Shown here one piece after another: positions 1 to 64,000 of a DNA stretch of 64,000 nucleotides. A program made the position numbers and the translations under genes. Each line of letters starts with the position of its first letter. Position 1 is the first letter of the stretch. The stretch covers positions 1 to 64,000 of IMG/VR virus record IMGVR_UViG_3300028558_000028; one strand, given 5' to 3'. Source of the DNA: a virus. The notes under the pieces are model-generated. The model was not told where the DNA came from and ran no database searches. It saw nothing but the letters and a program-made list of their open reading frames with translations.

Positions 1-185
1 TACGCCGCCGCCTACGCCGCCGCCTACGCCGCCGCCTACGCCGCCGCCTACGCCGCCTACGCCGCCTACGCCGCCGACGACGCCCGCGCCGCCGCCTACG
101 CCGCCGACGCCGCCGACGACGCCCGCGCCGCCGCCTACGCCGCCGCCAACGCCGCCGCCTACGCCGCCTACGCCGCCGCCGCCGA
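1..185 (+). repeat. GCC/TAC trinucleotide-rich low-complexity tract
   Basis: Degenerate tandem units of TACGCCGCC and TACGCCGCCGCC, with GACGAC interruptions, fill the first 185 bases. All units are multiples of 3, so changes in copy number would keep the reading frame of the overlapping gene. Confidence 0.85.
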
Positions 186-273
186 CGCCCACAATCATTG
201 GCGACGCCATCTAGGGGCTCTGGCTGCAGCCATCGCCTTGACGGAGCCAGCGGCTAGCGGATTGGAGATCTGA
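1..273 (+). CDS. Ala-rich Tyr-Ala-Ala repeat protein, 5' truncated by window edge
   Basis: Frame 1 is open from the first base to a TGA at 271-273. The first 60 or so residues are almost only Ala with regularly spaced Tyr and Asp, in units such as YAAA, YAA and DDARAAA. The last 30 residues are of normal composition and include HNHWRRHLG. The start lies upstream of the window. Ala-rich periodic proteins of this look occur in tailed phages, usually without known function; I infer a helical, possibly coiled, protein. It is followed after 3 bases by the next gene in the same direction. Confidence 0.6.
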   Translation, partial: YAAAYAAAYAAAYAAAYAAYAAYAADDARAAAYAADAADDARAAAYAAANAAAYAAYAAAADAHNHWRRHLGALAAAIALTEPAASGLEI

Positions 274-276
274 CCC

Positions 277-1077
277 ATGTTCAGCTTCCGCCATCCCCGC
301 TCACGCCGCACGCACCTGACGCGGCTGATGCCAGAGGCGCAGACCGAGCGCGTCGGCGCCGAAGCCAAGGCCTTTAACGAGGCCTGCGTCTCGCACGACT
401 TCACCGACGGCGTCGAGCGCGGCGAGGTGCGCCAGCGCGGCGAGCCAGCGCCCGAGGCGCCCCGCGCGCAGCCAGGATCGCCGCAGCTCAACAACGATGC
501 GCTGGCGATCCGGATGGCGAAGGCGCTGCAGGGCGAGCCGCGGGACATCCTCGGATTGCAGCTCCGGCGGTGGGCCGTCTACCGGAAGCCGAACACGGTC
601 GATCCGGAACTGCCAAACGATGTTCTGGTGGCGACCGTTCGTGGCCTCGAGGAAATCCTCGACGCCGACGCGGTTCGGCTGGAGCGGGTGCGCCGCGGCG
701 AGCTTGCGATTGTCGACGCTGTCGCGCAGATGCAGCAGCGCGCGCCGGTATCGGTAGATACCTCGATCGACAAGGGCGCTACGCGGATCATCCGCGAGCC
801 GTGGCGCCTCGACCGCCTGCCCCTCTGGCTATGGACCGACCGGCTTGCCAATTGGCCGTTGGACAGGCTCCGCGACTGGCTTGCGGGCCAGCTTCTCCAT
901 GCCGAACGGTTTCAGCGCGAGTCTCCGGAGCGGGCCGACATGTGCGGCAACGGAAGCCGCATCATGGCGATCAAGCAGGCGCAGCGCGCGCTGGCGATTG
1001 CGGAGCGGGCCGGCGGATGGGCCGCGGCGCGGGCTGAGCTGGAGCGGCGCGAATCGCCTGTGATTGCTGCGGAGTAG
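277..1077 (+). CDS. Phage early-region protein of unknown function, 266 aa
   Basis: ATG start 3 bases after the previous stop. The N-terminal 70 residues are polar and probably disordered (Arg, Pro and Ala rich). The middle is predicted helical. A C-terminal segment is Trp-rich (PLWLWTDRLANWPLDRL) and followed by an Ala/Arg-rich helix. I recognise no catalytic motif. It is the second gene of the tightly packed plus-strand early run, so a role in early infection is the only inference. Confidence 0.6.
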   Translation: MFSFRHPRSRRTHLTRLMPEAQTERVGAEAKAFNEACVSHDFTDGVERGEVRQRGEPAPEAPRAQPGSPQLNNDALAIRMAKALQGEPRDILGLQLRRWAVYRKPNTVDPELPNDVLVATVRGLEEILDADAVRLERVRRGELAIVDAVAQMQQRAPVSVDTSIDKGATRIIREPWRLDRLPLWLWTDRLANWPLDRLRDWLAGQLLHAERFQRESPERADMCGNGSRIMAIKQAQRALAIAERAGGWAAARAELERRESPVIAAE

Positions 1078-1082
1078 AGACG

Positions 1083-1586
1083 ATGGGACTCGACATCACA
1101 GCGTATACGAAGCTCACACTCGTTACGCACTTGCAAGCCGACCTTGCTGGCAAGATTGCTGAGTATATCGACAGAGAAATGGCGTTGCTCATCACAGAAA
1201 CGAGCGTCAACAGCCATTTTCCCGGCCGAGAAGCCGGCATCGATGTTAACGCGCTATATTGGTTCCCATATAAAAGCGCATTCCGATTCCGAGCTGGCGC
1301 TTATAGCAGGTATGGTGAATGGCGCCGCGGCCTCGCCGGCATGGTAGGATACGCTGGATCCTATAGACAAGAGCCAAACCCTGGGCCGTTTATGGAGCTG
1401 ATATACTTCTCTGACTGCGAGGGAATCATCGGGCCGGCTGTATCGTCGAAGCTCGCGCGCGATTTCGAAGACAACTTGGAAAGAGCCAAGGTATTCTCGC
1501 CATCGGATCAGTGGATCGATTGCTACAATAACTGGCGCAAGGCTTTCAACTTGGCTGCCGATAACGGCGTCGTCGAGTTCCATTGA
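1083..1586 (+). CDS. Conserved phage-type hypothetical protein, 167 aa
   Basis: Begins MGLDITAYTK, an N-terminus I associate with a family of phage hypothetical proteins. It is rich in aromatic residues and soluble-looking, with no membrane segment. Base composition is visibly less GC-rich than the flanking genes (ATA and TAT codons are common), which hints at separate acquisition. No function assigned. Confidence 0.65.
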   Translation: MGLDITAYTKLTLVTHLQADLAGKIAEYIDREMALLITETSVNSHFPGREAGIDVNALYWFPYKSAFRFRAGAYSRYGEWRRGLAGMVGYAGSYRQEPNPGPFMELIYFSDCEGIIGPAVSSKLARDFEDNLERAKVFSPSDQWIDCYNNWRKAFNLAADNGVVEFH

Positions 1587-1600
1587 ATCTGGAGCGCCCC

Positions 1601-1681
1601 ATGAAGGCCATCACTCTCTACGAGACCCGCGACGGCGAGCGCTTCGAGACCGAGGCGCCGAACGGCAGGAGTGAGCGATGA
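1601..1681 (+). CDS. Tiny ORF, 26 aa, translationally coupled to the next gene
   Basis: ATG at 1601 preceded by GGAG; the stop overlaps the next start as ATGA. The peptide begins MKAITLYETRDGERF, which looks like the N-terminus of a longer phage protein cut short. It may be a remnant or a leader whose translation couples to the downstream gene. Confidence 0.4.
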   Translation: MKAITLYETRDGERFETEAPNGRSER

Positions 1682-2781
1682 ACGGCGATGCGCAGTGGGC
1701 TTGGTGGCAGAACGCGGTCGCCGGCAATCGCGGTGAACTGACCCGCGGCAATCCGAAGTCGGGATTCTACCGGGATCGCAGGCATCGCGCCATCGCAATC
1801 TGGCGTGAGGCGGACGGCACTCTGCAGTGCACGGTCACGGTCATCGGCAAGCGCCCATTCCAGGTCGTCCATGATGACGAAATCGATGCTCTGTTCGGAG
1901 AGTGCTGCCAGTTCCCCGTCCCTCATGCGATCTATGAGGATGTTGCCGCGCACGGCAAGCCGTGGCCGCCAGAATACTTGGTCGAATTGACGATCAAGGA
2001 GACGATGGCGGCCGGGCCGGGTCGGGCCGAAGCACTCCAGGCGAAGCGCGAGCGCATCGCAGCGGCTGCAATCCGAGAGCCCGACGCTGCGGAGAACGAG
2101 CGAGCCGTCCTTGGCGGCAATAACCCGCCAGAGCCGATGGCGCCTGATCTCGACTTGGCCGATCGCGTGTCCAAGCTCGAGAAGCAGGTCACCGATTGGC
2201 TTGCCTCAATCGGCGGCGCGCCTCGGACCCAGACAGAGGGTGATATCGTAGCAAATTACAAGGCCAAGTTCCTGGAATTCGAGAACGAGGCCAAGGAGAA
2301 GCACAAGGCGGAGAAAGAGCCGCACCTCGAAGCCGGACGCGCCGTTGACCGGAAGTGGTTTCCGATCCGCGACGATGCAGAGGCGCTGAAGAAGCAGTTT
2401 GATGGCATCGTGCAGACCTGGGGTCGTGCCGAACAGGCGCGCCTCGACGATCTGGCACGCATCGAGACCGAGCGTCGGCGTCAGGCCGCGGCCGCGGAGG
2501 CAGCGCACAACCCCACGGCGCCCGCGCCGGTTGTCGCGCCCGTCACAGCCCCCAAGGTTACGCTTGGCACTACGGGCCGCGCGCAGGCCGTCCGGACGAC
2601 GGCGCCGATCTACGTCATCACCGATCTGGGGAAGGTTGCGGCACACCTCGCCGGCCTCGGACCGGGCGGCAAGAACGCGGTGTTCTGGGATGCCTGCCAG
2701 CGGCGCGTCAATGAACTCTGCAAGGCTGGCGCGACCGTCCCAGGCGTGAACGAGCCTCGCGCCGAGTCCTCAGCCGCCTAG
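1678..2781 (+). CDS. Phage early protein, 367 aa, unknown function
   Basis: Starts at an ATGA overlap with the 26-aa ORF. An N-terminal globular part contains several Trp residues. A charged helical part (about residues 100-280) carries GGNNPPEP near residue 142, a motif I have seen in alphaproteobacterial phage proteins encoded near recombination genes. An Ala/Pro linker and a small C-terminal domain follow. It lies directly before recT, so a supporting role in recombination or replication is possible but unproven. Confidence 0.6.
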   Translation: MNGDAQWAWWQNAVAGNRGELTRGNPKSGFYRDRRHRAIAIWREADGTLQCTVTVIGKRPFQVVHDDEIDALFGECCQFPVPHAIYEDVAAHGKPWPPEYLVELTIKETMAAGPGRAEALQAKRERIAAAAIREPDAAENERAVLGGNNPPEPMAPDLDLADRVSKLEKQVTDWLASIGGAPRTQTEGDIVANYKAKFLEFENEAKEKHKAEKEPHLEAGRAVDRKWFPIRDDAEALKKQFDGIVQTWGRAEQARLDDLARIETERRRQAAAAEAAHNPTAPAPVVAPVTAPKVTLGTTGRAQAVRTTAPIYVITDLGKVAAHLAGLGPGGKNAVFWDACQRRVNELCKAGATVPGVNEPRAESSAA

Positions 2782-2791
2782 GAGAAGACCA

Positions 2792-3667
2792 ATGAACGAG
2801 GTTGTTCCGATCGCCGAGGCCCGACCAAACATTGCGGCCGGCGGCCGCGTGGCCGCAATCGTTCCGCAGAGCATGGACGAAGCCTACCGCTTGGCCAAGG
2901 CTGTCTGCCTCGCCGGCATGGCCCCAAAGGGCATGGACAGGCCCGAGAGCTGCATGATCGCGATCATGCATGGCATGGAGATCGGCCTTACGCCACTCAC
3001 GGCCCTACAGCGCATCGCTGTCGTGAACGGGCGCCCAACGATCTGGGGCGACGGGGCGATGAGCCTGGTCCGCGGATCGGGTGCTTGCGAATGGATCAAG
3101 GAGTCGATCGCTGGCGACGGCGAGAAGATGATCGCGACTTGCGAGGCGAAGCGGCGCGGCGAGCCAACCTCGATCTCACGCACGTTCTCGGTCGCCGATG
3201 CGAAGCAGGCCGGCCTATGGGGCAAATCCGGGCCGTGGACGCAATACGCAAAGCGGATGCTGCAAATGCGCGCACGAGCTTTTTGCTTGCGCGATGGGTT
3301 CGCGGATGTGCTCGGCGGCCTCTATCTGCGCGAGGAGATCGAGGAGGAGCATGGCACGCGTCCGACGCCGCCCACGCCGCCCACGGTAGAGCGTAGCCAG
3401 ACGGTCGCGGCATTGGCTGCTCCTGTCCCTCCCAAGCCGCCACTGCCGCCTATCCCGCCAAGGCCTGCAGCCCCGGTAGAAGAGCCCTTCGACCCAGAGG
3501 CGCTCCGCATGCGCTTCGAGACTGCGGCGAAGGCGGCCACCGACATCGACGCGCTGAATAATGCCTGGGACCAGATCGTGCGGTCGCACGAAGCGGATAT
3601 CTTCCCGCCCGACTTGGAAGACCTGGTTGGGCTGTTCCGGCGCCGCGAAAACGAGCTGGAGCCGTAG
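2792..3667 (+). CDS. recT: RecT-family single-strand DNA annealing protein
   Basis: The 291-aa protein carries the RecT core: a region reading LTPLTALQRIAVVNGRPTIW, then GLWGKSGPWTQYAKRMLQMR and ARAFCLRDGFADVLGGLY, typical of the phage RecT/Redbeta-type annealing family. The N-terminal two thirds is the conserved core. A Pro-rich linker (about residues 190-235, PPTPPT and PPLPPIPPRP) leads to a helical tail. The family anneals complementary single strands during phage recombination, normally with an exonuclease. No exonuclease is recognisable next to it. A GGAG-type ribosome site precedes the ATG. Confidence 0.85.
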   Translation: MNEVVPIAEARPNIAAGGRVAAIVPQSMDEAYRLAKAVCLAGMAPKGMDRPESCMIAIMHGMEIGLTPLTALQRIAVVNGRPTIWGDGAMSLVRGSGACEWIKESIAGDGEKMIATCEAKRRGEPTSISRTFSVADAKQAGLWGKSGPWTQYAKRMLQMRARAFCLRDGFADVLGGLYLREEIEEEHGTRPTPPTPPTVERSQTVAALAAPVPPKPPLPPIPPRPAAPVEEPFDPEALRMRFETAAKAATDIDALNNAWDQIVRSHEADIFPPDLEDLVGLFRRRENELEP

Positions 3668-3669
3668 CC

Positions 3670-4146
3670 ATGGCCGACCTTGAAGGTCGTTGCTTCGTGC
3701 GCCGCGGCCGCACCCTCGTTCCGCGCGACTCCGCGGCGGATGATCTGCTCGACACGATCGGTGACGGCAAGGAGGTCATCCTCATCGTCCGGAAGGCGCG
3801 CTCGCCGGGCCACCACAGATGGTTCTTCAAGCTGCTCCGCACTGTCGTCCAGAACTCGGACGACTTCAACGATGAGGAAGAGCTTCTCGACGCCGTGAAG
3901 CACGCGACCGGCCACGTCGAGCGCCGAATGATGCTCGACGGATCGGCATACATCGCGCCGCGGTCCATCAACTTCGCGGGGATGGACGAGCTGAAGTTCC
4001 GTCGCTTCGTCGATCGCGCGCTGTTCGTGCTGAGCCGAGCGCTCGGGTTCGATCCGGTGGAGCTGATGCGCGAGGTCGACGCCGAGCAGAAGGCCATCGG
4101 CGTGAAGCCCGACGATCTCGCCGAGGCCGGACGGAGGGCGGCATAG
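3670..4146 (+). CDS. DUF1367-type phage protein
   Basis: 158 aa with the DUF1367 features HHRWFFKLLR near residue 46 and SINFAGMDELKFRRF near residue 100. The family is found in early regions of lambdoid and related phages next to recombination or Nin-type genes; its biochemical activity is not established as far as I know. It begins 2 bases after recT, so the two are probably co-translated. Confidence 0.7.
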   Translation: MADLEGRCFVRRGRTLVPRDSAADDLLDTIGDGKEVILIVRKARSPGHHRWFFKLLRTVVQNSDDFNDEEELLDAVKHATGHVERRMMLDGSAYIAPRSINFAGMDELKFRRFVDRALFVLSRALGFDPVELMREVDAEQKAIGVKPDDLAEAGRRAA

Positions 4147-4632
4147 ATGGCACGCTCGCTCACCGCAGAACGAATCGCCCAAGGGCTCTGCCCGCGATGC
4201 GGCACGGAAGCCGCGCCCTATAGGCTGTGCTCGAAGCATCGTGCTGAAGGCATGATCGGCCGGATCTGCGAACGAGCGTCCCGCGCCGGTGGATTCAAGA
4301 AGGAAAAGAGGGGCAACCGCATCTACTGGTCCCTGGGCAACAGGGCCGCCTTGGATAGCATCAAATGGAGCCCCGATGTTGGCCTCGACGACAAGCGTCG
4401 TCGACCCCGGCTTGGCGGCATCCCGGTCGACGTGGAGAAGCAGCTTGTCGCGATCCTCACGGAGGCCGGCCGCCCTCTCGGAATAGAGGAGATCATCTCG
4501 GCGTGGGGAAAGCTTCGGGAGCGACGGACGGGATCAATCGCATCGAATCTGGCGGCCATCATCACAGCGCAGCAGCGGCGCGCGTCCCGTAACGCAAAGA
4601 GGGCCGCTCAGCATCGAGGTGCTGAGCCATGA
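4147..4632 (+). CDS. Hypothetical protein with a Cys-pair zinc-ribbon-like N-terminus
   Basis: 161 aa, start directly abutting the previous TAG. Near the N-terminus, GLCPRCGTEAAPYRLCSKH shows C-x2-C spaced from C-x2-H, compatible with a small zinc-binding knuckle. The rest is basic, with a helical segment near residue 100 (QLVAILTEAGRPLGIEE) that resembles a winged-helix type fold, which suggests nucleic-acid binding by inference only. Confidence 0.6.
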   Translation: MARSLTAERIAQGLCPRCGTEAAPYRLCSKHRAEGMIGRICERASRAGGFKKEKRGNRIYWSLGNRAALDSIKWSPDVGLDDKRRRPRLGGIPVDVEKQLVAILTEAGRPLGIEEIISAWGKLRERRTGSIASNLAAIITAQQRRASRNAKRAAQHRGAEP

Positions 4633-4997
4633 ACAAACGCCGCGAATTCCCACGATCGGTCAAGGTCGCTGTGATCAAGCGCGCCACGCGTGCCGGCGTA
4701 GTCTTGTGCGAGAAGTGCGGCGCCATCGCGAAGCGGTTCGAGATCGACCACATCAACCCGGACGGCCTTACGGGTGATCCTGTAATCGAGAATGCACAAT
4801 TGATCTGCGAAGCCTGCTTTGCGGAGAAGAACGCGGCCGACGCCGAGCGCATCGCTAGAGCCAAGCGCCAGGAAGCCGCTCACCTCGGCGCCAAGGCCCC
4901 GCCGAAGCAGCCGATCCGATCCGCTGGGTTCCCGAAGAAGCCCAAGCGCCAGCCTCGCCCGGCCCTGCCGCCGCGCTCGCTGTTCGAGAGGATTTGA
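4629..4997 (+). CDS. HNH-type endonuclease-like protein
   Basis: ATGA overlap with the preceding gene. The 122-aa protein has a CEKC pair, then IDHINPDG (the DH of the HNH motif), and later an Asn followed by LICEAC, so both zinc-binding Cys pairs and the His-Asn core are present. HNH proteins in phage early regions nick or cut DNA. The last 40 residues are Pro/Lys/Arg-rich and probably a flexible DNA-binding tail. Confidence 0.7.
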   Translation: MNKRREFPRSVKVAVIKRATRAGVVLCEKCGAIAKRFEIDHINPDGLTGDPVIENAQLICEACFAEKNAADAERIARAKRQEAAHLGAKAPPKQPIRSAGFPKKPKRQPRPALPPRSLFERI

Positions 4998-5000
4998 GCC

Positions 5001-6041
5001 ATGACCCCCGACGAACGCCGCTTTTTGTTGGACGCACTCGAGCAGAGCCGGTTGAGCTTTGGTTCGTTGTCTCACCGCGACGAAGATGAACTTCTCCGCA
5101 GCTTCCGTCGGGACCTGGACGCAGAGGCGGCGCCGGATGCTGTCGAGGCGGCGGCAAAAGCATTCTGCATTTCGATAGGGATAGAGCCGGATAGCAAGAA
5201 TCTATTCGACTGCCAAAAGGGCTGGATTGAGCGCTGGCATCAGTTCGAGCCACACATCGCTGCCGCCCTCACCGCCGGCGGCATCAAGGTCGCGGCGGAT
5301 GCGGAGCGCCCTACGTCCGGTGTCTTCGACTATGCGGCGATCGAGCAAGAGGCTCGCATGCGTCACGATCAAGCAACGAAGAGCACCGCGGCAGCAATCA
5401 CGCCAGACATGCGCACGCTGGAATATTGGACGGCCCGGGCGGCGGACGCCAATGCCGCATCCGTCGCCGAATCCCGCCTCAAGGAAGTCGAGGCTGAGAG
5501 GGACAGTTGGAAGGATCGGGCTAATACATTCGAGCGTGAGTCAAAACGTTGGGCTATGCAAAGCGTCATTGATGTTCAATCCGCCGAGCGCGCGCTTGCC
5601 GAGGCCGCGGCGATAGAGCGAGAGGCGTGCGCGAAGATTTTCGATGATGAAGTCGCCAAGCTCGAAAAGCAGATTGAAGACAACATAGCATATTCGCGTC
5701 GCTCGAAGGGCCATGATGATCTTTGGTGCGCCTCGAATGAGTTGTGCCGCTCGGCAATATACAGAGCAAAAGAGGCCGCAAGAACCATCCGCGTGCGCCA
5801 GTCCGCGCCGGCCGGTGACGGATGGTCATCGATAGATTCCGCACCGCGAGACGGGACACGCATTCTTGCCGTTTCCTTGCACAATCGGCGCATCGTTATC
5901 GTGGAGTGGAGCGCGAGCGCCGCACTTTGGTGTGAGGGATCGGCCTGGAATAGTACCGGATACGGCACTGGTGATTTGGCGGAATGGCGCCAGCTTCCCG
6001 CGCCGTCCCTCCCGCAAGCAGGGGAGCGGAAGGATGGGTGA
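5001..6041 (+). CDS. Coiled-coil phage protein with DUF551-like C-terminus
   Basis: 346 aa. The central part (about residues 120-250) is Glu/Lys/Ala-rich and probably coiled coil. The last 70 residues carry GWSSIDSAPRDGTRILAVS and later GDLAEWRQLP, the pattern of the DUF551 family of small phage proteins. DUF551 function is unknown. The stop overlaps the following start by 8 bases (ATGGGTGA), a coupling seen again at the next junction. Confidence 0.65.
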   Translation: MTPDERRFLLDALEQSRLSFGSLSHRDEDELLRSFRRDLDAEAAPDAVEAAAKAFCISIGIEPDSKNLFDCQKGWIERWHQFEPHIAAALTAGGIKVAADAERPTSGVFDYAAIEQEARMRHDQATKSTAAAITPDMRTLEYWTARAADANAASVAESRLKEVEAERDSWKDRANTFERESKRWAMQSVIDVQSAERALAEAAAIEREACAKIFDDEVAKLEKQIEDNIAYSRRSKGHDDLWCASNELCRSAIYRAKEAARTIRVRQSAPAGDGWSSIDSAPRDGTRILAVSLHNRRIVIVEWSASAALWCEGSAWNSTGYGTGDLAEWRQLPAPSLPQAGERKDG

Positions 6042-6651
6042 GCGAGATGACCTCTTCGCCGAAACAGCGCAAGTTGGTGCGGTAAAGCGAGCGGCGGACC
6101 TATCCCCTTGCGGGACCTTCCGGTGGACGCTGACACGCGCATGGGACGGCGGCGGCCGCGTCTGTTTCATCGGGCTTAATCCGTCGACCGCCGACCATCG
6201 CGTGGATGACCCGACCGTCCGACGCTGGAGCCGCTTCGCTCAGGCGTGGGGCTACGGCGAGTTCGTGGCGGTGAACCTCTATCCATTCCGGTCCCCCAGT
6301 CCCGCCGACTGTCGGCGCTGGTCCCAATGGGATGAGAACGGGCCGGATTGGTACGCACGCGACGCGCTGCACGCCGGCCTCGATGTGATCGTGAGGGAGG
6401 CAAAGAATGCCGCTCTTGTTGTCGCGTGCTGGGGCGCTGGAGCCTGGGATGAAGACTGGATAGAGCACGTCGTCGAGAACATCCAGACCGGCGCTGCCCC
6501 ATGGCCGGATATTTACTGCTTCGCGCGATCTCAGGACGGGTCACCGGTGCATCCGATGGCGCGCGGCCGTCACCGGGTTCCTGACGATGCTCAGCCGCAG
6601 CTCTGGCGCGCCGCCCTCGCCGAAGCCGAGAAGGACCGCTCCCATGGCTGA
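6034..6651 (+). CDS. DUF1643-family protein
   Basis: I choose the ATG that overlaps the previous stop. The 205-aa protein contains RVCFIGLNPSTADHRVDDPT and later AVNLYPFRSPSP, hallmark segments of DUF1643, and ends with a region including CFARSQDGSPVHP. DUF1643 proteins are common in phages and bacteria; some authors see a uracil-DNA-glycosylase-like fold, but the activity here is unproven. It sits in the early run next to HNH and RecT genes, consistent with DNA metabolism. Confidence 0.75.
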   Translation: MGERDDLFAETAQVGAVKRAADLSPCGTFRWTLTRAWDGGGRVCFIGLNPSTADHRVDDPTVRRWSRFAQAWGYGEFVAVNLYPFRSPSPADCRRWSQWDENGPDWYARDALHAGLDVIVREAKNAALVVACWGAGAWDEDWIEHVVENIQTGAAPWPDIYCFARSQDGSPVHPMARGRHRVPDDAQPQLWRAALAEAEKDRSHG

Positions 6652-6937
6652 GCGTCTGACAGAGGCAGAGAGGGTCGCGCTACGGGTGCTAGCGGAGGGG
6701 CCTGAGACCGCCTTCAGCATCGGATGCGAGATCATCCTGGCGGAACGCAGCGCCGGGAAGAATCCGAAGGCCGTTGGCGGCTCAGTCGCGGGCAAGCTTC
6801 GGAACCGCCGGCTTGCCGCGCAAGTCTTCGACGAGGGTTTCGACGTCGCCCGCCGCCCGCCCGGCCATCCGGCCCTCGCGCTCATCGGGGCCATGCTCGA
6901 CGGGCTGATCGCGAAGGAGGGGCATCAGCATGGGTGA
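6644..6937 (+). CDS. Small helical protein, possibly winged-helix
   Basis: 97 aa from the ATG overlapping the previous stop (ATGGCTGA). The opening residues, RLTEAERVALRVLAEGPETA, look like a winged-helix type N-terminus. No specific family recognised. Overlaps the next gene by 8 bases in the same pattern. Confidence 0.55.
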   Translation: MAERLTEAERVALRVLAEGPETAFSIGCEIILAERSAGKNPKAVGGSVAGKLRNRRLAAQVFDEGFDVARRPPGHPALALIGAMLDGLIAKEGHQHG

Positions 6938-7178
6938 GATTCCGGTCGACGGTCTCATCGCGATCTGCGCCTTCCGGTATGCGCTCGGTCGGATGACCTA
7001 CGTCGTCGACCATGTGGCCGATTGGCTGATCGCCAATAGGGAGTTGCTATCGGCGCACGACCGCGCCCTGATTGTCAATGAGATCGAAGAAGCGCGCCGG
7101 ATGATGAGGTCCGGGCTTCCTCTCTCTAATCGATGGGTGGTGGTGCTGGAAGCAATGACGCGAGACTCGCCCCCATGA
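6930..7178 (+). CDS. Small helical phage protein, 82 aa
   Basis: Starts at ATGGGTGA, overlapping the preceding stop. The composition is amphipathic helical, with a segment ALGRMTYVVDHVADWLI. I associate this N-terminal pattern with small genes just before exonuclease or regulatory genes in prophages, but cannot assign a function. Confidence 0.55.
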   Translation: MGEIPVDGLIAICAFRYALGRMTYVVDHVADWLIANRELLSAHDRALIVNEIEEARRMMRSGLPLSNRWVVVLEAMTRDSPP

Positions 7179-7231
7179 ACCGCCCCGCGAAGGTCACGCA
7201 GGGGGAGATCGCGGAGGCGAGGGCCGGATGA
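7175..7231 (+). CDS. Tiny overlapping ORF, 18 aa
   Basis: ATG overlaps the previous stop (ATGA), and its own TGA overlaps the next ATG (ATGA). The sequence MNRPAKVTQGEIAEARAG resembles the first helix of small prophage proteins that continue for 60-80 residues; here it stops early. It may be a truncated remnant preserved as a coupling leader. Confidence 0.35.
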   Translation: MNRPAKVTQGEIAEARAG

Positions 7232-7737
7232 CCGTACGCCCCCTCCCCGACCGAGCCAGCATCGGGCCAGACACGCCGCTCAGGCTCGAGGATGCGATCG
7301 CGATCGCGTTCCCCACGGGCGGGCTGACCAAGAATGAAGCTAGGGTCGCGGTCGACGAAGGTCGGCTTGTCGCTTATCGACTTGGGGGCAAGCTGCTAAC
7401 AACTCTCGCCAATGTCGAGGTGATGGAGCGGCGACAGCGGCCGAGGCCGGAAGGCCCAGGAGCATCCAGGTCCCCGATCGGCTTTAGAGGATACATATAC
7501 GTCGTCGGCTTCGCGGACTATGTGAAAATTGGATATACGAAACGTGGTCCCGCCGGACGAATAGGCGCCCTGCAGGGGGCTTGTCCGGTTACCCTTATCC
7601 GCTACGGAATCGTACGCGGAACGCTTGATGATGAGCACCATATTCATCGTAGATTTCATCAGGACCGCCTCCGGGGCGAATGGTTCCGAAAATCGGCTAG
7701 GTTAGATATCTGGATCGAGGCGGGGTGCCCGTTGTGA
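7228..7737 (+). CDS. HTH domain fused to a GIY-YIG/Mug113-type nuclease-like domain
   Basis: 169 aa. Residues 18-70 resemble an excisionase-type DNA-binding fold (GGLTKNEARVAVDEGRLVAY followed by GGKLL). Residues about 88-160 form a Mug113/T5orf172 subgroup GIY-YIG domain: GYIYVVGFADYVKIGYT, GRIGALQ, then EHHIHRRFHQDRLRGEWF. The YIYV/VKIG strands and the ExxxH-R-F segment are visible. The gene sits just upstream of the excisionase-like gene and integrase, so a DNA-processing role near att is an inference. Confidence 0.7.
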   Translation: MTVRPLPDRASIGPDTPLRLEDAIAIAFPTGGLTKNEARVAVDEGRLVAYRLGGKLLTTLANVEVMERRQRPRPEGPGASRSPIGFRGYIYVVGFADYVKIGYTKRGPAGRIGALQGACPVTLIRYGIVRGTLDDEHHIHRRFHQDRLRGEWFRKSARLDIWIEAGCPL

Positions 7738-8108
7738 CCCGCGTCCTCACCATGGACGAGGCTGCTGCCGAGCTCCGCGTCTCGCGCCGGTGGCTGCAGG
7801 ATTTCCTCAAGAGCCTGCCCGCAGACCGCGCTTGGCACTTGCAAGCCGGTCGGAAAAAGCTGTTCGATGCAAGCGATCTCGACCGCCTGAAGGATCAAAT
7901 GCGATGCCGCTCCGTGTCGTCCCCCCACGCGTCGGGAAAAGCCCGAACTACACGATCCGCGGGACGCACCTGGGAGTCCGAGTTAATCGAAGCGCGAAGA
8001 CTAGCGACGGAAGGAAGGCCGAAAAGGTCCGGGCCAAAATCCGCGACGAGATCGAACGTGGAGCCTTTTCCCGTCCGGGCGAGCCGACCTTCGCCGGGGC
8101 GGCCTTGA
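7734..8108 (+). CDS. Excisionase-like HTH protein, overlapping the integrase gene
   Basis: GTG start at a GTGA overlap. The first 55 residues read as a MerR/AlpA-like HTH: RVLTMDEAAAELRVSRRWLQ and later GRKKLFDASDLDRL. The remaining 70 residues are Ser/Arg/Pro-rich, overlap the start of integrase in another frame and probably carry little structure. Small HTH proteins just before int usually act as recombination directionality factors; that is the inference here. Confidence 0.65.
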   Translation: MTRVLTMDEAAAELRVSRRWLQDFLKSLPADRAWHLQAGRKKLFDASDLDRLKDQMRCRSVSSPHASGKARTTRSAGRTWESELIEARRLATEGRPKRSGPKSATRSNVEPFPVRASRPSPGRP

Positions 8109-8950
8109 AGTACATCAAGGCCGGCGGCGAGCGTCGATATCTCGACCCGATCCTCGCCCATTTCGGCGGGACGCTGCTGAAGGCGGTGGACCAGCAAGCG
8201 ACGGACGACGCGGCGATCGCGATATATCCCATCGCGAACGCCGCGACCCGCAATAGGCAGGTCTATACGCCGATCTCGGCCGTGCTGAAACATGCCGGCA
8301 TCACGGCGCGCGTCGCGCGACCCGCCGGCTGGCGTGGATCGAAGCGAGTCGATTGGTTGTGGCCGGAGCAGGCCCTGCCGTTGCTGGAGACCGCGGAGGC
8401 TATGAACGCCGAATTCGGTATCCTGATGACCGTCATCCTCTATACGGGCTTGCGCCTCAACGAGGCGCTTGCGCTCGAGATCGACCGGATGAGGTTGGCC
8501 GACGGCTTCGTCTATGTGCCCGATACGAAGAATGACGATCCGCGCTCGGTCTATCTTCCGCCGTTCGCCGTGGCTGCCCTGACGCGCCATCCGCGCGGGC
8601 TAGACCGGCCGGGGGAACGTGTCTTCAAGTTCCACAAGAGCGGCAGGCTATACGAGCTTCTGGACAAGGCGGCGATGCGCGCTGGCGTTACCATCCCGGA
8701 TGGCGTTGCCTTCCACATCCTGCGCCACACCTGGGCTACGTGGATGCGCCGCTACGGCGGGCTGGACACGGCCGGGCTGGTAGGGACCGGCGCGTGGCGG
8801 GACCGAACGTCAGCGTCTCGATATGAGCACGTTGTGGTGTCCGAGGAAGCCCGCAAGGCAGACCTTCTGCCGACCACGCTGCAGCGCACAAGTGGTGTAA
8901 AAAGCGTGGAAATTGGGAAAATCGCCAAATCGTCGAGGAAAATCAGATGA
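7904..8950 (+). CDS. int: Tyrosine-family site-specific integrase
   Basis: 348 aa from the ATG at 7904. Catalytic residues are visible: Arg in YTGLRLNEALAL, the H-x-x-R box HILRHTWATWMR, and a C-terminal Tyr in SASRYEHV, with the typical approach GLVGTGAWRDRT. The N-terminal 100 residues would be the arm/core-binding part. The gene ends 6 bases before a tRNA-Val 3'-half sequence, the expected position of attP. It catalyses integration and, with a directionality factor, excision. Confidence 0.93.
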   Translation: MPLRVVPPRVGKSPNYTIRGTHLGVRVNRSAKTSDGRKAEKVRAKIRDEIERGAFSRPGEPTFAGAALKYIKAGGERRYLDPILAHFGGTLLKAVDQQATDDAAIAIYPIANAATRNRQVYTPISAVLKHAGITARVARPAGWRGSKRVDWLWPEQALPLLETAEAMNAEFGILMTVILYTGLRLNEALALEIDRMRLADGFVYVPDTKNDDPRSVYLPPFAVAALTRHPRGLDRPGERVFKFHKSGRLYELLDKAAMRAGVTIPDGVAFHILRHTWATWMRRYGGLDTAGLVGTGAWRDRTSASRYEHVVVSEEARKADLLPTTLQRTSGVKSVEIGKIAKSSRKIR

Positions 8951-8956
8951 TCCGCA

Positions 8957-9006
8957 CACCCTTCACACGGGTGGGGTCACAGGTTCAATCCCTGTCGCGC
9001 CCACCA
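8957..9006 (+). other. attP-like core: 3' half of tRNA-Val(CAC)
   Basis: The sequence folds as a tRNA 3' half. The anticodon arm is CACCC-TTCACAC-GGGTG (anticodon CAC), the variable loop GGGTC, the T arm ACAGG-TTCAATC-CCTGT, then acceptor CGCGCCC, discriminator A and CCA. No 5' half precedes it; integrase ends there instead. Phages carrying such halves restore the host tRNA after integration. With phage genes on both sides, this fits attP rather than attL or attR. Confidence 0.85.
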
Positions 9007-9075
9007 GAAACTAAAGGCTTTTTCGACCTTTCCCGCAGTCCACTCGGCATCAATCGGCAGAACACCACCGGAACT

Positions 9076-9184
9076 CGGCGTGGACCGGCGTGGAAAACGC
9101 GTGGCATCCGTTCCGGTCCTGTTCGCGGGAGGCAGGGGCGCCTCTTAGATCGCTTTAGCGCTCGCTCAGAAATCCGCTCAGAAA
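9076..9184 (+). repeat. Short direct repeats downstream of attP, possible integrase arm sites
   Basis: CGGCGTGGA occurs at 9076-9084 and 9086-9094, with a related ACGCGTGG just after. CGCTCAGAAA occurs at 9163-9172 and 9175-9184. The tract from 9007 to 9206 has no convincing gene. Position next to the att core suggests arm-type or accessory-protein sites; this is inference. Confidence 0.45.
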
Positions 9185-9206
9185 CCGCCTCTGGATGGGG
9201 TCGGCC

Positions 9207-9716
9207 ATGACCTACCTAAGCGCTTGCATGGGCTGCGCAGCCAACGCTCAGAAGTGTCCGACGCGCGAGAGCATCCGAGCCGCGGTGCGCGGACGGCATG
9301 TCACCAGCATCCGGCATCGATGCGCCGATCGCATCCCTCTCTATGCGCCCGGCGCACCGGTGCTGGTGAAGACTTCCGCGTGGCTATCGAGGGACCAGGA
9401 CGAGGATTACAGCAACCCTCCGAAGCTGTGGTTCCCGGGCCATTTCATTCGACAAAAGGGTAGTTCTGCGATCGCATTCATCAAGCCGGATACCCGCGCC
9501 ACAGATGATGCCGAGCAGTCGTTTGAGACGACCGGACAGGGCTTTGTGAAGGTCCCATTTTCGAGGCTGAAGCACAGCGCCGGCGGACTTCACATCCCGA
9601 TGGACGAATGCAGCTTGTGCGGCAGGATCGCGGCTCTCATCTACGACTGCAACCTAGAGCCTCCTGATTGTCGTTGGAAAGCCGAGTCCGCCCCCGTTCG
9701 CGGGAGGCCGACATGA
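9207..9716 (+). CDS. Cys-containing hypothetical protein, 169 aa
   Basis: ATG preceded by GGGG/GG-rich sequence. N-terminal ACMGCAANAQKC and C-terminal ECSLCGRIAALIYDC each give paired Cys residues, so a metal-binding or disulfide protein is plausible. The middle is beta-rich (VPFSRLKHSAGG). First gene after att on this side; no family recognised. Confidence 0.55.
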   Translation: MTYLSACMGCAANAQKCPTRESIRAAVRGRHVTSIRHRCADRIPLYAPGAPVLVKTSAWLSRDQDEDYSNPPKLWFPGHFIRQKGSSAIAFIKPDTRATDDAEQSFETTGQGFVKVPFSRLKHSAGGLHIPMDECSLCGRIAALIYDCNLEPPDCRWKAESAPVRGRPT

Positions 9717-9781
9717 GCGCGATGACGAAGGAGGAGGCCGCACGCCATCTCGACGGCGACGAGTATTGCGAGGAAGGCTAA
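9713..9781 (+). CDS. Tiny ORF, 22 aa
   Basis: ATGA overlap with the preceding gene; encodes MSAMTKEEAARHLDGDEYCE plus two residues. Acidic and helical. It may be a short regulatory peptide or a remnant of an excisionase-like helix (KEEAARHL). Confidence 0.35.
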   Translation: MSAMTKEEAARHLDGDEYCEEG

Positions 9782-9789
9782 GCGCGGCC

Positions 9790-10092
9790 GTGAGCGACCA
9801 GACCCGCGACATGCACTTTCCGCTGTGGCCGGATCAAGAACAGGATGATCTCTTCGCGGCCCCGCCGCACCCTGATGGACGGCCATGGCTCAAGGGTTGC
9901 GACGAATGCGCACTGCGCCGAGAGAACCCTCAGGCATACCCAGACCCCGGAGAGACCCAACGGGAGATCGCCAGGGGTTGGCCTGGGACGCACTTTTATT
10001 GCATTCATCGGCTATCGGACGACGGCAAGCACGTGCGCGTGTGCGCGTGCTATGCGGCGCTGAGATCCACCGCCCTCGCCCAGCCCGGATAG
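9790..10092 (+). CDS. Small Cys-rich hypothetical protein, 100 aa
   Basis: GTG at 9790 is the best start. Cys residues fall in KGCDECALR and HVRVCACYAA, with FYCIHRL between; this spacing would suit a small zinc-binding protein. Function unknown. It is followed by a row of genes each preceded by TAGGAGAGACGG. Confidence 0.55.
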   Translation: MSDQTRDMHFPLWPDQEQDDLFAAPPHPDGRPWLKGCDECALRRENPQAYPDPGETQREIARGWPGTHFYCIHRLSDDGKHVRVCACYAALRSTALAQPG

Positions 10093-10101
10093 GAGAGACG
10101 G

Positions 10102-10320
10102 ATGATGACCGAGACTATCAAAAACGCTGAGCCAGGCCCCGCGTCTAATGCGCATGAAGCGCGGCCGACGTACGCTTCCGACACTCGGCTTATCGGCGCG
10201 AAGTTTGAGGCTCTCCATGCTGCACTACAGGCCGCCGAGGATTCGAATGGCGAGCCTGGAGATGACCGTGGCGTGTTGCACATCTACAGCGGGAAGAACC
10301 TGGCGCCGCGAGCTGGATAG
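10102..10320 (+). CDS. Hypothetical protein, 72 aa
   Basis: Good ribosome site (GGAGAGACGG) before the ATG. Polar, mostly helical, no recognisable motif. The same ribosome-site string precedes the next gene, suggesting recent duplication of the intergenic segment. Confidence 0.5.
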   Translation: MMTETIKNAEPGPASNAHEARPTYASDTRLIGAKFEALHAALQAAEDSNGEPGDDRGVLHIYSGKNLAPRAG

Positions 10321-10329
10321 GAGAGACGG

Positions 10330-10596
10330 ATGGCGAGAGACCCAGCAGTTCTATTCGTTAAGCCCGGGGCGATCAAGGCGGTCGACAAGCGCACGCTTCA
10401 AAAGGCAGGCATCATTGTTGTCGAGGTTGACGACGTCGCGAACGTCAAGCTCGTCCGCGCGACCGCCGAACTGTCGTCAACCGAGATGCTCGCGCTGGCC
10501 GCAGCGGCTATCCGAAAGGCCAACACCGATGGCGTGAGAATCGACTTCGCCAGGTTGATCTGCATCGCGCTTGAATCGAAGGGGTCGCCAGCATGA
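10330..10596 (+). CDS. Hypothetical protein, 88 aa
   Basis: Strong ribosome site (TAGGAGAGACGG). The N-terminal half reads as alternating strand/helix (AVLFVKPGAIKAVDKRTLQK, IIVVEVDD), the C-terminal half as helices. Function unknown. Overlaps the next start by ATGA. Confidence 0.55.
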   Translation: MARDPAVLFVKPGAIKAVDKRTLQKAGIIVVEVDDVANVKLVRATAELSSTEMLALAAAAIRKANTDGVRIDFARLICIALESKGSPA

Positions 10597-10886
10597 CCGA
10601 CATCCTCGAGCGCATGGCCCGGGCGATTATGGATCACGGCCTGTGGCCAGGGTCGTTCGATGACCCAGGTCATCTGAAGAATGCATGGGATATCGAGCGG
10701 AAAAGATGCCGAGAGCTCGCCCGCGCGGCACTCACAGCGATGCGCGAGCCGACCGAGGCGATGGTTGTGGCCGGCTGCGGCGAGATCATTCCGCAGGACA
10801 TGGACACCAACAACGTGCGCGAGCAGGCGCATGATTGCTGGCGGGCCATGATAGACGCTGCCTTGGTTCAGGAGCAACCTTCATGA
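10593..10886 (+). CDS. Hypothetical protein, paralogue of the next gene (copy 1)
   Basis: 97 aa. Contains RAALTAMREPTEAMVVAG and CWRAMIDAALV. The following gene has the same two blocks in the same order, so the pair arose by duplication. The pattern AMREPTxAM...WRAMIxAAL is one I have seen in phage hypothetical proteins of this size; function not known. Confidence 0.6.
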   Translation: MTDILERMARAIMDHGLWPGSFDDPGHLKNAWDIERKRCRELARAALTAMREPTEAMVVAGCGEIIPQDMDTNNVREQAHDCWRAMIDAALVQEQPS

Positions 10887-11152
10887 GCGAGATCGTTGAT
10901 CGCGTGGCCGATGCCGTGCAGGATGTCGTTCTGGCGCATGTCCAGCCGATGCCGGGGACCAAATCGCCCTACAGCGACTGGGATGAATGGTTCAACGCGA
11001 TTGCCCGCGCCGCGATCAGGGCCATGCGCGAGCCAAGCACGGCGATGATCCGGGAAGGCGAGAGCGCCGCTCCATTCGGGATTGGAAAGCCGAGCGACGA
11101 CGAAGCCATCCCTCGCGTTTGGCGCGCTATGATCAACGCGGCGCTCCAGTGA
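10883..11152 (+). CDS. Hypothetical protein, paralogue of the previous gene (copy 2)
   Basis: 89 aa, ATGA-coupled to copy 1. Shares ARAAIRAMREPSTAMI and VWRAMINAAL with it, while the segment between differs in length and sequence. The pair may have diverged partners or timing; no function known. Confidence 0.6.
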   Translation: MSEIVDRVADAVQDVVLAHVQPMPGTKSPYSDWDEWFNAIARAAIRAMREPSTAMIREGESAAPFGIGKPSDDEAIPRVWRAMINAALQ

Positions 11153-11208
11153 AACGACCGAAGCATCACTTCTACGGAACGGATATCCACTGCCGTGGCT
11201 TCCCTTGA
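11149..11208 (+). CDS. Possible tiny ORF, 19 aa
   Basis: GTG in a GTGA overlap with the preceding gene, then VKRPKHHFYGTDIHCRGFP. Supported only by the coupling pattern that is common in this genome; could be chance. Confidence 0.25.
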   Translation: MKRPKHHFYGTDIHCRGFP

Positions 11209-11217
11209 GCAGCATAG

Positions 11218-11571
11218 ATGAGCGACATCGACAGAGCCATAGATTCTCTCAATCGCCTGAGCCTTTTAGCACAGCTCCTTGATATGGTTAGAATGGCAGA
11301 AAAAGCGAGCAGACCCGTTTGTGGAAGTTGCTTCTTCTGGATGAAAAGTTCACTATGCCCAAGGGAGCGAAATGTAAATGGTATGTCGAGGGGGCCGTCT
11401 TGCGAAGACGCGATCTGCGGTAAATTTAAGATCACTAACGATGCCATAAACAACATCGATGAGCGCTTCCGACAAGCCGTGGACTTCGCGACACAGCATG
11501 GCCTGCCTATGCCCACGAGGGCCTATAGGCAGCAAGTGCTTGCTGAAACGCAAAACGCCGCCCCGGGGTGA
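11218..11571 (+). CDS. Cys-rich hypothetical protein, 117 aa
   Basis: N-terminal amphipathic helix, then VCGSCFFW, SLCPRE and CEDAICGKF, giving five Cys residues in pairs, compatible with a zinc site. A C-terminal helical tail follows. Lower GC than its neighbours. Last plus-strand gene before the convergent minus-strand late block. Confidence 0.55.
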   Translation: MSDIDRAIDSLNRLSLLAQLLDMVRMAEKASRPVCGSCFFWMKSSLCPRERNVNGMSRGPSCEDAICGKFKITNDAINNIDERFRQAVDFATQHGLPMPTRAYRQQVLAETQNAAPG

Positions 11572-11583
11572 GCCGGAGCGGCG
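11552..11583 (-). terminator. Intrinsic terminator at the end of the minus-strand late block
   Basis: Read on the minus strand, CGCCGC..CCGG..CCGG..GCGGCG forms a hairpin of about 10 bp with small interruptions, directly followed by TTTTGCGTTT. It lies 36 bases past the last minus-strand stop and overlaps the 3' end of the plus-strand gene at 11218-11571. Confidence 0.6.
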
Positions 11584-11619
11584 CTGAATAGGAGAGGGAT
11601 TCGTGCCGGGCCTAGATCA

Positions 11620-12378
11620 TCACCGCCTTGCCGTGGGAGCGATACGCGTGCTGAGCACAAGGGTTGCGAGCGCCACGAGCACGCCGCCGGCGCCGACGAT
11701 CCAGCCGAAGACGGAACCGACGCCAGACCCGCTGCCCTCAGCCTTGTCGAGCCGCGATTTCACATCGGTGAGCTGCGCCTCGATCGAGGATAGGCTGCCC
11801 TGCGTCTGCAGCAGCGGGCCGTCCAATCGGTCGAGCCGCGATTTCACGTCGGATAGCTGCGCCTCCTGCGCGTTGGTCGTCTGCACGAAGCTGGCACGGA
11901 GCTGCGCCAGGGCCTCTCCGGACTGCGCCTGGGCCTTCTCGACGGACGACGCGGACGCGAGCTGCTGCTGGCCCACTGCCTCTTTGGCGGCCTGCAGCGC
12001 TGCGGCGACGGCGGTCGAGCCGGCGGCCGTGCGCTCCTGAAACTGGATCTCCAATTTGTCGACACGCCCGCCAACGACCTCCTGCGCGTTCGCGATCTTG
12101 CTCTCCATGAGCGTCTGGAGATTAGAGACCGCTCGGTCGACCAGCGTCGGCACCCGGACGGAATCCTGATGCGACAGCTCGACAGCCTTCTCGATCGCGT
12201 CAAAGTGGACCTGGATGCTCGCGAGCGCGCGGTCAAGGTCGGAGCGCGTGATGGGCGTGGTGTCGGGGAATTCGACCGTCGGCGCCGCTGCCCTGATCTG
12301 TGTCGGATCAGGCGTCTGCGCGGCGACCCCGGAGCCGAGAGCGAGAGCCGCGGAAGCCGCGAGAGAGAGACGCCGCAT
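11620..12378 (-). CDS. Secreted/anchored coiled-coil protein with C-terminal membrane segment
   Basis: 252 aa. A signal peptide (LSLAASAALALGSGVAAQ) is followed by about 170 residues of heptad-like Ala/Gln/Leu-rich helix with the near-repeat QLSDVKSRLDRLDG / QLTDVKSRLDKAEG. After a Gly/Ser hinge comes a single membrane segment (GWIVGAGGVLVALATLVL) and a basic end. I infer a periplasmic coiled coil tethered to the inner membrane. Position at the end of the lysis module suggests a role in envelope disruption or in the lysogen; it could be a spanin-like factor, but this is unproven. Confidence 0.6.
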   Translation of the reverse strand: MRRLSLAASAALALGSGVAAQTPDPTQIRAAAPTVEFPDTTPITRSDLDRALASIQVHFDAIEKAVELSHQDSVRVPTLVDRAVSNLQTLMESKIANAQEVVGGRVDKLEIQFQERTAAGSTAVAAALQAAKEAVGQQQLASASSVEKAQAQSGEALAQLRASFVQTTNAQEAQLSDVKSRLDRLDGPLLQTQGSLSSIEAQLTDVKSRLDKAEGSGSGVGSVFGWIVGAGGVLVALATLVLSTRIAPTARR

Positions 12379-12382
12379 CGCC

Positions 12383-12553
12383 CTACCGGAAGCCGCCGCG
12401 GAACAGGACCCAGATCACCAGGATCAAGACCACCGTCCCGATCCCGATGCCGAAGCCCCCGCTCGAGCCGTAGTTGTTGTAGCCGTAGTACCCGCCGCCA
12501 CCGCCGAGCACGACGACAACGACGAGGATGAGCAATAGCATGCCGAGGCTCAT
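12383..12553 (-). CDS. DUF3309-like small membrane protein, 56 aa
   Basis: Starts MSLGMLLLILVVVVVLGGGG, has a Gly/Tyr/Asn-rich turn (YYGYNNYGSS) and ends with a second hydrophobic helix and basic FRGGFR. This two-helix Gly-turn layout matches the DUF3309 family of tiny bacterial membrane proteins as I recall it. Within a lysis region it could act as a small holin-like or antiholin-like protein, or simply be a lysogenic passenger. Confidence 0.6.
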   Translation of the reverse strand: MSLGMLLLILVVVVVLGGGGGYYGYNNYGSSGGFGIGIGTVVLILVIWVLFRGGFR

Positions 12554-12568
12554 GTGATGTTCCTTTGC

Positions 12569-12853
12569 CTATGGGACTCGGTGCGGCTGCACCTCGTGGC
12601 GCACAAACCATTCAAGGTCTTGCAGAGATGTCTTGATGGCGCTCGCGTCGGTCTTCAGGTCGCTGATGGCCTGGAGCACGTCGAGATAGTGCTGCTCGGC
12701 CTTGTCGTTGTCGGTCCGCGCCGACGTTGACAGTTGCTCGATCTGCTGCGTGTGTAGATCGGTGTTTTCCTTCACCGTCGCTATGCTGTTACTGAACCAA
12801 AGGGCTGCTATCGTCCCGCCGGACACGAGCAGCACCGCGTTGAATCGGCTCAT
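12569..12853 (-). CDS. Single-pass membrane protein with coiled-coil periplasmic domain (possible i-spanin)
   Basis: 94 aa from MSRFNAV. One N-terminal membrane segment (AVLLVSGGTIAALWF) is followed by a coiled coil rich in Asp/Gln/Leu (QQIEQLSTSARTDNDKAEQH). This is the topology of inner-membrane spanins such as Rz, but no lipoprotein partner is nested inside. The call is structural inference. It overlaps the 3' end of the upstream gene by 65 bases. Confidence 0.5.
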   Translation of the reverse strand: MSRFNAVLLVSGGTIAALWFSNSIATVKENTDLHTQQIEQLSTSARTDNDKAEQHYLDVLQAISDLKTDASAIKTSLQDLEWFVRHEVQPHRVP

Positions 12854-13124
12854 TGGAGAGCCTTTTAGCATGGTCAAAAACCAAGTTGCGATCGACTCGA
12901 TCAGCATCTTTTTGTTGCCTCTTGAAAACCCAGATGGGTACTGCGATCATGGCGATGAGAGTTACGGCGAGCCCAGTCGTGAGACACCTCCCGATCTTGC
13001 GTCGTTCGTCAGCCCGGATTCGTGCCTCAAACGCCGGCGCGTACTTGTCGATCGCCCGGCCGAGTTCCACGGCCATCTCGCCGCGGAACCGGACCTCTGG
13101 CGGAAACTCGTAGACGGCAGGCAT
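12789..13124 (-). CDS. Small membrane protein, 111 aa, lysis region
   Basis: ATG overlaps the previous stop as TGATG. N-terminal soluble helical part with charged residues, then one membrane segment (TTGLAVTLIAMIAVPIWVF) and a basic/polar C-terminal 40 residues. Could be a holin accessory or spanin component by position; no family recognised. Confidence 0.5.
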   Translation of the reverse strand: MPAVYEFPPEVRFRGEMAVELGRAIDKYAPAFEARIRADERRKIGRCLTTGLAVTLIAMIAVPIWVFKRQQKDADRVDRNLVFDHAKRLSNEPIQRGAARVRRDDSSPLVQ

Positions 13125-13537
13125 CAGGACTTCGGCAAGATGCCATACGACTGCAGCTCTTCCTTGATCCACGGGTCGGTCTCGGTCAGCAGCCAGGTCT
13201 CAAAGGCCGGGAACTTGCCGATGAGAATCTTCAGCACGTCGGCGACGACGCCCGAATGAACAGCCACCGTCAGCGCGCTGCCGCGCGAGATCGTCTCGAT
13301 CTCCGAGAAGAGGCTCATGAACAGGTCGTGCACCTCGCTCGGCGGCAGAAGCGTCAGGAGGAGGCCCGGGGCGTACATCTGCCAGAAGAACGCCACCGTC
13401 GAGGAAATCGGCGATGCGACCTCGACGAGAGCAGTCGTAAGGTACTGCCCCCATGCGGCGGTCAGCTCGGTCGTTGCGGGCGTGGTGGCCGGCGGCATCG
13501 TGGCGGGCTTGGGTACCGTAGCGGTCTGATCGGTCAT
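13124..13537 (-). CDS. Membrane-associated protein of the lysis module, 137 aa
   Basis: The start chosen is MTDQTATVPKP. A Pro/Thr-rich N-terminus is followed by hydrophobic stretches (SSTVAFFWQMYAPGLLLTLL, and ALTVAVHSGVVADVLKILI) and a polar tail. Two amphipathic or membrane helices would suit a holin-like protein, but charge distribution is not decisive. Confidence 0.45.
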   Translation of the reverse strand: MTDQTATVPKPATMPPATTPATTELTAAWGQYLTTALVEVASPISSTVAFFWQMYAPGLLLTLLPPSEVHDLFMSLFSEIETISRGSALTVAVHSGVVADVLKILIGKFPAFETWLLTETDPWIKEELQSYGILPKS

Positions 13538-13601
13538 TGTGTCCTCGGATTGGTTGCGCGGCATCAGCCGGCGCGCGCGCGGCTTCTCGGGGAGGCTCGG
13601 T

Positions 13602-14372
13602 TCAGCCGGTCAGCAGCAGATCCGCGTCGCGCTTGATGGTGGAAAGATGCAGCATGCTCGGGGAGAGCTGGTTGGTCCGGATCCACTGGTCCGTCACGAC
13701 GGCCTGGAGATCGCCGCCAAGGCGAGGCGATGCGCACTCCATCAGCCAGGCCGCTTTCAGCTTCTGTCGCTGGCCCCAGGTGACGGCCTCGAACACGTCG
13801 CCATCGTAGGCGCCGACCAGCACCTCATGGCCGTTGTCCTGGTTCGGTGGCTTGCCGGCGACGATCGACCACGGCTCGTTCGCGTCGAACTGGTCCTCGG
13901 CATTGTCGGGGAGCGCGACGCCGACGAACACGGGTCCAAGCCAGTCGATCGCGAGCTTCAGGAGCTGCAGGTTGCCTGGATTGATCCGGATGCGGCTGAT
14001 GATCTTCGTGCCGGCCACGCCGATGACCTGCCAGTAGGCGCCGGCCGCATCGAAGTCGCTGCCGACGTCGGTATCTGGCTTGTCGGGATCGAAGGCCGGC
14101 ACCACGGCGTGGTAGAGCCCGAAGGCATCGGCCGCGCCGAAGTCCGGCACCGGCCGGCTCGTGTTGGCGGCGAAGACCCGCACGCCGTTCAGCGTCGCGG
14201 CGAAGACGCAGTCGCCGACCGTGTCGTTGCCGAGCGGGTCCCATGACGGGACCTTGCTCAGCCAGTCGCACGATGGCCGCGGCGCCGGCAGGATGTGGCC
14301 CGCGACGACGGACGAGAACAGCGGCAGCGCGAGGTTGTGGCGGCCCAGCCGCAGCCCGGTCTTGCGCCTCAT
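13602..14372 (-). CDS. Papain-like (C1-fold) cysteine peptidase-like protein
   Basis: 256 aa. GNDTVGDCVFAATLN near residue 50 fits the active-site Cys region and NGHEVLVGAYDG near residue 185 the His region, followed by FEAVTWGQ. This Cys...His order and the GN-x-x-x-GDC motif match a family of papain-like proteins seen in phages and bacteria. Which substrate it cleaves is unknown; in the lysis region a peptidoglycan-peptide or toxin-like role is possible. Confidence 0.6.
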   Translation of the reverse strand: MRRKTGLRLGRHNLALPLFSSVVAGHILPAPRPSCDWLSKVPSWDPLGNDTVGDCVFAATLNGVRVFAANTSRPVPDFGAADAFGLYHAVVPAFDPDKPDTDVGSDFDAAGAYWQVIGVAGTKIISRIRINPGNLQLLKLAIDWLGPVFVGVALPDNAEDQFDANEPWSIVAGKPPNQDNGHEVLVGAYDGDVFEAVTWGQRQKLKAAWLMECASPRLGGDLQAVVTDQWIRTNQLSPSMLHLSTIKRDADLLLTG

Positions 14373-14881
14373 CGCATGAAACGCCGATGGAAGCGGCGCG
14401 CCCGCTTCGGGACGAGCGGCGCGAACCGATCCTGCAGCGCACGGCCTTCAGACAGCGCGCGGAGGAGGGTGCCGCTCACGTGAAGCGAGCCGCGCATCGC
14501 TCTCTTCGCTGCCATTGGCTGGCTGATCGCTGCCATGATCGTGTTGATGGCGTTGTCGACGCTGATCAGGGTGGTCGTCAGGTCGGTCGGCGGCGTCTTG
14601 CATGCGGTATCGAGGACCGCGAAGGCCGCCGTCGCACCAGCGACAACGACGACTGGGGCAAGCCCCGTGGCTCTGATAAGCGACCACGCCGCGGATGCGG
14701 TCGGCTCCCACTTGCATGCAGCGGCGAGCGCCGCCTGAGCGTCGCCACCGAGGTCCGTCACGGCGGTGTCGATCTGGCCCAGCGTCGAGCAGCCGCCGAG
14801 CGCGGCCGCGCCGCCGAACACGGCTGACATGGTGAGAAAGCGACGGCGGTCGAGCGCCGCCGCGGGGGGCGTCGTTTTCAT
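14369..14881 (-). CDS. Lipoprotein with a twin-arginine type signal, 170 aa
   Basis: From MKTTPPAA, the N-terminus has RRRFL followed by a hydrophobic stretch and the lipobox LGGC near residue 30, so it looks like a Tat-exported lipoprotein. The mature part is Ala/Thr-rich with a hydrophobic helix (LAPVVVVAGATAAFAVLD) and a strongly basic C-terminus. The same 19-base leader that precedes it also precedes the gene at 15289-15516. An outer-membrane spanin role is conceivable. Confidence 0.55.
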   Translation of the reverse strand: MKTTPPAAALDRRRFLTMSAVFGGAAALGGCSTLGQIDTAVTDLGGDAQAALAAACKWEPTASAAWSLIRATGLAPVVVVAGATAAFAVLDTACKTPPTDLTTTLISVDNAINTIMAAISQPMAAKRAMRGSLHVSGTLLRALSEGRALQDRFAPLVPKRARRFHRRFMR

Positions 14882-14993
14882 GGGGATGATCCTGATGATG
14901 TGGCGCGGTGCGACAGCCGGTCGCACTCGGTTTGTCCGTTCCGGATTTCCGGTTTCCACGTCGCTTTCCCTTTAAGGGGATAGGAGGTGCGCG

Positions 14994-15281
14994 ATGGACG
15001 ATTTGGAAATGGAAGAGTGGCTGGCGCTTTCGGATGGGCAGCAGCAGGTCATGCTTGATCGAAAGATGGCCGCCTTCAAACGGTGGTTCGATCGACTGTC
15101 AACCGCCGAGCAAATCACCTATTGCACACGGCGCGCGCTTAAGAATTGCGCGCAGTGGCGTCGGCTGATGCGGCGTCTGCCCGCGGGAGGGTGGTCGAGA
15201 GAGCATCTACGCACTATACAGATGCGCCTGCTGAAGCTCAGAACGTGGCGCCAGACCGGTGTCTATCCGGGCAGCGGGTAG
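14994..15281 (+). CDS. Plus-strand gene inside the lysis module, 95 aa (moron-like)
   Basis: Very good ribosome site (ATAGGAGGTGCGCG then ATG). The product is helical and highly basic in its second half (RRALKNCAQWRRLMRR), with no signal peptide. It is divergent from the lipoprotein gene and convergent with the next minus gene, so it must have its own promoter in 14882-14993. A DNA/RNA-binding or lysogeny-expressed role is inferred. Confidence 0.6.
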   Translation: MDDLEMEEWLALSDGQQQVMLDRKMAAFKRWFDRLSTAEQITYCTRRALKNCAQWRRLMRRLPAGGWSREHLRTIQMRLLKLRTWRQTGVYPGSG

Positions 15282-15288
15282 GTCTCAG

Positions 15289-15516
15289 TTAGCCCGCGGC
15301 TTGAGCTTCCTTCGCTTGCTTGTCAGCGAGAACGCGGGGGTCGTTGTAGTCGAGGTCGACGATCTCCAGCGTGCGCGTCGTCGTGCAGTAAAGCAACTGC
15401 TCGCCAGATTCCGCAGTGAAAACCTGCTCGTTCACGACTTCGCGGTCAGACATCTTATCGCGAGTGCGTACGAGGACGGGATAGTTGTGCGACAGCACTT
15501 TTACCGTGGTCGTCAT
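15289..15516 (-). CDS. Hypothetical protein, 75 aa
   Basis: ATG preceded by the duplicated leader ATCAGGATCATCCCC. Small beta-rich protein (KVLSHNYPVLVRTRDK, EQLLYCTTTRTLEIVDLDY) with a helical Ala/Gln tail. No family recognised. Converges on the plus-strand gene with a 7-base gap. Confidence 0.55.
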   Translation of the reverse strand: MTTTVKVLSHNYPVLVRTRDKMSDREVVNEQVFTAESGEQLLYCTTTRTLEIVDLDYNDPRVLADKQAKEAQAAG

Positions 15517-15557
15517 GGGGATGATCCTGATGGATTGCGCCGTTCCGCGGCGCTCGG

Positions 15558-15737
15558 TTACTTCGTCGCCTTCTCGATCTTGGCGATGAGCGTCTTCAGC
15601 CATGCGGCCTTGAAACCGGCGATCGACAGTTCGAGGTTGCCCTTGTGCCCACGCGCGCGATGGAGTTCGCGATCGGCCTCAGCATTGCGCAGCTCAGCGC
15701 GGAGGATATCGAGAGCCGTCAGCGGAGCGCCTGGCAC
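15558..15737 (-). CDS. Small helical protein, 59 aa
   Basis: GTG start, in an alternative frame overlapping the last 19 bases of the upstream gene. Helical and basic: RAELRNAEADRELHRARGHK then AAWLKTLIAKIEKATK. Too short for most gene finders, but the coupling and amphipathic pattern support it. Confidence 0.4.
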   Translation of the reverse strand: MPGAPLTALDILRAELRNAEADRELHRARGHKGNLELSIAGFKAAWLKTLIAKIEKATK

Positions 15738-16003
15738 GCCTGGCTCACCGCGATCCGCGGCGGCTCGGCGCCCACGCCGTTGCTGATCGTCACCGTGCAG
15801 CCGGCGGGGCAGGTCAGCACGACGGGATTAACGCGCGCATCGATCGAGCAGTCGGAGATGAGGGCGCGGAGCGAGAGGCCGTGGTGCTGCGCGGCGCGGG
15901 CCGGTCCTGCGAACGTCATGCCGAGCAGCCACACGATGAACGCGATCGCGGGAAGCAGGCCGACGAGGACGCCGCCGAAGAACGAGGGCCAGTGGATGCG
16001 CAT
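15719..16003 (-). CDS. Signal-anchored small periplasmic protein with Cys residues, 94 aa
   Basis: From MRIHWPSFF: a membrane segment (GGVLVGLLPAIAFIVWLLGMTF) and then a short extracytoplasmic part with four Cys (SDCSID, LTCPAGCTV, SQACQ), likely disulfide-bonded. It lies immediately downstream of the amidase gene. It might be a signal-anchor inhibitor, spanin or lysis accessory. Confidence 0.55.
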   Translation of the reverse strand: MRIHWPSFFGGVLVGLLPAIAFIVWLLGMTFAGPARAAQHHGLSLRALISDCSIDARVNPVVLTCPAGCTVTISNGVGAEPPRIAVSQACQALR

Positions 16004-16008
16004 GGCGA

Positions 16009-16596
16009 TCACGCGACCGCGGCGAGCGCCTCGGCGCGCTCGAACACCTTGGACCACTGCAACGCGCCCGGGTCCCAGTGCTGGTCCGGCAACGGCATGT
16101 CGCCGTGACCGAGCCAGCCCGAGAACGTGCCGAGCTTGCCGGCATGGCGATGCGGATTGTCGCCAGCGCGGCCGAAGTCGCCGTCCGGCCAAGGGTGCGC
16201 CAGTGGGATGCCCCACACGTCGCGGCAGGCCAACATCAGCGAGGCGAGCGCGTCGAGCGTCTCCGGATCCGGGAGCCAGAGCGTCGGCTTCGAAAAGCCG
16301 ATCATCTCGATCTCGACTCGCGCCTTGTTGTTGTGCGCTTCGCACGCGAGCCCGGTAAAGCCGATCGGCATGAGCTGCGCGATCTCAGCCTTGCCATACC
16401 CGTTCAGCCCGACCAGGAAGTGCGGGGCCCAGTGCTGCTTGAACACGCCAAGGCTGCCGGGCCACCCGCCCTCCGTGGTATGCAGGATGCCCGCCGGCGG
16501 CGCACTCAGGTCGATCGTGAGGTTGTGCTGAAACGGGCACGGCGCCTGGACGACAGGAAAGCGACCGGCCTTGTCGATCGTGGGGCGGAGCGACAT
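16009..16596 (-). CDS. N-acetylmuramoyl-L-alanine amidase (Amidase_2/PGRP type) endolysin
   Basis: 195 aa. The zinc ligands fit the Amidase_2 fold: His in GILHTTEGGWPG near residue 39, His in CEAHNNKARVEIEMIGF near residue 88, and His in GHGDMPLPDQHWDPG near residue 170. Such enzymes cut the amide bond between N-acetylmuramate and L-alanine. No signal peptide is visible, so release would depend on a holin. It is one of three predicted cell-wall enzymes in this module. Confidence 0.8.
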   Translation of the reverse strand: MSLRPTIDKAGRFPVVQAPCPFQHNLTIDLSAPPAGILHTTEGGWPGSLGVFKQHWAPHFLVGLNGYGKAEIAQLMPIGFTGLACEAHNNKARVEIEMIGFSKPTLWLPDPETLDALASLMLACRDVWGIPLAHPWPDGDFGRAGDNPHRHAGKLGTFSGWLGHGDMPLPDQHWDPGALQWSKVFERAEALAAVA

Positions 16597-16676
16597 GCGT
16601 CACCTCATGAGGAATCGCGCCGCCAGGTCGGCAGCGGTGGAAGCAGGAACGGGAGCAGATAGGAGGACGCGACGGC

Positions 16677-17216
16677 CTACAGATCGCCGTCCTGAACCAC
16701 GTACTCGAACCGCGGCGTGGTGTGCGGATCGCCGCGCCACCATGGAATGAGCCCCAACGGGCCGTAGTCCCCGATGAGAAACATCCGCTGCTCGGCGATG
16801 CGGCGGGTGAGCAGGCCTGACAGATGGGCGCCGGCGCTGTTCGTGTCGAGGGTTACGAGCATCGCAGCGACGGCGGACGTCTCGCCACGAATGACGCCCC
16901 GAACAACAAGCGCCATGATCTCAAGAAAATCTCGGTTGCCGCGGTTGTAGTGGAGTGATACCAGCGCATCGAATTCCTGTTGCAGGATGGTGGTGCCTCC
17001 AAGCAGCCGGTTGACGTCCTTCTCCCGCAGCGCGACGTCGGCTTTGAGGTGCGCCAACGCTTGCTGCGGGGTCCAGCGATCGGTCGGCTTGATGTCCGGG
17101 CTGTTGAAGCCGCAGCCGATGCTCAGGTGCGGCCCGTCCGCGTAAGGAACCTCGACGATCGCCTCGCGGCAGGCGATGAAGAGCCGGCCATTGCGGCTCG
17201 TCGTCATCACCGACAT
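16677..17216 (-). CDS. GH24-type phage lysozyme (muramidase)
   Basis: 179 aa. Residues about 7-40 (NGRLFIACREAIVEVPYADG, then HLSIGCGF) follow the phage T4/P22 lysozyme layout, with a candidate catalytic Glu (CREA), Asp in YADG, and Ser in place of the usual Thr before IGxGF. LQQEFDALVSLHYNRG matches the second conserved block. These enzymes cleave the glycan backbone. The Thr-to-Ser change and absence of a signal-anchor are notable. Confidence 0.75.
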   Translation of the reverse strand: MSVMTTSRNGRLFIACREAIVEVPYADGPHLSIGCGFNSPDIKPTDRWTPQQALAHLKADVALREKDVNRLLGGTTILQQEFDALVSLHYNRGNRDFLEIMALVVRGVIRGETSAVAAMLVTLDTNSAGAHLSGLLTRRIAEQRMFLIGDYGPLGLIPWWRGDPHTTPRFEYVVQDGDL

Positions 17217-17221
17217 GGCGA

Positions 17222-17560
17222 TCAGCTCCCCGCCGGCACGTTGCCGCTCGGCGTGAAGCCCGACGGCTGAGACGCCTGCTTCGCCAGGTCGAGGATGCGG
17301 TCCGTCGCCTTGTCGAATTCGGCTTGGTCGTCCGCCTGCTGTGCGGCCCTCGCCGCGGCGGTAGCGGCCTGCAGCTCGGTCGCGATCTGCTGCTTTTCGG
17401 CGTTGAAGGCTGCGGTCAACTGGTCGAGCGCGGCCTGCAGCTTGTCATCGTTGGCGGTCATGATTCTCTCCAGATTGTCCACCTTCCGGTGGAGGGACTT
17501 GACGAGTTCGTGCGTCGCCCGGGCTTGGGCGAACAGGTCTGCCAAGGCGCTGAGGCTCAC
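17222..17560 (-). CDS. Coiled-coil protein, 112 aa
   Basis: GTG start in a GTGA overlap with the SGNH gene; an internal ATG at 17461 is an alternative. Almost entirely helical with heptads (ELVKSLHRKVDNLERI, AEKQQIATELQAATAAARA). No membrane segment. Perhaps an assembly or lysis-regulating factor; not recognised. Confidence 0.5.
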   Translation of the reverse strand: MSLSALADLFAQARATHELVKSLHRKVDNLERIMTANDDKLQAALDQLTAAFNAEKQQIATELQAATAAARAAQQADDQAEFDKATDRILDLAKQASQPSGFTPSGNVPAGS

Positions 17561-18039
17561 CCGGCGAGGACCGCGTTGATCTGGTCCACGACTTCGCTGT
17601 AAAATACTGGATGTATCCCCGGCTGATCGCCGGTCTGCCAGACGGTCACCCAGGGCGGCGCGAGCGGCCCGGCAAACCGGACGCGGTCGTCGTAGACCTC
17701 GTAGCTGGCGACCTGCCGGAGCCATTCGTTGACGCCCGTCAGGTTGACCTTGTCGTTGCCGGGGCCGACGCCGATGATCATGATCGAGCGCGCGCCGCGG
17801 GCGAGCAGTTCAGAGAGCTGCGGTTCGACGAACGCGCGGCCGTCCGGGTTGTTCGAAATGCCACACGATAGCAGCACGTTGCGGTCGCGGATCAGGCCGG
17901 CCGGCGTCGCGCGAATGACGGCGAGGACCTGATGCGGCTCGCGGTCCTTCAGGCAGCTATGCGGGATGCCGGCCGCTTCCGCAGTCCCGGCGCCGATGCT
18001 GTCGCCGCCCGGGGCGATCCAGTCGATGCTGTTGATCAC
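17557..18039 (-). CDS. SGNH/GDSL-type hydrolase
   Basis: 160 aa, GTG start at a GTGA overlap. PGGDSIGAGTAEA gives the block-I Ser (GDSxG), LLSCGISNNPDG the block-III region with Gly and Asn, and GIHPVFYSEVV the block-V His (with Pro rather than Asp before it, so the Asp-x-x-His pair is not classical). SGNH enzymes remove acyl groups from polysaccharides or lipids. Between lysis genes and fibres it may act on cell-wall or capsule glycans. Confidence 0.65.
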   Translation of the reverse strand: MINSIDWIAPGGDSIGAGTAEAAGIPHSCLKDREPHQVLAVIRATPAGLIRDRNVLLSCGISNNPDGRAFVEPQLSELLARGARSIMIIGVGPGNDKVNLTGVNEWLRQVASYEVYDDRVRFAGPLAPPWVTVWQTGDQPGIHPVFYSEVVDQINAVLAG

Positions 18040-18236
18040 GACTTCGGCTCAGCCAAGGTTAGCCGCCACGCCTGTATCCAGGCCTCTTTCGCGTCGCTAA
18101 CGGCGATCCAAGAGCACTCGACCGAGACGCGCTCGTTACGCCAGCACAGGCCGGTGACGATCGCAGTGAGATCGCGGCAGCCGTCGATCCAGACGCGATC
18201 GCCGAGCGCGAAGGGACTTTCGAACGTAGCTCTCAT
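18036..18236 (-). CDS. Hypothetical protein, 66 aa
   Basis: ATG in an ATGA overlap. Small beta-rich protein (SPFALGDRVWIDGCRDLTAI, RVSVECSWI), compatible with an SH3-like barrel. Coupled to SGNH downstream by GTGA. Function unknown. Confidence 0.5.
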   Translation of the reverse strand: MRATFESPFALGDRVWIDGCRDLTAIVTGLCWRNERVSVECSWIAVSDAKEAWIQAWRLTLAEPKS

Positions 18237-18583
18237 GTCGCACCTGCCGGCGTGAAGAAGCAGTACACGGTCGGGTTCTCCGTCATGTAGGGGCTCCAAA
18301 AGCCCCAATACGTGCCATCGGGAGATGGAAGCGACTTCGCGAACGGAATCGCCGTGCCGAGCCCGTCCACGTGGTAGCCGTCAGAGGCGATGCGGACCTG
18401 GTCATCGCGCAGGTGATGCACGTCGCTCGGGCCGCAGCACGCTCGCTTGACCCAGGCCGGCACAGGTTCGCCGTTGGCCCATTGGTCGTGCGCACGAGCC
18501 GGCGCGAGGCCGATCACGAGCAGCACGAACGCGAGCACGCCGAACGCGACCATCGTCAGCCGGAACACCTGCGCGCCGGTCAT
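18233..18583 (-). CDS. Exported small protein, 116 aa
   Basis: Signal peptide or anchor (VAFGVLAFVLLVIGLAPARA, likely cleavage after ARA) and a mature part of about 85 residues with KRACCGPSDVHHL, GYHVDGLG and a C-terminal aromatic stretch. I have seen this AHD...CCGPxDC-like architecture in alphaproteobacterial phage and genomic secreted proteins; function unknown. Likely periplasmic. Confidence 0.6.
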   Translation of the reverse strand: MTGAQVFRLTMVAFGVLAFVLLVIGLAPARAHDQWANGEPVPAWVKRACCGPSDVHHLRDDQVRIASDGYHVDGLGTAIPFAKSLPSPDGTYWGFWSPYMTENPTVYCFFTPAGAT

Positions 18584-18804
18584 TGCGGCACCCCGACAGC
18601 GCCGGGCGCCGGCCTACGCGGGCAGAGAGGTCCCTGGCAGGTGCGCTCCGCGGTCGGCGGGCAAATGCAACCGTGCGGAGGAGGCGACTGATAGATCAGC
18701 GTCCGATCCTGGACAACTGGAGGCCAGGGTCCAAGCGTCTCCAGGTAGCCCGAGCACGTGTACGGCGGGACCTTGCAGCGGCCGGTGCAATAGCACGCGC
18801 TCAT
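18580..18804 (-). CDS. Cys-rich small protein, 74 aa
   Basis: MSACYCTGRCKVPPYTCSG is followed by HGCICPPTAERTCQGPLCP: ten Cys in 74 residues, without a signal peptide, so metal binding rather than disulfides is possible. Overlaps neighbours by ATGA at both ends, showing it is part of the translationally coupled lysis operon. Confidence 0.55.
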   Translation of the reverse strand: MSACYCTGRCKVPPYTCSGYLETLGPWPPVVQDRTLIYQSPPPHGCICPPTAERTCQGPLCPRRPAPGAVGVPQ

Positions 18805-19364
18805 GCGTATCTCCAGTGATGATGATGCCGCGCCGCGTGGCGATGCCGGACGTGGTGGCCGTGCACATGGATCGGCCAGGGGACGGCGGCGGCAATGCTT
18901 GGCGCCGCGGGCGCATAGGCCAGCGCGGCCGTTGGCATCCCGCCCCGCGCGATCTGCCGAGCCCCGATCGGCTCGATGTGCCAGCTTTCCCAGCTCAGTG
19001 GGAACGTCAGGCCGAAACGGGCGGCAGCCACGTGAGCCGCCGCCCGCATGCCGGGGCCTGGAAAATGCAGATCCGCCGCGAGGCCGGCTTGATGCATCGA
19101 CCGACCGGGCGGCGCGACCATCCACGACGCGCTCCGGCCGTAGCGATGCCGCGCCCGCGCATAGAGTGCCGCCTGCGAGCCGGGCGAGCGATAGCCGGAT
19201 GTGATCGTTACGCCCGGCAGCGCGTGCAGCAGCGCCTCGAGGCGAGCGGCGAAGAACGGCTGGAGGCCGACCGTGGTCGCGGCATAGACCGGCGTGTTGC
19301 CCGCGCACGACGCGCAGAGCAGCGCGCCGGCGAGCGCCAGCGCCGAGAGGAAGCGGTGAAGCAT
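18801..19364 (-). CDS. Exported M15/VanY-type D,D-carboxypeptidase-like protein
   Basis: 187 aa with signal peptide (ALALAGALLCASCAG). The M15 pattern is clear: ITSGYRSPGSQAALY, then GRSMHQAGLAADLHF (zinc His and Asp), and WESWHIEP (third zinc His). The enzyme would trim or cut peptidoglycan peptide cross-links. A His-rich end (HHVRHRHAARHHHH) may bind metal. Unlike the amidase and lysozyme it carries its own export signal. Confidence 0.75.
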   Translation of the reverse strand: MLHRFLSALALAGALLCASCAGNTPVYAATTVGLQPFFAARLEALLHALPGVTITSGYRSPGSQAALYARARHRYGRSASWMVAPPGRSMHQAGLAADLHFPGPGMRAAAHVAAARFGLTFPLSWESWHIEPIGARQIARGGMPTAALAYAPAAPSIAAAVPWPIHVHGHHVRHRHAARHHHHWRYA

Positions 19365-19418
19365 GCGAGCTTGGTTCCTTTCAGGGTCGGGCGCGGGCGG
19401 CGGGGATCGCGCTCGGCA

Positions 19419-19472
19419 TCACAGGCTCAGGACATTGACCGGGAGCGCCCAGACGACGTCGGCGAGGATCAC
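19419..19472 (-). CDS. Possible tiny hydrophobic ORF, 17 aa
   Basis: GTG in a GTGA overlap with the upstream gene; encodes VILADVVWALPVNVLSL. Supported only by the coupling pattern and its hydrophobic character. Confidence 0.25.
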   Translation of the reverse strand: MILADVVWALPVNVLSL

Positions 19473-19873
19473 GCCGGTACCTGCCCAGCCAGGATCGCGG
19501 TCTTCCGATCCGCGGTGATCAGCCCGGCCGCCACGAGGCCATCGAGGCCGTTGGTGACGAGCGCGTTGCTCATGTCGATGGTGACCGCTCCGGCGGCCTG
19601 CAGCAGCCAGTCGAGCACGGCATGGTTGCTCAGCGCGGCCGTCATGATCGCCTGGTTCTCGGCAGGGGTGAAAAGGGACCGGAATTGCAGGTAGGAGAGA
19701 ACCGGACGGTCGACCCACGTGACGAGAACATTGGCTGCAGCATCGCGCTGCTCGACAGTCGCACTCGGGTCGAATTCGATCGACCATGTCGATCGGTCGC
19801 CTTCTTTTCCGATCGTAAGGCTAATTATCGGACAAACGGATGCGACGGCGTCGTGAAGAGAGGCGGTATCCAT
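19469..19873 (-). CDS. Tail-fibre-adjacent hypothetical protein (possible fibre chaperone), 134 aa
   Basis: Start overlaps the fibre stop as TGATG. The C-terminal half (FTPAENQAIMTAALSNHAVL, then NGLDGLVAAGLITADRKTAI) resembles short helical proteins often encoded right after tail fibres. Those are thought to help fibre assembly; here that is inferred from position. Confidence 0.5.
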   Translation of the reverse strand: MDTASLHDAVASVCPIISLTIGKEGDRSTWSIEFDPSATVEQRDAAANVLVTWVDRPVLSYLQFRSLFTPAENQAIMTAALSNHAVLDWLLQAAGAVTIDMSNALVTNGLDGLVAAGLITADRKTAILAGQVPA

Positions 19874-22332
19874 CAGAAGTATCCTTGGAATGTCAGAAAA
19901 GAGTTTGCCCCGATCGCGGATGATCCGCTGATAGTAGCTGTGTTTGTTCCTGTATTTGATTCCAGTGCGCTATAAAAATGCTGTCCTATATTGACGCTAG
20001 AGAATGAACCAGTACCGGTTCCGACTGTAATGCCCGTCGGTGTTTGTCCGGTAGCCCCACTATATGTAGTAGTGCTATCAAGACCTATTCCGGGTAATAT
20101 CGATCCAGACGTGGCAACTGTTGCAATCTCATTGAACACGCTTGAAAAACTGTCTTCAGCTAGGCCGCTTACGAAAGTGACCCGCCAGGTAGTCGACCCG
20201 TGAGCTGCGCGAATCGTCGTCAAGGCATAGGTCCAGCTAGCTGTGGTGTCTATAACTTGGGTGAAAACCGGCCTTCGGTTATATTCGTTCCACAGGTTGA
20301 AGATACCGGCCCCGCCGTTAGCCGCAGCACTTCCGTATTGCCACGTGACTGTCGCGCCACCAGGGTCGGTTGCGAAAGTGCCGACATAGGTGCCGGCTCC
20401 TGCTCCGGGCCCGTTCGTGATAGCACTGGTATTGGTGAGGATACCGTTGACACGGGTAAGACCTGTGCCGGTCCCCGCTCGCGTCGCACAACTGGTCCAT
20501 GCCGGCCCCCGGGTCAGCGTCGGCGTTCCGGAATTGCTCCATTCATAGAGATCGTAACAACTGCTCGCGACTGCAGCGGCGGGCCCAGCGTTACCAGTTG
20601 ACGAATTTGCGAGAACGTTCGATGTCTCAGCCGCCGGCGTGGCGACGAAGTTGGTCCCGTTCCATAGCGGGATCATGTTTCCAAGGTATGGCGTCTCGTA
20701 GATTGTCCCTGCCGCCGTAACCGTCGTCGAGAGAACGGGGACGCCGCTCGTCAGCGTCAGGCGCTGCTGCGGCATCTCGACCACGCCGCCCGAGATCGCC
20801 GGGGTCACGATCGTAGCAGAAGTGTTGAACACGGCGAGCCCGGTGCCGGTCTCGTCGCTTAGTACACCAGCGAGTTGGGCGCTCGTCGTCGCCGCAAAGA
20901 AACCCAGGTTCTTGGCTGACGTCGCTACGGCGGATGCCAGGAACCCCGCATCCTGAATGACGGTCCCGCTCGTACCGCTGAAAGAGGCGACATCCCCGCT
21001 AACCGATGAGACCGGGCCTGTGACGTTGCCGCCGCCGGCAGGGGAGGCCCACGTGCCGTCTCCGCGCCAGAACGTCGAGCCCGAAGCGCCGGAGCCGCTG
21101 CCGAGGTTGGCGACCGGTAGGTTGCCCGTCAGGGTCGATGTACCGAGCGCGACGGTGAAGCCGGATCCGGTGGCGCCGCTCGTCAGCGTGCCGACGCCTG
21201 TCAGAGACGATCCGGTCACGCCAGAGGCGAGGGTCGAACCTGAGAGCGTGCCGGCTGGCGCGATGACGACATTGCCGGCGGCTGCGATAAGCTGGCCCTG
21301 CTGGTTGACCGTGAAGCTGGGAATGGACGTCGAGGAGCCATAGCTGGCGGGCGTGACTGCAGTGCTGACCAGGACAGAGCTCGGGATGGTCCCTGCGCCG
21401 GAAACAGTGCCCGTGAGCCCAAGATTCGCGATTGACGGACCGCTGGCCAGGACCGCGCTGCCGGTCCCGGTCGGTGTCTTCTCGCCCAGCACGCCAGCAT
21501 TATTGTAGAGGATATTACCGGAACTACCGGAACCAATCGTCGTCGTGCCAACCGTTATGCTGCCAGCTGTCGCGGAGATCGTGCACGACCCGCTCAGCGC
21601 ACAGGATGTGCTGTTGATCGTGATGGTGGCCGCGCCGCCGTCGCTGATGACCTTGCCTGTGGAGTCCGCGTAGGATGCCCAATGCCCGGACGTAGCCGAC
21701 GCAGGCCCGAGAACGGCCGAGAGGCTGTTCATCGTCGGGCGCCAGGTCGTGTTCGGCGCGTCGTAGATCCATCTCGTACTGCGGCCGTGGCCGATTACAC
21801 CCGATCCGCTGATGGTCGTGCCAGCTCCGGCCGACACCGTGTCGGACGCCGAAGCATCGACGTTGTTCAGTTGGATGGTCGTGCCGTTTGCCATTCCCAG
21901 CGCGGTGGCCGCGGGGAAGGTGTCGGTCATCGCCGAGCCGGAATTCGATCGGCGGGTCTCCTGGAAGAGATCGGCCGTCGCGAAGGTGTAGCTCGCGCCG
22001 GTGACGGTCTGAACCGGCAGCAGCGCCTCGAGCGTGCCCGTTCCAGGGTCGTTGACCGACGTCCCGACGTTCTTTGTCGCCGCGGTTCCGAGCCCGAGAA
22101 CCGTGATCACCTGGCTCGGTGACAGCGCCATCACATTGGCCGGCAGGTTGGTGTTGTTGCCGAGAATCGTCAGCGGCGGGACGAACAGCACATCCTGCTT
22201 CGACGCCCACTCCGCATTCCACTGGCCCGCCGTCGGCACGTAGCCGTATGGCCAGTTGGGCGAGGACTGCGCGCAGGCATGAAGGCTCGTCCCAGCGAGC
22301 AAGAGCGCGCCGGCGATTATCCGTCTAAACAT
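19873..22332 (-). CDS. Tail fibre protein, with an N-terminal signal-peptide-like segment
   Basis: 819 aa. After a hydrophobic start (RIIAGALLLAGTSLHACA) comes WPYGYVPTAGQWNAEWASKQ, a common phage fibre N-terminal region. Long Gly/Ser/Thr/Ala-rich beta-repetitive shaft sequence follows (GTGTLEALLPVQTVTGASYT, SGSTFWRGDGTWASPAGGGN). The C-terminal 250 residues are more complex and are probably the receptor-binding tip. Receptor is unknown. The predicted signal peptide is unexpected for a virion protein assembled in the cytoplasm. Confidence 0.8.
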   Translation of the reverse strand: MFRRIIAGALLLAGTSLHACAQSSPNWPYGYVPTAGQWNAEWASKQDVLFVPPLTILGNNTNLPANVMALSPSQVITVLGLGTAATKNVGTSVNDPGTGTLEALLPVQTVTGASYTFATADLFQETRRSNSGSAMTDTFPAATALGMANGTTIQLNNVDASASDTVSAGAGTTISGSGVIGHGRSTRWIYDAPNTTWRPTMNSLSAVLGPASATSGHWASYADSTGKVISDGGAATITINSTSCALSGSCTISATAGSITVGTTTIGSGSSGNILYNNAGVLGEKTPTGTGSAVLASGPSIANLGLTGTVSGAGTIPSSVLVSTAVTPASYGSSTSIPSFTVNQQGQLIAAAGNVVIAPAGTLSGSTLASGVTGSSLTGVGTLTSGATGSGFTVALGTSTLTGNLPVANLGSGSGASGSTFWRGDGTWASPAGGGNVTGPVSSVSGDVASFSGTSGTVIQDAGFLASAVATSAKNLGFFAATTSAQLAGVLSDETGTGLAVFNTSATIVTPAISGGVVEMPQQRLTLTSGVPVLSTTVTAAGTIYETPYLGNMIPLWNGTNFVATPAAETSNVLANSSTGNAGPAAAVASSCYDLYEWSNSGTPTLTRGPAWTSCATRAGTGTGLTRVNGILTNTSAITNGPGAGAGTYVGTFATDPGGATVTWQYGSAAANGGAGIFNLWNEYNRRPVFTQVIDTTASWTYALTTIRAAHGSTTWRVTFVSGLAEDSFSSVFNEIATVATSGSILPGIGLDSTTTYSGATGQTPTGITVGTGTGSFSSVNIGQHFYSALESNTGTNTATISGSSAIGANSFLTFQGYF

Positions 22333-22353
22333 CGTTGGATGTGCCCCTTTTTC

Positions 22354-23070
22354 TCAGGTCGGCAGGGGCTGCGGCGACCATGCCATGACGGTCTCCGCAG
22401 TCAGGTCTTCGATCGCGGCGTGCTGCTCGGCCGCCCATCGCTCGACCTTCCGAGCCGCTTCGATGCGCGCGCCATGCTCGACGAGGAATCGCGCGTCCTC
22501 GGCGGAGATGCTCAGCGGCGGGTTGTCGGTCAGGAACTTCGTGGCGCGATCCAACCGCCCGAGCGAAATCGATGCGGCCTCGCTCTTCGCGCGCTCCGGG
22601 TCAGCGGCGAGCCAGGTTTCGGCCTCTTGCTTCGCGGTCGTGTGATGCTCGATGAGCGCAGCGCGCTGCTCCGCATTCGCTTTGGCCGCAGTCGCCTCAC
22701 TCCAGCGCATCCCGTAGAGCCGCCGCTTGCCGGGGGGCAGGATCGCCTCGATCGCGGCGCGCTCCCGCTCGCTGATGGCGGTGAAGAGCGCCTGGCGCTT
22801 GGCCTGGAAGGCGAGTTCCACCTCGTCTTCATGGATGACGAAGTCTGGATGCAGCACGGTCAGGCCCGATGCGCTATCGCTCTCTCCACGGATCGCGGCG
22901 GCGACGAGCGGATGAGCGCTGGGGGCTGGATAAGCCTCTGCCCGACCGGCATGGACCTCCGCCGTATGCGCTTCCCAAGCCGCGTGCTCACGAACAAAGG
23001 TGTCCACGGCGAGGGGGAAGTCCTCGATCCCGGCCCGGCGGATGACCGAGCGCTTGATTGTTCTCGGCAA
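22354..23070 (-). CDS. Helical tail-region protein, 238 aa
   Basis: Charged helical protein with no membrane segments, lying between two fibre-type genes. Segments AFQAKRQALFTAISERERAA and KVERWAAEQHAAIEDLTAE suggest coiled coils. Possibly an assembly factor for one of the fibres; no family recognised. Confidence 0.5.
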   Translation of the reverse strand: MPRTIKRSVIRRAGIEDFPLAVDTFVREHAAWEAHTAEVHAGRAEAYPAPSAHPLVAAAIRGESDSASGLTVLHPDFVIHEDEVELAFQAKRQALFTAISERERAAIEAILPPGKRRLYGMRWSEATAAKANAEQRAALIEHHTTAKQEAETWLAADPERAKSEAASISLGRLDRATKFLTDNPPLSISAEDARFLVEHGARIEAARKVERWAAEQHAAIEDLTAETVMAWSPQPLPT

Positions 23071-23079
23071 AGATCGCTC

Positions 23080-24210
23080 CTAATACTTCACGTACCAATA
23101 GACGCCCATGCTGGACTGGACGGTGTTGTGCGCGGTCCCGCTACCGGAATTATTGATCGTTATGTCGGTTACATCGGTCGGAATATTATGATGATGGTTG
23201 CTGAGGGGGGCTCCCGTCGCTGCAGTCGCCTGTCCGATCCCGTTGATGACTTGGCTCACGCCGCCGCTAGCGCCTGTGGTTGTGACGCCGGTCACCTCGA
23301 CGTAGTCGTGCGCATGGACCGGAGCGTCGTTGCCGCTGTTGCCAGAATGGTTGTGCCCCGGATCGGTGACGCCGTGCCCGTGCACACCGTTCTCGACGCT
23401 GGACAACGCATGCAGGTTCTCGCCGAAGAGCGACCCGGGCGCCGTCGTCGAGCCCAGCGTCACCGGCACACCCGCCAGGCGCGCCGTCGCGGCGCCGCCC
23501 ATCGTGTCGACGCCCATCGGCCCCAGGCCACGCCAGTCCGGGACCGCGATCGCCTTGTTTGCCGCGAAGTCCGCCGCCGAGGAGGCACCACGCGTCGTCA
23601 GCACGCCGCCCGACGTGTATACCGGGCACTGGGTATTGCTGAACCGCGACCAGATGTAGGAGAACAGCGCCAACGTGCTGGCAGCGGCAAGCTGCGTCGC
23701 ATTCGACGAGGCGTTGCCGATCGTCGTCGCGTTGAGGATGGCCCAGCCGTCGAGAACATCGGCTGCCATCCGGTGCTGCATGGTGCCCGTGGTTGGCAGC
23801 GCCCCGCTGATCAGGGTGATGCCGGCCCAGTTCGCGCCGCCCGTGTCAGGGTCGCTCGTGTTGGCATCCACCAGGCTCAGCCAGAAGCTGCCGAGCGCCG
23901 CCGCCGAGATCAAGGCCCCCTTCGGATAGCCGCTAATCGCGGATGAGAACGTCGGGTCGTAGCCGATCGGGCCGCCCGCCTGCTGCCATTGGCTCCAGAG
24001 CGTGGTTTCTTTCAAGATCCCGTTCATGTCCCGGCCGTCGGGCGGATCGCCGCCGCCGCCGACTGGCGTGAACGTGATCGGCGGGAAGCCCTGATCGAGC
24101 GATGCCGCGCCTGGTGTGGTGGTCGTCTGCGGGATGGCGCGCACGAAGCTGCCGCCGGCGTTCGCCGCGAACGGAATCGGAAACTTGGCCGGGATACTTG
24201 CCGCCAGCAT
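23080..24210 (-). CDS. Tail fibre/collar-type protein, 376 aa
   Basis: N-terminal FPIPFAANAGGSFVRAIPQ and GFPPITFTPVGGGGDPPDGR are typical of short fibre or tail collar proteins. The C-terminus has PDWRGLGPMGVDTMGG, a His-rich stretch (GHNHSGNSGNDAPVHAHDY), SNHHHNIPTD, and finally MGVYWYVKY. The His pairs resemble metal-binding sites in short-tail-fibre tips such as T4 gp12. Likely a host-contact or baseplate-attached fibre. Confidence 0.75.
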   Translation of the reverse strand: MLAASIPAKFPIPFAANAGGSFVRAIPQTTTTPGAASLDQGFPPITFTPVGGGGDPPDGRDMNGILKETTLWSQWQQAGGPIGYDPTFSSAISGYPKGALISAAALGSFWLSLVDANTSDPDTGGANWAGITLISGALPTTGTMQHRMAADVLDGWAILNATTIGNASSNATQLAAASTLALFSYIWSRFSNTQCPVYTSGGVLTTRGASSAADFAANKAIAVPDWRGLGPMGVDTMGGAATARLAGVPVTLGSTTAPGSLFGENLHALSSVENGVHGHGVTDPGHNHSGNSGNDAPVHAHDYVEVTGVTTTGASGGVSQVINGIGQATAATGAPLSNHHHNIPTDVTDITINNSGSGTAHNTVQSSMGVYWYVKY

Positions 24211-24224
24211 CTATGGGGTCCCTC

Positions 24225-24875
24225 TCAGGGCAGGACGACCGAGGCGGAGACACCGACCGGCTTCGGCAGCACGCCGGAGTTCTGGACGATCGCAAGCTCC
24301 ACGGGCGACAGCGGGAAATCGAACGTGTAGGTCATCGTCATGTCGCCGTCGTCGGTGACGTAGCAATTGCCGCGGCCCGGGAAGAGCGAGAGCAGGATCT
24401 GGTTGATCGCCGGGATCGATCCGTTGGTGATGTTCGCCGCGGCCTTGGCCAGGATCAGCCGGCGATAGGGATCGTCCGCGAGCTGGAAGCTGTCGGTCAG
24501 GGCCTGGCCGGAAAAGAACGAGCCCTGGCCGAACGTATCGGCGCCGGGGACGCCCTGGTCGAAGCCGAACCAGTCGCCGACCGTAATCTGCAGGGTACGC
24601 GACACCCCCACGATGCGACCCCAGACGTCGAGGCCGTAGCCCTGCGCGGTCAGCACGTTCCAGATGTCGTCGAAGAAGGCGTCGAGGTTCTCGGTCTGAA
24701 GGAGGTAGGCCGCGTCGTTGTTGATCAGCGCCGTCAGGATCGGCGAGTTGGCGTACTGCGATATGATGGTCTTGCGGTAATCGAACGGGATGTCGCCGAT
24801 CGGGCTGACCCCGATGACGAACTGCCCGATGCCGTTCGGACCGAGCGGCGGATAGGGCGGGCCCGTATCGGTCAC
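24225..24875 (-). CDS. DUF2612-type tail/baseplate protein
   Basis: 216 aa. Contains DIWNVLTAQGYGLDVWGRIV, DDPYRRLILAKAAANIT and NQILLSLFPGRGNCYV, features of DUF2612 proteins that occupy the gpI-like position after baseplate J in myoviruses. It probably links baseplate wedge to fibre. ATGA overlap with the J gene supports co-translation. Confidence 0.8.
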   Translation of the reverse strand: MTDTGPPYPPLGPNGIGQFVIGVSPIGDIPFDYRKTIISQYANSPILTALINNDAAYLLQTENLDAFFDDIWNVLTAQGYGLDVWGRIVGVSRTLQITVGDWFGFDQGVPGADTFGQGSFFSGQALTDSFQLADDPYRRLILAKAAANITNGSIPAINQILLSLFPGRGNCYVTDDGDMTMTYTFDFPLSPVELAIVQNSGVLPKPVGVSASVVLP

Positions 24876-26293
24876 GACAGCGTGACGGCGATGTTGCCGG
24901 CGGCGAGGGTCGGCACCTCATCGATGTCGACACCGACCTGAAACAGGTTGGCGAGCGCCGACACCATGGCCTCGCTCGACACGGTCTGCGTCTGGTTCAC
25001 CACCCAGCTCGTGCCGCTGCCCGAGACGATCTTGGTGCCGGGAAGGACGTTGCCGGTCAGGTCGAGCACGGACTGGCCGATCGCGATGGTTCCCGTCACC
25101 GAGCTGACGGTAAGCGCCGTGCCGGCAATGGCCCCGGTGAACGTCGCCGATGTGTTGGCGGCCGATCCGATCTCGAGCGAGATGATCTGCGCCCATGCGC
25201 CGAGCGCCGCCACTGGAGCGTAGAACCGGCTGGCATAGAGCGTGCCGCCGATCCGGGCGCGCGGCCCGCCATCCCCGCCGGCGAACGCGCTGAGGATAGC
25301 ATTCTGGATCTGCGTCGTGGCGTCGGCCGGGACCGCCGTGCTGTTGACGAGGTTGACCGCGAACAGGGTCGGCAGGCCGGTCGGGATTTCGAACTTGACC
25401 GTGTAGGACGGATAGGGCGGCGAATAGCCGGGGCTCGTGTCCTGTACCGTGACGGTGGTGTTGCCATTGTAGGCACATCCCGGCGCCTTGCGGGACCAGA
25501 TGGCCTCGGCGATGTCCTGCGCCTCGCCACCGACCACCGCGACATAGACCGAGTTCGCGGCGAGCGACACGCCGCCGATCGTCTGCGGCGAGTCCTGATC
25601 GTTCTCCGTGACGTAGGCGTCGATCACGTTCTGGACCGACAGGACGGCGCCGAGGATCGCGCCGAGCGCCCCGTTCGAGTTCAGCGCGACCGAGGCGGCG
25701 CGGCGCGCCTCGAACGCGGCTCGGGTCTCCGTGTTGTTGCCGAGCACGCCCGACACGACGCTGACCGTGTCCCAACCCGGGATCGCCTGGTAGATCGTGA
25801 TCTCATCGGCACCGGGCACCGCGGTCGGCCCGGGAATGACATTGGCGAACGGCAGCGTGATCGTGCCGCCGCCCGGGATCGTGCCGGCCTCGGTGCACGC
25901 GTAGAGGTTGCCCGACCCGTCCTGGATCAGCGCGTTGACCGGAATGACGACGCCGACCGCCCCGACGCAGGTCACCTGCAGGACGGTCGATTGCGACGGG
26001 TTCCGCTCGAGGAAATAGATGCGGGCGATCGCGTCCTGCATGCGGCCGGAGGCGTAGGCCGGATCGACCTGGTTGGTGATCGCGACGAACGTGTCGTTCA
26101 CGTTGCCGATGATCGCGGCCATGCTCGATGCGAGCTGGCCCTGCGGCGTATCGAGCGCCGGGTTGAGCGTGAAGCCGGCGGCGGCGAACGCCGCCACGAT
26201 GTCGGCGATGACGCCGGCGAGGATGGCCGCCTCCGACGGGGCAATGAAGCCCGTCGGGCCGAACGTGGGCCCGGGAACGTTCGTCGTTGGCAT
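24872..26293 (-). CDS. Baseplate J-like wedge protein
   Basis: 473 aa with the baseplate J pattern: GFTLNPALDTPQGQLASSMA, RIYFLERNPSQSTVLQVTC, PVNALIQDGSGNLYACTEAG, then a domain with TETRAAFEARRAASVALNSN. It forms the peripheral baseplate with gp25-like and DUF2612 proteins. Residues about 385-444 are an inserted Gly/Thr-rich module also present in sheath, neck and cement proteins, followed by a C-terminal 30-residue strand region. Confidence 0.88.
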   Translation of the reverse strand: MPTTNVPGPTFGPTGFIAPSEAAILAGVIADIVAAFAAAGFTLNPALDTPQGQLASSMAAIIGNVNDTFVAITNQVDPAYASGRMQDAIARIYFLERNPSQSTVLQVTCVGAVGVVIPVNALIQDGSGNLYACTEAGTIPGGGTITLPFANVIPGPTAVPGADEITIYQAIPGWDTVSVVSGVLGNNTETRAAFEARRAASVALNSNGALGAILGAVLSVQNVIDAYVTENDQDSPQTIGGVSLAANSVYVAVVGGEAQDIAEAIWSRKAPGCAYNGNTTVTVQDTSPGYSPPYPSYTVKFEIPTGLPTLFAVNLVNSTAVPADATTQIQNAILSAFAGGDGGPRARIGGTLYASRFYAPVAALGAWAQIISLEIGSAANTSATFTGAIAGTALTVSSVTGTIAIGQSVLDLTGNVLPGTKIVSGSGTSWVVNQTQTVSSEAMVSALANLFQVGVDIDEVPTLAAGNIAVTLS

Positions 26294-26296
26294 GGA

Positions 26297-26647
26297 TCAG
26301 AACGCCGCGGTTGTCGTCTGGCCGGATGCGTCGGTCACCTGTACTTGGCCCGTTGCGGCGCGGTCCGTGAGCGAGGCGATGAAGCACTTCGCGCTCACCA
26401 CGCCCGGCACCGTCATGGCCGCCGCGACGAACTTCGCGGTGAGCAGCGAGATCGGCGGCAGGTAGCCCAGCACCTGCGTGAAGTAGGGAATGCCCTGGCT
26501 CGTGTCGAACCACAGCTCGCCCTGGAACAGCCGGATCGCGCTCGCCGCGTCCTGCGCCAGCGAATAGGGCTCGCTCGCGACCGCGATGTTGCCGCTGAGG
26601 TCGACAACCAGATCCCAGTTCGTGAGGTCGAGCAGGAGCGTATCGAT
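26297..26647 (-). CDS. gp25/gpW-like baseplate wedge protein with an apparent AUC start
   Basis: 116 aa. The sequence begins (I)DTLLLDLTNWDLVVDLSG, then ASEPYSLAQDAASAIRLFQG and GIPYFTQVLGYLPPISLL, matching small lysozyme-like wedge proteins. Homologues start with Met at this point. Here no ATG, GTG or TTG lies in frame; GGAG sits 8 bases before ATC, which I take as the start. An ATG-to-ATC mutation or sequencing error is the alternative. Confidence 0.75.
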   Translation of the reverse strand: MDTLLLDLTNWDLVVDLSGNIAVASEPYSLAQDAASAIRLFQGELWFDTSQGIPYFTQVLGYLPPISLLTAKFVAAAMTVPGVVSAKCFIASLTDRAATGQVQVTDASGQTTTAAF

Positions 26648-26658
26648 GGCTGTCGCTC

Positions 26659-27456
26659 CTACAGCGGGGGGCCGGTATTGGAGCCGCCCGACGTCACGCC
26701 GGTGTGCACGTGCGTCTTCAGCGACTTGCCGCCGCCGACGACGTCTGTCGAGCCTGTGACCGTGCCGCCGGTCGAGGTGATGTTCCCGGTCGCCGAGATC
26801 GCGCCGCTCAGCGTGATGGCATTGGAGTAGGTCGAGCCAGCGAGGCTCTCGATCGACCCGGCAAGCTTGAGCGCGCCGGTGACCGGCAAGTCGCCCTGCA
26901 CCTGGCCGGTGCGGTTGAACAGGATGCCGTTGATCGAGATGCCGGCCGTCGTCATCTCGATTCGGTTGGCGTTCTTGTCGACCGCCTCCATGCCGGCGTC
27001 GGAGAATCGCCAGTATTGCGATGGCGTGGCATTGAGGACGCCGCCGATGTAGATGCCGTCGGCGAGATTGAACCGGCGGAACGAGCCGGGGTTCGCGACA
27101 GCTTTGTTGGCCTTCACCGCGCTGATGTCGCGGTCGCAGATGATGCCGATGCCGATGTCGCCGACGACCGGGTCGATGATGATGGCGTTGGTGCCGCCCT
27201 GGAGCCGGAAGTAGGTCAGCCCGAAGATCGTGCCGTGCGGCGTCGCGTTGCCTTGGCCGTCGAGCATGTTGACCAGGGGATGCACGTCGACCGTGCCGGC
27301 CGGCGCCAGCGCGCCAGCGCCTTGATGGACTGCAATGACCTTGACCGGGACGGAAGTGCGGACACGGCCGAGCGCCTGCTGGACGAGAAAGCTCAGCGCG
27401 TTGAATTCGGAGCCGTTGTCGCTGAGGCTTTGCTGGCCAGCGCTCCCGTCCGCCAT
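26659..27456 (-). CDS. Baseplate spike protein (gpV/Gp138-like)
   Basis: 265 aa. The N-terminal region with VKVIAVHQGAGALAPAGTVD and GDIGIGIICDRD fits an OB-fold Gp138-type domain. Repetitive short beta strands follow (GALKLAGSIESLAGSTYSNA). The tip is KTHVHTGVTSGGSNTGPP, where the H-x-H is the iron-binding motif of P2-type spikes. It forms the membrane-puncturing needle under the hub. Confidence 0.88.
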   Translation of the reverse strand: MADGSAGQQSLSDNGSEFNALSFLVQQALGRVRTSVPVKVIAVHQGAGALAPAGTVDVHPLVNMLDGQGNATPHGTIFGLTYFRLQGGTNAIIIDPVVGDIGIGIICDRDISAVKANKAVANPGSFRRFNLADGIYIGGVLNATPSQYWRFSDAGMEAVDKNANRIEMTTAGISINGILFNRTGQVQGDLPVTGALKLAGSIESLAGSTYSNAITLSGAISATGNITSTGGTVTGSTDVVGGGKSLKTHVHTGVTSGGSNTGPPL

Positions 27457-28314
27457 TCAATAACCCCCAAGCGTCGAGGCCTGGAAGCTCGACTGCCACT
27501 TGCCGTGCGGCACCTGCGCCTCGATGTCGTGGTTGACGTTGATCACGACCCAGTCGCCGCAAGCCGGCGTGAGCGAACTCTGCACCGTGACCTTGCTGCC
27601 GATTTTCAAGTCCGGGTTGAATCGCGTCCGGATGTTCACATTCGACTGACTGAACGTCGGGTAGCCGATCATGCCGGTCTCGGGCGAGACGATCACGGTG
27701 CCGCTGCGGGTCTGTCCGGTCGGCCAGATCGCCAGCGTGTTGTTGTCGATTGTCCACTGGATGCCGGCCTGGTCGGCGATGTCCTTGACCTGCTCCCGCG
27801 GCGAGCCCCACAGGTAGCAGCTCGCCAGCTTCGTCGTGACCCCGCTGTTCTCGAAGGAGAGGCCCATCTGCCCGGCCAGCGTCTGCATGGCCCCGGCAAC
27901 ATCGATCGACGTGCTTGAAAAGCTCGTCGGCTGCGCCGGCTGCACCGCGCCGTACAGGCCGGCATAGGCCATCAGGCGAAAGTTGACTTCGGGCATGGCC
28001 GCGGCATCGACCCATGCCGCATAGATCGTTCCCTGAAAGACGGTCGGCAGGACCGAGTCGGCGTCGCCGGCGAGCACCGTGACCGCGTTCTGGCCCTGGA
28101 CATTGTACTGCGTCCCGACCGCCGAGAGTTGGTTCATCATCTGCAGCGGCATGCCGTAGACGGAAATCTCGGCGACGCCCATCCCGGGCGCGCCAGCGTT
28201 CGCGATCTTCGCCGAGACCCGCAGCCCGCTCAACGTAGCCGAGTTGCCCCCACCTTCGAAGTTGCCGTTCTGCAGGGACAACTGCAGGTCGATGCGCTTC
28301 TGGGTGAAGGCCAC
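27457..28314 (-). CDS. Baseplate hub protein (gp27/gpD-like)
   Basis: 285 aa. GGNSATLSGLRVSAKIANAG, EISVYGMPLQMMNQLSAVG and GTIYAAWVDAAAMPEVNF are typical for hub proteins that hold the spike; the C-terminus ends with a beta domain (IGSKVTVQSSLTPACGDWVV). It starts 3 bases downstream of a short intergenic gap after the secreted-protein gene. Confidence 0.82.
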   Translation of the reverse strand: MAFTQKRIDLQLSLQNGNFEGGGNSATLSGLRVSAKIANAGAPGMGVAEISVYGMPLQMMNQLSAVGTQYNVQGQNAVTVLAGDADSVLPTVFQGTIYAAWVDAAAMPEVNFRLMAYAGLYGAVQPAQPTSFSSTSIDVAGAMQTLAGQMGLSFENSGVTTKLASCYLWGSPREQVKDIADQAGIQWTIDNNTLAIWPTGQTRSGTVIVSPETGMIGYPTFSQSNVNIRTRFNPDLKIGSKVTVQSSLTPACGDWVVINVNHDIEAQVPHGKWQSSFQASTLGGY

Positions 28315-28329
28315 ATTGAGACTCCCCTA

Positions 28330-29034
28330 TTAAAAGTCCTTGTCGACCCCAAGCCCTCCAGGCACGACTTGACCAGTAAGCATGTCTAGATCTGAAACAG
28401 TTGAATGACATAACTCCATTGATACTTCAAAATCCTGGGATCTCCGGTTCGCCTTGGCCCAGAGGTCAGAGGTAGGTATATCTGGATGTTTTTCCTTTAT
28501 TGCTTCTTCTATTCTCCGGACTTCAAGTCTTGCACGCTCTATCTCTGCGTCTGATACATATATCAGCAGGTACCCGTCTCGGGCTTGGTGACACTTCTTC
28601 AAGAAAATGTACCTTACATACCCAAGTCCGAGCAGATTTTCTGGGAGATTTTCAATTCTGTCTTGTTCTGCCTTTTCCCTTGCATCCGCTAGGCTCAGCT
28701 TCTCAGGCAGGCCGCCAAAACAAATTGCGTCAGCGTCGCTCAACCGCTCGATGTTTGTCGCGAACTGTTCCTGGTATGGCGAGAATTCCGCCTCGCTGCT
28801 TCTAACATAGGACGACAACTTATGCTTGAAATCAAGAAATGTTGCGATCCGCGACGGCTTCGCCTGAAGACTATCGATTACGGTCCGCGCGGCGGTTTGA
28901 ATCCGCTCATCTTGCATCGCGCCACATTTCCCGACAGGCGGCGGCTTCCCCCAAAAGAACTGTGCGTTGCAGGGAATGCTTCGCCCGATTAGCATTGGTA
29001 GGAGCAGGACAAGAATGCCGATATTGCGCCCCAT
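28330..29034 (-). CDS. Secreted protein gene of lower GC between baseplate genes (moron-like)
   Basis: 234 aa from MGRNIGILVLLLPML, a clear signal peptide (cleavage likely after NAQ). The mature part is helical, charged and has several Cys (VGKCGAMQ, DAICFGG, KKCHQARDG, ELCHST). Base composition is visibly more AT-rich than all surrounding tail genes, with TCT, ATA and TTT codons, so it was probably acquired separately. It might modify the host envelope or exclude other phages. Confidence 0.65.
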   Translation of the reverse strand: MGRNIGILVLLLPMLIGRSIPCNAQFFWGKPPPVGKCGAMQDERIQTAARTVIDSLQAKPSRIATFLDFKHKLSSYVRSSEAEFSPYQEQFATNIERLSDADAICFGGLPEKLSLADAREKAEQDRIENLPENLLGLGYVRYIFLKKCHQARDGYLLIYVSDAEIERARLEVRRIEEAIKEKHPDIPTSDLWAKANRRSQDFEVSMELCHSTVSDLDMLTGQVVPGGLGVDKDF

Positions 29035-29104
29035 ATGCCGACCCCCTCTTTTTTCCGAGGGGGTCACAAATACGACCGTGCGCTGTTTCGTTCAAGCCTT
29101 GCGC

Positions 29105-29422
29105 CTAACCCTGCCCTACCGGCAACTCGCTCGCTTCGAGATATGCCAGGCTGAACCGCGTCCCCAGGCCCGTGTAGACCGGATCGCCGCTGCCGGCATT
29201 GTCGATGAAGCACAGGTCGCCGATGAACCCGAGGTAGAGCGACCGCACGATGCGGTTCAGGTTCTCGGCGATCACGCCGCCGATGATCAGGACGTTGCTC
29301 ACGTAGAGATCGACGAAGAGCCCGTAAGCTTTCTGGTAGACGTCGATCTGGCAGAGCTGGTTCGCCAGCACCACGGTGACGGTCTGGTTCGGCACCGGCT
29401 GGAGCGGGATGATCAGCGCCAT
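29105..29422 (-). CDS. Baseplate plug-type protein
   Basis: 105 aa beta-rich protein: PLQPVPNQTVTVVLANQLCQ, then KAYGLFVDLYVSN and YLGFIGDLCFIDNAGSGDPVYTG (first 20 only considered). This is the pattern of small phage baseplate plug proteins found next to the hub in contractile phages. Starts at ATGA with the upstream gene. Confidence 0.7.
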   Translation of the reverse strand: MALIIPLQPVPNQTVTVVLANQLCQIDVYQKAYGLFVDLYVSNVLIIGGVIAENLNRIVRSLYLGFIGDLCFIDNAGSGDPVYTGLGTRFSLAYLEASELPVGQG

Positions 29423-30072
29423 CAGGTCGGGCCGCTCGGGAAGTCCGGGTCGCCCGGGTGCACGAAGGTCACGGCCTTCTGCTGCGTCGGCGTCGCCGGC
29501 ACGGTCTGGACGGTCCCGTCATTCACCGTCGCCGCGGCGCTCGGCGACTGCGTGCTGTCGAGCGTGTCCGACGTCGCGATGCGGATCTGCACGCACATCA
29601 CGTCCACCGTGATCAGGCCAACCCCGTTCGTCGCGGTTCGCCGATAGCTGTAATTCGCGACGTTGACGTTCTCGTAGACCGCCTCGGGCGTCACGGCGTC
29701 ATAGAGGTCCGTAGTCCCGGCGATAGCGTCGATCGAGTCGAGCAGGGCTTGACGGTCGCCTTCCGAGCCGCCGGCCGAGAAGCTCAGCCGGAACGAGAAC
29801 GGCGTCTGCACCTTGTCGTAGGTCTCGAACGCGCCCTCTTCGAGCGGATAGTCCGCGATCACCCATTCCTGCTTGTAGTCGACCGCGACGACGTTGTCGG
29901 CGACCACGACCGGCGCCCCATCGAGGAACAGGCCCCACTGCGGGCCGAACGCGCCCGCGAACAGCGAGACGACGTCGGCCGTGAGCAGGTCGATGACGTC
30001 GGGCAGAGCGAACGGATCGCGCGGGATGGCCGGGACGCCCGGCGCGATCGGGACGTTTGGAAAGACGGCCAT
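29422..30072 (-). CDS. Tail/baseplate protein downstream of tape measure, 216 aa
   Basis: Contains VDYKQEWVIADYPLEEGAFE and TPFSFRLSFSAGGSEGDRQA, a pattern I know from the baseplate-proximal protein following the tape measure in this phage type (Dit-like position). A Pro/Thr-rich tail closes it. It likely forms the ring joining tube and hub. Confidence 0.65.
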   Translation of the reverse strand: MAVFPNVPIAPGVPAIPRDPFALPDVIDLLTADVVSLFAGAFGPQWGLFLDGAPVVVADNVVAVDYKQEWVIADYPLEEGAFETYDKVQTPFSFRLSFSAGGSEGDRQALLDSIDAIAGTTDLYDAVTPEAVYENVNVANYSYRRTATNGVGLITVDVMCVQIRIATSDTLDSTQSPSAAATVNDGTVQTVPATPTQQKAVTFVHPGDPDFPSGPT

Positions 30073-30075
30073 GCC

Positions 30076-31827
30076 CTACGCCAAGCCGTAGTTGGCCTGC
30101 GTCGCGAGATCATTGCGCCGCAGCGCGCCGGCGAAGTCCCGGGCGATGCCGCCGGCATCGGTCGCCTGCGTGTGGATATGCACCGTGCCGACGTTCGTTT
30201 CGCTCGAGGAGGTCGACGACGACTGGTTGCTCGTCGTCGAGTGCCGGATCGCCGCGGCGGCCGGGGCGCCGGTGTTCGGCAGGAACGTCACGCTACCGCG
30301 GTGTGCCGCGACAGCGCCGGCGACGTTGCGGGCGTAGGCGCCGGGATCGTTGCGGTCGGTCGCCGGCGCGTAGCCGGGTATGCCGCGTGCGGGATCGCCG
30401 GCAAGCATGCCCTCGATCGACCGCGACCCATAGGTCCCGAAGACCAGCGCTTGCATCGCGGCCAGGCCCGTGGTGCGATCCGGGAAGATCGCGAAGCCCC
30501 GCGCGTCGGCGCCGATTGCGCCATGCCGCGCGGTCCACGGCGAGAACCGCAGATTGCCCGGGTTGGTGCTGTTCGCCCCCGCACCTTCCTGCCGCACCAT
30601 GGCGCCGATGAGCTGGCTGCGCTGCGTCGCATCGAGCGTGTTCAGAACGGTGCCCGGCGATATGCCTGTCGCCCCAGTTCCAGCGGGCGGTGCGCCAGCC
30701 ATGCCCCGCCGAGCGTCGTCCAGATCCTGCTGTGTGTAGCGCGTATGGCCTCGCGAGCGGGCGATTGCCATGGCGCGGTGCTGAAACCGCTCGTTCGCCG
30801 CGACGCCGAGCGGGTCGGCCTCGACGAGCAGCGCGGCCAAGCCACCGCCGATGACTGCGGCAGCAGCGCCGAGAAGGCCGCCGCTGCCAGCGATGGCCCT
30901 TGGGGCGAGGCCAAGCGCGCCGGCGGCAATCGTCAACGCACGGATAGCGGCGGTGAGCGATGTCAGCGCCACCACCGCGGTGACCGCGGCGGCGCCAAGC
31001 TCGACGAGCCGCGGATGGTTGCCGGCCAACTGGGTCAGCAGGTTCAACACCGCCGTGATGAACGGCGCGGCGTCGGCCGCGAGCCGGTCGAACAGGATGC
31101 TCATCTTCTGCGTGAAGGCGATCCAGCCGTCCTGCAGCTTCTGCAGATTGCTGACCTGCTCCGCTGTCAGCACGCCGAGGCCGCGCGATCGGTTCAGCTC
31201 GGCTGGGACGTTTCGCTGCAGCAGGAAGTTCAGCGTGCCTTCGTCGATCGGGAGCTGGCGCCCGAGCGAATGGGCGAGCGCCGGATTGGACCGCGCGATG
31301 GCCTGCAGGTCTTGCGAGATCGCGGCCAAGACCTGATCGGGCGAGCCGTTGATGAAGTCGATCTTCGTGCCGCCAAGGCCCTGCAACCGGGCCAGGATCG
31401 GCACGATGTGCGTGTCGCCGGTCTTGATCGCCTGGATCGCGTCGGACAGCGACAGGAACGACGACGCGGCGCCTTCCGCGGTGCCGCCAGCGCGCTCGAC
31501 CGCCTTTTCCCAGGCCGACAATGCGTCGGGCGCGACGCCGATGTTCTGCGACAGACGCGCCATCGCGGCGCCGGCGCTCGTGGTCTGTTCGACGAAGTCC
31601 TTGATCGCCCGGGCGCCGGTGAAGACAGCGAACAGGGTCAGCGCCGCATCGGCGATCTTGCCGATGGCATCGGCCGCCTGGCGCGCCGACTTCTCGATCT
31701 GCTCTGCGTCCTTCTTGGCCGCATCACGCGCCTTGTCGAAGGCGACGATGGCGGCTTTCTGGCCCTTGTCGAAGTTGCTCGGGTCGAGCTTTAGTTCGAT
31801 CAGAAGGCTGTCGATTACCGTCGGAAT
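30076..31827 (-). CDS. Tape measure protein with an apparent AUU start
   Basis: 583 aa if translation begins at ATT (31827), which stands 5 bases after TAGGAGG and gives (I)PTVIDSLLIELKLDPSNFDK, the standard tape-measure N-terminus. No ATG, GTG or TTG gives that N-terminus; the first ATG at 31563 would remove 88 residues. Central hydrophobic helices (AAAVTAVVALTSLTAAIRAL) and a C-terminal part with QEGAGANSTNPGNLRFSPW look like a lysozyme-type or particle-like domain. It sets tail length. Confidence 0.82.
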   Translation of the reverse strand: MPTVIDSLLIELKLDPSNFDKGQKAAIVAFDKARDAAKKDAEQIEKSARQAADAIGKIADAALTLFAVFTGARAIKDFVEQTTSAGAAMARLSQNIGVAPDALSAWEKAVERAGGTAEGAASSFLSLSDAIQAIKTGDTHIVPILARLQGLGGTKIDFINGSPDQVLAAISQDLQAIARSNPALAHSLGRQLPIDEGTLNFLLQRNVPAELNRSRGLGVLTAEQVSNLQKLQDGWIAFTQKMSILFDRLAADAAPFITAVLNLLTQLAGNHPRLVELGAAAVTAVVALTSLTAAIRALTIAAGALGLAPRAIAGSGGLLGAAAAVIGGGLAALLVEADPLGVAANERFQHRAMAIARSRGHTRYTQQDLDDARRGMAGAPPAGTGATGISPGTVLNTLDATQRSQLIGAMVRQEGAGANSTNPGNLRFSPWTARHGAIGADARGFAIFPDRTTGLAAMQALVFGTYGSRSIEGMLAGDPARGIPGYAPATDRNDPGAYARNVAGAVAAHRGSVTFLPNTGAPAAAAIRHSTTSNQSSSTSSSETNVGTVHIHTQATDAGGIARDFAGALRRNDLATQANYGLA

Positions 31828-31836
31828 CGCAGCCTC

Positions 31837-32060
31837 CTACTCACGCCGCTTCGCCAGGATGGCATCGTTGTGCGCATCGATGCTGATGATCTCGAGGAGA
31901 TCGTAAGCGTCCTCGATCGACAGGAACGCGTCTAGGTCGCGGAATGCCGCCTTGCCCGATGAGACGACGATGCCGATGAGACGGGTGACGTTGGGGTAGT
32001 GGGCGAGGGCTGAGCCGGCGCTTCCGAGGTCGACTTCGACAGGAGCCCGGCGATCGAAAA
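31837..32060 (-). CDS. Frameshift extension of the tail assembly chaperone (T part of gpGT-like)
   Basis: In the -1 frame the sequence continues FDRRAPVEVDLGSAGSALAH, then NVTRLIGIVVSSGKAAFRDL and LEIISIDAHNDAILAKRRE, a normal protein with no start codon and good ribosome site of its own. It ends at a TAG that forms part of the tape-measure ribosome site. Joined after ELHTGF it would make a fusion of about 201 aa. Confidence 0.7.
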
Positions 32061-32441
32061 ACCCGTGTGGAGCTCGACGACCTCCGAGCGCAGGCGCAAC
32101 AACGTCGACACCTCCTCGATATCGTCTGGAGTCATCAGCGCCCGCGTCGAGGCCTCCGGCCGTTTCGGATCGACCTGCCAGGACACGCAGGTCATCATCT
32201 CGTCGAGGAGCGGCTCGGCGTCGTCGAAGCTCATGCCGAACAGCGCCTTGATGCCGAGCGCCATGACGCCGCGGACGCCAGCGCCCGTCGCATCGCCGAT
32301 ATCGACCCCGGATCGGGCCATGGCGAGCAGGGCGCGCGTCGCCCACTTCTCGGCCTGGACCGCGCTCTTCTCCTCGATGACGAACACCTTGCCCTTGTCG
32401 CGGCCATCGGCCGTGATCGTGATGGTGATCTTCTTGCGCAT
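31932..32441 (-). CDS. Tail assembly chaperone, short product (gpG-like)
   Basis: 169 aa from MRKKITITITADGRDKGKVF, preceded by GGAGAGGGC. The family precedes the tape measure in long-tailed phages and coats it during assembly. The last 30 residues become Ser/Thr/Pro/Arg-rich and unlike a folded protein, as expected where the zero-frame runs past a frameshift site. Confidence 0.75.
   Translation of the reverse strand: MRKKITITITADGRDKGKVFVIEEKSAVQAEKWATRALLAMARSGVDIGDATGAGVRGVMALGIKALFGMSFDDAEPLLDEMMTCVSWQVDPKRPEASTRALMTPDDIEEVSTLLRLRSEVVELHTGFSIAGLLSKSTSEAPAQPSPTTPTSPVSSASSSHRARRHSAT
32056..32064 (-). other. Candidate -1 programmed frameshift site (GGGTTTTTC)
   Basis: On the minus strand the zero frame reads ACG GGT TTT TCG ATC; slipping back one base at the TTTTT run gives ACG-GGT-TTT-TTC. 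It lies where both frames are open and coding character switches. Not a perfect X-XXY-YYZ heptamer. Confidence 0.55.
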
Positions 32442-32449
32442 GCCCTCTC

Positions 32450-32881
32450 CTACGCCACGGCCGGGCTGACGGATTGCCAGGTCAGCCCGAACCGCCGCGG
32501 CTGCAGGACGCGCGCCGCATTCGGGATCGGCGGATAGGTCGTCAGCACGCCCTTGGTCATCGCCCACTTCGTGCCGAGCGATTTCAGCGTGACGATCCCC
32601 GAGGCGAAGAAGATGTCCTTGGACGCCTGCTGCTGAGACCACCACGTGTCGAAGATGGCGCCCGACGGCGAGTCGGCCTGCAGGCTGATGTTCTGCCTTA
32701 CCGCGACGTAGACGAAGCCGGCCGACAGGAGGCCGTCGACGCCCATGAGCACCTCGGCCGATTCGAGCGGATCGGTCTCAAAGATGTTGTCGGCCGCGAA
32801 GCCGTGAAGCTGTTGCGGCGTCGGGAACAGCCCGGCGATCGCCAGAGTGAAGATCGCATTGGCGGCGGTGATCGATGCCAT
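32450..32881 (-). CDS. Tail tube protein
   Basis: 143 aa. N-terminus SITAANAIFTLAIAGLFPTP and the segment GFAADNIFETDPLESAEVLM match tail tube subunits paired with DUF3383 sheaths. It forms the inner tube through which DNA passes. Lies directly downstream of sheath. Confidence 0.8.
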   Translation of the reverse strand: MASITAANAIFTLAIAGLFPTPQQLHGFAADNIFETDPLESAEVLMGVDGLLSAGFVYVAVRQNISLQADSPSGAIFDTWWSQQQASKDIFFASGIVTLKSLGTKWAMTKGVLTTYPPIPNAARVLQPRRFGLTWQSVSPAVA

Positions 32882-32896
32882 GGCGGCGCGCTTCCC

Positions 32897-34873
32897 TTAT
32901 TGGAGTGCGGTGCTGGAAAGCGTGATCGCCTGGATCGACTCGCCGTCGACGTACCAGAACTTGATCTGCGGCGAGGCGCGGCCCTGGCGGACGATCGGCG
33001 CGGCGTCCAGGATCTGCAGATACCAGCCGCGCGTGCTCAGCGTTCCCGCGATGTTGGCGCCGGCCGCGGCGTTGACCTCGGCGATCTGCGCCGCCGACAG
33101 CGTGACACCGGCCCGGAATGCGCCGAAGGCCAGGCCCGCGTTGATCGGATCGGCCAACGCCGCCTCGATCAGGGCGTAACCGTCGTCGTTGTAGGGGATC
33201 GAGCCGGACTGCGTGACCAGCTCCATCAGCGCGAGCTGGAAGGCGTTGTTCAGCCAAATCTGATTGACGTAGCTGTCGATCCACTCGAACGGGCCGGAGA
33301 TCGTGCCGCGGCTGAAGAACACGAAGCCCTGGTTCGCCGTGGCATAGGCGCCGTAGAAATTGTAGGAGTTGCCGAAGTCGCCCGGCGTTTGCGGATTGCC
33401 GGCGAGGTTGATCGCCACCTGCGCATTCGTCACGCCGGCGAGCAGCCCGGCCTGCGACCGGAAGGCCATCGTGGTCCTGCCGTTCGGCTCCTCGAAGTCG
33501 ATCGAGGCGATGGCGCCGAGCAGGAACGATGCGACGTTGAGGTCCGACGGCTCGTAGATCAGGATCGTGCCGGAATAGCTGGCCTGCTCGATCAGGTAGC
33601 CCAGGCAGGACGTGGCCGGCACCTGCGTGGTCGGCGACGCGTCTGTGTCCCAACAGACGTAGGCGTAGCGGTCGTTCTGCGCGCTGGTCCACGCGGCGAA
33701 CGCCAGCTTCTGGCTGTTCCCCGAGCCGCCGTCCGGATCGAACGCCGTCATGAACGTCGCCCAGTTCTGCGTGACCTGGATCAGGCTGTTCATGAAGGCG
33801 CTGGGCGTCGTGGCGGCCGCACCCTGCGACAGGACGGCGCCGGTCGCCGAGGTGAGCAACAGCGGCGCAGCCAGCGTGCCGGTCGCAAAGGCCGCGGTCG
33901 ACGGCGTCCCGGTGATCCCCGACGTGATGACGAAGGCGCCGGACACGCTGTCGAAGGTGACGAGCGGCGCCGTTGCGACGCCAGTCATCGACTCGCTGGC
34001 GACCGACTGCTGCGCGCCGCTGATCCGATATGTGCCGACGCCGCCGGTCGTGCCGCCGAGCTGCGCCGTGATCACCGGCGAGCCGGTCACGCCCGAGCCG
34101 ACGACGGTCTGCCCGACCGCGATGGCGTGGTCGGTGTCGACCGTCACATCGAGCACGGTCGAGGCCGTCGCCAGGCTCGCGCTGCTCGACGTCGTCGCGT
34201 TGCTCGTGACGTAGACGCCGGCACCGCCCGTCGTGCCGCTGGTCTGCGAGACGATCGTGGTGTTGGCCGGCACACCGGAGCCCGAGACCGTATCGCCGAC
34301 CGAAATCAGCCCCGTGACCGATGTGGTGGTCAGGTTCGTGCCGGAGCCGGTGCCGGTGAATGTCGCGCCGAGCGAGGCCGTGAACGTCGCCTCGGTCGGA
34401 TCCGTGAAGGCCGCCTGGATGCCGGCCGCCGCGGCCGAGAAGCTGTTGTAGGACGAGAGGCTGATCGAGGAGATGACGTGCGTGTAGCCGTCGATCACGA
34501 CGGTCAGCGAGCCGGACAGGGCCTGGAGCTGCGCCAGCGTGAGGTTCGAGACGTTTCCGCCGCGGAGATAGGCCGCGACCGCCGTCGCCGGATATTGCGC
34601 GAAAAGCAGCGCGCCGGGCTTCTGCGTCGAGTTGTCGTAGCCGCCGAAGTAGCCCGAGCCGAGGCCGGTGCCGCCGCCGGCGATCTGCGCCTCATGCGAG
34701 CCGGCCCCGAAGAAGCTCGCCACGGCCGCCCCGGAGGCGAACGACTGCACCGTCCCGATCGGTACCCGCGCGCTCTCGGTCAGCACGAGGCCGTTGAGCG
34801 CGAACGCGTCGCCGCCGGCGCTGAGCACGCCCGGATTGACGGCGACCAGTTGCGAGGCCGGGATGGTGCTCAT
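32897..34873 (-). CDS. Contractile tail sheath protein (DUF3383 type) with two inserted modules
   Basis: 658 aa, longer than usual for the family (about 500). The N-terminal domain has VNPGVLSAGGDAFALNGLVL; the C-terminal domain has FFSRGTISGPFEWIDSYVNQ and ISGPFEW, typical of DUF3383 sheaths. Residues about 163-297 are two Gly/Thr-rich modules of the shared type inserted in a surface region. The sheath contracts to drive the tube through the envelope. Confidence 0.88.
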   Translation of the reverse strand: MSTIPASQLVAVNPGVLSAGGDAFALNGLVLTESARVPIGTVQSFASGAAVASFFGAGSHEAQIAGGGTGLGSGYFGGYDNSTQKPGALLFAQYPATAVAAYLRGGNVSNLTLAQLQALSGSLTVVIDGYTHVISSISLSSYNSFSAAAAGIQAAFTDPTEATFTASLGATFTGTGSGTNLTTTSVTGLISVGDTVSGSGVPANTTIVSQTSGTTGGAGVYVTSNATTSSSASLATASTVLDVTVDTDHAIAVGQTVVGSGVTGSPVITAQLGGTTGGVGTYRISGAQQSVASESMTGVATAPLVTFDSVSGAFVITSGITGTPSTAAFATGTLAAPLLLTSATGAVLSQGAAATTPSAFMNSLIQVTQNWATFMTAFDPDGGSGNSQKLAFAAWTSAQNDRYAYVCWDTDASPTTQVPATSCLGYLIEQASYSGTILIYEPSDLNVASFLLGAIASIDFEEPNGRTTMAFRSQAGLLAGVTNAQVAINLAGNPQTPGDFGNSYNFYGAYATANQGFVFFSRGTISGPFEWIDSYVNQIWLNNAFQLALMELVTQSGSIPYNDDGYALIEAALADPINAGLAFGAFRAGVTLSAAQIAEVNAAAGANIAGTLSTRGWYLQILDAAPIVRQGRASPQIKFWYVDGESIQAITLSSTALQ

Positions 34874-34883
34874 CGATTGGTCC

Positions 34884-35621
34884 TCATGGGGTGTAGGTCG
34901 CCTCGACCGAGATCAGATCGACCGTCAGGCGGTCGGCGAACTGCTGGGGCACGCCGACGACTTGGTTGGCCTGCAGCACCGCGTCGACCACATAGCGGGT
35001 CTCGTATTGCTGCTCGGCGTTGATGAACGGCATCTGCTTGGGATCGCCCGCGTAGAGCGGCGTCACGTCCGTGCCGGTCACGGCGAAGAATTGGGTCGCA
35101 TATTCGTCGCGGAACAGCGTCGCGATGGTCTGCGCCATGTCCGCCGCGTCCTGGACATTGGCGCTGTGCACGTCGAGCTGGACCGTCACCTTGGTCGGCT
35201 GAGCGATGATCCCGGCGCCGCAAGCGAGCGTCTCGGTGCCGACGGTCTGAGACGGCATGACCGTGTAGGTCCCGATACCGCCCGGTGCACCGCCGGTCTG
35301 CGCGGTGATCGTGGTGCCGGCCGTCACGCCTGACCCGAACAGCACGTTGCCGACCACGACGGCCCCGATCTGCACGGCCGTGACGGTCATCACGGTCCCG
35401 GCGATCGACCCGGTGAAAGCCCCGTCGGCATAGGTGTCGATGTTGGTCTCGAGCCGCTCGCGCAGGATCGTCGTCATCACGACGAAGTCGGTGCCCTGCG
35501 GCTCCGGTACGCGGTTGTCCTGGCCCTCGATCACCTCGACGCCGGTCGGCAGGATCTGGATCAGGAAGGCCCGTAGCGCTGTCTGGATGCCCGACTGGGT
35601 CGGGACCGGCGCGAATGGCAT
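34884..35621 (-). CDS. Neck/tail terminator protein with inserted module
   Basis: 245 aa. [40 protein letters not shown] and [20 protein letters not shown] resemble neck terminator proteins located upstream of DUF3383 sheaths. Residues about 69-132 are one copy of the shared Gly/Thr-rich module, interrupting the conserved fold. It would cap the tail tube and join it to the head. Confidence 0.7.
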
Positions 35622-35950
35622 CAGCGATAATAGAGGATGTTCAGCACCCCGCCCGATACGGCGTTGATGCACTGCATCGCGGAGAGCGTGCCGGAATACT
35701 GGAAGGGCGCGATGCCGACCGGGATCAGGAAGCCCGCGCTCGTGGTCGGCGCCACGCCGTCATCGCGGCAGCGGATCGCCTGCACCTCGGCCGAGAGCAG
35801 CGCCATGGTGGCGCCGGCCGGCGCGGTGAACGCCGTGGCCGAGGTCGGCGCGATCTGCTGGTAGCCGAGCGGCACCCATGTGATGACCGGATCGGCGCGC
35901 GCCGCCGTTGCGAAGAGCAGAGCTACGGCGAGCAGCAAGCGCTTCATCAT
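35621..35950 (-). CDS. Signal-peptide-bearing protein inside the head-tail gene row, 109 aa
   Basis: TGATG overlap at its start. [19 protein letters not shown] is a standard Sec signal peptide with an ARA-D cleavage site. The mature 90 residues are beta-rich with two Cys ([17 protein letters not shown]). Beginning and end are fused tightly to connector genes, yet the product should be exported. Confidence 0.6.
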
Positions 35951-36336
35951 CAGCCCCCGTCCTGCAGCGTGATCGCGACCTTGACCCAGTCGGGCCACTG
36001 CTCCAGCACCATCGCCGCGAGCCATGTGTTCCCCTCAGGCAGGGTGCCGTCCGGGAACACGATGAGATCGCCGCCGCGCCGGTCGACACGGACGAGCGCC
36101 ATGACGTTGCCCGTGAGGTAGATCGCCCGCCGGACGCCCTGGATGTTGAGGCTGTCGAGTTGGACGATGTCCGTGTAGGTCAGCGCCTGGACCTGCGCGA
36201 CGATCGCGAACGTGTCGTAGGTCGGGACCCGCGAGCCGTCCGGATTCGTCGTCGAACCGGTCGAGCGCTTGACCGTCGCGGTGACGTTCGGGTTGATCGT
36301 GCCGATGAACGGCGCGACGATGCCGTGAAGGTTCAT
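35950..36336 (-). CDS. Head-tail connector / head closure-type protein, 128 aa
   Basis: Beta-rich protein with YLTGNVMALVRVDRRGGDLI, VFPDGTLPEGNTWLAAMVLE and QWPDWVKVAITLQ. In this gene order small proteins of this type close the portal and accept the tail. Assigned mainly from position. Confidence 0.55.
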   Translation of the reverse strand: MNLHGIVAPFIGTINPNVTATVKRSTGSTTNPDGSRVPTYDTFAIVAQVQALTYTDIVQLDSLNIQGVRRAIYLTGNVMALVRVDRRGGDLIVFPDGTLPEGNTWLAAMVLEQWPDWVKVAITLQDGG

Positions 36337-37082
36337 CCCTGGAACGCGACACTGTTGATCTGGCCCGTCGCGCCGCCGGCCGACGTCGTGACCAGCATGA
36401 CGAGCTCCAGCATGACGTGCTGGCCAGGCACGAGGCCCGTCCCGGTCACGGTGAACGTGTAGTTCGCCGCGGTGAGGGTGAACTGTTGAGCGGCCGACGT
36501 CGTCACCGCGGCCTCGACGCCGTTCGTCTCGGTGTAGAGCTGCGCCGTGATCGTGGTGCTGGCCGCCGTCACGGTGCCGCCACCGGCATAATTGGCGTTG
36601 ACGATGACCGGAATGTTGGCGCCGGCGATGTAGGTCGTCGGCAGGTTGAACTCGAAGATGACCTTGTTCGTCTTGGCGCTCGACGAGGTCGTCTCGCCGG
36701 TCAGGACGAGCGAGGTGCCGGCCGTGCGCGAGACGCCGACCGTGCCCGAGGGCGTGCCGGCTGCAGCGGTCATCGGCACGCCGAGATCGGAGTGACCGTC
36801 GATCAGCGGGAGATAGCGCGTGAGCGGGCCACCGCCACCCGGAACGAACGCCATGCCGCCGGGGACGAGCTGACCGCCCTGGCCCGGCTGCCGGAAGAAG
36901 CTCTGGTAGACCGCACCGCCCGGCACCGCATAGTACTGCAGCAGGTTCTCGGAGTTGAGCCCCGTGTTCGATGTCGACGGGACCGGCGCCGGGATCTGGT
37001 CCAGCGACGTGGTCTGACCGAGGGCGAGCGCCGGCGAGAGGATAAGCGCGGCGATGCCGAGGATGCGGGCGAAACGGAGCAT
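36333..37082 (-). CDS. Exported protein within the head-tail gene row, 249 aa
   Basis: MLRFARILGIAALILSPALA is a signal peptide with AL-GQ or ALA-LG cleavage. The mature part is a Gly/Thr/Ser-rich beta protein (ITAQLYTETNGVEAAVTTSA, LTAANYTFTVTGTGLVPGQ) that looks like a fibre or decoration domain; SAAQQFTLTAANYTF is typical of jelly-roll structural proteins. ATGA-coupled to the next gene. It may be a virion decoration misfit with a signal, or a lysogeny-expressed surface protein. Confidence 0.6.
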   Translation of the reverse strand: MLRFARILGIAALILSPALALGQTTSLDQIPAPVPSTSNTGLNSENLLQYYAVPGGAVYQSFFRQPGQGGQLVPGGMAFVPGGGGPLTRYLPLIDGHSDLGVPMTAAAGTPSGTVGVSRTAGTSLVLTGETTSSSAKTNKVIFEFNLPTTYIAGANIPVIVNANYAGGGTVTAASTTITAQLYTETNGVEAAVTTSAAQQFTLTAANYTFTVTGTGLVPGQHVMLELVMLVTTSAGGATGQINSVAFQG

Positions 37083-37099
37083 GACGGTTGGTCTCCTGA

Positions 37100-37549
37100 T
37101 CAGGACGTCTTCACGATGTGGTCGATGCTGTTGAACATGTGGCCGGTGTCGACGAGCGGCTTGGCTGAGCCCTTCCGGTCGATCGTGCTCTGGGCCAGCG
37201 GCGGGCTGTTCGTATCGACGATGCTCTGCCGGAGCTGGCCGGCGATGGCCGCGCCGGTCTGGTCGAGCGTCTTCTCGGCGTCGTAGTCGTTGGTCCGCAA
37301 CAGGCCGGCAACGGCGCTGGGCCACTCGCCGCTCTTCGCCGCGATCATGCTGCGGAAGAATGGCCGCGGCGGGATGTTGCGGGACGGAGCCCCGAATTCC
37401 TGGATCGCCGCGACCATGGCGACGGGCGTGCCATCCGGATAGGTCGCACCCTCGAGGAAGCCGATCTCGACGCTCGCCGCCTTGTCGACGCCCTGAGCGA
37501 TCTTCCTGAGCGCGGTGGTGAGCTTGTCGCCGCCCTTCAGCGTCGCCAT
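37100..37549 (-). CDS. Tail completion / neck protein (HK97 gp10-like)
   Basis: 149 aa. VEIGFLEGATYPDGTPVAMV, QEFGAPSRNIPPRPFFRSMI and LVDTGHMFNSIDHIV are clear family marks: the GxYxxG, NPPRPFFR and DTGxMxxSI segments. These proteins join head and tail. Confidence 0.82.
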   Translation of the reverse strand: MATLKGGDKLTTALRKIAQGVDKAASVEIGFLEGATYPDGTPVAMVAAIQEFGAPSRNIPPRPFFRSMIAAKSGEWPSAVAGLLRTNDYDAEKTLDQTGAAIAGQLRQSIVDTNSPPLAQSTIDRKGSAKPLVDTGHMFNSIDHIVKTS

Positions 37550-38004
37550 CAGGTCCGGGCGTCGGTCTCGGCGCCAGCCTCCGCGGCCGGCCGGTCGCGG
37601 TCGTCTGCGGCGTCGGCCTCGGCCCTGGCCTTCTCAGCGGCGTCAGCCTTGGCCCGCTCTTCGCTCTCGCGCAGCGCCTTGGCCTCGGGCCGGTCGTCCA
37701 CGATCTCGGCGTCGCCGTTGATCGCGGTCTCGATCGCCTCCTGCGTCTCGAAGACGTGCAGCGGCGTGACCGTCGAGTCCATGATGTGGATGATGGCCGA
37801 TTCCGGCGAGCCTGCCTGCTCCGGGACCGCGGCGACCGCCTTGGTGGCGGGCGGCCAGGCCTTCGCGCCGGCCGTCGCCGGACGGGCCGGGATGGCGGGC
37901 CGCGCCTCGACCGCGGCGACGCGCTCGATGTGCTGGATCGATGCGGGGTTCAGCGTGACCGCGACCTTGTCGCCCAGCCGATGCAGCCTGAGGAATTTTG
38001 CCAT
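37549..38004 (-). CDS. Hypothetical protein with FlbD-like N-terminus and charged tail, 151 aa
   Basis: KFLRLHRLGDKVAVTLNPAS, IQHIERV and VTPLHVFETQEAIETAI are reminiscent of small FlbD-like proteins. A Pro/Ala insert (residues 33-65) and an Ala/Asp/Glu/Arg tail (last 50 residues) surround it. Its role in the head-tail row is unknown. Confidence 0.5.
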   Translation of the reverse strand: MAKFLRLHRLGDKVAVTLNPASIQHIERVAAVEARPAIPARPATAGAKAWPPATKAVAAVPEQAGSPESAIIHIMDSTVTPLHVFETQEAIETAINGDAEIVDDRPEAKALRESEERAKADAAEKARAEADAADDRDRPAAEAGAETDART

Positions 38005-38034
38005 GATGATCTGTCCTTTCGTCGAAGGTTGTGC

Positions 38035-38487
38035 TCAGCGCCGCCCGTAGCCCCAGCCGCCCCACGATCCGTTGATGGGCTGGTATTGCGGCGTGATCTT
38101 CGGAGCGTAGCGGCCAAGCCGGAACGGCAGCGCGAGCTGCCACCACATGGCGCCGTATTGCGTCTGCGAGAACCACTTGTCGTTCGGCGTCGTCGGGAAA
38201 TCGGTTCCGACAGAGACCGAACCCTCGCTGGCGTTGCTGATCCGGCCGACTAACGGCGAGAGCGGCTGCGTCGTCGAGCCGAAGAGCAGCTGCGCGACGT
38301 GCGCGACCATCATGTTCAAGAGCTGCGTCTGGATTCCGGCGTCGCACACCGGGCCGCCGCCGTCGTTGCGATTGTACTGCTCCGCCAGGGTCAGGATCGG
38401 GCCGGCGACCTGGTCGCTCGTCAGGTTGCTGAACTGCGGGAACAGCGCTGCCCAGGCCGCATAGTTGAACGTGACCTGGACGCCCAT
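38035..38487 (-). CDS. DUF4054-type head completion protein
   Basis: 150 aa. FNYAAWAALFPQFSNLTSDQ, LNMMVAHVAQLLFG and RISNASEGSVSVGTDF followed by NDKWFSQTQYGAMWW are diagnostic of DUF4054, an adaptor-type protein encoded after the major capsid gene. Confidence 0.85.
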   Translation of the reverse strand: MGVQVTFNYAAWAALFPQFSNLTSDQVAGPILTLAEQYNRNDGGGPVCDAGIQTQLLNMMVAHVAQLLFGSTTQPLSPLVGRISNASEGSVSVGTDFPTTPNDKWFSQTQYGAMWWQLALPFRLGRYAPKITPQYQPINGSWGGWGYGRR

Positions 38488-38493
38488 GGCGGT

Positions 38494-38982
38494 CTACGCC
38501 GCGTCGTCGCGCGAGTCGGTCCGGATCCCCGATAGGTTCGGATTGGTGCGCGCCGGCCAGCGCGGGTCGCGCGGCACCTCGCGGCCGTTCTTGGTAGCGG
38601 TGCGGACGTCGAGGCGCTCGAGGCCGCTCTTCACGGCGCTCTGCTCCTTCGACTTCTTCTCGGCGAACTCGGCCTTCTCGTGAAAGTGGATGATGTCGTT
38701 CTGAACGAGGTCCGAATCCTTGTTCTGCTCCATCCACGCGTTCGCGACGTCGGCCGGCACGTTGGGCGTCAGCGCATAGCCGCCCGCAATGACGAAGCTC
38801 GGCGTATGCCCGAACGGCACGGCCGGCCCGTTGATCTTCACTGCCTTGCCGACGGCGATCGCGCGGGATTCCTTGCGTGTGCCGCCGCCGAGCACCGGCA
38901 TGTCGTATTCCTCGCGCTTGAACACGCGCATGATGATGCCCGGCGGATGCTTGCAGGCAACGGTGACGGTCGGTCCGGCCAT
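38494..38982 (-). CDS. Head-region hypothetical protein, 162 aa
   Basis: N-terminal beta part (TVTVACKHPPGIIMRVFKRE, KAVKINGPAVPFG) and a helical region DVANAWMEQNKDSDLVQND, with a disordered polar C-terminus. Proteins with ANAWMEQN...DLVxN occur directly after capsid genes in related phages; function unknown. Confidence 0.6.
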   Translation of the reverse strand: MAGPTVTVACKHPPGIIMRVFKREEYDMPVLGGGTRKESRAIAVGKAVKINGPAVPFGHTPSFVIAGGYALTPNVPADVANAWMEQNKDSDLVQNDIIHFHEKAEFAEKKSKEQSAVKSGLERLDVRTATKNGREVPRDPRWPARTNPNLSGIRTDSRDDAA

Positions 38983-38986
38983 TGGT

Positions 38987-40081
38987 TCAGATCCCGATCA
39001 TGGAGGCGATGGTAGACGTCATGCGCAGGATGCAGCCCCAGGTCCCGCCGCTGACCTTCTGCTTGTAGCTCGACATCTGCGGGATGAGCTTGTGGGCCCG
39101 CATCTTCTCGTTGAAGCCGCAGAACCCGGTGTCCTGCCCGTCGAGCTGCTTGGCGATGAGCTGCATGAAATTGCCGCCGGAAATGCCCTGCGGGTTCGAT
39201 GCGCTGAGCGCGCCGTACTGCACGGCGCTCTCGACCTTCAGGTTGGGGAAGTTCTTCTTCAGCAGGTCGCTGACGTTGACGTTGAACGAGTTCGTCGTGG
39301 TCAGCGCCGCTTCCGACTGCGGGCTCATCGCCAGCACCATTGGCGTCTCGCGATCGACCAGGCCAGCGGTCTGGCTGACGAGGGCCGCGAACAGGTTCTC
39401 GATGTCGGCGTAAATCTCGTTCGCCGATGCCGCGATCTGCCCCGACGGATTGTACCAACCGGTCCCGCCCCACGCCTTCGTTGCCGGCGTCAGCGACGCG
39501 TTGAGATGAGGATCATTGAGCAGCCCGTAGTTCTGGAGGCCCGCGACGCCGAAGAAATACGTCAGGTTCGAGAACTTGTTCAGCATCAGGGCGGCGGAAT
39601 AGTCCAGCTCCGACACCCAGTTGATGCGGGCCAGTCCGGCGCGCTCCAGCTCGCGCTCGCCGTACTGCTTGATGACCTGAAACAGATAGGCCTGGCGCTG
39701 CGGCCAGTTGGTATTCGACGTGACCGTGCCGTTCTCGGCGTAGTCGCCGTAGCTCGACACCTCGCCCGCGGCCTCGGTGATCGGCAGCATGATCGTGTCG
39801 TCGAGCCAAGTACCGCGCCGCTCCTCGCCCATAATGACCGCGGCCTTGTTCGGCGCGAACAGCGCCTTGAAGACCTTCGGGTCGATCATGGTGGTGAGGA
39901 TCGCCGGGACCGCCGAGTTCGGATCGGTCGCCGAGAGCTGCGGCTGGGCATCCATGGCCAGCGCGAAGTCGTAGCGGAATTCGTCGGGAACGTAGGACCG
40001 GACGGCGTCCATGGTGACGCCGCGCTGCGCCAGCATCCCGCGGTGCTCGGCCCAGAGCTGTGCTGCTTCTTGACGGTTCAT
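38987..40081 (-). CDS. Major capsid protein (DUF2184, HK97 fold type)
   Basis: 364 aa from MNRQEAAQLWAEHRG. VPAILTTMIDPKVFKALFAP, TIMLPITEAAGEVSSYGDYA and LMLNKFSNLTYFFGVAGLQN match DUF2184 capsid proteins. It builds the icosahedral shell. Ribosome site AGGAG lies just upstream. Confidence 0.88.
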   Translation of the reverse strand: MNRQEAAQLWAEHRGMLAQRGVTMDAVRSYVPDEFRYDFALAMDAQPQLSATDPNSAVPAILTTMIDPKVFKALFAPNKAAVIMGEERRGTWLDDTIMLPITEAAGEVSSYGDYAENGTVTSNTNWPQRQAYLFQVIKQYGERELERAGLARINWVSELDYSAALMLNKFSNLTYFFGVAGLQNYGLLNDPHLNASLTPATKAWGGTGWYNPSGQIAASANEIYADIENLFAALVSQTAGLVDRETPMVLAMSPQSEAALTTTNSFNVNVSDLLKKNFPNLKVESAVQYGALSASNPQGISGGNFMQLIAKQLDGQDTGFCGFNEKMRAHKLIPQMSSYKQKVSGGTWGCILRMTSTIASMIGI

Positions 40082-40115
40082 AGTCGATTTCTCCTGAGCT
40101 TTGGGCCGATGAGGC

Positions 40116-41084
40116 TTAGCCGACGCCCGGCACGTTGGTGATCTTGACGAGCTCGCCGGCAAGGCCCGACGAGCGGGCGTACCAGGAGGTTTCGACGTTG
40201 GTGGCGCCGGTCAGGTTGCCCTGGCTGCCGCTGCTCGACGTCTGCGACGGGGTGACGGCCGCAGTGCTGCCCGTGCCGCCCGAGCCGGTGATGAACTGCG
40301 TGATCGTTGTCCCGGCGGTGACGCCCGCCGTCGCGCCGGTCAGCGTGTCGCCGACGCCGAAGGCACCTGCGCTGACCGTGGTCAGCGTCAGCAGGCCATA
40401 GGCCGCGGTGATCGTCGTCGCCGCGACGATCTGCTCCGGGATGCTGACGGAGTAGGTGCCGTCGCCGCCCGTGGTGCCGGAGAGTTGGCCGGTGATCTGC
40501 GTGCCGGTCGCGACGTTGGTGCCGGACAGAACGCTCCCGGGGTAGATCGTGCCGGTGACGGCTCCGGTGACCGTGAGGACGTCGCCGGAGATCGAGCCGG
40601 TGAACGAGGCGGTCTGCGCCGAGATGGACCAGGACGTCGCGGTCGCGCCGGACGGCGACCCGGCAGCGGCGAACGTCGCCTTGCCGTCGGCGAAGTTGGC
40701 GTAGCACTTCTGCCCGGGAAGCGCCTCGGTCGCGCCGTCGTTCCGGACCCAGAACCCGCCCGCCGAGAACGGCGTCGCCATGAATCCCGCGGGGATCGTC
40801 ATGCCGGCTGCCGTCAGGTAGGTGGTGATCAGGCCCTGCTGCGCCCGGCCGACGAAGCCGATGACGGGCCCGGAGCCGAAGTTGTTGTAGGCAACCGGCG
40901 CGCCGTCGGCATCGGTCGTCGAATAGGAGGCCCACGCGAACCGGCCAATGACGAGGCCGTTCGGGCCGGCCACGCCGCCGCCCGGGCCGGCATCGACCGA
41001 GTAGCGCGGGTTTGCGTCGCAGAAATCGCCAGCCACTCCGGGTGCCGGCTGGGTCGTCACAGTTTGCTGAATCCCGCCGGTCAT
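40116..41084 (-). CDS. Head structural cement/decoration protein with two inserted modules
   Basis: 322 aa. TTQPAPGVAGDFCDANPRYS, GPNGLVIGRFAWASY and VIGFVGRAQQGLITTY are typical of Gp24-like cement proteins found before DUF2184 capsids. After residue 160 come two copies of the shared Gly/Thr-rich module (about 161-226 and 229-285), then the ancestral C-terminus (ETSWYARSSGLAGELVKITN). The modules would protrude from the capsid surface. Confidence 0.78.
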   Translation of the reverse strand: MTGGIQQTVTTQPAPGVAGDFCDANPRYSVDAGPGGGVAGPNGLVIGRFAWASYSTTDADGAPVAYNNFGSGPVIGFVGRAQQGLITTYLTAAGMTIPAGFMATPFSAGGFWVRNDGATEALPGQKCYANFADGKATFAAAGSPSGATATSWSISAQTASFTGSISGDVLTVTGAVTGTIYPGSVLSGTNVATGTQITGQLSGTTGGDGTYSVSIPEQIVAATTITAAYGLLTLTTVSAGAFGVGDTLTGATAGVTAGTTITQFITGSGGTGSTAAVTPSQTSSSGSQGNLTGATNVETSWYARSSGLAGELVKITNVPGVG

Positions 41085-41120
41085 GGCGATATCTCCTCTT
41101 GCCGTTCAGGCGCTTGGGGG

Positions 41121-43040
41121 TCAGGCGTTGAGGCGGATGTCCATCGCGCCCGGGAACATCTCGGCGAAGCTCTTGGCGTTCTGGCTCGCCGCATCCATGC
41201 CGATGCGGTTGCCCGCCGGGCGGTGCTCGGTGCCGGGCTTCGGCAGCATCTCGAGGATGGCGCGAAAGGCGGAGGGGTGGATGTCCTTCGTGCTCTTGCC
41301 GCGGGCCTCGATCGCCGCCTTGTAGACGTCGTCGGCCGAGTCGTAGGCGATGGCGAGGTCGCCGATCCACGGACGGACGAAGCGCTCAGCCTCGCGCACG
41401 TCGCGCTGGCGTTGCCGTTCGGAGGCGATCTTCTCGTCCATCGCCTTCTTCGTCACCATGTCCTTCATTTCAGCGTCCTTCGCCGGCTTGTCCTTCGTTG
41501 CCGCGACGGCCGCTCGACCCCCGGCGCGCTCACGCTCCTCGCGCGCCGCCTTCTCGTCGTCGGTCTCGTCCATGGCCGGCTCGCCCCACATCTCGGCGCA
41601 GGCCGCCATGTCCTCGGGGCTCAGCTTGTCCTTCAGGAATTCCATGACGCGGGCCTTGGGGTCGTCCGCGTCCTCGACCGGGGCCATCGGAATGCCGCTG
41701 TTCGGGTCGAGGTCGTCGCCGGCGCGCGGCTCGCCGGTCTCGACCTTCTCCAGAGCGTCGAGGAGGTTGGTGAGGTCCGCGATGTCCGCGTCCTGCGCCA
41801 GCTTGTCCCTCGTCACCTCCTTGACCGCATCGACGATGCCGGCCTTGCGCGCGCCGAAGTTCTTGGCCGTGACGCCCTTCAGCACGGGCGCGAGATCGAC
41901 GGGCTTGGCATCCTTCGCCATCTTCGGCGCGAGGTAGACCATGAGAGCGCCCTGTGCGACGGCGCCCTTGCGGGAAAGAATGTTCATGTCTTGGGCTCCG
42001 TTGCTTGCGCTCTCCCGAGCGCGTGGTTCAATCAGCCGCTCGATTTCGGCCATGTCCTGCGGGCTGAGCTTGTCGGTGAGGAAGGCCTTCACGGCCGTCA
42101 CCGGATCGGCGTCGCCGGTGAATTGCCCGTTCGATGGATCGTGCTTGGTCTTGCCGCCAGCGCCGCCGCCCTTGCGCTTGCTGGCGCCAGCGAGCCGGCT
42201 CCAGCTACCCGCGAAGGACGGCTCTGCCTTCGTCGCATTCGCGACCTTCGCCTCGCGTTCGGCCTTGCGCTGCTTCGGCGACATCTGGGAACGCTGCGCG
42301 AGCGCTTCCCAACTCGCGTTCGCGGCACTCTGCCCGCGGGACTCAGTCGCTTCGTTGTGCCGCTGGAAATACTTGTCGTAGTCAAACGGCTTCTTCGGCG
42401 CGGCATCGAAGACAAAGCGGCTGAAGTCGAAGCTCATGCCCACCTTCTCCTTGCTGTCCCCGACCACGACGTCGGGCCCGGCCCGGCCTTCCTTGACCAG
42501 GGCGACATGGTTGCCCGCGATGTCGCGCATCACCCCGTCATAAGCCTCGCCGTCCGGCGTCTTGCCCGGCGTCATGTCGGCGCGGTAGCGGTAAGCGCTC
42601 GACAATTCCTTCTGCTCGCCCGAGTCGATGAGGCCGATCGCCTCGCCGTCCCACACGCTCAGCGGCGCCATGAGATAGGGCGCCTTGAACGCAACGTCGT
42701 TGCCGACCGAGCCGACCGTGCTCTGCCGCGGGTGCTCGTCCGCGGTCACCGGCGTGTGCACGAGCAGCAGTGGCTTGCCGGCGAAGCTCGCCGCCGCCCT
42801 CTCCAGCTCGTCCGGGTCCCGGTAGAGCTGATAGGTCTTGTCCGGCTCGAGCCCAAGCTTCTCGAAGTCGGGGATTTCCCGGCCGAAATAGGGACAGACG
42901 TTGGCTTTGCTGATCGGGGTCATCTCGACGTGGAGATGGCCGTCGTGATCGACGCGGCGGACCGTGGCCTTGTCGAGGGCAAAGGCGTCGCGTGACAGCG
43001 GTCGCAGCTTTCTCGCCCTGGATCGAAGTGCGCGCCTCAC
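41121..43040 (-). CDS. DUF2213 head maturation protease-like protein fused to a scaffold-like region
   Basis: 639 aa, GTG at the GTGA overlap. Residues 25-215 are DUF2213 ([60 protein letters not shown]). The rest is highly charged and helical, with a repeated [13 protein letters not shown] / [13 protein letters not shown] segment, typical of internal scaffolds. [11 protein letters not shown] near residue 305 resembles the HPRDHGKFA motif of neighbours. Probably processed during capsid maturation. Confidence 0.8.
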
Positions 43041-43579
43041 GCCCCCCACTCCTTGCGCGCCTGTTTCATGCCCGAGGCCTTGTCCTGGTAGGTGTCGAGC
43101 ATGCTGTCGATCTCGTCATGCATTTCGCGAGCGGCCCTGACGATCGGAGACGAGTATTCCGACTCCCCACCGTTTGCGGCCTCAATCTCCTCTAGACGCT
43201 CTAGATTGCGCTCAGCGATCTTGACATGCTTTCCCAACAGCTTGTGGTGCTTCTTCAGCTCGGCCATCAGCTTCGCGATATTATTATGTATGGTTTCGAG
43301 GTTTTCGTGATTCTCTTCGATCGCCTCGTCGCGCTGATTGTATTCCTCGAAGGCCTCGTTGCTGATCACACCCTCTTCGTCAGGGTCCTCTAAATTATCA
43401 ACCTCTTTGATGCCGCCGCTGCCCTTGGCGAACTTGCCATGGTCGCGCGGGTGGTCCTCCTCGTTGAACTCGGCGTCGCCGACGAACTCCTTGCCGACCT
43501 TCTGCGGAATGCCCAGCGTGGACTTCCCATGCGCGGCCGCTTGCATAGCGCGGCGCTGGCGCTCGCTGACAGCCGGCAT
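43037..43579 (-). CDS. Phage head-region protein with DUF3008-like N-terminus, 180 aa
   Basis: Starts at [20 protein letters not shown] after GGAGGCGTCAGA. The MPAVSxxQxRAMxAAAxGKSxxGIP pattern followed by KVGKEFV is widespread in phage proteins. [14 protein letters not shown] follows, then a long coiled coil ([20 protein letters not shown]). Possibly an internal head or scaffold-associated protein. Confidence 0.65.
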
Positions 43580-43635
43580 TCTGACGCCTCCGCAATCCGG
43601 CAGGAAATATTTTTGCCCCTGCTGCTTTTTCATAG

Positions 43636-43664
43636 TTGACATTAGCGTATGATGCGCTAGTGTG
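43636..43664 (+). promoter_or_regulatory. Promoter with inverted repeat upstream of the plus-strand cassette
   Basis: TTGACA at 43636-43641 is a consensus -35. CATTAGCG-TATGATG-CGCTAGTG (43640-43662) is an 8-bp inverted repeat with one mismatch, overlapping the spacer; a TGTGTA lies at 43661. It suits an operator for the HTH protein encoded at 44128-44334. The -10 is weak, so the exact start is uncertain. Confidence 0.5.
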
Positions 43665-43764
43665 TACTTGTGAACGACGGGGCAAGTCGTCATAGACCGA
43701 GCGAGACCAAAGCCCCGGGACATCAGAGAGACGAACCTACCCACCAAACCTATGGAGCGAGACG

Positions 43765-43932
43765 ATGCAAGCTACCCGCCAAGCCTACGAAGCCACCCTC
43801 GACCAGATCGGCGCCGCGGTCGCCTCCGGCTCAATGAGCATCGAGCAGGGGCGCAAGGAGATGGCAGCCGCCGAGGCCTCCTACGCCCTCAGCGTGATCG
43901 AGGCCGTCCTGAAGACCACCAACGAAGCCTGA
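43765..43932 (+). CDS. Small helical protein of the moron cassette, 55 aa
   Basis: ATG preceded by ATGGAGCGAGACG. Encodes [20 protein letters not shown] and ends [12 protein letters not shown], entirely amphipathic helix. First gene of the five-gene plus-strand cassette inserted between head genes. Function unknown. Confidence 0.55.
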
Positions 43933-43983
43933 ACCGAACCAGGGGCGGCGCAAGCCGCCCCGCCAACCTCACGGAGAACACCA

Positions 43984-44124
43984 ATGCTGAAGATCATCCT
44001 CGGAACCCTCACGATCCTGAAGAAGACCGCGCTCACGACCCTCATGCTCTTCGCCATCGGCTCGTGCCCTTGGATGTGCGCCGAATGGAGTGGTACGATC
44101 GCCGATATCTGGAGTGACGACTGA
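43984..44124 (+). CDS. Small membrane protein of the moron cassette, 46 aa
   Basis: Ribosome site GGAG in CACGGAGAACACCA. One hydrophobic helix (TTLMLFAIGSCPWMCAEW) with Cys residues, acidic C-terminus (IWSDD). Could act in superinfection exclusion, as small membrane morons often do; inferred only. Confidence 0.5.
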   Translation: MLKIILGTLTILKKTALTTLMLFAIGSCPWMCAEWSGTIADIWSDD

Positions 44125-44127
44125 TCC

Positions 44128-44334
44128 ATGAGCCAGCCGATCGACTTCGAGGCCATCCGCAAGCAGGTCGGCGTCCGCACGCAAGAGGTGTTCGCGGCCG
44201 TCCTTGGCATCACCGGATCACACTATCGACGGCTGATCCACAAAACCGAGCCGCGGGAACCGAGCGAGACGCTGCGGCGCCTCGCCGAAGCCTACCGAGA
44301 CGGCTATCGGCCGAGGGACTGGCCGACGTTCTGA
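44128..44334 (+). CDS. Small HTH DNA-binding protein of the moron cassette
   Basis: 68 aa. IRKQVGVRTQEVFAAVLGIT and GSHYRRLIHKTEPREP fit a Cro/C1-like helix-turn-helix. It is the likely regulator of the cassette, with the inverted repeat at 43640-43662 as candidate operator. Confidence 0.65.
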   Translation: MSQPIDFEAIRKQVGVRTQEVFAAVLGITGSHYRRLIHKTEPREPSETLRRLAEAYRDGYRPRDWPTF

Positions 44335-44355
44335 ACACAGGGGAAGGCGTCAACG

Positions 44356-44559
44356 ATGACCCTCAGCCAATATAGAACGATCGTCGCATACATGAACTAT
44401 TGGACTCCATTATATCCAGAGCTGGGGCTTGATGTAGCAATCCGAGATTGCGGCATCGCCGAGAGCAAGGCCGATATCATCGCCGAACTTGCCAGGGCTG
44501 GGCACCGATACGATGAAGAGTCAGGACTGTTGGTTGACACTCAGGAGGAGCAACAATGA
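44356..44559 (+). CDS. Hypothetical protein of the moron cassette, 67 aa
   Basis: Ribosome site GGGGAAGGCG. Mixed helix protein (YRTIVAYMNYWTPLYPELGL, ADIIAELARAGHRYD). More AT-rich than the surrounding head genes. ATGA overlap with the next gene. Confidence 0.5.
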   Translation: MTLSQYRTIVAYMNYWTPLYPELGLDVAIRDCGIAESKADIIAELARAGHRYDEESGLLVDTQEEQQ

Positions 44560-44705
44560 CCGTTGGCGAACTGCGCAAGGCGCTTGAAGGTGTGCCAGAT
44601 GAAGTAGACGTCGTGATTTACGGACCGGGCGACGCTATTTCGATAGAAATGACGTCGAGCGCAGAGCTTATACCAGATGACCCAGCCAAGTTCCTGATCA
44701 ACTAA
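44556..44705 (+). CDS. Hypothetical protein of the moron cassette, 49 aa
   Basis: Preceded by CAGGAGGAGCAACA, a strong ribosome site. MTVGELRKALEGVPDEVDVV and IYGPGD resemble a family of small proteins with VGELRxALxxxPDDxxV seen in many phages. Its last 8 bases overlap the 3' end of the convergent MuF gene. Confidence 0.6.
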   Translation: MTVGELRKALEGVPDEVDVVIYGPGDAISIEMTSSAELIPDDPAKFLIN

Positions 44706-45519
44706 ACCCCTTCACGACCGGCCGCGCCACGCACCGACAGTTGATCAGCTCGCCCGGCAGGATGTGCCGCTGCTCGTGCGGATCGAACCAGCCCTTGCGC
44801 ACGTCGTAGCGGGCCTGCTCGCGCCCAGCCTTCACATGGGTCGGCCGCGGCGTCTTGCCGCCGGCGCTGTGCACCCAGATCGCTTCGGTGATGCCGAGCT
44901 CGACCTGCCTGGCCCGCGTCAGGCTCGCGGTCGCTTTGTTGTTCTGGTCCCGCGCGATGAACGCCGCGCGCCGCTTCGTGACGCCATGCTGCTTCTGCAG
45001 CGCCTTGGTCAGCTCGCCGAGATCGCGCCCGGTCTGCACCGACCGCATCACGAGACCCTCGACGCTCGTCAGGTACTGCGCCGGGATGGACTTGATGAGC
45101 CCGACCTGCTCGCCGATCGTCGCCTGCAGGACGTCGTTCTGCGCCTTGGTCATCTTGAACTCGACGCTGATGCCGCCCTTCTTCAGGATGGCCTTCAGCG
45201 CCGCGTCGCTGCGATCCGAGACCGCCGTCGCGAAGTAGTCCGCCAGCTCCTTGGCCGCGACATCGAAGCGCCGAAACCAGCGCCGCGCCAGCCTGCGCAT
45301 AGCGGCCCGAAGCGCGGCCGCCGGCGACTCGTCCTGCGCGATCTCCGGTTCGTTGGCCCGGTACGCGGCGCTCAGCCAGTACCCGACCGAGCGCGCCATC
45401 TCGTCGATCAGCGCCGTCAGCTTGCGGCGGTAGGCGGCTTGCAGGCCTGCGTTCGGGTGAACCGGACGCAGGACCAGGTCATTCTTCCGCGTCTTTCGCT
45501 GGCGCAGTCTCGACGGCAT
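44698..45519 (-). CDS. MuF-type phage head morphogenesis protein (SPP1 gp7 family)
   Basis: 273 aa. C-terminal block with KRRAAFIARDQNNKATASLT, TEAIWVHSAGGKTPRPTHVK and PGELINCRCVARPVV is the canonical MuF pattern (RDQxxK, W-HS...PRxxH, P-x-x-INCRC). The family binds portal and aids DNA packaging or ejection in minor amounts in the capsid. Confidence 0.9.
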   Translation of the reverse strand: MPSRLRQRKTRKNDLVLRPVHPNAGLQAAYRRKLTALIDEMARSVGYWLSAAYRANEPEIAQDESPAAALRAAMRRLARRWFRRFDVAAKELADYFATAVSDRSDAALKAILKKGGISVEFKMTKAQNDVLQATIGEQVGLIKSIPAQYLTSVEGLVMRSVQTGRDLGELTKALQKQHGVTKRRAAFIARDQNNKATASLTRARQVELGITEAIWVHSAGGKTPRPTHVKAGREQARYDVRKGWFDPHEQRHILPGELINCRCVARPVVKGFS

Positions 45520-45799
45520 AGACGGCCCTTTTCATCGCGGCCAAGAGACCAGCATCTTCGCGAAGGAGGCGCTCCAGATCGTGGACGGCATACCATCCGC
45601 CTTCGATGTAGAAGCCGCGATCGTCAGGCGCTGATATCTCGGCAAAGACGACCGCGCCATCAGGAGCAACACCGACCGGATAGGGGCCAAATACGCGCTC
45701 GAATTCCTGCCCCGCCACCTTGGCAAATCGCGCGATGCTCTCTCTGGGAACCGATGCGGGCTCGCCGTTCAGCAGTTCCGCCAACGTCAACTTGACCAT
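45479..45799 (-). CDS. Hypothetical protein between portal and MuF, 106 aa
   Basis: ARFAKVAGQEFERVFGPYPV and VFAEISAPDDRGFYIEGGWY show a mixed fold with conserved-looking aromatic residues. Overlaps MuF by 41 bases in another frame. Unknown role in the head gene row. Confidence 0.5.
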   Translation of the reverse strand: MVKLTLAELLNGEPASVPRESIARFAKVAGQEFERVFGPYPVGVAPDGAVVFAEISAPDDRGFYIEGGWYAVHDLERLLREDAGLLAAMKRAVYAVETAPAKDAEE

Positions 45800-46011
45800 G
45801 CCGCGCGCTCCTTGAGATGGCCTCCGGCCTGAAGCGCTAGAATATCATCCGCCGCCGCGTCCCGCCAAACGACTTCCTCTTGGATTCTGCGGCCGGAGAC
45901 TATCGCCGCCTTCCCGAAGATCGGACGCCTGCGCCTCTCCTGGACTTGCACGATCGGCCTACGCAGAAGCCCTATCCTGAAGCGCCAAAGGCCCGTCAAG
46001 GACGGCGTCAT
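45787..46011 (-). CDS. Small basic hypothetical protein, 74 aa
   Basis: Arg-rich N-terminus (RFRIGLLRRPIVQVQERRRR) and helical C-terminus. ATGA-coupled to portal. No family recognised; could be structural or a spurious overlapping frame, but the coupling at both ends supports it. Confidence 0.4.
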   Translation of the reverse strand: MTPSLTGLWRFRIGLLRRPIVQVQERRRRPIFGKAAIVSGRRIQEEVVWRDAAADDILALQAGGHLKERAAWSS

Positions 46012-48080
46012 TGATCGAGGGAGCCGCCGTCATCGCCGATCTGCTCGCGGAGAGCCTCCAGCGCCTCGAGGAACTCGTCATCGTCCTCCGGCACATCGGC
46101 CTCGGCCGCGTCCTTCGCCGGCTTGCGGTAGGCGCCGATCAGCGCGTCGACGGCGTTCCGCATAATGCCCCTCGCCTGCGCCGCAGAAACCGCCAGTCCG
46201 ACCTCGATATGCTGGATGCCGTGCGCGATGATGTCCGAATCGACATAGTCGTGCGTGTAGACGTAGTGGCCGATCGCCTGGTTGAGCGCCGTGCCGATCG
46301 CTGCCTTGATGAACTCCGGATCCTTGATCTTCGTCTTGACCGCGCCGGCGACCTGCGCGAGCGCCGCGCTGGCCTTGTCCCGGCTCAGCCAGGCCGAGGC
46401 CTTCTGCTGCGCCTGCTTCGCGGTGACCTTGGCCGCTGCGCCGCCTTCCGATCGACCGCCAGACGACGCGAACTTGCCGTGATCCCGCGGGTGCTTGCCT
46501 TCCTCGAAGCGAGCCTCGTCCTGACCCGGCAGAGCCCCGGCTTGCTTCTCCGCGACCGGGTCGGGCCTCCCACCCTCCGGCTCGAGCCCCTGCGCTTCCT
46601 CGTCCAACAAGTCCGGCGCGTCGTCCGGGTCGAGCCCGTCGTAGGGAGACGATGGGTCGCCAGCGAGGCGCCGGCGCTCTTCCTCGGGAGAGATCACGCC
46701 AGAATCGATACGGACCTGCGCCGTGTCGGCCCCGGTCTTCTCGACTTCGGCCCGCTCCTTCTCGTTCAGCTCCCAGAGCGGCTCGAACTCGTAGGTGATC
46801 TCATCGTCGACCTCGCCCCAGATCGTGAGCTGGACGAAGTCGATGACCCGCGTCAGGTTCTCGCGGAACAGCGCATGCTGGTAGGCCGCAATCCAGTCGT
46901 AGAACGTCCTGATCTCGCCATCCGACGAAGCGTTCAAGCCGGACGGCGTGATGCCGAGGAACTTGACCAGCGGAATGCCAGCCGGGCAGGCCATGTGCTC
47001 CTGCGCCTGGGCCTGCAGGTGGTCGAGGCCGCTGAGCGGCGCCGAGACGTTCTCGAACTCCTCCTGCTCCTTGTCGAGCATGAAGAGGCCGCGGTTGTTG
47101 CGGAAGTTGTTGAACACCTCCGCGCGCCGGACGCCCGCGTCGCCGCCGACCTGCAGCGATTCCGACATGTTCGTCTTGAGCACGAAAGTCGAAAACGCCG
47201 AGACGATGTCGTTGACCGACTGCCGGGTCTGCAGCCAATTGTCGACGTAGGGCTTGGCCATCTGCGTGAGCGACAGGCCACCGAACGAGTAGGCTGGCTT
47301 CAGCAGGTCCGGCACCTCGCGGCCGATGAACGTCAGCAGGCGCGACGCGTGGATGCGCTTGCCCATGACGAACCAGGTGTCCGGCTTGTACCAATCTCCC
47401 TTCAGCGGATCGTTCGAATTGTAGTTCGTCGGGTAGGTCCAGACCGCCTCGACCGGCCGCAACGCCTTTAGGCTGCCCTTGGCGACCTTCGTCCGGCTCA
47501 GGCTATCCCGGCCCGTGCCGATCGGGGTGAGCAGTTCTTCCGGGTTGTCGGTCGCTCCAGTGTCGACATAGAGGTGCGACCGCCCGAAGAAGCCGTCCTG
47601 GACGGCGATGGTCTTGAACGAGTCGCGGACGGCGAACCCGTCCAGCGCGTCGTTGAGCTCCGCGATCCTGTCCGTCTTGTCCGCGTCGCCCTTCGACTTG
47701 AGCTTGATCCACTTGCGCGTCATCTCGGTCGCGATGACCTCGACAATGCGGCGATATTCCGGCCGCTGCGACAGCTCGGCCAGATACGGATACCCGAGAA
47801 ATTCCAGTCCCTCGCTGAAGGCGTAGCCGTAGTATCCGCCGGCCCACGCCCCCGCCGCGATGATGTCCGCGTTCGAATCCATCGCCATGCCGGCGCCGGA
47901 CGCATCCTTAGGCAGCACGCCCGGATAGGGCTTCGGGACGGCGAACGGCATCGCCGACTGACGCCCCGGCCTGATGCAGGATGCCGCCAGGACGCTATCC
48001 GGAATCCTGCCTTGCCACCGCGCCTCTCGCTTGGCCTCCTTCTTCGCGGCGGCGCGCGCCGCGCGCTTGGCTCCCTTCAC
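46008..48080 (-). CDS. Portal protein (DUF1073 type) with C-terminal extension
   Basis: 690 aa; the family core is about 450-500. Core features: GYPYLAELSQRPEYRRIVEV, GFFGRSHLYVD, YSFGGLSLTQMAKPYVDNWL, and GIPLVKFLGITPSGLNASSD. The last 200 residues are an extra region containing [14 protein letters not shown] and helical segments. The portal is the ring for DNA entry and exit. Confidence 0.85.
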   Translation of the reverse strand: MKGAKRAARAAAKKEAKREARWQGRIPDSVLAASCIRPGRQSAMPFAVPKPYPGVLPKDASGAGMAMDSNADIIAAGAWAGGYYGYAFSEGLEFLGYPYLAELSQRPEYRRIVEVIATEMTRKWIKLKSKGDADKTDRIAELNDALDGFAVRDSFKTIAVQDGFFGRSHLYVDTGATDNPEELLTPIGTGRDSLSRTKVAKGSLKALRPVEAVWTYPTNYNSNDPLKGDWYKPDTWFVMGKRIHASRLLTFIGREVPDLLKPAYSFGGLSLTQMAKPYVDNWLQTRQSVNDIVSAFSTFVLKTNMSESLQVGGDAGVRRAEVFNNFRNNRGLFMLDKEQEEFENVSAPLSGLDHLQAQAQEHMACPAGIPLVKFLGITPSGLNASSDGEIRTFYDWIAAYQHALFRENLTRVIDFVQLTIWGEVDDEITYEFEPLWELNEKERAEVEKTGADTAQVRIDSGVISPEEERRRLAGDPSSPYDGLDPDDAPDLLDEEAQGLEPEGGRPDPVAEKQAGALPGQDEARFEEGKHPRDHGKFASSGGRSEGGAAAKVTAKQAQQKASAWLSRDKASAALAQVAGAVKTKIKDPEFIKAAIGTALNQAIGHYVYTHDYVDSDIIAHGIQHIEVGLAVSAAQARGIMRNAVDALIGAYRKPAKDAAEADVPEDDDEFLEALEALREQIGDDGGSLDQ

Positions 48081-48286
48081 CGGTGCGGCTCGGCCCGGTC
48101 GGAAAAGCTCCCGACGTAGCCGCCGTAGGGCCGCGGCACGATCTTGCGGGCGTCGCCGCGCCGGCTGCGGCCTTCTCGCGATGCCTCCAGCGCGTCGTCG
48201 GAGATGGTGAGCGGCTGGCGCGAAAGCGCTTCGTCGTCACGATAGCGACGATCGCCCGTATCATCGTCGTGGCGGCGAAGCGTCAT
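48077..48286 (-). CDS. Small basic protein between TerL and portal, 69 aa
   Basis: ATGA overlaps at both ends. Charged and probably disordered (DDDTGDRRYRDDEA), with TISDDALEASREGRSRR, which nearly repeats the C-terminus of TerL (VISDDALAASRRPSSSR). Perhaps a local duplication; function unknown. Confidence 0.45.
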   Translation of the reverse strand: MTLRRHDDDTGDRRYRDDEALSRQPLTISDDALEASREGRSRRGDARKIVPRPYGGYVGSFSDRAEPHR

Positions 48287-49647
48287 CGGAACCTCGATGA
48301 GGACGGCCGGCGGGATGCCGCCAGAGCGTCATCGCTGATGACGATAGGCGCCGGGCCAACAACCATCAGCTCGGACAATGCCCACACCAGCGCATCGACG
48401 CGATCCGGTGATCCGTCCTTGGCGCGATCGAAGTCCGTCGTGAACACGCACATCTGGTCTTCGAGATCCGGAAACGAGCCCACGTGGTGGACTTTTCGCT
48501 GCTCGTAAAGCGCCGACACCGGCTCGGCCCGGACGACCTTGCCCCGGCTGGCGTGCACCGCCTTGAACGAGGCGTTCGGGTCGACCATGCGGATGGTGCT
48601 CTCCACCATCTCGCCGCCGTTGTTGATTTCGGCCACGATCCGGTCGCCCCGTCGGGCCTTCAGCATTGCGATCGCCTGCCGCGCCCACGCGACTGGGCTG
48701 TAGATTCCCGACCCGTCCTCGAGGACGTAGCCGTGACGGTCGACGCCGAGACCCGCGCATATGATCCCGGTCTCGTCCGAATCCTCGTGGCTCGTCACCG
48801 CCGGGTCGATCGCGACCACGATCCTGCGCAGTTGCGGCACCACGGCTGGCTTGCATCGAAGCTCATCCAGCAGCGCCCTGGTCCACAGAGCGCCAGGTGC
48901 GTCTTCCAGCAGCTCGGCATCAAGCTCTTGGCGGCCGAGCCGTGTGCCGGCATAGCGTTCGTAGAGCTGCGCGAGCGCGGCCGGCGCGAGGTTCTCGGCG
49001 TTCTCGGACGTCGCGCCGCGCGTGATCCTGACGGTTTCCTTCGCGACCAATTCCCGGATCAGCCGCGTCGGACGTGGCGTCGTGGTGACGACGACACGAG
49101 GATCATCGCCGAGCCGTAGTCCGAACAGCAACTGATCCCAGGCCTCGGGATATCGCCATGCCGCGAGCTCGTCGCACCAAGCCCTGTGATTCTGTGGTCC
49201 GCGCAACCGCTCCGGCTCGTCCGCCGAGAAGAGCTTGTAGCGCGACCCGTTGACGAGGATCAGTTCGCCGAGCGAGCGGTTCCAGGCCTCGACGCACTCG
49301 GGCGGGACGACGCCAAGCAGCCCGGACTCGCCTTCAACGCATGTGTCGCGCGCGTCCCCGTATGTCGGCGCGACGATCGCAATCCTGACCCCGGGATGGC
49401 TGAGGCCGTACCACGCCACATCCTCCGCGCCGGTCCGGGTCTTTCCCCAGCCGCGGCCAGCCAGGATCAGCCAGGTCGACCAATCCCCGTCAGGGGTGAT
49501 CTGCGACGCCCTCGCCTCGTTCAGCCAAGCCGCCCTGGATTTCAGGGCCGCTCGACTTCCGGGAGGCAATGCCGTCCAGAGCCTTGGTGAAGGCTTCAAA
49601 GGCGCCCTGGCCGTCGGCGCCGCCGCCATCATGGTCGTCTCTGGCAT
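48283..49647 (-). CDS. terL: Terminase large subunit
   Basis: About 454 aa. ATPase: Walker A LAGRGWGKTRTG, Walker B-like RAWCDELAAW, coupling VVTTTPRP. Nuclease: VVAIDPAVTSHEDSDET and DRVDALVWAL with acidic residues. It packages DNA and cuts it. ATG at 49647 is the longest ATG start; ATGs at 49632 and 49629 are alternatives. It overlaps terS by about 158 bases. Confidence 0.9.
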   Translation of the reverse strand: MPETTMMAAAPTARAPLKPSPRLWTALPPGSRAALKSRAAWLNEARASQITPDGDWSTWLILAGRGWGKTRTGAEDVAWYGLSHPGVRIAIVAPTYGDARDTCVEGESGLLGVVPPECVEAWNRSLGELILVNGSRYKLFSADEPERLRGPQNHRAWCDELAAWRYPEAWDQLLFGLRLGDDPRVVVTTTPRPTRLIRELVAKETVRITRGATSENAENLAPAALAQLYERYAGTRLGRQELDAELLEDAPGALWTRALLDELRCKPAVVPQLRRIVVAIDPAVTSHEDSDETGIICAGLGVDRHGYVLEDGSGIYSPVAWARQAIAMLKARRGDRIVAEINNGGEMVESTIRMVDPNASFKAVHASRGKVVRAEPVSALYEQRKVHHVGSFPDLEDQMCVFTTDFDRAKDGSPDRVDALVWALSELMVVGPAPIVISDDALAASRRPSSSRFR

Positions 49648-50152
49648 CAAGATTGAACGCTTGCCGCTCCAGCGGGATCAGGTTCTTGAGCGTCTGGGAC
49701 AGCTCCCGCGCGACCATGGCGCGCGATGGCAGGCTCACCGCCCTCCGCATCGCGTCACGGCGAGCCGCGTTGAACCCTTCCTCAGCGGCTACGCGTTCAA
49801 CCTCGTCTTCGATCTCGCCCCGCTTGTCGGTGCCTTCCTCCAGCTCATCGAGGAGCTTCTCGACGATGCGGTTGGCACGCCCCAGCGACCCGCGATGCTG
49901 CCGGACAAGCTCGACCACACGGCTGGCTGCGGCATCGATTGCCGCCCGTGCGTTACCATCGGTAACGCTCTCGGTAACCAGTCGATTGGTAACCTCGGCA
50001 CGGACGTCCTTGGCAAGGTCGCGGGCCCAGCCGTTCGCCTTCGCCTTCTTGCCGATAGCGACATGGCTGACGCCGAACTGCCGAGCGATCTCGCGGACGG
50101 ATAGCTGCCCGGCGCGGTACTCGCGCTCGATCGCCTCCCAATCGATTGACAT
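49490..50152 (-). CDS. terS: Terminase small subunit
   Basis: 220 aa. N-terminal HTH: AIEREYRAGQLSVREIARQF and GVSHVAIGKKAKANGWARDL, the usual DNA-recognition domain of small terminases, followed by a long helical oligomerisation part and a charged tail that shares DNA with TerL. It recognises the packaging site. Confidence 0.85.
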   Translation of the reverse strand: MSIDWEAIEREYRAGQLSVREIARQFGVSHVAIGKKAKANGWARDLAKDVRAEVTNRLVTESVTDGNARAAIDAAASRVVELVRQHRGSLGRANRIVEKLLDELEEGTDKRGEIEDEVERVAAEEGFNAARRDAMRRAVSLPSRAMVARELSQTLKNLIPLERQAFNLDARDDHDGGGADGQGAFEAFTKALDGIASRKSSGPEIQGGLAERGEGVADHP

Positions 50153-50162
50153 TTGGTCCGGC

Positions 50163-50222
50163 CTACGCTCGCCCGATCACGACGACGGCGGCGAGCACGA
50201 TGAGGAAGAGCGCGGTCTGCAT
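50163..50222 (-). CDS. Possible hydrophobic micro-peptide, 19 aa
   Basis: ATG then QTALFLIVLAAVVVIGRA, a single membrane helix with a basic end, just upstream of terS. Ribosome site is poor. May be chance. Confidence 0.3.
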   Translation of the reverse strand: MQTALFLIVLAAVVVIGRA

Positions 50223-50425
50223 GGCGGGGCTCCGGGCTTGGTGCCAGCATGCGCGCGCAGACGCTTTGCACTGTCGGGAGGCCAAAGGATCTCCCCAATG
50301 CCTCGTGGGGACCAACCGACAGGCATGCTGGATAGGCCTTCGAGTGAGCTAGAGCCCCATTTGCTCGGTTGAGACCAGCCGGGTGACGGCTGCACCAGCG
50401 TGATTCCACGCCGCTCACTCGAAAC

Positions 50426-50510
50426 TGGTTGCGCGGGCGGGATTTGAACCCGCGACATGAAACTTACGGGGTAGAACTCCGATCGTCATCGGCTCTTGCC
50501 CCTGCGCGCG
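50426..50510 (-). tRNA. Degenerate tRNA-like element A (85 nt)
   Basis: On the minus strand the 3' end is a perfect T arm, GCGGG-TTCAAAT-CCCGC, followed by CCGCGCA, A and CCA. A 5' CGCGCGC would pair at positions 2-6 only, with C1-A72 unpaired as in initiator tRNAs and a C-C clash at 7-66. The middle does not fold into a clean D or anticodon arm; anticodon is uncertain. A decayed tRNA or tRNA-like RNA. Confidence 0.4.
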
Positions 50511-50563
50511 ATCCACTGCTACCATGAGCAGATTCCTGCGCGAATTTGGGTGCCGCTCGAAAC

Positions 50564-50637
50564 TGGTTGCGGGTGCCGAGTTGAACGGCCTGCGTCGGCT
50601 TATGAGACCGAGGAGCGCACCGGCGCTCTTACCCGCC
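50564..50637 (-). tRNA. tRNA-Met(CAT)-like gene B with initiator-like features (74 nt)
   Basis: Minus strand: acceptor GGCGGGT/ACCCGCA with an unpaired G1-A72; D arm GAGC-GCCGGTGC-GCTC, so A11-U24; anticodon arm TCGGT-CTCATAA-GCCGA (anticodon CAT); variable loop CGCAG; T arm only 4 bp, GCCG-TTCAACT-CGGC; discriminator A and encoded CCA. The A11-U24 pair and 1-72 mismatch are initiator traits, whereas the three G-C anticodon-stem pairs are incomplete (31-39 is U-G). Confidence 0.6.
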
Positions 50638-50640
50638 ACA

Positions 50641-50685
50641 GCGGTGGACTGTCAGCTCTGGCGAGCTACCGGATTGCTCCACCGC
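50641..50685 (-). other. Compact tRNA-5'-half-like hairpin C
   Basis: A perfect 7-bp inverted repeat GCGGTGG/CCACCGC encloses 31 bases. On the minus strand the inside begins GAGCAATCCGGTAGCTC, almost identical to the D arm of bacterial initiator tRNA. No T arm is present, so it may be a fragment of a duplicated tRNA gene. Confidence 0.4.
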
Positions 50686-50859
50686 GACATGAACTTTGGT
50701 GCTCGGGAGGGCGGCAGAAACCCCGCTGCCGTCCTCTCCACCGGAAAGGACGGCCCCGGCTGATCTGCTCGCCGGGCCTTACCTGCCGGCCTGGCTGAGC
50801 GTCGGACGCGATCCGACACATAGAATTTCCTGAGCCTGTACAATGGAAACGACCTGCCG

Positions 50860-51402
50860 TCAATGCCGCTGGAATCGGTAAACCACAGCAAGAGCCCGAA
50901 GCCCAGGCAAGATCCACAGCTTTTCGGCCCAGCTCGGCTGATGTTGATAGACGCAGACGCGCTCCAGGACGTCCAGGACGCCCAATCCTCCGGGAAGACC
51001 TGAGATTGCCTCGCGACCCTCCAAATGCCGCCGGCGGGCCTTTTCCGCTCGCTTGCGGGCCTCTTTCTGCCCATCATGGGTCTCGGCATCTGGAGATCGG
51101 CCCGAGCCAACCTCGAAGTTTGGCGACCGTGCACTGCCTGGCGGAGCATTGATCGATTGATCGTAGCTGAGCTTGCGGCTGGCATATTCGCGGCCGGCGG
51201 CGTATTCGGCGCTCGTGATCTCTCCCTGGAGGTACATCGCCCCGAGCGGATCGCCCCATTGCGGATCGGCAGCCCCGGCCTTCGCCTGATCTGCGAGGCG
51301 ACGAAAGGTGGCCGGTGCCGTCTCGTTATGGTTCCTGGCGCGCTGGCCCGAGGGGTAGCGCTCGCCCGGCACTGGCTTGCGTCCTGCTTTGCTCTTCGCC
51401 AT
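50860..51402 (-). CDS. Conserved-looking phage protein upstream of terminase, 180 aa
   Basis: From MAKSKAGRKPVPGERYPSGQ, a basic start; middle GDPLGAMYLQGEITSAEYAA, and a C-terminal helical domain with LDVLERVCVYQHQPSWAEKL. I associate this architecture with alphaproteobacterial prophage proteins next to terS. Function unknown; possibly DNA binding. Confidence 0.6.
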   Translation of the reverse strand: MAKSKAGRKPVPGERYPSGQRARNHNETAPATFRRLADQAKAGAADPQWGDPLGAMYLQGEITSAEYAAGREYASRKLSYDQSINAPPGSARSPNFEVGSGRSPDAETHDGQKEARKRAEKARRRHLEGREAISGLPGGLGVLDVLERVCVYQHQPSWAEKLWILPGLRALAVVYRFQRH

Positions 51403-51483
51403 GGTCAGCATCGTTCCCTCGTTTGTCAGAATGCACCTTCGCCGAGATCATGCATGGGGCTAGTCACTTTCGCTGGAGGAGCT

Positions 51484-51606
51484 TCAGAGCCCCTTCTCGA
51501 TGGGCCTCAATGATGCGCCCGTGTACAGCGTGCCATTTCCACGAAACGTCATCTCGAACCCGTAAGTGTGTGGCGCTCCGGGCGCAGGCTCTGGAAACCA
51601 CATCAT
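51484..51606 (-). CDS. Small hypothetical protein, 40 aa
   Basis: Begins at an ATGATG overlapping the previous stop. MMWFPEPAPGAPHTYGFEMT is followed by FRGNGTLYTGASLRPIEKGL: compact beta-type composition. The coupling and non-random composition make it likely real. Confidence 0.5.
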   Translation of the reverse strand: MMWFPEPAPGAPHTYGFEMTFRGNGTLYTGASLRPIEKGL

Positions 51607-51863
51607 GTTCCGCCCCCCAGTTTGGCCCGCATCGCGAGATACTCGCGGGCGACGTCCAGAAGTGCGCCAACCGAAATCGCTATCTGCTGCATCCTATCAC
51701 CGTCATCGACAGCGAGGCTAAAGTGACGGCTGGCCAGTTGGTCCGGAATAGCCATCCAAGCCCTTACGTCGCTATCAAGCCGTAAGATTCGTAGCCTCTC
51801 TTGAAAGGCAGCCTCCCGGTCTTCCACTGAGGCCTCAACAGGCTTGCGCGTTCGCTGTTTCAT
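51603..51863 (-). CDS. Hypothetical protein, 86 aa
   Basis: Charged helical N-terminus (EASVEDREAAFQERLRILRL) and a second helix (QIAISVGALLDVAREYLAMR). No family. ATGA overlaps on both sides place it in the minus-strand early run. Confidence 0.5.
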   Translation of the reverse strand: MKQRTRKPVEASVEDREAAFQERLRILRLDSDVRAWMAIPDQLASRHFSLAVDDGDRMQQIAISVGALLDVAREYLAMRAKLGGGT

Positions 51864-52078
51864 GTCCCTGTTCCCTTTTTCTCTGCGGGAGTGGAGATGG
51901 GCGGGAGGGGGTAGAAGCCGGCGAACCAGTCTTCCGGTAGCCTCCCCGCCGTCGCGAGCGGACCGGCCACGCCCCAGCCAAAATCAAATATCACCGGCTT
52001 GATTTTCCCTTGCTCGGCGAGATAGTTGATCGTCGCGCCGTGCTCGGATGCAATGGCCTTGATCAGGTCTGTCCTCAC
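51860..52078 (-). CDS. Hypothetical protein, 72 aa
   Basis: MRTDLIKAIASEHGATINYL and FDFGWGVAGPLATAGRLPED with a Pro-rich C-terminus. ATGA-coupled to both neighbours. No family recognised. Confidence 0.5.
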   Translation of the reverse strand: MRTDLIKAIASEHGATINYLAEQGKIKPVIFDFGWGVAGPLATAGRLPEDWFAGFYPLPPISTPAEKKGTGT

Positions 52079-52791
52079 GCCGCATCCTCCTTGCGATGGT
52101 TCAGAGAGGCGAGGGCCTCGGGGGAGAGCTGCGATTCCGGCATCGGCTCGCGGAGAAGGCGTTCAAGCCTGGCTTTCGCCTCGTCCTCGGTCAAAGGCCA
52201 GTGATCCTTGCCCTTCGGCCGGCCGATCTCAGCCTGGAGTTCCGCAAATCCCCGCTCGACCGCCGCGCGCTCGGCTTCGGTCTGCTCACGCACGACGGCC
52301 GCGCGCAGAATCCGATCGATCACCGCCAGCTCCTCGCGGAGCGGATGGAACAGCTTGTCGGCCTCTTTGCGCAGGTCAGCCGCCGACGGCTCGAAACCCG
52401 TGTGCGCGCCCGCGCGTGCACCGAGCCAAAGCTCGCATGCCCCTCGGATAGCCCAGGCCGGCAAGCCACGCAGCACGCCTCGGTATACGGCGATCCTCTG
52501 CCGCAGCGACACGTCCGAATCCCGTGCGCCGCCGAACCCCATGAACAGGGTGCTCAGGATGAAATCGATATCGCTATCCGAGGCTGCGCCGAGGCCGGCG
52601 GCGATCTCGGAGCGGCGTTCATTCAGGGCCAGGACGTCGCTATCGGTCGGCGCGTCGCGGGAAGAGATCGAGTGATGGCCCGCGCGCTCCCACTTCAGGC
52701 GGTTGCGATAGTTCGCCAACGCGACGGCCATTTCGCGGCTCTGTGGCTTCGGTTTCACCTGTCGGGTATTGCGGATTGCCAGATTGGTCAT
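52075..52791 (-). CDS. Phage early protein possibly linked to replication, 238 aa
   Basis: Helical protein: MAVALANYRNRLKWERAGHH is an internal alternative start at 52731. Middle AVYRGVLRGLPAWAIRGACE and LGARAGAHTGFEPSAADLRK, then a charged helix. It overlaps the 3' end of the upstream replication-type gene by 152 bases. Resembles helicase-loader-like companions by position only. Confidence 0.5.
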   Translation of the reverse strand: MTNLAIRNTRQVKPKPQSREMAVALANYRNRLKWERAGHHSISSRDAPTDSDVLALNERRSEIAAGLGAASDSDIDFILSTLFMGFGGARDSDVSLRQRIAVYRGVLRGLPAWAIRGACELWLGARAGAHTGFEPSAADLRKEADKLFHPLREELAVIDRILRAAVVREQTEAERAAVERGFAELQAEIGRPKGKDHWPLTEDEAKARLERLLREPMPESQLSPEALASLNHRKEDAA

Positions 52792-53398
52792 CGAGCATTC
52801 TCTGCGCGGCTTCGCGTTGGATTTCGGCAAGCGTGTCAAGGCGGGTCGGACGCGGGCCGGCGCGAACTGGCGGGACGAGCCCTTCGTCATCCCAACATCC
52901 GCGTGTGAGCCAGACGACCGGCGATTTGATGTAGCGCGGCTCAACCCCGCGTACAGATTCCGCATACCGGCCGGCGCCATCGATGAGAACCTGCGGATCT
53001 AGGCCGGTCTTGACGAGCGCATGGAACTTAGCCTCGGCTGCCTTTTTTTCGATCCGCTTCGGGTAGGCAGCAATGAATTCGAGGAACCTCGCGCTCGCGT
53101 GACGAACACCGAGCGAAGCGAGGATGGAAGGGGTTTTTTCTTTAGGGGGTGCGGGGGACGTTTCTTTAGGGGAAGGATCGGTAACGCCTGTCACAGAATG
53201 TAACTGTGTGTCATGGTATGTAACGTTACCATCCGTTACGTCACGTGACAGTTGCCTGAGAGCGCGGCTTTTCCGCGTGCGCTCTGCCTGACGCTCAAGT
53301 CGCTGCCGTTCCTTCTCTTCGCGATCGCTTTCAACGGCCCTTACAGCGGCGGCGATCATCTCAGGAGACGCGCCGGCCGACACGAGGGCATCGATCAT
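52640..53398 (-). CDS. Replication-initiation-type phage protein, 252 aa
   Basis: TGATG start overlap. An N-terminal helical part (MIDALVSAGASPEMIAAAVR) and a charged linker lead to a C-terminal domain with LEFIAAYPKRIEKKAAEAKF, LVKTGLDPQVLIDGAGRYAE and EPRYIKSPVVWLTRGCWDDE. This C-terminal block (ARxxKxALK...YIxxPxTWLxxxxW) is the hallmark of phage replisome-organiser proteins. Confidence 0.65.
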   Translation of the reverse strand: MIDALVSAGASPEMIAAAVRAVESDREEKERQRLERQAERTRKSRALRQLSRDVTDGNVTYHDTQLHSVTGVTDPSPKETSPAPPKEKTPSILASLGVRHASARFLEFIAAYPKRIEKKAAEAKFHALVKTGLDPQVLIDGAGRYAESVRGVEPRYIKSPVVWLTRGCWDDEGLVPPVRAGPRPTRLDTLAEIQREAAQRMLDDQSGNPQYPTGETEATEPRNGRRVGELSQPPEVGARGPSLDLFPRRADR

Positions 53399-53808
53399 CA
53401 GCACGAGCTGCGACAAGCGCCCTCCTCGCCTGGCGGCAACCGAACATATTCCCAGAGCGAGTCCCTGAAGTCGTGATCTCCTGCGCCGAGGCCGAAGAAC
53501 ACCCACTCCGTCTCGATGGCAGTTTCGACACCCTCTACCGCCTCATCCGGAGCTATATCGAACCATTCTCGCTGCATCCTTTGATCATTGTATAGGAAGT
53601 GGAACTCACGCTCGATTTTTGACGCTCTGGCGCGCGTCGGGAATCTAAAGGTGCGAAGGAGGGCAATGGGGTTCGGACATGCCGTGGCGAGGCCCTCCAG
53701 ACGGCGCGACGGGTCCGTGCTGATGCCAACCTTCACCGGCGATACGGGAACGCTGCCACGCATGGTGGCTATGACATAGACGAAGCAGTTCCGATCGAGA
53801 GACCGCAT
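53398..53808 (-). CDS. GIY-YIG/Mug113-type nuclease-like protein
   Basis: 136 aa. FVYVIATMRGSVPVSPVKVG and ISTDPSRRLEGLATACPNPI are the YIG-strand pair and Arg helix, followed by ASKIEREFHFLYNDQRMQRE with a Glu-x3-His. Compare the HTH-fused relative at 7228-7737. Likely a DNA or RNA nuclease domain; targets unknown. Lies next to the replication-type gene. Confidence 0.7.
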   Translation of the reverse strand: MRSLDRNCFVYVIATMRGSVPVSPVKVGISTDPSRRLEGLATACPNPIALLRTFRFPTRARASKIEREFHFLYNDQRMQREWFDIAPDEAVEGVETAIETEWVFFGLGAGDHDFRDSLWEYVRLPPGEEGACRSSC

Positions 53809-54063
53809 CTACCGCACCCCGTCCACGTGCTCGGCGGCTTTGGATAGGAGCTTGCTTTGGACCGCGGTCAGCATTGGAGATAAAAGACTTGGCCATACGC
53901 AAAGGATCAGTGTATACCATACGGGAGTTATATATTGATTGTAACGACTTTCCATGCGTTTATTTGCGTGAGATACTCGGAGAAATCGACCCTTATAGCT
54001 CAGAGGGTGCGGCTTGTCATCGACACAAACCACCTTCTGTCCGACATGTAAGTTCGCGCTCAT
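53809..54063 (-). pseudogene. Small phage protein gene disrupted by an internal inversion
   Basis: The N-terminus MSANLHVGQKVVCVDDKPHP is that of a phage protein family that should continue with a KGxVYTIRE-type segment. Here the minus frame continues as KGRFLRVSHANKRMESRYNQ, not resembling it. The missing part (IRKGSVYTIRELYI then CVYLREI) is present on the plus strand at 53883-53994. Reversing that segment restores one 84-aa frame from start to the existing stop. Confidence 0.65.
53883..53994 (+). other. Inverted DNA segment inside a small gene (about 112 bp)
   Basis: The plus strand encodes KDLAIRKGSVYTIRELYIDC and NDFPCVYLREILGEIDP without stops, in the orientation opposite to the host gene. 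Ends carry only weak inverted similarity (GAG..ATAA at 53877-53883, TTATAGCTC at 53993-54001). Composition is AT-rich. Both orientations leave an open frame. Confidence 0.6.
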
Positions 54064-54455
54064 GCCTCATCCCTCACAAGCCTAGTGGGAATCTCGACGC
54101 CAGCCTCCCGCGTCTGAATGCCGGCGGAGCGGAGGACGATCTTGACGTCGTCGATCGAGCGGACGACGGCCCAGACGTACCCGCCGAGCGCGGTGACCCT
54201 CATGCCGAAGGCGCGCTGTTCTGGGCTGACGCGACCTTTCTCAGCCTTGACTTCGAGCAGGAGCGTTTGGCCGCCGCCGGGCATGACGATGAGATCGGGG
54301 AAGCCCGGGAGCACGCCGAGGCGCTTCATCTTCCGAGCCTCGCCTTCCGTGCGGCCGCCGCCGTTTGGGACATGCGCTATGATCGCGTGCGGGAGCATGG
54401 CCTGGAGCCACGAGAGGATGCTGACGTGCACGGTGTCCTCGGGCTTCCAGGTCAC
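54060..54455 (-). CDS. VRR-NUC domain nuclease
   Basis: 131 aa from the GTG in a GTGA overlap. IIAHVPNGGGRTEGEARKMK, LGVLPGFPDLIVMPGGGQTL and LLEVKAEKGRVSPEQ provide the PD-(D/E)xK core: Asp in FPDL and Glu-x-Lys in LEVK. VRR-NUC proteins of phages cut structured DNA and may act in replication or recombination. Confidence 0.85.
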   Translation of the reverse strand: MTWKPEDTVHVSILSWLQAMLPHAIIAHVPNGGGRTEGEARKMKRLGVLPGFPDLIVMPGGGQTLLLEVKAEKGRVSPEQRAFGMRVTALGGYVWAVVRSIDDVKIVLRSAGIQTREAGVEIPTRLVRDEA

Positions 54456-54781
54456 GGATGCCACCCTGGAACTGTTCGATATTCGACGGGACGACCTTCC
54501 GATTCCGCCCGAACGATGCCCTTTTGCATGCCGCGCGAAATGCCAAAATCGGTGTAAACTGCCGTTAGATGAGCGCGGGACCCCCACGCCAAGCCCGCCT
54601 CAATTCCCAAGCGTCTCTGACGCGGATCGGCATCGTCGAGAACGCCTTCCTGAGTATAGAGCAGGTGAGACGCGAATGGATATTCACCCCGCTTGAAGCA
54701 ATCCGCAATCGCAGCGCGCGCATAGGCAAGGTTGCGCTCGACTTCGCCAGCGAAGGGGCTTTCAACAATGACGAGCTTCAT
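54452..54781 (-). CDS. Phage protein of the nucleoside-deoxyribosyltransferase-like / DUF7768 type
   Basis: 109 aa. MKLVIVESPFAGEVERNLAY, GEYPFASHLLYTQEGVLDD and GIEAGLAWGSRAHLTAVYTD are typical of this frequent phage family, which looks like a Rossmann-type fold. The activity is unknown to me; nucleotide metabolism is a guess. Confidence 0.7.
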   Translation of the reverse strand: MKLVIVESPFAGEVERNLAYARAAIADCFKRGEYPFASHLLYTQEGVLDDADPRQRRLGIEAGLAWGSRAHLTAVYTDFGISRGMQKGIVRAESEGRPVEYRTVPGWHP

Positions 54782-55992
54782 GCTCCGCCTCCGCCGAAGA
54801 GAGGACCGGCATCTACCGGCAAGCCCCGTGCCTTGACGCTTTCCCGCGCGCGCTCGTCCCGACCGGCAAGAACAAGCGCCATGCGCCGTTCAATGTCGGC
54901 GATGTATTCGGCCTCGCGCTCAATCAGGATGGCGCTGAACCCCTCGCGGTAAGCGGCCTCGCCAGTTGTCCCGGTTCCAGCGAAGCAATCAAGGACGGTC
55001 CCGCCGGGCGGCGTGATCAGGCGAGCTAGTTCCTGGATGAGATCCAGCGGCTTGACTGTCGGATGCTTGGACCCGAGTCGATCGTCGGCACCCGCCTTCG
55101 AGGACCAGAAGAACCGCGCCGCGGAACCGCAATCAGCGCGAGCGACGGATGCTGGTCGGCCGGCGAATTGCCCGTACACTGCATTTGTTAAATTGCTTGG
55201 TTCATCCCCTCGCACGTTGCCTTGCTGGCCGTCGCTGTCAGGAAACGCTGCGACAACCTCTGGCGATCCGTCGTGCATGACGTTGGCAGGCCAGCGGCCG
55301 CGTCCGGGAACCCGAGGGGCAAAAGCGCCGTTCAACCCGTCTACATAGATATAAGCACCGGCACCGGCACCGGCACCGGCACCGGCACATCCGCCATTGT
55401 CCCCTACGAGGCACCCGTCAATGTTCACGGCCCCAGTCCCCCAGTACTCCACGTTCATAGTGCCGTTCTTTTCCGAGAACGGCTTCTGTCCCATGTAGAT
55501 CGGTTCAAGCGCCGGCTTGAGAGCCTGGCCGCCATAGCGCCAACCTTCCCGCCCAGGTACGTGAACGCGATGCGCCTTCGGAAAACCTTGGCCAAACAGC
55601 CAGCCGATGAACGGATGCGTGATGAAACCGGCATCCTCGATCGCGACCGACATGCGACCGAAGGTCCGGGAAGATGAGAATGCGAGGATGTACGCGCCCG
55701 GCTTCAGAACGCGGAGCACTTTCGCCCACGTTTCGACGCGGAAGGCGATATCCCCGCCGTCCCACTGCTTGCCCATGAAACCGGCGCTCGCGCGGGAATA
55801 GAGGCCGTCCGAACCATGCTGCGCGGCCGCCGCGCCGTTCGCGCCGAAGCGCTTGACGATCGAGGCCAAATGGTAGGGCGGATCGCAGACGACAGAGTCC
55901 ACGCTGTTCTCGGGCAGCGTGTCGAGCACGGCGAGACAATCGCCATGGTGCAGCTCGACGCGGCCGTTCAGGAACAGTCGAGCCTCACCCAT
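54778..55992 (-). CDS. DNA adenine/cytosine-N4 methyltransferase (DPPY, beta-class order)
   Basis: 404 aa from MGEARLFLNG. Catalytic VDSVVCDPPYHLASIV comes first and the SAM-binding VLDCFAGTGTTGEAAYREGF later, with KHPTVKPLDLIQELARL between: the beta-class N-methyltransferase order. An internal Gly-Ala run (near residues 200-210) is encoded by a hexamer tandem repeat. It probably protects phage DNA from restriction or marks replication origin sites. ATGGGTGA overlap with the upstream gene. Confidence 0.88.
   Translation of the reverse strand: MGEARLFLNGRVELHHGDCLAVLDTLPENSVDSVVCDPPYHLASIVKRFGANGAAAAQHGSDGLYSRASAGFMGKQWDGGDIAFRVETWAKVLRVLKPGAYILAFSSSRTFGRMSVAIEDAGFITHPFIGWLFGQGFPKAHRVHVPGREGWRYGGQALKPALEPIYMGQKPFSEKNGTMNVEYWGTGAVNIDGCLVGDNGGCAGAGAGAGAGAYIYVDGLNGAFAPRVPGRGRWPANVMHDGSPEVVAAFPDSDGQQGNVRGDEPSNLTNAVYGQFAGRPASVARADCGSAARFFWSSKAGADDRLGSKHPTVKPLDLIQELARLITPPGGTVLDCFAGTGTTGEAAYREGFSAILIEREAEYIADIERRMALVLAGRDERARESVKARGLPVDAGPLFGGGGA
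55355..55388 (-). repeat. Hexanucleotide tandem repeat (GCACCG)5.7 inside the methyltransferase gene
   Basis: GCACCG is repeated five full times plus four bases. Each unit encodes Gly-Ala on the minus strand. Copy-number change would lengthen a flexible loop by two residues per unit without a frameshift. Confidence 0.85.
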
Positions 55993-56182
55993 TGAGACGC
56001 TCCTCGACGCTCTCCAGCTCCAGCGCGGGCTCCTCTTCCCGCACCGACCTTTCATGCGCGTTGATGATCAGCCGCTGGTCCGTGCCGTGATCGCAGGGAA
56101 CGCGAACGGTCATCCATCCGTCGGGGCCGACGGAGAGAATCTTGGCGCGGATCAGGATGTGATCGCCGGGGCGGAGGGTCAC
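55985..56182 (-). CDS. Small beta-rich hypothetical protein, 65 aa
   Basis: MTLRPGDHILIRAKILSVGP and GWMTVRVPCDHGTDQRLII suggest an OB- or SH3-like barrel. Coupled by ATGA upstream and ATGGGTGA downstream. Unknown function in the early row. Confidence 0.55.
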   Translation of the reverse strand: MTLRPGDHILIRAKILSVGPDGWMTVRVPCDHGTDQRLIINAHERSVREEEPALELESVEERLNG

Positions 56183-56499
56183 GAACGGCTCCCGTCGTCG
56201 AGAACAGCCTCAACCAGGCCATCGGTCAGGATGGCTTCCAGCAGCTGCCGGGCCAGCACTGGAGGCTGCTCGCCGCGCTTGGTGGCTGAAGCCGAAAGGG
56301 AATCCAGAGCCGCCGGCGACAGACCGTGAATGGCAAGCGATAGCGATAGCGGCAGCCACCCCTTCATGCGGGCGTAGCGGATATAGCCGCCGACGTGCCT
56401 CGGCGGTATTGAGAGTTGGCGCGCGATCTCACCTTGCTTGCAACCTTTGGAAACCAGGGCCGCGACAGCGGCGGTCAAAGGCGCTTTGCTCTCACTCAT
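56179..56499 (-). CDS. HTH-containing hypothetical protein, 106 aa
   Basis: AAVAALVSKGCKQGEIARQL and SIPPRHVGGYIRYARMKGWL form a plausible HTH (Q-x-x-I-A-R-x-L ... V-x-x-Y-I). Start at MSESKAPL with ATGA coupling to GcrA. It may act as a transcription factor or terminase-like HTH; not placed in a family. Confidence 0.55.
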   Translation of the reverse strand: MSESKAPLTAAVAALVSKGCKQGEIARQLSIPPRHVGGYIRYARMKGWLPLSLSLAIHGLSPAALDSLSASATKRGEQPPVLARQLLEAILTDGLVEAVLDDGSRS

Positions 56500-56948
56500 C
56501 GTGCAACTCCAACATGAACGAACGCGATTTGCGCATGGGCCTCGCAATACGGCGGCTCGATTGGAGCCGCATTGCAGAAGCGGAAATCGGGTTGGCACGG
56601 ATCGCCGATCGGCCATCGGCAGGTATGCGCATCGAGGGCGGCGGTAGCCTCAGCACCGAAGCCGAGGGCCGGACCGAATGCCGCCCGCGCCGCTGTCGAG
56701 CGAGCGGCTTCGCTGAGTGGCTTCGCGATCGGCGAAGGCTTCGGCGGAACGAACTTGCGCTGAACCGGCGGGGTCGGCGGCGCGACCGGCCGCTTTGGCC
56801 TTGGCGGGCAGCGAACGCCAACCCGGGCCATCTTGCTGATGATGGCGCTCTTGCTCGCGCCGATCGCCTGGCCGATGGTGGCAGCGCTTATGCCCTGCTC
56901 CCATAGCTTGCTCGCGATGGAGACGCGCTCTTCGGTCCAGAAGTCCAC
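56496..56948 (-). CDS. gcrA: GcrA-family cell-cycle regulator-like protein
   Basis: 150 aa from the GTG (V)DFWTEERVSIASKLWEQG. GISAATIGQAIGASKSAIIS is the GcrA HTH and CRWPIGDPCQPDFRFCN with PYCEAHAQIAF the conserved C-terminus. Alphaproteobacterial GcrA binds sigma70 and m6A-methylated promoters and controls the cell cycle. A phage copy next to adenine-type methyltransferases could redirect that control. Confidence 0.85.
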   Translation of the reverse strand: MDFWTEERVSIASKLWEQGISAATIGQAIGASKSAIISKMARVGVRCPPRPKRPVAPPTPPVQRKFVPPKPSPIAKPLSEAARSTAARAAFGPALGFGAEATAALDAHTCRWPIGDPCQPDFRFCNAAPIEPPYCEAHAQIAFVHVGVAR

Positions 56949-56952
56949 GGCG

Positions 56953-57849
56953 TCAGTCCTCCGGACGCCCTTCGTAGGTCGGGAGGGCCGTCTCATCTTC
57001 GACGCGCTTCAGGTCCGAAAGGAGCTGCGTCCGCAGAGCGAGGTCCGGCCGATAGAGCTGGTAGAACCAGTTGATCTTGGCGCCGTCCCGCCGATAGCGC
57101 AGGCGTGCGGTGATACGGACGGGATCGCCGTCGAGGAACAGCGGAACCTGCAGGATGAAAAGGCCGGGAATGATGAGCTTCTGGCCGTTCGCATCGTTGT
57201 GGGTCTCTTCGTAGACCACCTGCGTCTCGCCCGACTGCAGGAACCGGATGTCTTTGATCTTCGCTTCGACCGAGATCTGCATCCCGCGCGAGAGCGTGAT
57301 CAGATCGGACGGCGCGGCGATCTTCGTCTGAAAGAGACGCTCGAACTCGCTCTTCTCCGCGGCGAGCGGCGAGGCCAAGTCGGCGATGTGCTCCTCGACG
57401 AACGCCGCCCAATCGAGCTGGCTCATGGGCTTCGCGTCCATAACGCGCCAAGACAGCCATTCCAGCGAGAGCGGGAACGAGTAGACGATGCGGTGCTGAC
57501 CGAAGCGCGGACCGTGATCCATCTTGTGATAGTCGATAACCGCCGTGAGAGACGGGCTCTGGCCGGCAATGTCGGCGAAGACCGCCGAGTCCTCGTCCTT
57601 GTGGCGATTGACGAGATCGACGAAGGACGTGAGTGTGGTGGTGTACGCGGTGCCTCTCAGGCGCTTCGGGGCCACGCGCCAAGCGTCGAGCAGCGCCTGC
57701 GCCGGCTCGACCACAACGCCCTTATCGGTGTTCCGCGCGATGAACGGGATAGGCTCCTCGCGGATGGAGCTTTCCTGAATGGTGAAGACCTGCGCGCCGG
57801 CCGCGTTCCGGGCAAGCTCGGCAATCTCTTTGACGCCCTGGTTATCCAT
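56953..57849 (-). CDS. DUF2303-family phage protein
   Basis: 298 aa. FTIQESSIREEPIPFIARNT, GPRFGQHRIVYSFPLSLEWL and MDAKPMSQLDWAAFVEEHIA are family marks. DUF2303 (YfdQ-like) proteins occur in early regions of many prophages; function unknown. The ribosome site AGGAGG precedes the ATG by 7 bases. Confidence 0.85.
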   Translation of the reverse strand: MDNQGVKEIAELARNAAGAQVFTIQESSIREEPIPFIARNTDKGVVVEPAQALLDAWRVAPKRLRGTAYTTTLTSFVDLVNRHKDEDSAVFADIAGQSPSLTAVIDYHKMDHGPRFGQHRIVYSFPLSLEWLSWRVMDAKPMSQLDWAAFVEEHIADLASPLAAEKSEFERLFQTKIAAPSDLITLSRGMQISVEAKIKDIRFLQSGETQVVYEETHNDANGQKLIIPGLFILQVPLFLDGDPVRITARLRYRRDGAKINWFYQLYRPDLALRTQLLSDLKRVEDETALPTYEGRPED

Positions 57850-57862
57850 ATACCCCTCCTGA

Positions 57863-58198
57863 TTATTCGGCCGCCGACACTTCGCGCGGGCCATCGAACA
57901 TGTTGGTCTGCTTCGGGTGCTCCGTGCTGAGCGCCGCATCTTCGGTGACGAAGTAGAAGTCGGCGCCGCGCGGACGCTTCGGCGTCTTGCTGGTGAATTC
58001 GGATTCGACCCGCACGGACGAGCCCTCCATCGCGAACTTCAGCTTGAGGCTGACCTCTCCCTTGACGGTCTTGCCCTTCGGAGGCGCTGCTTCCTGGAGC
58101 GCGGCGAGAACCTTCGCGATCTCCGCCGTTAGATCGGCGTTTAGATCGCCACGCTCGAGAACGCCGATGATGTCCGTCGCTTGCCTGATCTTCTTCAT
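57863..58198 (-). CDS. Hypothetical protein paired with DUF2303, 111 aa
   Basis: A helical N-terminus (DLTAEIAKVLAALQEAA) and a beta-rich core (KGEVSLKLKFAMEGSSVRVE) with GADFYFVTEDAALSTEHPKQ. I have often seen this small protein beside DUF2303 genes. Ribosome site GGAAGGAACC. Confidence 0.6.
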   Translation of the reverse strand: MKKIRQATDIIGVLERGDLNADLTAEIAKVLAALQEAAPPKGKTVKGEVSLKLKFAMEGSSVRVESEFTSKTPKRPRGADFYFVTEDAALSTEHPKQTNMFDGPREVSAAE

Positions 58199-58248
58199 GA
58201 CTTTGGTTCCTTCCGGGGTTAGTGTGAATTTTCAGTACCCGCCCCTAT

Positions 58249-58632
58249 TCATGCCGCCACCACTTCGCCCAAGACCCGGCGAAGCGCAGCGAGGCTTTTC
58301 TTAGCCTCTTGAACTTCGCCTGAATCAGGACGCAGGCCGCGCTGAGCAAGCATTTCCAATCCATGGCTATGTGCCGCGATTTCGTGTTGCAGCTGGACTA
58401 TCATCGCGGCGCGAAGCCGTTGATAAATCCAGCCCCGAATGCCCTTCGTCCGTCCGCGCCGCAGATTTTCCAGCGTGCCAGGCAGAACACCAAGGCGCGT
58501 CGCTACCTCCTCGCGCGCTTCATCCAAAGCGCAGCCGGAGCGGACCTTCTCGGCTCTTTCCAGGCGCGTCACCCAGCCGCGAGCCCTTTCGTCATAGACA
58601 GCCGTCGTCATGGATGAAACGTCCTTCGACAT
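58249..58632 (-). CDS. Phage protein with HTH-like region, 127 aa
   Basis: Start at MSKDVSSM after AAGGAGACGACA. EAREEVATRLGVLPGTLENL and RRGRTKGIRGWIYQRLRAAM look like a HTH for DNA binding, then a coiled coil. Early-gene position suggests a regulator. Confidence 0.55.
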   Translation of the reverse strand: MSKDVSSMTTAVYDERARGWVTRLERAEKVRSGCALDEAREEVATRLGVLPGTLENLRRGRTKGIRGWIYQRLRAAMIVQLQHEIAAHSHGLEMLAQRGLRPDSGEVQEAKKSLAALRRVLGEVVAA

Positions 58633-58680
58633 TGTCGTCTCCTTCATGCTTTCTTTCGATCGCTATGAAGGAACGCGAGG

Positions 58681-59040
58681 TTACTCGGTATGTGCTACAA
58701 TCACAGCTTCACGAGTTTGGGCTGGCAGGCGCGAAAGATCGTGCAGCGCGTGAGAGGGGAAATTCGCCGGGGGCCGAAGCCGCCCGGCAGGCACGATGCG
58801 ATCCTTCGCCGCTTGCAATCCGATCGGCTTACACCCGATCGGGGAGCGCCCGGCACCGCAGAGTCGCTTGGTATGCTCGGTCGCGTGCCGGCGACCGCGT
58901 GGAGTGGCGCTCCGGAGAGGAAACTGGGAAAGGCGCCCGACGCCGAAGCGCCGGGTGAGTCTCAGGGAGGAAAACCGCAGGGTGCGGCACCCCTCCACAC
59001 CGACGGCGACGTCGACGTGGAGCTTGGACCGGTGGCGCAT
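58681..59040 (-). CDS. Doubtful ORF, 119 aa
   Basis: TGATG coupling to the preceding tiny gene supports its start. The sequence begins MRHRSKLHVDVAVGVEGCRT and is Arg/Pro-rich later (PRGRRHATEHTKRLCGAG), so it may be mostly noise in a 390-bp tract that otherwise could hold the promoter for 58632. A plus-strand OR also overlaps; neither looks like a known protein. Confidence 0.3.
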   Translation of the reverse strand: MRHRSKLHVDVAVGVEGCRTLRFSSLRLTRRFGVGRLSQFPLRSATPRGRRHATEHTKRLCGAGRSPIGCKPIGLQAAKDRIVPAGRLRPPANFPSHALHDLSRLPAQTREAVIVAHTE

Positions 59041-59162
59041 CACGATCGCGCCTCCCGAATGAACGTGTCGGACATCGCAGACCAAGCGCGGAACGCCCGG
59101 CGATAGCCGCGGCGGATGCCGAGCCAGTGGCTGACGGCGGCGACGAAGATGATCAGGGTCAT
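59040..59162 (-). CDS. Tiny membrane protein, 40 aa
   Basis: ATGA start overlap. MTLIIFVAAVSHWLGIRRGY is a short hydrophobic helix followed by a basic/polar helix. Third downstream member of a row of four coupled tiny membrane ORFs. Confidence 0.5.
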   Translation of the reverse strand: MTLIIFVAAVSHWLGIRRGYRRAFRAWSAMSDTFIREARS

Positions 59163-59407
59163 CGGATCAGCTCCGGCAGGCCGCCCGAGACGAGCCAGAG
59201 GGCAAGGGTGACGCCGACGGCGATGAACGCGATCACGGTGAGCCATTCGCGCCAATCCAGGAAAGCCGCGACCGTTTCTATGGCAGTCAGGCGGATCGGC
59301 GGCCGATCATGCGGCCCTGGCGACGGCGGCTCGTATTCGAGCGGGTCGTAGAGACCAGGATCAGGCTCGCGCGGATGGCGCGGCGGGTCGCTCCAGGGAT
59401 GCGTCAT
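59159..59407 (-). CDS. Small single-pass membrane protein, 82 aa
   Basis: Pro-rich N-terminus (HPWSDPPRHPREPDPGLYDP) and one membrane segment (WLTVIAFIAVGVTLALWLV). ATGA overlaps at both ends. Role unknown. Confidence 0.55.
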   Translation of the reverse strand: MTHPWSDPPRHPREPDPGLYDPLEYEPPSPGPHDRPPIRLTAIETVAAFLDWREWLTVIAFIAVGVTLALWLVSGGLPELIR

Positions 59408-59544
59408 CGGACGAGAACCCAAATTAGAGTGGAGCAGGAGACGCCGAACGCGAAAGCGGACAGCCCAAAAGCGATCAAGCTCCAGCATGAAGGGATTGCT
59501 CTCGGAGCTGGCGGACGATGCGGGTCGCCGCAGTGCCGGATCAT
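59404..59544 (-). CDS. Tiny membrane protein, 46 aa
   Basis: MIRHCGDPHRPPAPRAIPSC then one membrane segment (LIAFGLSAFAFGVSCSTLIW). Coupled by ATGA at both ends. Confidence 0.5.
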   Translation of the reverse strand: MIRHCGDPHRPPAPRAIPSCWSLIAFGLSAFAFGVSCSTLIWVLVR

Positions 59545-59633
59545 GAGAACCACCACATGCCAACCGGAACGCCCGTGATGAGGAGCGCCCAAACGACGAA
59601 GACCGCGATGATGAAGCGATCGCCCGTGCTCAC
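59541..59633 (-). CDS. Tiny membrane protein, 30 aa
   Basis: GTG start in a GTGA overlap with the C5-methyltransferase gene. One membrane helix, FIIAVFVVWALLITGVPVG, ends MWWFS. Short, but embedded in the same coupled row. Confidence 0.45.
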   Translation of the reverse strand: MSTGDRFIIAVFVVWALLITGVPVGMWWFS

Positions 59634-60679
59634 GGCGCCCCTCCCATGACGGCGCTGGCAACGACCGCGGCGCTCGCGCGCTGGCTCGGCGCGCTGATCG
59701 TGATCGGCGGGCAGTTCGTGTTCGTGTGGCCGGCCGCGTAGGCGGCGAGGATGGCTCGGCCTATCGCTTCGACAACCTGGGGTACGACGGCGTTTCCGAG
59801 GGCCTTCAGACGATGAACGCGATCTTTGACGCCATGAGCTGTGCGAGGGATGTCGGGCTCAGTTGCCCAGGTCAGTCCACCGCCGTCCAATTCGGCGGGA
59901 AGCCTTGCAACCATTCGACCCAGGTCGGATTCAGAGGGGCGCCAACCGTGTGGCAGAGTTGGACCTGGCCGCTTCCCTTTCTCGTCCCACCCTTCGCATC
60001 TACCGTATTCGGCGTGGGCCAAAGCGCCACCCTGGTCGGAAGGTCGTCGTCGCATGCTGCCCTGCACGCCCTGGGCGTCGGCCAAAGAGCGTCCTTCGCC
60101 ATCGAAACGAGCGACGGCCGCTTCACACCGGTTCGTCCGGCAGCGCCGCCTTGGTTCGACCCGTACTGCGTCGCGGACGGCGCGGGCAACGAGCCAAGCT
60201 CGCTGTCGCCTGTGCGGCGCTCCGACATGGACAGCACCCACCACGGCCGGCTCGCAGGCGTAGCCGAGCGTTTCCAGGTCAGAGAGGACCCGGTCAGCGC
60301 CGCGAGTTCGCAGAGCAGGGACGTTCTCAATGACGACGAAAAGGGGTCGCAGCTCGCCGATGAGACGGGCGTATTCCCGCCAGAGCCCGGAGCGCTCGCC
60401 ATCGATGCCGGCGCGCTTGCCGGCGTTGCTGATGTCCTGGCACGGGAACCCGCCGCAGATGACGTCAACGGCAATTCCATCTGCCGCGAGTCGATCGGCC
60501 GTGAGCGTGCGGACATCGTCATAACAGGGGACATCCGGCCAGTGCTTCGCGAGCACACGACGGCAGAACGGATCGATTTCGCAGAACGCTACGGTCTCGA
60601 AGCCGCCGGTGCGCTCGAGGCCGAGCGAGAAGCCGCCGATTCCGCTGAAGATGTCCAGAACACGGAGGGGAGCGGTCAT
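59630..60679 (-). CDS. dcm: DNA cytosine-5 methyltransferase
   Basis: 349 aa. SAM site VLDIFSGIGGFSLGLERTG, catalytic GGFPCQDISNAGKRAGIDG (Pro-Cys), ENV motif FVVIENVPAL, QRR region GAPHRRQRAWLVA, and C-terminal HRLKALGNAVVPQVVEAIG. The target-recognition part lies between residues 185 and 300. It methylates cytosines in DNA, probably to escape restriction. ATGA-coupled to the next methyltransferase. Confidence 0.93.
   Translation of the reverse strand: MTAPLRVLDIFSGIGGFSLGLERTGGFETVAFCEIDPFCRRVLAKHWPDVPCYDDVRTLTADRLAADGIAVDVICGGFPCQDISNAGKRAGIDGERSGLWREYARLIGELRPLFVVIENVPALRTRGADRVLSDLETLGYACEPAVVGAVHVGAPHRRQRAWLVARAVRDAVRVEPRRRCRTNRCEAAVARFDGEGRSLADAQGVQGSMRRRPSDQGGALAHAEYGRCEGWDEKGKRPGPTLPHGWRPSESDLGRMVARLPAELDGGGLTWATEPDIPRTAHGVKDRVHRLKALGNAVVPQVVEAIGRAILAAYAAGHTNTNCPPITISAPSQRASAAVVASAVMGGAP
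59872..60336 (-). other. Second coding frame inside dcm resembling a C5-methyltransferase C-terminal region
   Basis: In the +1 frame, within an open frame of 228 codons, the sequence reads LTGSSLTWKRSATPASRPWW, LGSLPAPSATQYGSNQGGAA, then LWPTPNTVDAKGGTRKGSGQ and LNPTWVEWLQGFPPNWT. These are segments I know from the C-terminal part of other phage C5-methyltransferases. The main dcm frame is also intact, so both frames look coding. Confidence 0.5.
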
Positions 60680-61479
60680 GCCGCCTCTCCCGCCGAGAAG
60701 AGCGGTAGATCTTCCGCGGCCTGGTTGCGCCGGTCACCCCGCATCGAGCGGGCTTTGTGAAAATCAGCGTGGACGATCTCGGTCGTCGGGGCGGCGCCGC
60801 GCCACTCGTTCCGATATGCCGAGGTATCGATCGGAATGCCGACGGAGAGTTGGATCGCAGTTTGCCGTTCGAAACCCGCGTACGCAGTCGACGACGAGAT
60901 TCGGAAGTCCTGCCGTCCGCTATAGCTGAACGGAGCCGACATTTGCGGAACGATGAACACGCCAGCGTCGCCGAGATCACTGGCAATGTCGATCAAGTGA
61001 TACTCGAATTCGCGCCCGCGGTAGCGGGGCGAGGCAGATTTGGATCGAGCCGTGCCGCCGAACGGCGGGTTTGCAATCACGCAGTCGAAATGGCCAAGGT
61101 TCGGAAGAGCGAAGACGTCAGCCTCGATCCATGTTGCCTCGGGGACAATCTTGCGGCCGACGGAAACATAATCAGGATTATTATCGACGCAGACGATCTC
61201 GCGCTTAGCGTCATCCCAGCATGTCGGATGGAGGAAGAAGGAGAGCGTCCCGATCCCGGCGCAGAGATCGAGAATGCGCCGACCATGCACTTCGAGGCGG
61301 AAATCCCGGGCGAGGCCCAGCGGCGTAAAGAACGCGCCGGCCGCACTGTTGATGTGGGTCGCCGACTCCTGCCAGTTCTCCAGCACGAACCATCGGTCGT
61401 CTTCGGAAAGCACGTCCTGCCGCAACAGTTCGCAGGCCTGCTTGTGGGCGGCGATCTGCGGTTTCGTGAGCTTGCTCAT
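60676..61479 (-). CDS. SAM-dependent N-methyltransferase (NPPF type)
   Basis: 267 aa. RRILDLCAGIGTLSFFLHP is the SAM-binding motif I, EIVCVDNNPDYVSV motif II, and FDCVIANPPFGG the catalytic motif IV (NPPF), an order usual for gamma-class or small adenine methyltransferases. Probable DNA substrate. Third methyltransferase of the early left operon. Confidence 0.8.
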   Translation of the reverse strand: MSKLTKPQIAAHKQACELLRQDVLSEDDRWFVLENWQESATHINSAAGAFFTPLGLARDFRLEVHGRRILDLCAGIGTLSFFLHPTCWDDAKREIVCVDNNPDYVSVGRKIVPEATWIEADVFALPNLGHFDCVIANPPFGGTARSKSASPRYRGREFEYHLIDIASDLGDAGVFIVPQMSAPFSYSGRQDFRISSSTAYAGFERQTAIQLSVGIPIDTSAYRNEWRGAAPTTEIVHADFHKARSMRGDRRNQAAEDLPLFSAGEAA

Positions 61480-61751
61480 ACCTGCGCGCCCTCCTGCTCG
61501 GAGGGGGCGGGGGCGACGGGGCGAGGCTCAGGACGCTCAACGTCGGCAGGCCACAGTATGTTGTCTGGCCAATTGGCGCTCAGCCAGCCGACGACACGGT
61601 CAAAGGTCTTGACCGTGAAGCCGTCGCCTCGCTCAAGGCGAGCGAAGAACGTGGTGTCATTGATGGCGCGTTTGCCGATGGCGGACCGGGACAGTTGCCC
61701 CGACACCGCGTCAGCGAGACCGATCAATGACTGGCGGAGCTGCTCTTCCAT
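61476..61751 (-). CDS. Cro-like small HTH regulator, 91 aa
   Basis: First gene of the long minus block, divergent from the repressor. LIGLADAVSGQLSRSAIGKR and AINDTTFFARLERGDGFTVK look like a small HTH followed by VKTFDRVVGWLSANWP. Position opposite a CI-type gene with shared operators is that of cro/cII genes. Confidence 0.7.
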   Translation of the reverse strand: MEEQLRQSLIGLADAVSGQLSRSAIGKRAINDTTFFARLERGDGFTVKTFDRVVGWLSANWPDNILWPADVERPEPRPVAPAPSEQEGAQV

Positions 61752-61812
61752 ACGGAAAACGTAGACGGATTTTTACGTTTCCGCAAGAGGGAAAAATCCT
61801 TGTCGTTTTCCG
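61752..61812. promoter_or_regulatory. Immunity operator region between cro-like and repressor genes
   Basis: Three half-sites of one motif: CGGAAAACGTA at 61753-61763, its inverted copy TACGTTTCCG at 61774-61783, and inverted GTCGTTTTCCG at 61802-61812. The AT-rich GATTTTTACG and GAAAAATCCT between would host the divergent promoters. Confidence 0.65.
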
Positions 61813-61838
61813 ATGGCGCGGAAGGGATAGTCCCCTTC

Positions 61839-62510
61839 ATGGCTGACGACGACCTGAAGGATGCGCTACGCCAGGCGATCGCCGACGCCGGCACTGACGC
61901 GACCGCCCTATCCAGGGCGATAGGCCACGGACCTGATTACGTTCGCGACTATCTGAGCGGGCGCAAGGCATCCCTCAGCGCCGACGCGTGGGAAGCTATC
62001 AGGGGCGAAATTGGCTTCACACGCCCTTTGGTGGTGCCCGCTCGTAAGCCGCCCGCAAAGTCGACGTCTATGCGAGTGAAGCCCATCCCCCGCTTCCTTG
62101 GAGCTCGCGACCTACCTGTGTACGCAGCGGTCGAGGGCGGCTCCGGAGAGATGGTCATCGATTCGACGGAGCCCGTCGAGATCGTACCCCGGCCGTGGTA
62201 TTTGAAGAACGTGACTGCTGGTTATGCCGTCGTCGTGATCGGGCATTCTATGGAGCCTCGCTACGAAGCCGGCGAGATCGTCGTTGTAAACCCGAAAGCG
62301 GCTCTCGTCCGCGGCAAGGACGCCATCATCACGACGGCCACCGAAGGAGGCGACTTCCGCGCGATGGTCAAGACCTATCTCGGGTCAACCGCCTCGGCCT
62401 GGCGGCTTCGCCAATACAATCCACCATCCGGCGAACCGGCGGACTTCGAGAAGTCCAAGAAGGAATGGCCGTTCGCGTTCAGAGTCGTCGGTCGGTACGA
62501 CGGCGGCTAA
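61839..62510 (+). CDS. CI-type repressor with LexA/S24 peptidase domain
   Basis: 223 aa from the ATG at 61839; a TTG at 61800 lies inside an operator half-site and is less likely. N-terminal HTH: TALSRAIGHGPDYVRDYLSG. C-terminal S24 domain: VIGHSMEPRYEAGEIVVVNP (catalytic Ser) and FRAMVKTYLG (Lys). Such repressors hold the lysogenic state and cleave themselves under RecA after DNA damage. Confidence 0.9.
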   Translation: MADDDLKDALRQAIADAGTDATALSRAIGHGPDYVRDYLSGRKASLSADAWEAIRGEIGFTRPLVVPARKPPAKSTSMRVKPIPRFLGARDLPVYAAVEGGSGEMVIDSTEPVEIVPRPWYLKNVTAGYAVVVIGHSMEPRYEAGEIVVVNPKAALVRGKDAIITTATEGGDFRAMVKTYLGSTASAWRLRQYNPPSGEPADFEKSKKEWPFAFRVVGRYDGG

Positions 62511-62522
62511 TCGCTCGCCGCA

Positions 62523-62571
62523 GGAAATTTCCGTTTTCCGTATTGACGAACGGAAATTTCCGTGAGATATG
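62523..62571 (+). promoter_or_regulatory. Early promoter with two palindromic operators
   Basis: GGAAATTTCC at 62523-62532 and ACGGAAATTTCCGT at 62550-62563 are palindromes sharing CGGAAA with the sites at 61752-61812. TTGACG (62543-62548) is a -35, and GATATG (62566-62571) a weak -10 at 17 bp; the second operator fills the spacer, so repressor binding would block it. Confidence 0.65.
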
Positions 62572-62616
62572 TTTCCCCAGCAGCCACCCGCCGGGCGGCG
62601 AAGATGGGGAACGACG

Positions 62617-62907
62617 ATGGCAATCGAGGTCGACGCGATCATCGCCGATATCCTGCGGGATGACATTCGTAAAGCCGAGACGGCCGAGCAATTCGGTGAA
62701 GTCTGCCGGCTTGAGGCCGTGCTGAAGCAAACCGCGGCCAGCATCCGCACGACGTTCATTTATCCGCCCATTCCGATCCGGAGCATGGATTGGTCGGCGA
62801 TCGACGACAGCACTTACGACGGCGCCGAAGACAGCCATTGCCCGATTGGGTACGGCGCGACCGAGGCGGACGCGATCCGCGATCTTCTGCAGCAAATTTG
62901 TGAATAG
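62617..62907 (+). CDS. Early-region hypothetical protein, 96 aa
   Basis: First gene behind the operator-controlled promoter. Ribosome site GGGGAACGACG. Helical N-terminus (IIADILRDDIRKAETAEQFG) and a C-terminal part with CPIGYGATEADAIRDLLQQI, which resembles short phage proteins with an ADAIxDLL ending. Function unknown. Confidence 0.6.
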   Translation: MAIEVDAIIADILRDDIRKAETAEQFGEVCRLEAVLKQTAASIRTTFIYPPIPIRSMDWSAIDDSTYDGAEDSHCPIGYGATEADAIRDLLQQICE

Positions 62908-62919
62908 GGAGCAACGACG

Positions 62920-63162
62920 ATGGCGAAGCCGGTCGAGTGCAAGATCGCAATCCTGATGGACGAGTACGGCGCATGGCGCGTAATCGACATTGATAGCGGC
63001 GACGTCGAGAGCACGGCCAAAGAGTTTCTCGACGAAGAGGGCAGCACCTCAGTTCGCCGCGTCGATCTCAACGTCACCATGACGCCGCCGGTCGCATCCG
63101 CGCTTTCCGTCACCGTCCCCGAGGAAGCCGGCCATGTCGTCGCGGCTGAGATCGAGGACTGA
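62920..63162 (+). CDS. Hypothetical protein, 80 aa
   Basis: Ribosome site GGGAGCAACG. Beta-rich (CKIAILMDEYGAWRVIDIDS) and acidic. No family. Part of the repressor-controlled early run. Confidence 0.55.
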   Translation: MAKPVECKIAILMDEYGAWRVIDIDSGDVESTAKEFLDEEGSTSVRRVDLNVTMTPPVASALSVTVPEEAGHVVAAEIED

Positions 63163-63196
63163 CCAGCAACTACGTGGCTGATTGAGGGAGGCGGGG

Positions 63197-63769
63197 ATGG
63201 TCTACGAGATCGAAGACGAGCGCGAGATCGACGAAATCGAGCCCGCCGAGCCGATGGGCCACGCGACGGTCACGTTCAACGTCCCAATGCCGACGATCGA
63301 GCAGGTAACGGGCGCAATCGCTCGGCAACTAGTTGCGTCGTCTGGTTACGATAAGCGGGCCGAGTATTCCGCTCTAGTTCGCACTAAGATCGACGATCTG
63401 ATTGATCAGATGATCGAAGAGAAGGCGCGGCCTGTCCTCGCCGATCTTCTCTCCAAAGCGCTCCAGCCGACTGATGGCTTCGGCAAGCCGGTGGGTTCTC
63501 CTATCAGCCTAGAAAGCCTTATCGCCGAGAACATTACAATCTGGGCGAGCCAGAAGGTAGACCCGTATGGGGCCCCGATCAAGGAGATCGGCTGGTCTGA
63601 CAAAGGCAAGCCACGGATCGAATTCATGCTCGGCCAGATCGTCCAGAACGATCTTGCGGCAGCCGTGGGCGCCGAGACGAAGCGCATCAGTGAACAGCTG
63701 AAGGGCGCGGCAACCGCGGCGATCGCCAAACAGATCGCTGAGCGCGTCGCCGGCATGGTGCTGAAGTGA
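63197..63769 (+). CDS. Early-region hypothetical protein, 190 aa
   Basis: Start at the ATG after GGGAGGCGGGG. Acidic N-terminus (EDEREIDEIEPAEP), then helical segments KRAEYSALVRTKIDDLIDQM and RVAGMVLK at the end, similar to prophage proteins with a degenerate helical core. GTGA overlap with the next gene. Confidence 0.55.
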   Translation: MVYEIEDEREIDEIEPAEPMGHATVTFNVPMPTIEQVTGAIARQLVASSGYDKRAEYSALVRTKIDDLIDQMIEEKARPVLADLLSKALQPTDGFGKPVGSPISLESLIAENITIWASQKVDPYGAPIKEIGWSDKGKPRIEFMLGQIVQNDLAAAVGAETKRISEQLKGAATAAIAKQIAERVAGMVLK

Positions 63770-63942
63770 CCGTCGCCCGCCTTCGCACCCTCGCCCGCAA
63801 CCTCCGCCCGCCGCGCTTGAGCACGATCGTCATCGTCGCCGGCCTCGCGCTGCTCCTGCACCCGCCGCTCGGCGCCGTCGCGCTGACACTCGCCATTCTC
63901 GCCCTCGCCGAAGCGTGGGGACGAACCACTCAGAGGAGTTGA
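63766..63942 (+). CDS. Small membrane protein, 58 aa
   Basis: GTG in a GTGA overlap. A basic N-terminus (RLRTLARNLRPPR) precedes two hydrophobic segments (IVIVAGLALLL, GAVALTLAILALAEAW) and a polar end. Probably inner membrane; function unknown. Confidence 0.5.
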   Translation: MTVARLRTLARNLRPPRLSTIVIVAGLALLLHPPLGAVALTLAILALAEAWGRTTQRS

Positions 63943-63945
63943 GCC

Positions 63946-64000
63946 GTGAAGCAATTGCCCGCCATCGATCCGTCGTCGTTCACCTTGTCGGCCGGCAGCC
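63946..64000 (+). CDS. Start of a gene cut by the window end
   Basis: GTG after AGGAGTTGAGCC; the visible 18 codons read VKQLPAIDPSSFTLSAGS and continue past the window. Not identifiable. Confidence 0.4.
   Translation, partial: MKQLPAIDPSSFTLSAGS

Follow-up and report, generated by a model that had tools for sequence, protein, structure and literature searches.

A Gly/Thr-rich beta module inserted six times into four unrelated virion proteins of a contractile-tailed phage

A Gly/Thr-rich module of 62-68 residues is present six times in the 64,000-base window (the whole stretch of DNA that was analysed, out of a virus record of 64,571 bases; GC 65%), with two copies in the capsid cement protein, two in the tail sheath protein, one in the neck terminator and one in the baseplate J protein. 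We favour, with moderate confidence, the interpretation that these copies represent a small beta domain, mobile and able to fold on its own, that acts as a displayed, neutral structural or weak-contact element rather than as a specific receptor- or glycan-binding site. The host genes lie within a minus-strand structural cassette of the contractile-tail type, which codes for a DUF2213 protein, the cement protein, the major head protein, the terminator, a DUF3383 sheath, a tape measure, a Dit-like protein and baseplate J. The relevant features of the window are as follows.

40116-41084, minus strand: capsid cement (minor capsid) protein of the XM1 gp53 type, 322 aa, with two tandem modules near the C-terminus
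40404-40610, minus strand: cement module copy 1 (HMM; AlphaFold2 pLDDT mostly >90)
40224-40409, minus strand: cement module copy 2 (HMM; AlphaFold2 secondary structure)
38990-40162, minus strand: major head protein ORF (phrog_264)
34884-35672, minus strand: neck/tail terminator protein (PF23961, 76.5 bits; NF047498), with one module
35220-35423, minus strand: terminator module (HMM i-E 8.6e-25 with a profile built without window sequences; AlphaFold2 mean pLDDT 94.8)
32897-34873, minus strand: tail sheath protein of the DUF3383 type, 658 aa (PF11863, 394.9 bits), with two tandem modules
34169-34366, minus strand: sheath module copy 1 (HMM)
33983-34177, minus strand: sheath module copy 2 (HMM)
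24872-26293, minus strand: Baseplate J-like wedge protein, 473 aa (PF04865, 42.9 bits; phrog_6), with one module near the C-terminus
24959-25147, minus strand: baseplate J module (HMM and alignment; most of the GTTGG turn is absent)

The core of the cement protein was recognised by Pfam as PF23982 (80.6 bits against a cut-off of 27, residues 7-156), and the protein was assigned to phrog_2122, minor head protein; on the minus strand its gene is followed directly by that for the major head protein (phrog_264), as in XM1 gp53-type systems. In the terminator ORF, the first likely ATG lies near 35621. An earlier note on this DNA had named the four host proteins as cement, sheath, neck and baseplate J, and the matches to PF23982, DUF3383, PF23961 (neck terminator) and PF04865 (Baseplate_J) bear out these identities; its coordinates for the cement feature, 40230-41084, were essentially right but missed the last ~114 bases of the coding sequence. 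Elsewhere in the window, a head protein of phrog_302 (38038-38493, minus strand) is without the module, and eight ORFs of the phrog_302 family in related contigs have one. An 825-residue Gly/Thr/Ser-rich protein encoded near the tail genes (19876-22353, minus strand), without a PHROG match, was ruled out as a further copy, being similar in composition but giving no HMM match.

Pairwise identity among the six copies is 30-47% at the level of protein and 47-61% at the level of DNA. When an HMM built from 94 modules, all taken from other contigs, was run against the 891 ORFs of the window, only four ORFs were matched, with six matches at i-E values from 7.8e-10 to 8.6e-25; these are exactly the six copies that had been reported, including the tandem pair of ~60-residue modules in the cement protein. 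Profiles built separately for each host protein and copy, and compared with one another as had been proposed, likewise united the modules as one family (98.9-99.6% probability in 15 of 15 pairs). The segments are rich in Gly, Thr, Ser and Val, as would be expected were their likeness a chance product of low-complexity sequence without homology. Against such a reading, reversed and locally shuffled decoys (14,928 ORFs) yielded zero module HMM matches, the independent profile recovered all six copies, a single fold is confidently predicted, and a pattern of positions is conserved (G20, G25, I/V39, G45, G48, G51 and Y53). The decoy and independent-profile tests refute chance similarity, to which we give next to no credence, and the copies are indeed better matched than random Gly/Thr-rich sequence.

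No family covering the module was found in Pfam or NCBIfam, in agreement with the absence of a named Pfam family claimed at the outset. The only PHROGs that contain it are 21413 (unknown function) and 38233 (tail fiber protein), both unnamed; here, as in the window proteins, the module is present as a segment, but these are whole-protein clusters in which it is not described as a domain. A literature search, with most subscription papers outside its reach, found no paper describing the module.

Insert-free homologues of the host proteins were identified in isolates, namely Pseudomonas phage Amjad_SA, Aeromonas phage 4_D05 and Acinetobacter phage C62, and the flanking core aligns through. In the sheath, the modules sit between ...IQAAFT and VTFDSVSGAFVITSG, with the core aligned on both sides against these three phages, at a site equivalent to approximately residues 157-162 of E217 gp31; insert-free isolate sheath homologues are ~490 aa long, as against 658 aa in the window. 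The cement core (~7-156) belongs with the XM1 gp53-type minor capsid proteins (PF23982; the TW1 and XM1 decoration proteins), whose isolate members are near 160 residues (XM1 gp53 itself has 160 residues; PMC10457771), and to which the window protein adds two modules before the last hairpin, NVETSWYARSSGLAGELVKIT. This position was judged by eye, as the automatic alignment places the last residues of the cement protein loosely, and an alignment of 40 cement sequences concurs. Together, the HMM, the profiles and the insert-free relatives support the proposal that one domain has been inserted repeatedly into several unrelated virion proteins. Among relatives, insertion is mainly at a single site in the sheath, at two sites in the terminator and at about five in baseplate J. 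One of these last is seen in a baseplate J protein from the same family (L152:742-2205), whose module lies in another turn (residues 253-319), while the C-terminal site occupied in the window protein is empty.

Structural models of the module were generated using AlphaFold2 on the terminator copy together with 95 diverse modules. The resulting model (pTM 0.81) is all beta, with strands at 4-22, 30-32, 41-48 and 54-72. In a model of the cement protein (mean pLDDT 85), both modules are predicted confidently (mostly >90), and a long strand (residues 218-239) is common to the two; the tandem modules are thus predicted to chain because this one strand passes from module 1 into module 2. The earlier note had looked for a single beta fold with a conserved surface: the confident all-beta fold stands, but the module alignment revealed no conserved aromatic or acidic/charged surface site and no conserved Trp.

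A Foldseek search of the PDB with the module placed chain 1 of 8eci, from the capsid of Arthrobacter phage Bridgette, at the top with a probability of 1.00, although the match is modest (TM 0.67 by query length, 28% identity, E 0.013). The same chain was recovered in a structure search with the cement model, which also matched capsid chains of Pam3, FCWL1, XM1 and T1. At the level of sequence, no match of the module to solved structures was convincing, and the Bridgette chain was absent at E <= 10 when the profile was compared with them. Bridgette possesses dimeric capsid cement proteins around the penton (PMC13033339), and from its length and this description 8eci chain 1 is probably that cement protein. 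It is the closest solved fold to the module, but is a stand-alone protein of 124 residues, whereas the window module is an internal insert. Below it came weak matches to the N-terminal beta-barrels of F1-ATPase; Fab and antibody chains gave TM <0.3 and no Ig family was matched in Pfam or NCBIfam, leaving an Ig-like fold unsupported. Among predicted viral structures there were 14 matches with E <0.001 and TM 0.79-0.94, to uncultured phage proteins (labelled as HK97 capsid, Stf tail fibre, pectate lyase, P22 gp10 and tip attachment J) and to one Indivirus collagen-repeat protein. Two giant-virus collagen-repeat proteins of Indivirus ILV1 (A0A1V0SCQ2 and A0A1V0SDM6) contain a stretch that resembles the module in predicted structure (TM 0.85-0.87, 28-34% identity), a likeness that might reflect either exchange of the module between giant viruses and phages or convergent evolution.

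In 122 related viral contigs, we counted 379 modules in 262 ORFs of 111 contigs, with one to three per ORF. These ORFs encode sheath (78), cement (62), terminator (50), baseplate J (36) and other proteins (36). Among the others are head closure Hc3, a laminin-G protein, tail spikes and a T4-type tail sheath (phrog_165; L047:5093-6943), which is not close to the DUF3383 sheath and contains one module; a virion structural protein of phrog_3645 (L060:1348-2118) likewise has one. A single module is also present in a DUF2793 protein encoded by a bacterial genome (L143). When presence was mapped onto a tree of 93 sheath cores, at least 11 changes were required in the sheath, at least seven in cement, and at least six each in the terminator and baseplate J, together with at least 19 changes of copy number in the sheath, counts in which gain and loss are indistinguishable and in which the other proteins may have trees of their own. 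Co-occurrence among the four proteins was marked in raw counts (Fisher p 0.013 to 5e-8 in five of the six pairs), which suggested joint selection for modules in all four; it was not significant once relatedness was allowed for, and therefore does not demonstrate joint function.

The module is rare in bacterial genomes (3 of 297 in the order of genome G001 and 4 of 398 in its phylum). In five rhizobial genomes, six copies all fall within ~20 kb, in one prophage-like stretch, and related prophages reside in Rhizobium, Mesorhizobium and other Rhizobiales. Scarcity in isolate phages is uncertain, because tblastn of modules against them is nearly blind, probably through its low-complexity filter.

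For 287 of the 379 modules, the nearest outside relative was found in the same protein, compared with 24% expected by chance. Some exchange of modules between different proteins nevertheless exists: copy 1 of the window sheath shares 76-77% identity with a baseplate J module in one related contig (L064) and with a cement module in another (L109). The closest cross-protein pairs were cement copy 1 with sheath copy 1 and cement copy 2 with sheath copy 2; a tandem-pair cassette common to both proteins was considered and set aside, as leaving out the shared strand weakens the effect. A recent burst of copying across the genome was likewise rejected, cross-protein identity being 42% within contigs versus 41% between contig groups. 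The most alike within-contig pair, at 85% identity, lies in two adjoining ORFs (L046:36-2006) with one module each.

The composition of the modules is skewed (G 17%, T 20%, S 10.5%, W 0.07% and almost no C), with charged residues (DEKR) making up 3.5% in modules versus 11% in host cores. The conserved positions (Gly, Thr, Ile/Val and one Tyr) look structural in role. The modules have diverged nearly as far as the host cores, with dN/dS for module versus core of 0.31 versus 0.35 in the sheath, 0.41 versus 0.41 in cement, 0.31 versus 0.26 in the terminator and 0.27 versus 0.15 in baseplate J, and often <0.25 for modules in close pairs. These values (about 0.27-0.41) and the core-like divergence show no hypervariable or positively selected module and give no sign of receptor-type diversification; for the same reasons the fold is taken to be maintained without diversifying.

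By analogy with solved systems, the modules are probably displayed outward on head, neck, sheath and baseplate, because XM1 gp53 forms trimers on the capsid surface through its C-terminal part (PMC10457771), an inserted domain is present in the NTD of the XM1 sheath (PMC10457771), and the additional domains of sheath proteins are as a rule positioned away from the tube (PMC9230969). None of the solved relatives of the cement, sheath, terminator and baseplate J proteins has the module in these proteins. The terminator is expected to form a hexameric ring with few copies per virion, which would fit poorly with both an avidity coat and a cement role.

The earlier note had gone further, reading the modules as an adhesin-like or glycan-binding coat. 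On such a reading they would bind surface polysaccharide, mucus or biofilm matrix weakly, with many copies providing avidity, and full occupancy of sheath and cement would probably put hundreds of them on each virion. Their promiscuous insertion is like that of phage Ig-like domains, which have been proposed as weak carbohydrate binders (quoted in PMC9230969), and some ORFs of other contigs combine the module with laminin-G/ConA-like and tail-spike domains. Yet no carbohydrate-binding (CBM or lectin) family in Pfam or NCBIfam matched the module, which lacks a conserved aromatic or charged surface site, is all but devoid of Trp and poor in charge, evolves under purifying selection without hypervariability, and occurs in the low-copy terminator as well. 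Although glycan binding by the module is possible, the claim of a coat was left unsupported by these results and by the lack of receptor-type diversification, and we consider a multivalent coat unlikely.

Frequent gain or loss, the use of several insertion sites, the viability of insert-free phages, and the fact that joint presence across proteins is not demonstrable after correction for kinship would all suit a nearly neutral, selfish domain, spread by recombination because virion proteins can accommodate it in their loops and hairpin turns. The low dN/dS, especially in close pairs, and an identity near that of the core over deep divergence instead argue that the fold is maintained; part of this purifying selection could reflect selection against misfolding rather than for function. 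On balance we judge a purely selfish domain improbable.

The interpretation that we prefer, a displayed structural or weak-contact element, is favoured over a receptor or adhesin because of the near-zero charge, the absence of a conserved site and the slow, core-like evolution, and also because the nearest solved fold, albeit a modest match, is a capsid chain. Alone or as two tandem copies, the module would insert into virion proteins at loops and probable hairpin turns, where its two long end strands would let it extend a host hairpin (a geometry that we infer) and chain head to tail. Its likely work would be that of a neutral structural or weak-contact element, which may stabilise contacts between neighbours or make low-specificity contact with extracellular material. 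Of the particular functions, each less likely than not, stabilisation or packing of the virion is the one we tentatively put first, with weak generic or glycan adhesion only a little behind; a nearly neutral hitch-hiker is rather improbable, and shielding or spacing more improbable still. It is also conceivable, as a tentative extension, that the module forms a phage-specific plug-in family that moves between virion genes and between unrelated phages, coordinately changing the outer surface of the whole particle via loops and hairpin turns, with carriers that would include two contractile sheath types, cement, neck, baseplate, tail fibres, an annotated HK97 capsid protein and possibly giant-virus fibre proteins.

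The module merits a family entry of its own, as it makes the genes for sheath, cement and terminator longer and harder to recognise, and the sites at which it is tolerated mark where virion proteins accept foreign domains. Since insert-free and multi-copy relatives are available, together with prophage candidates in Rhizobium and Mesorhizobium genomes, the role of such add-on domains becomes directly testable by deletion.

Why phage particles bear accessory beta domains has long been a puzzle: such domains are common and optional, and their role is mostly undemonstrated. The Ig-like domains of tailed phages are promiscuous accessory domains of this kind, found on capsid, tail tube, sheath and decoration proteins. 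The module resembles them in being one small beta domain, optional, present in several unrelated virion proteins and patchy among relatives, and the likeness in idea drawn by the earlier note holds for promiscuous insertion, with the module in four unrelated virion proteins here and in more among relatives. It differs from them in its fold, which is non-Ig by Foldseek, and in being internal, inserted in frame within loops and probable hairpin turns. Promiscuous accessory virion domains are thus a known kind, of which this unnamed, non-Ig module, carried by four or more virion proteins of a single phage, is a new example.
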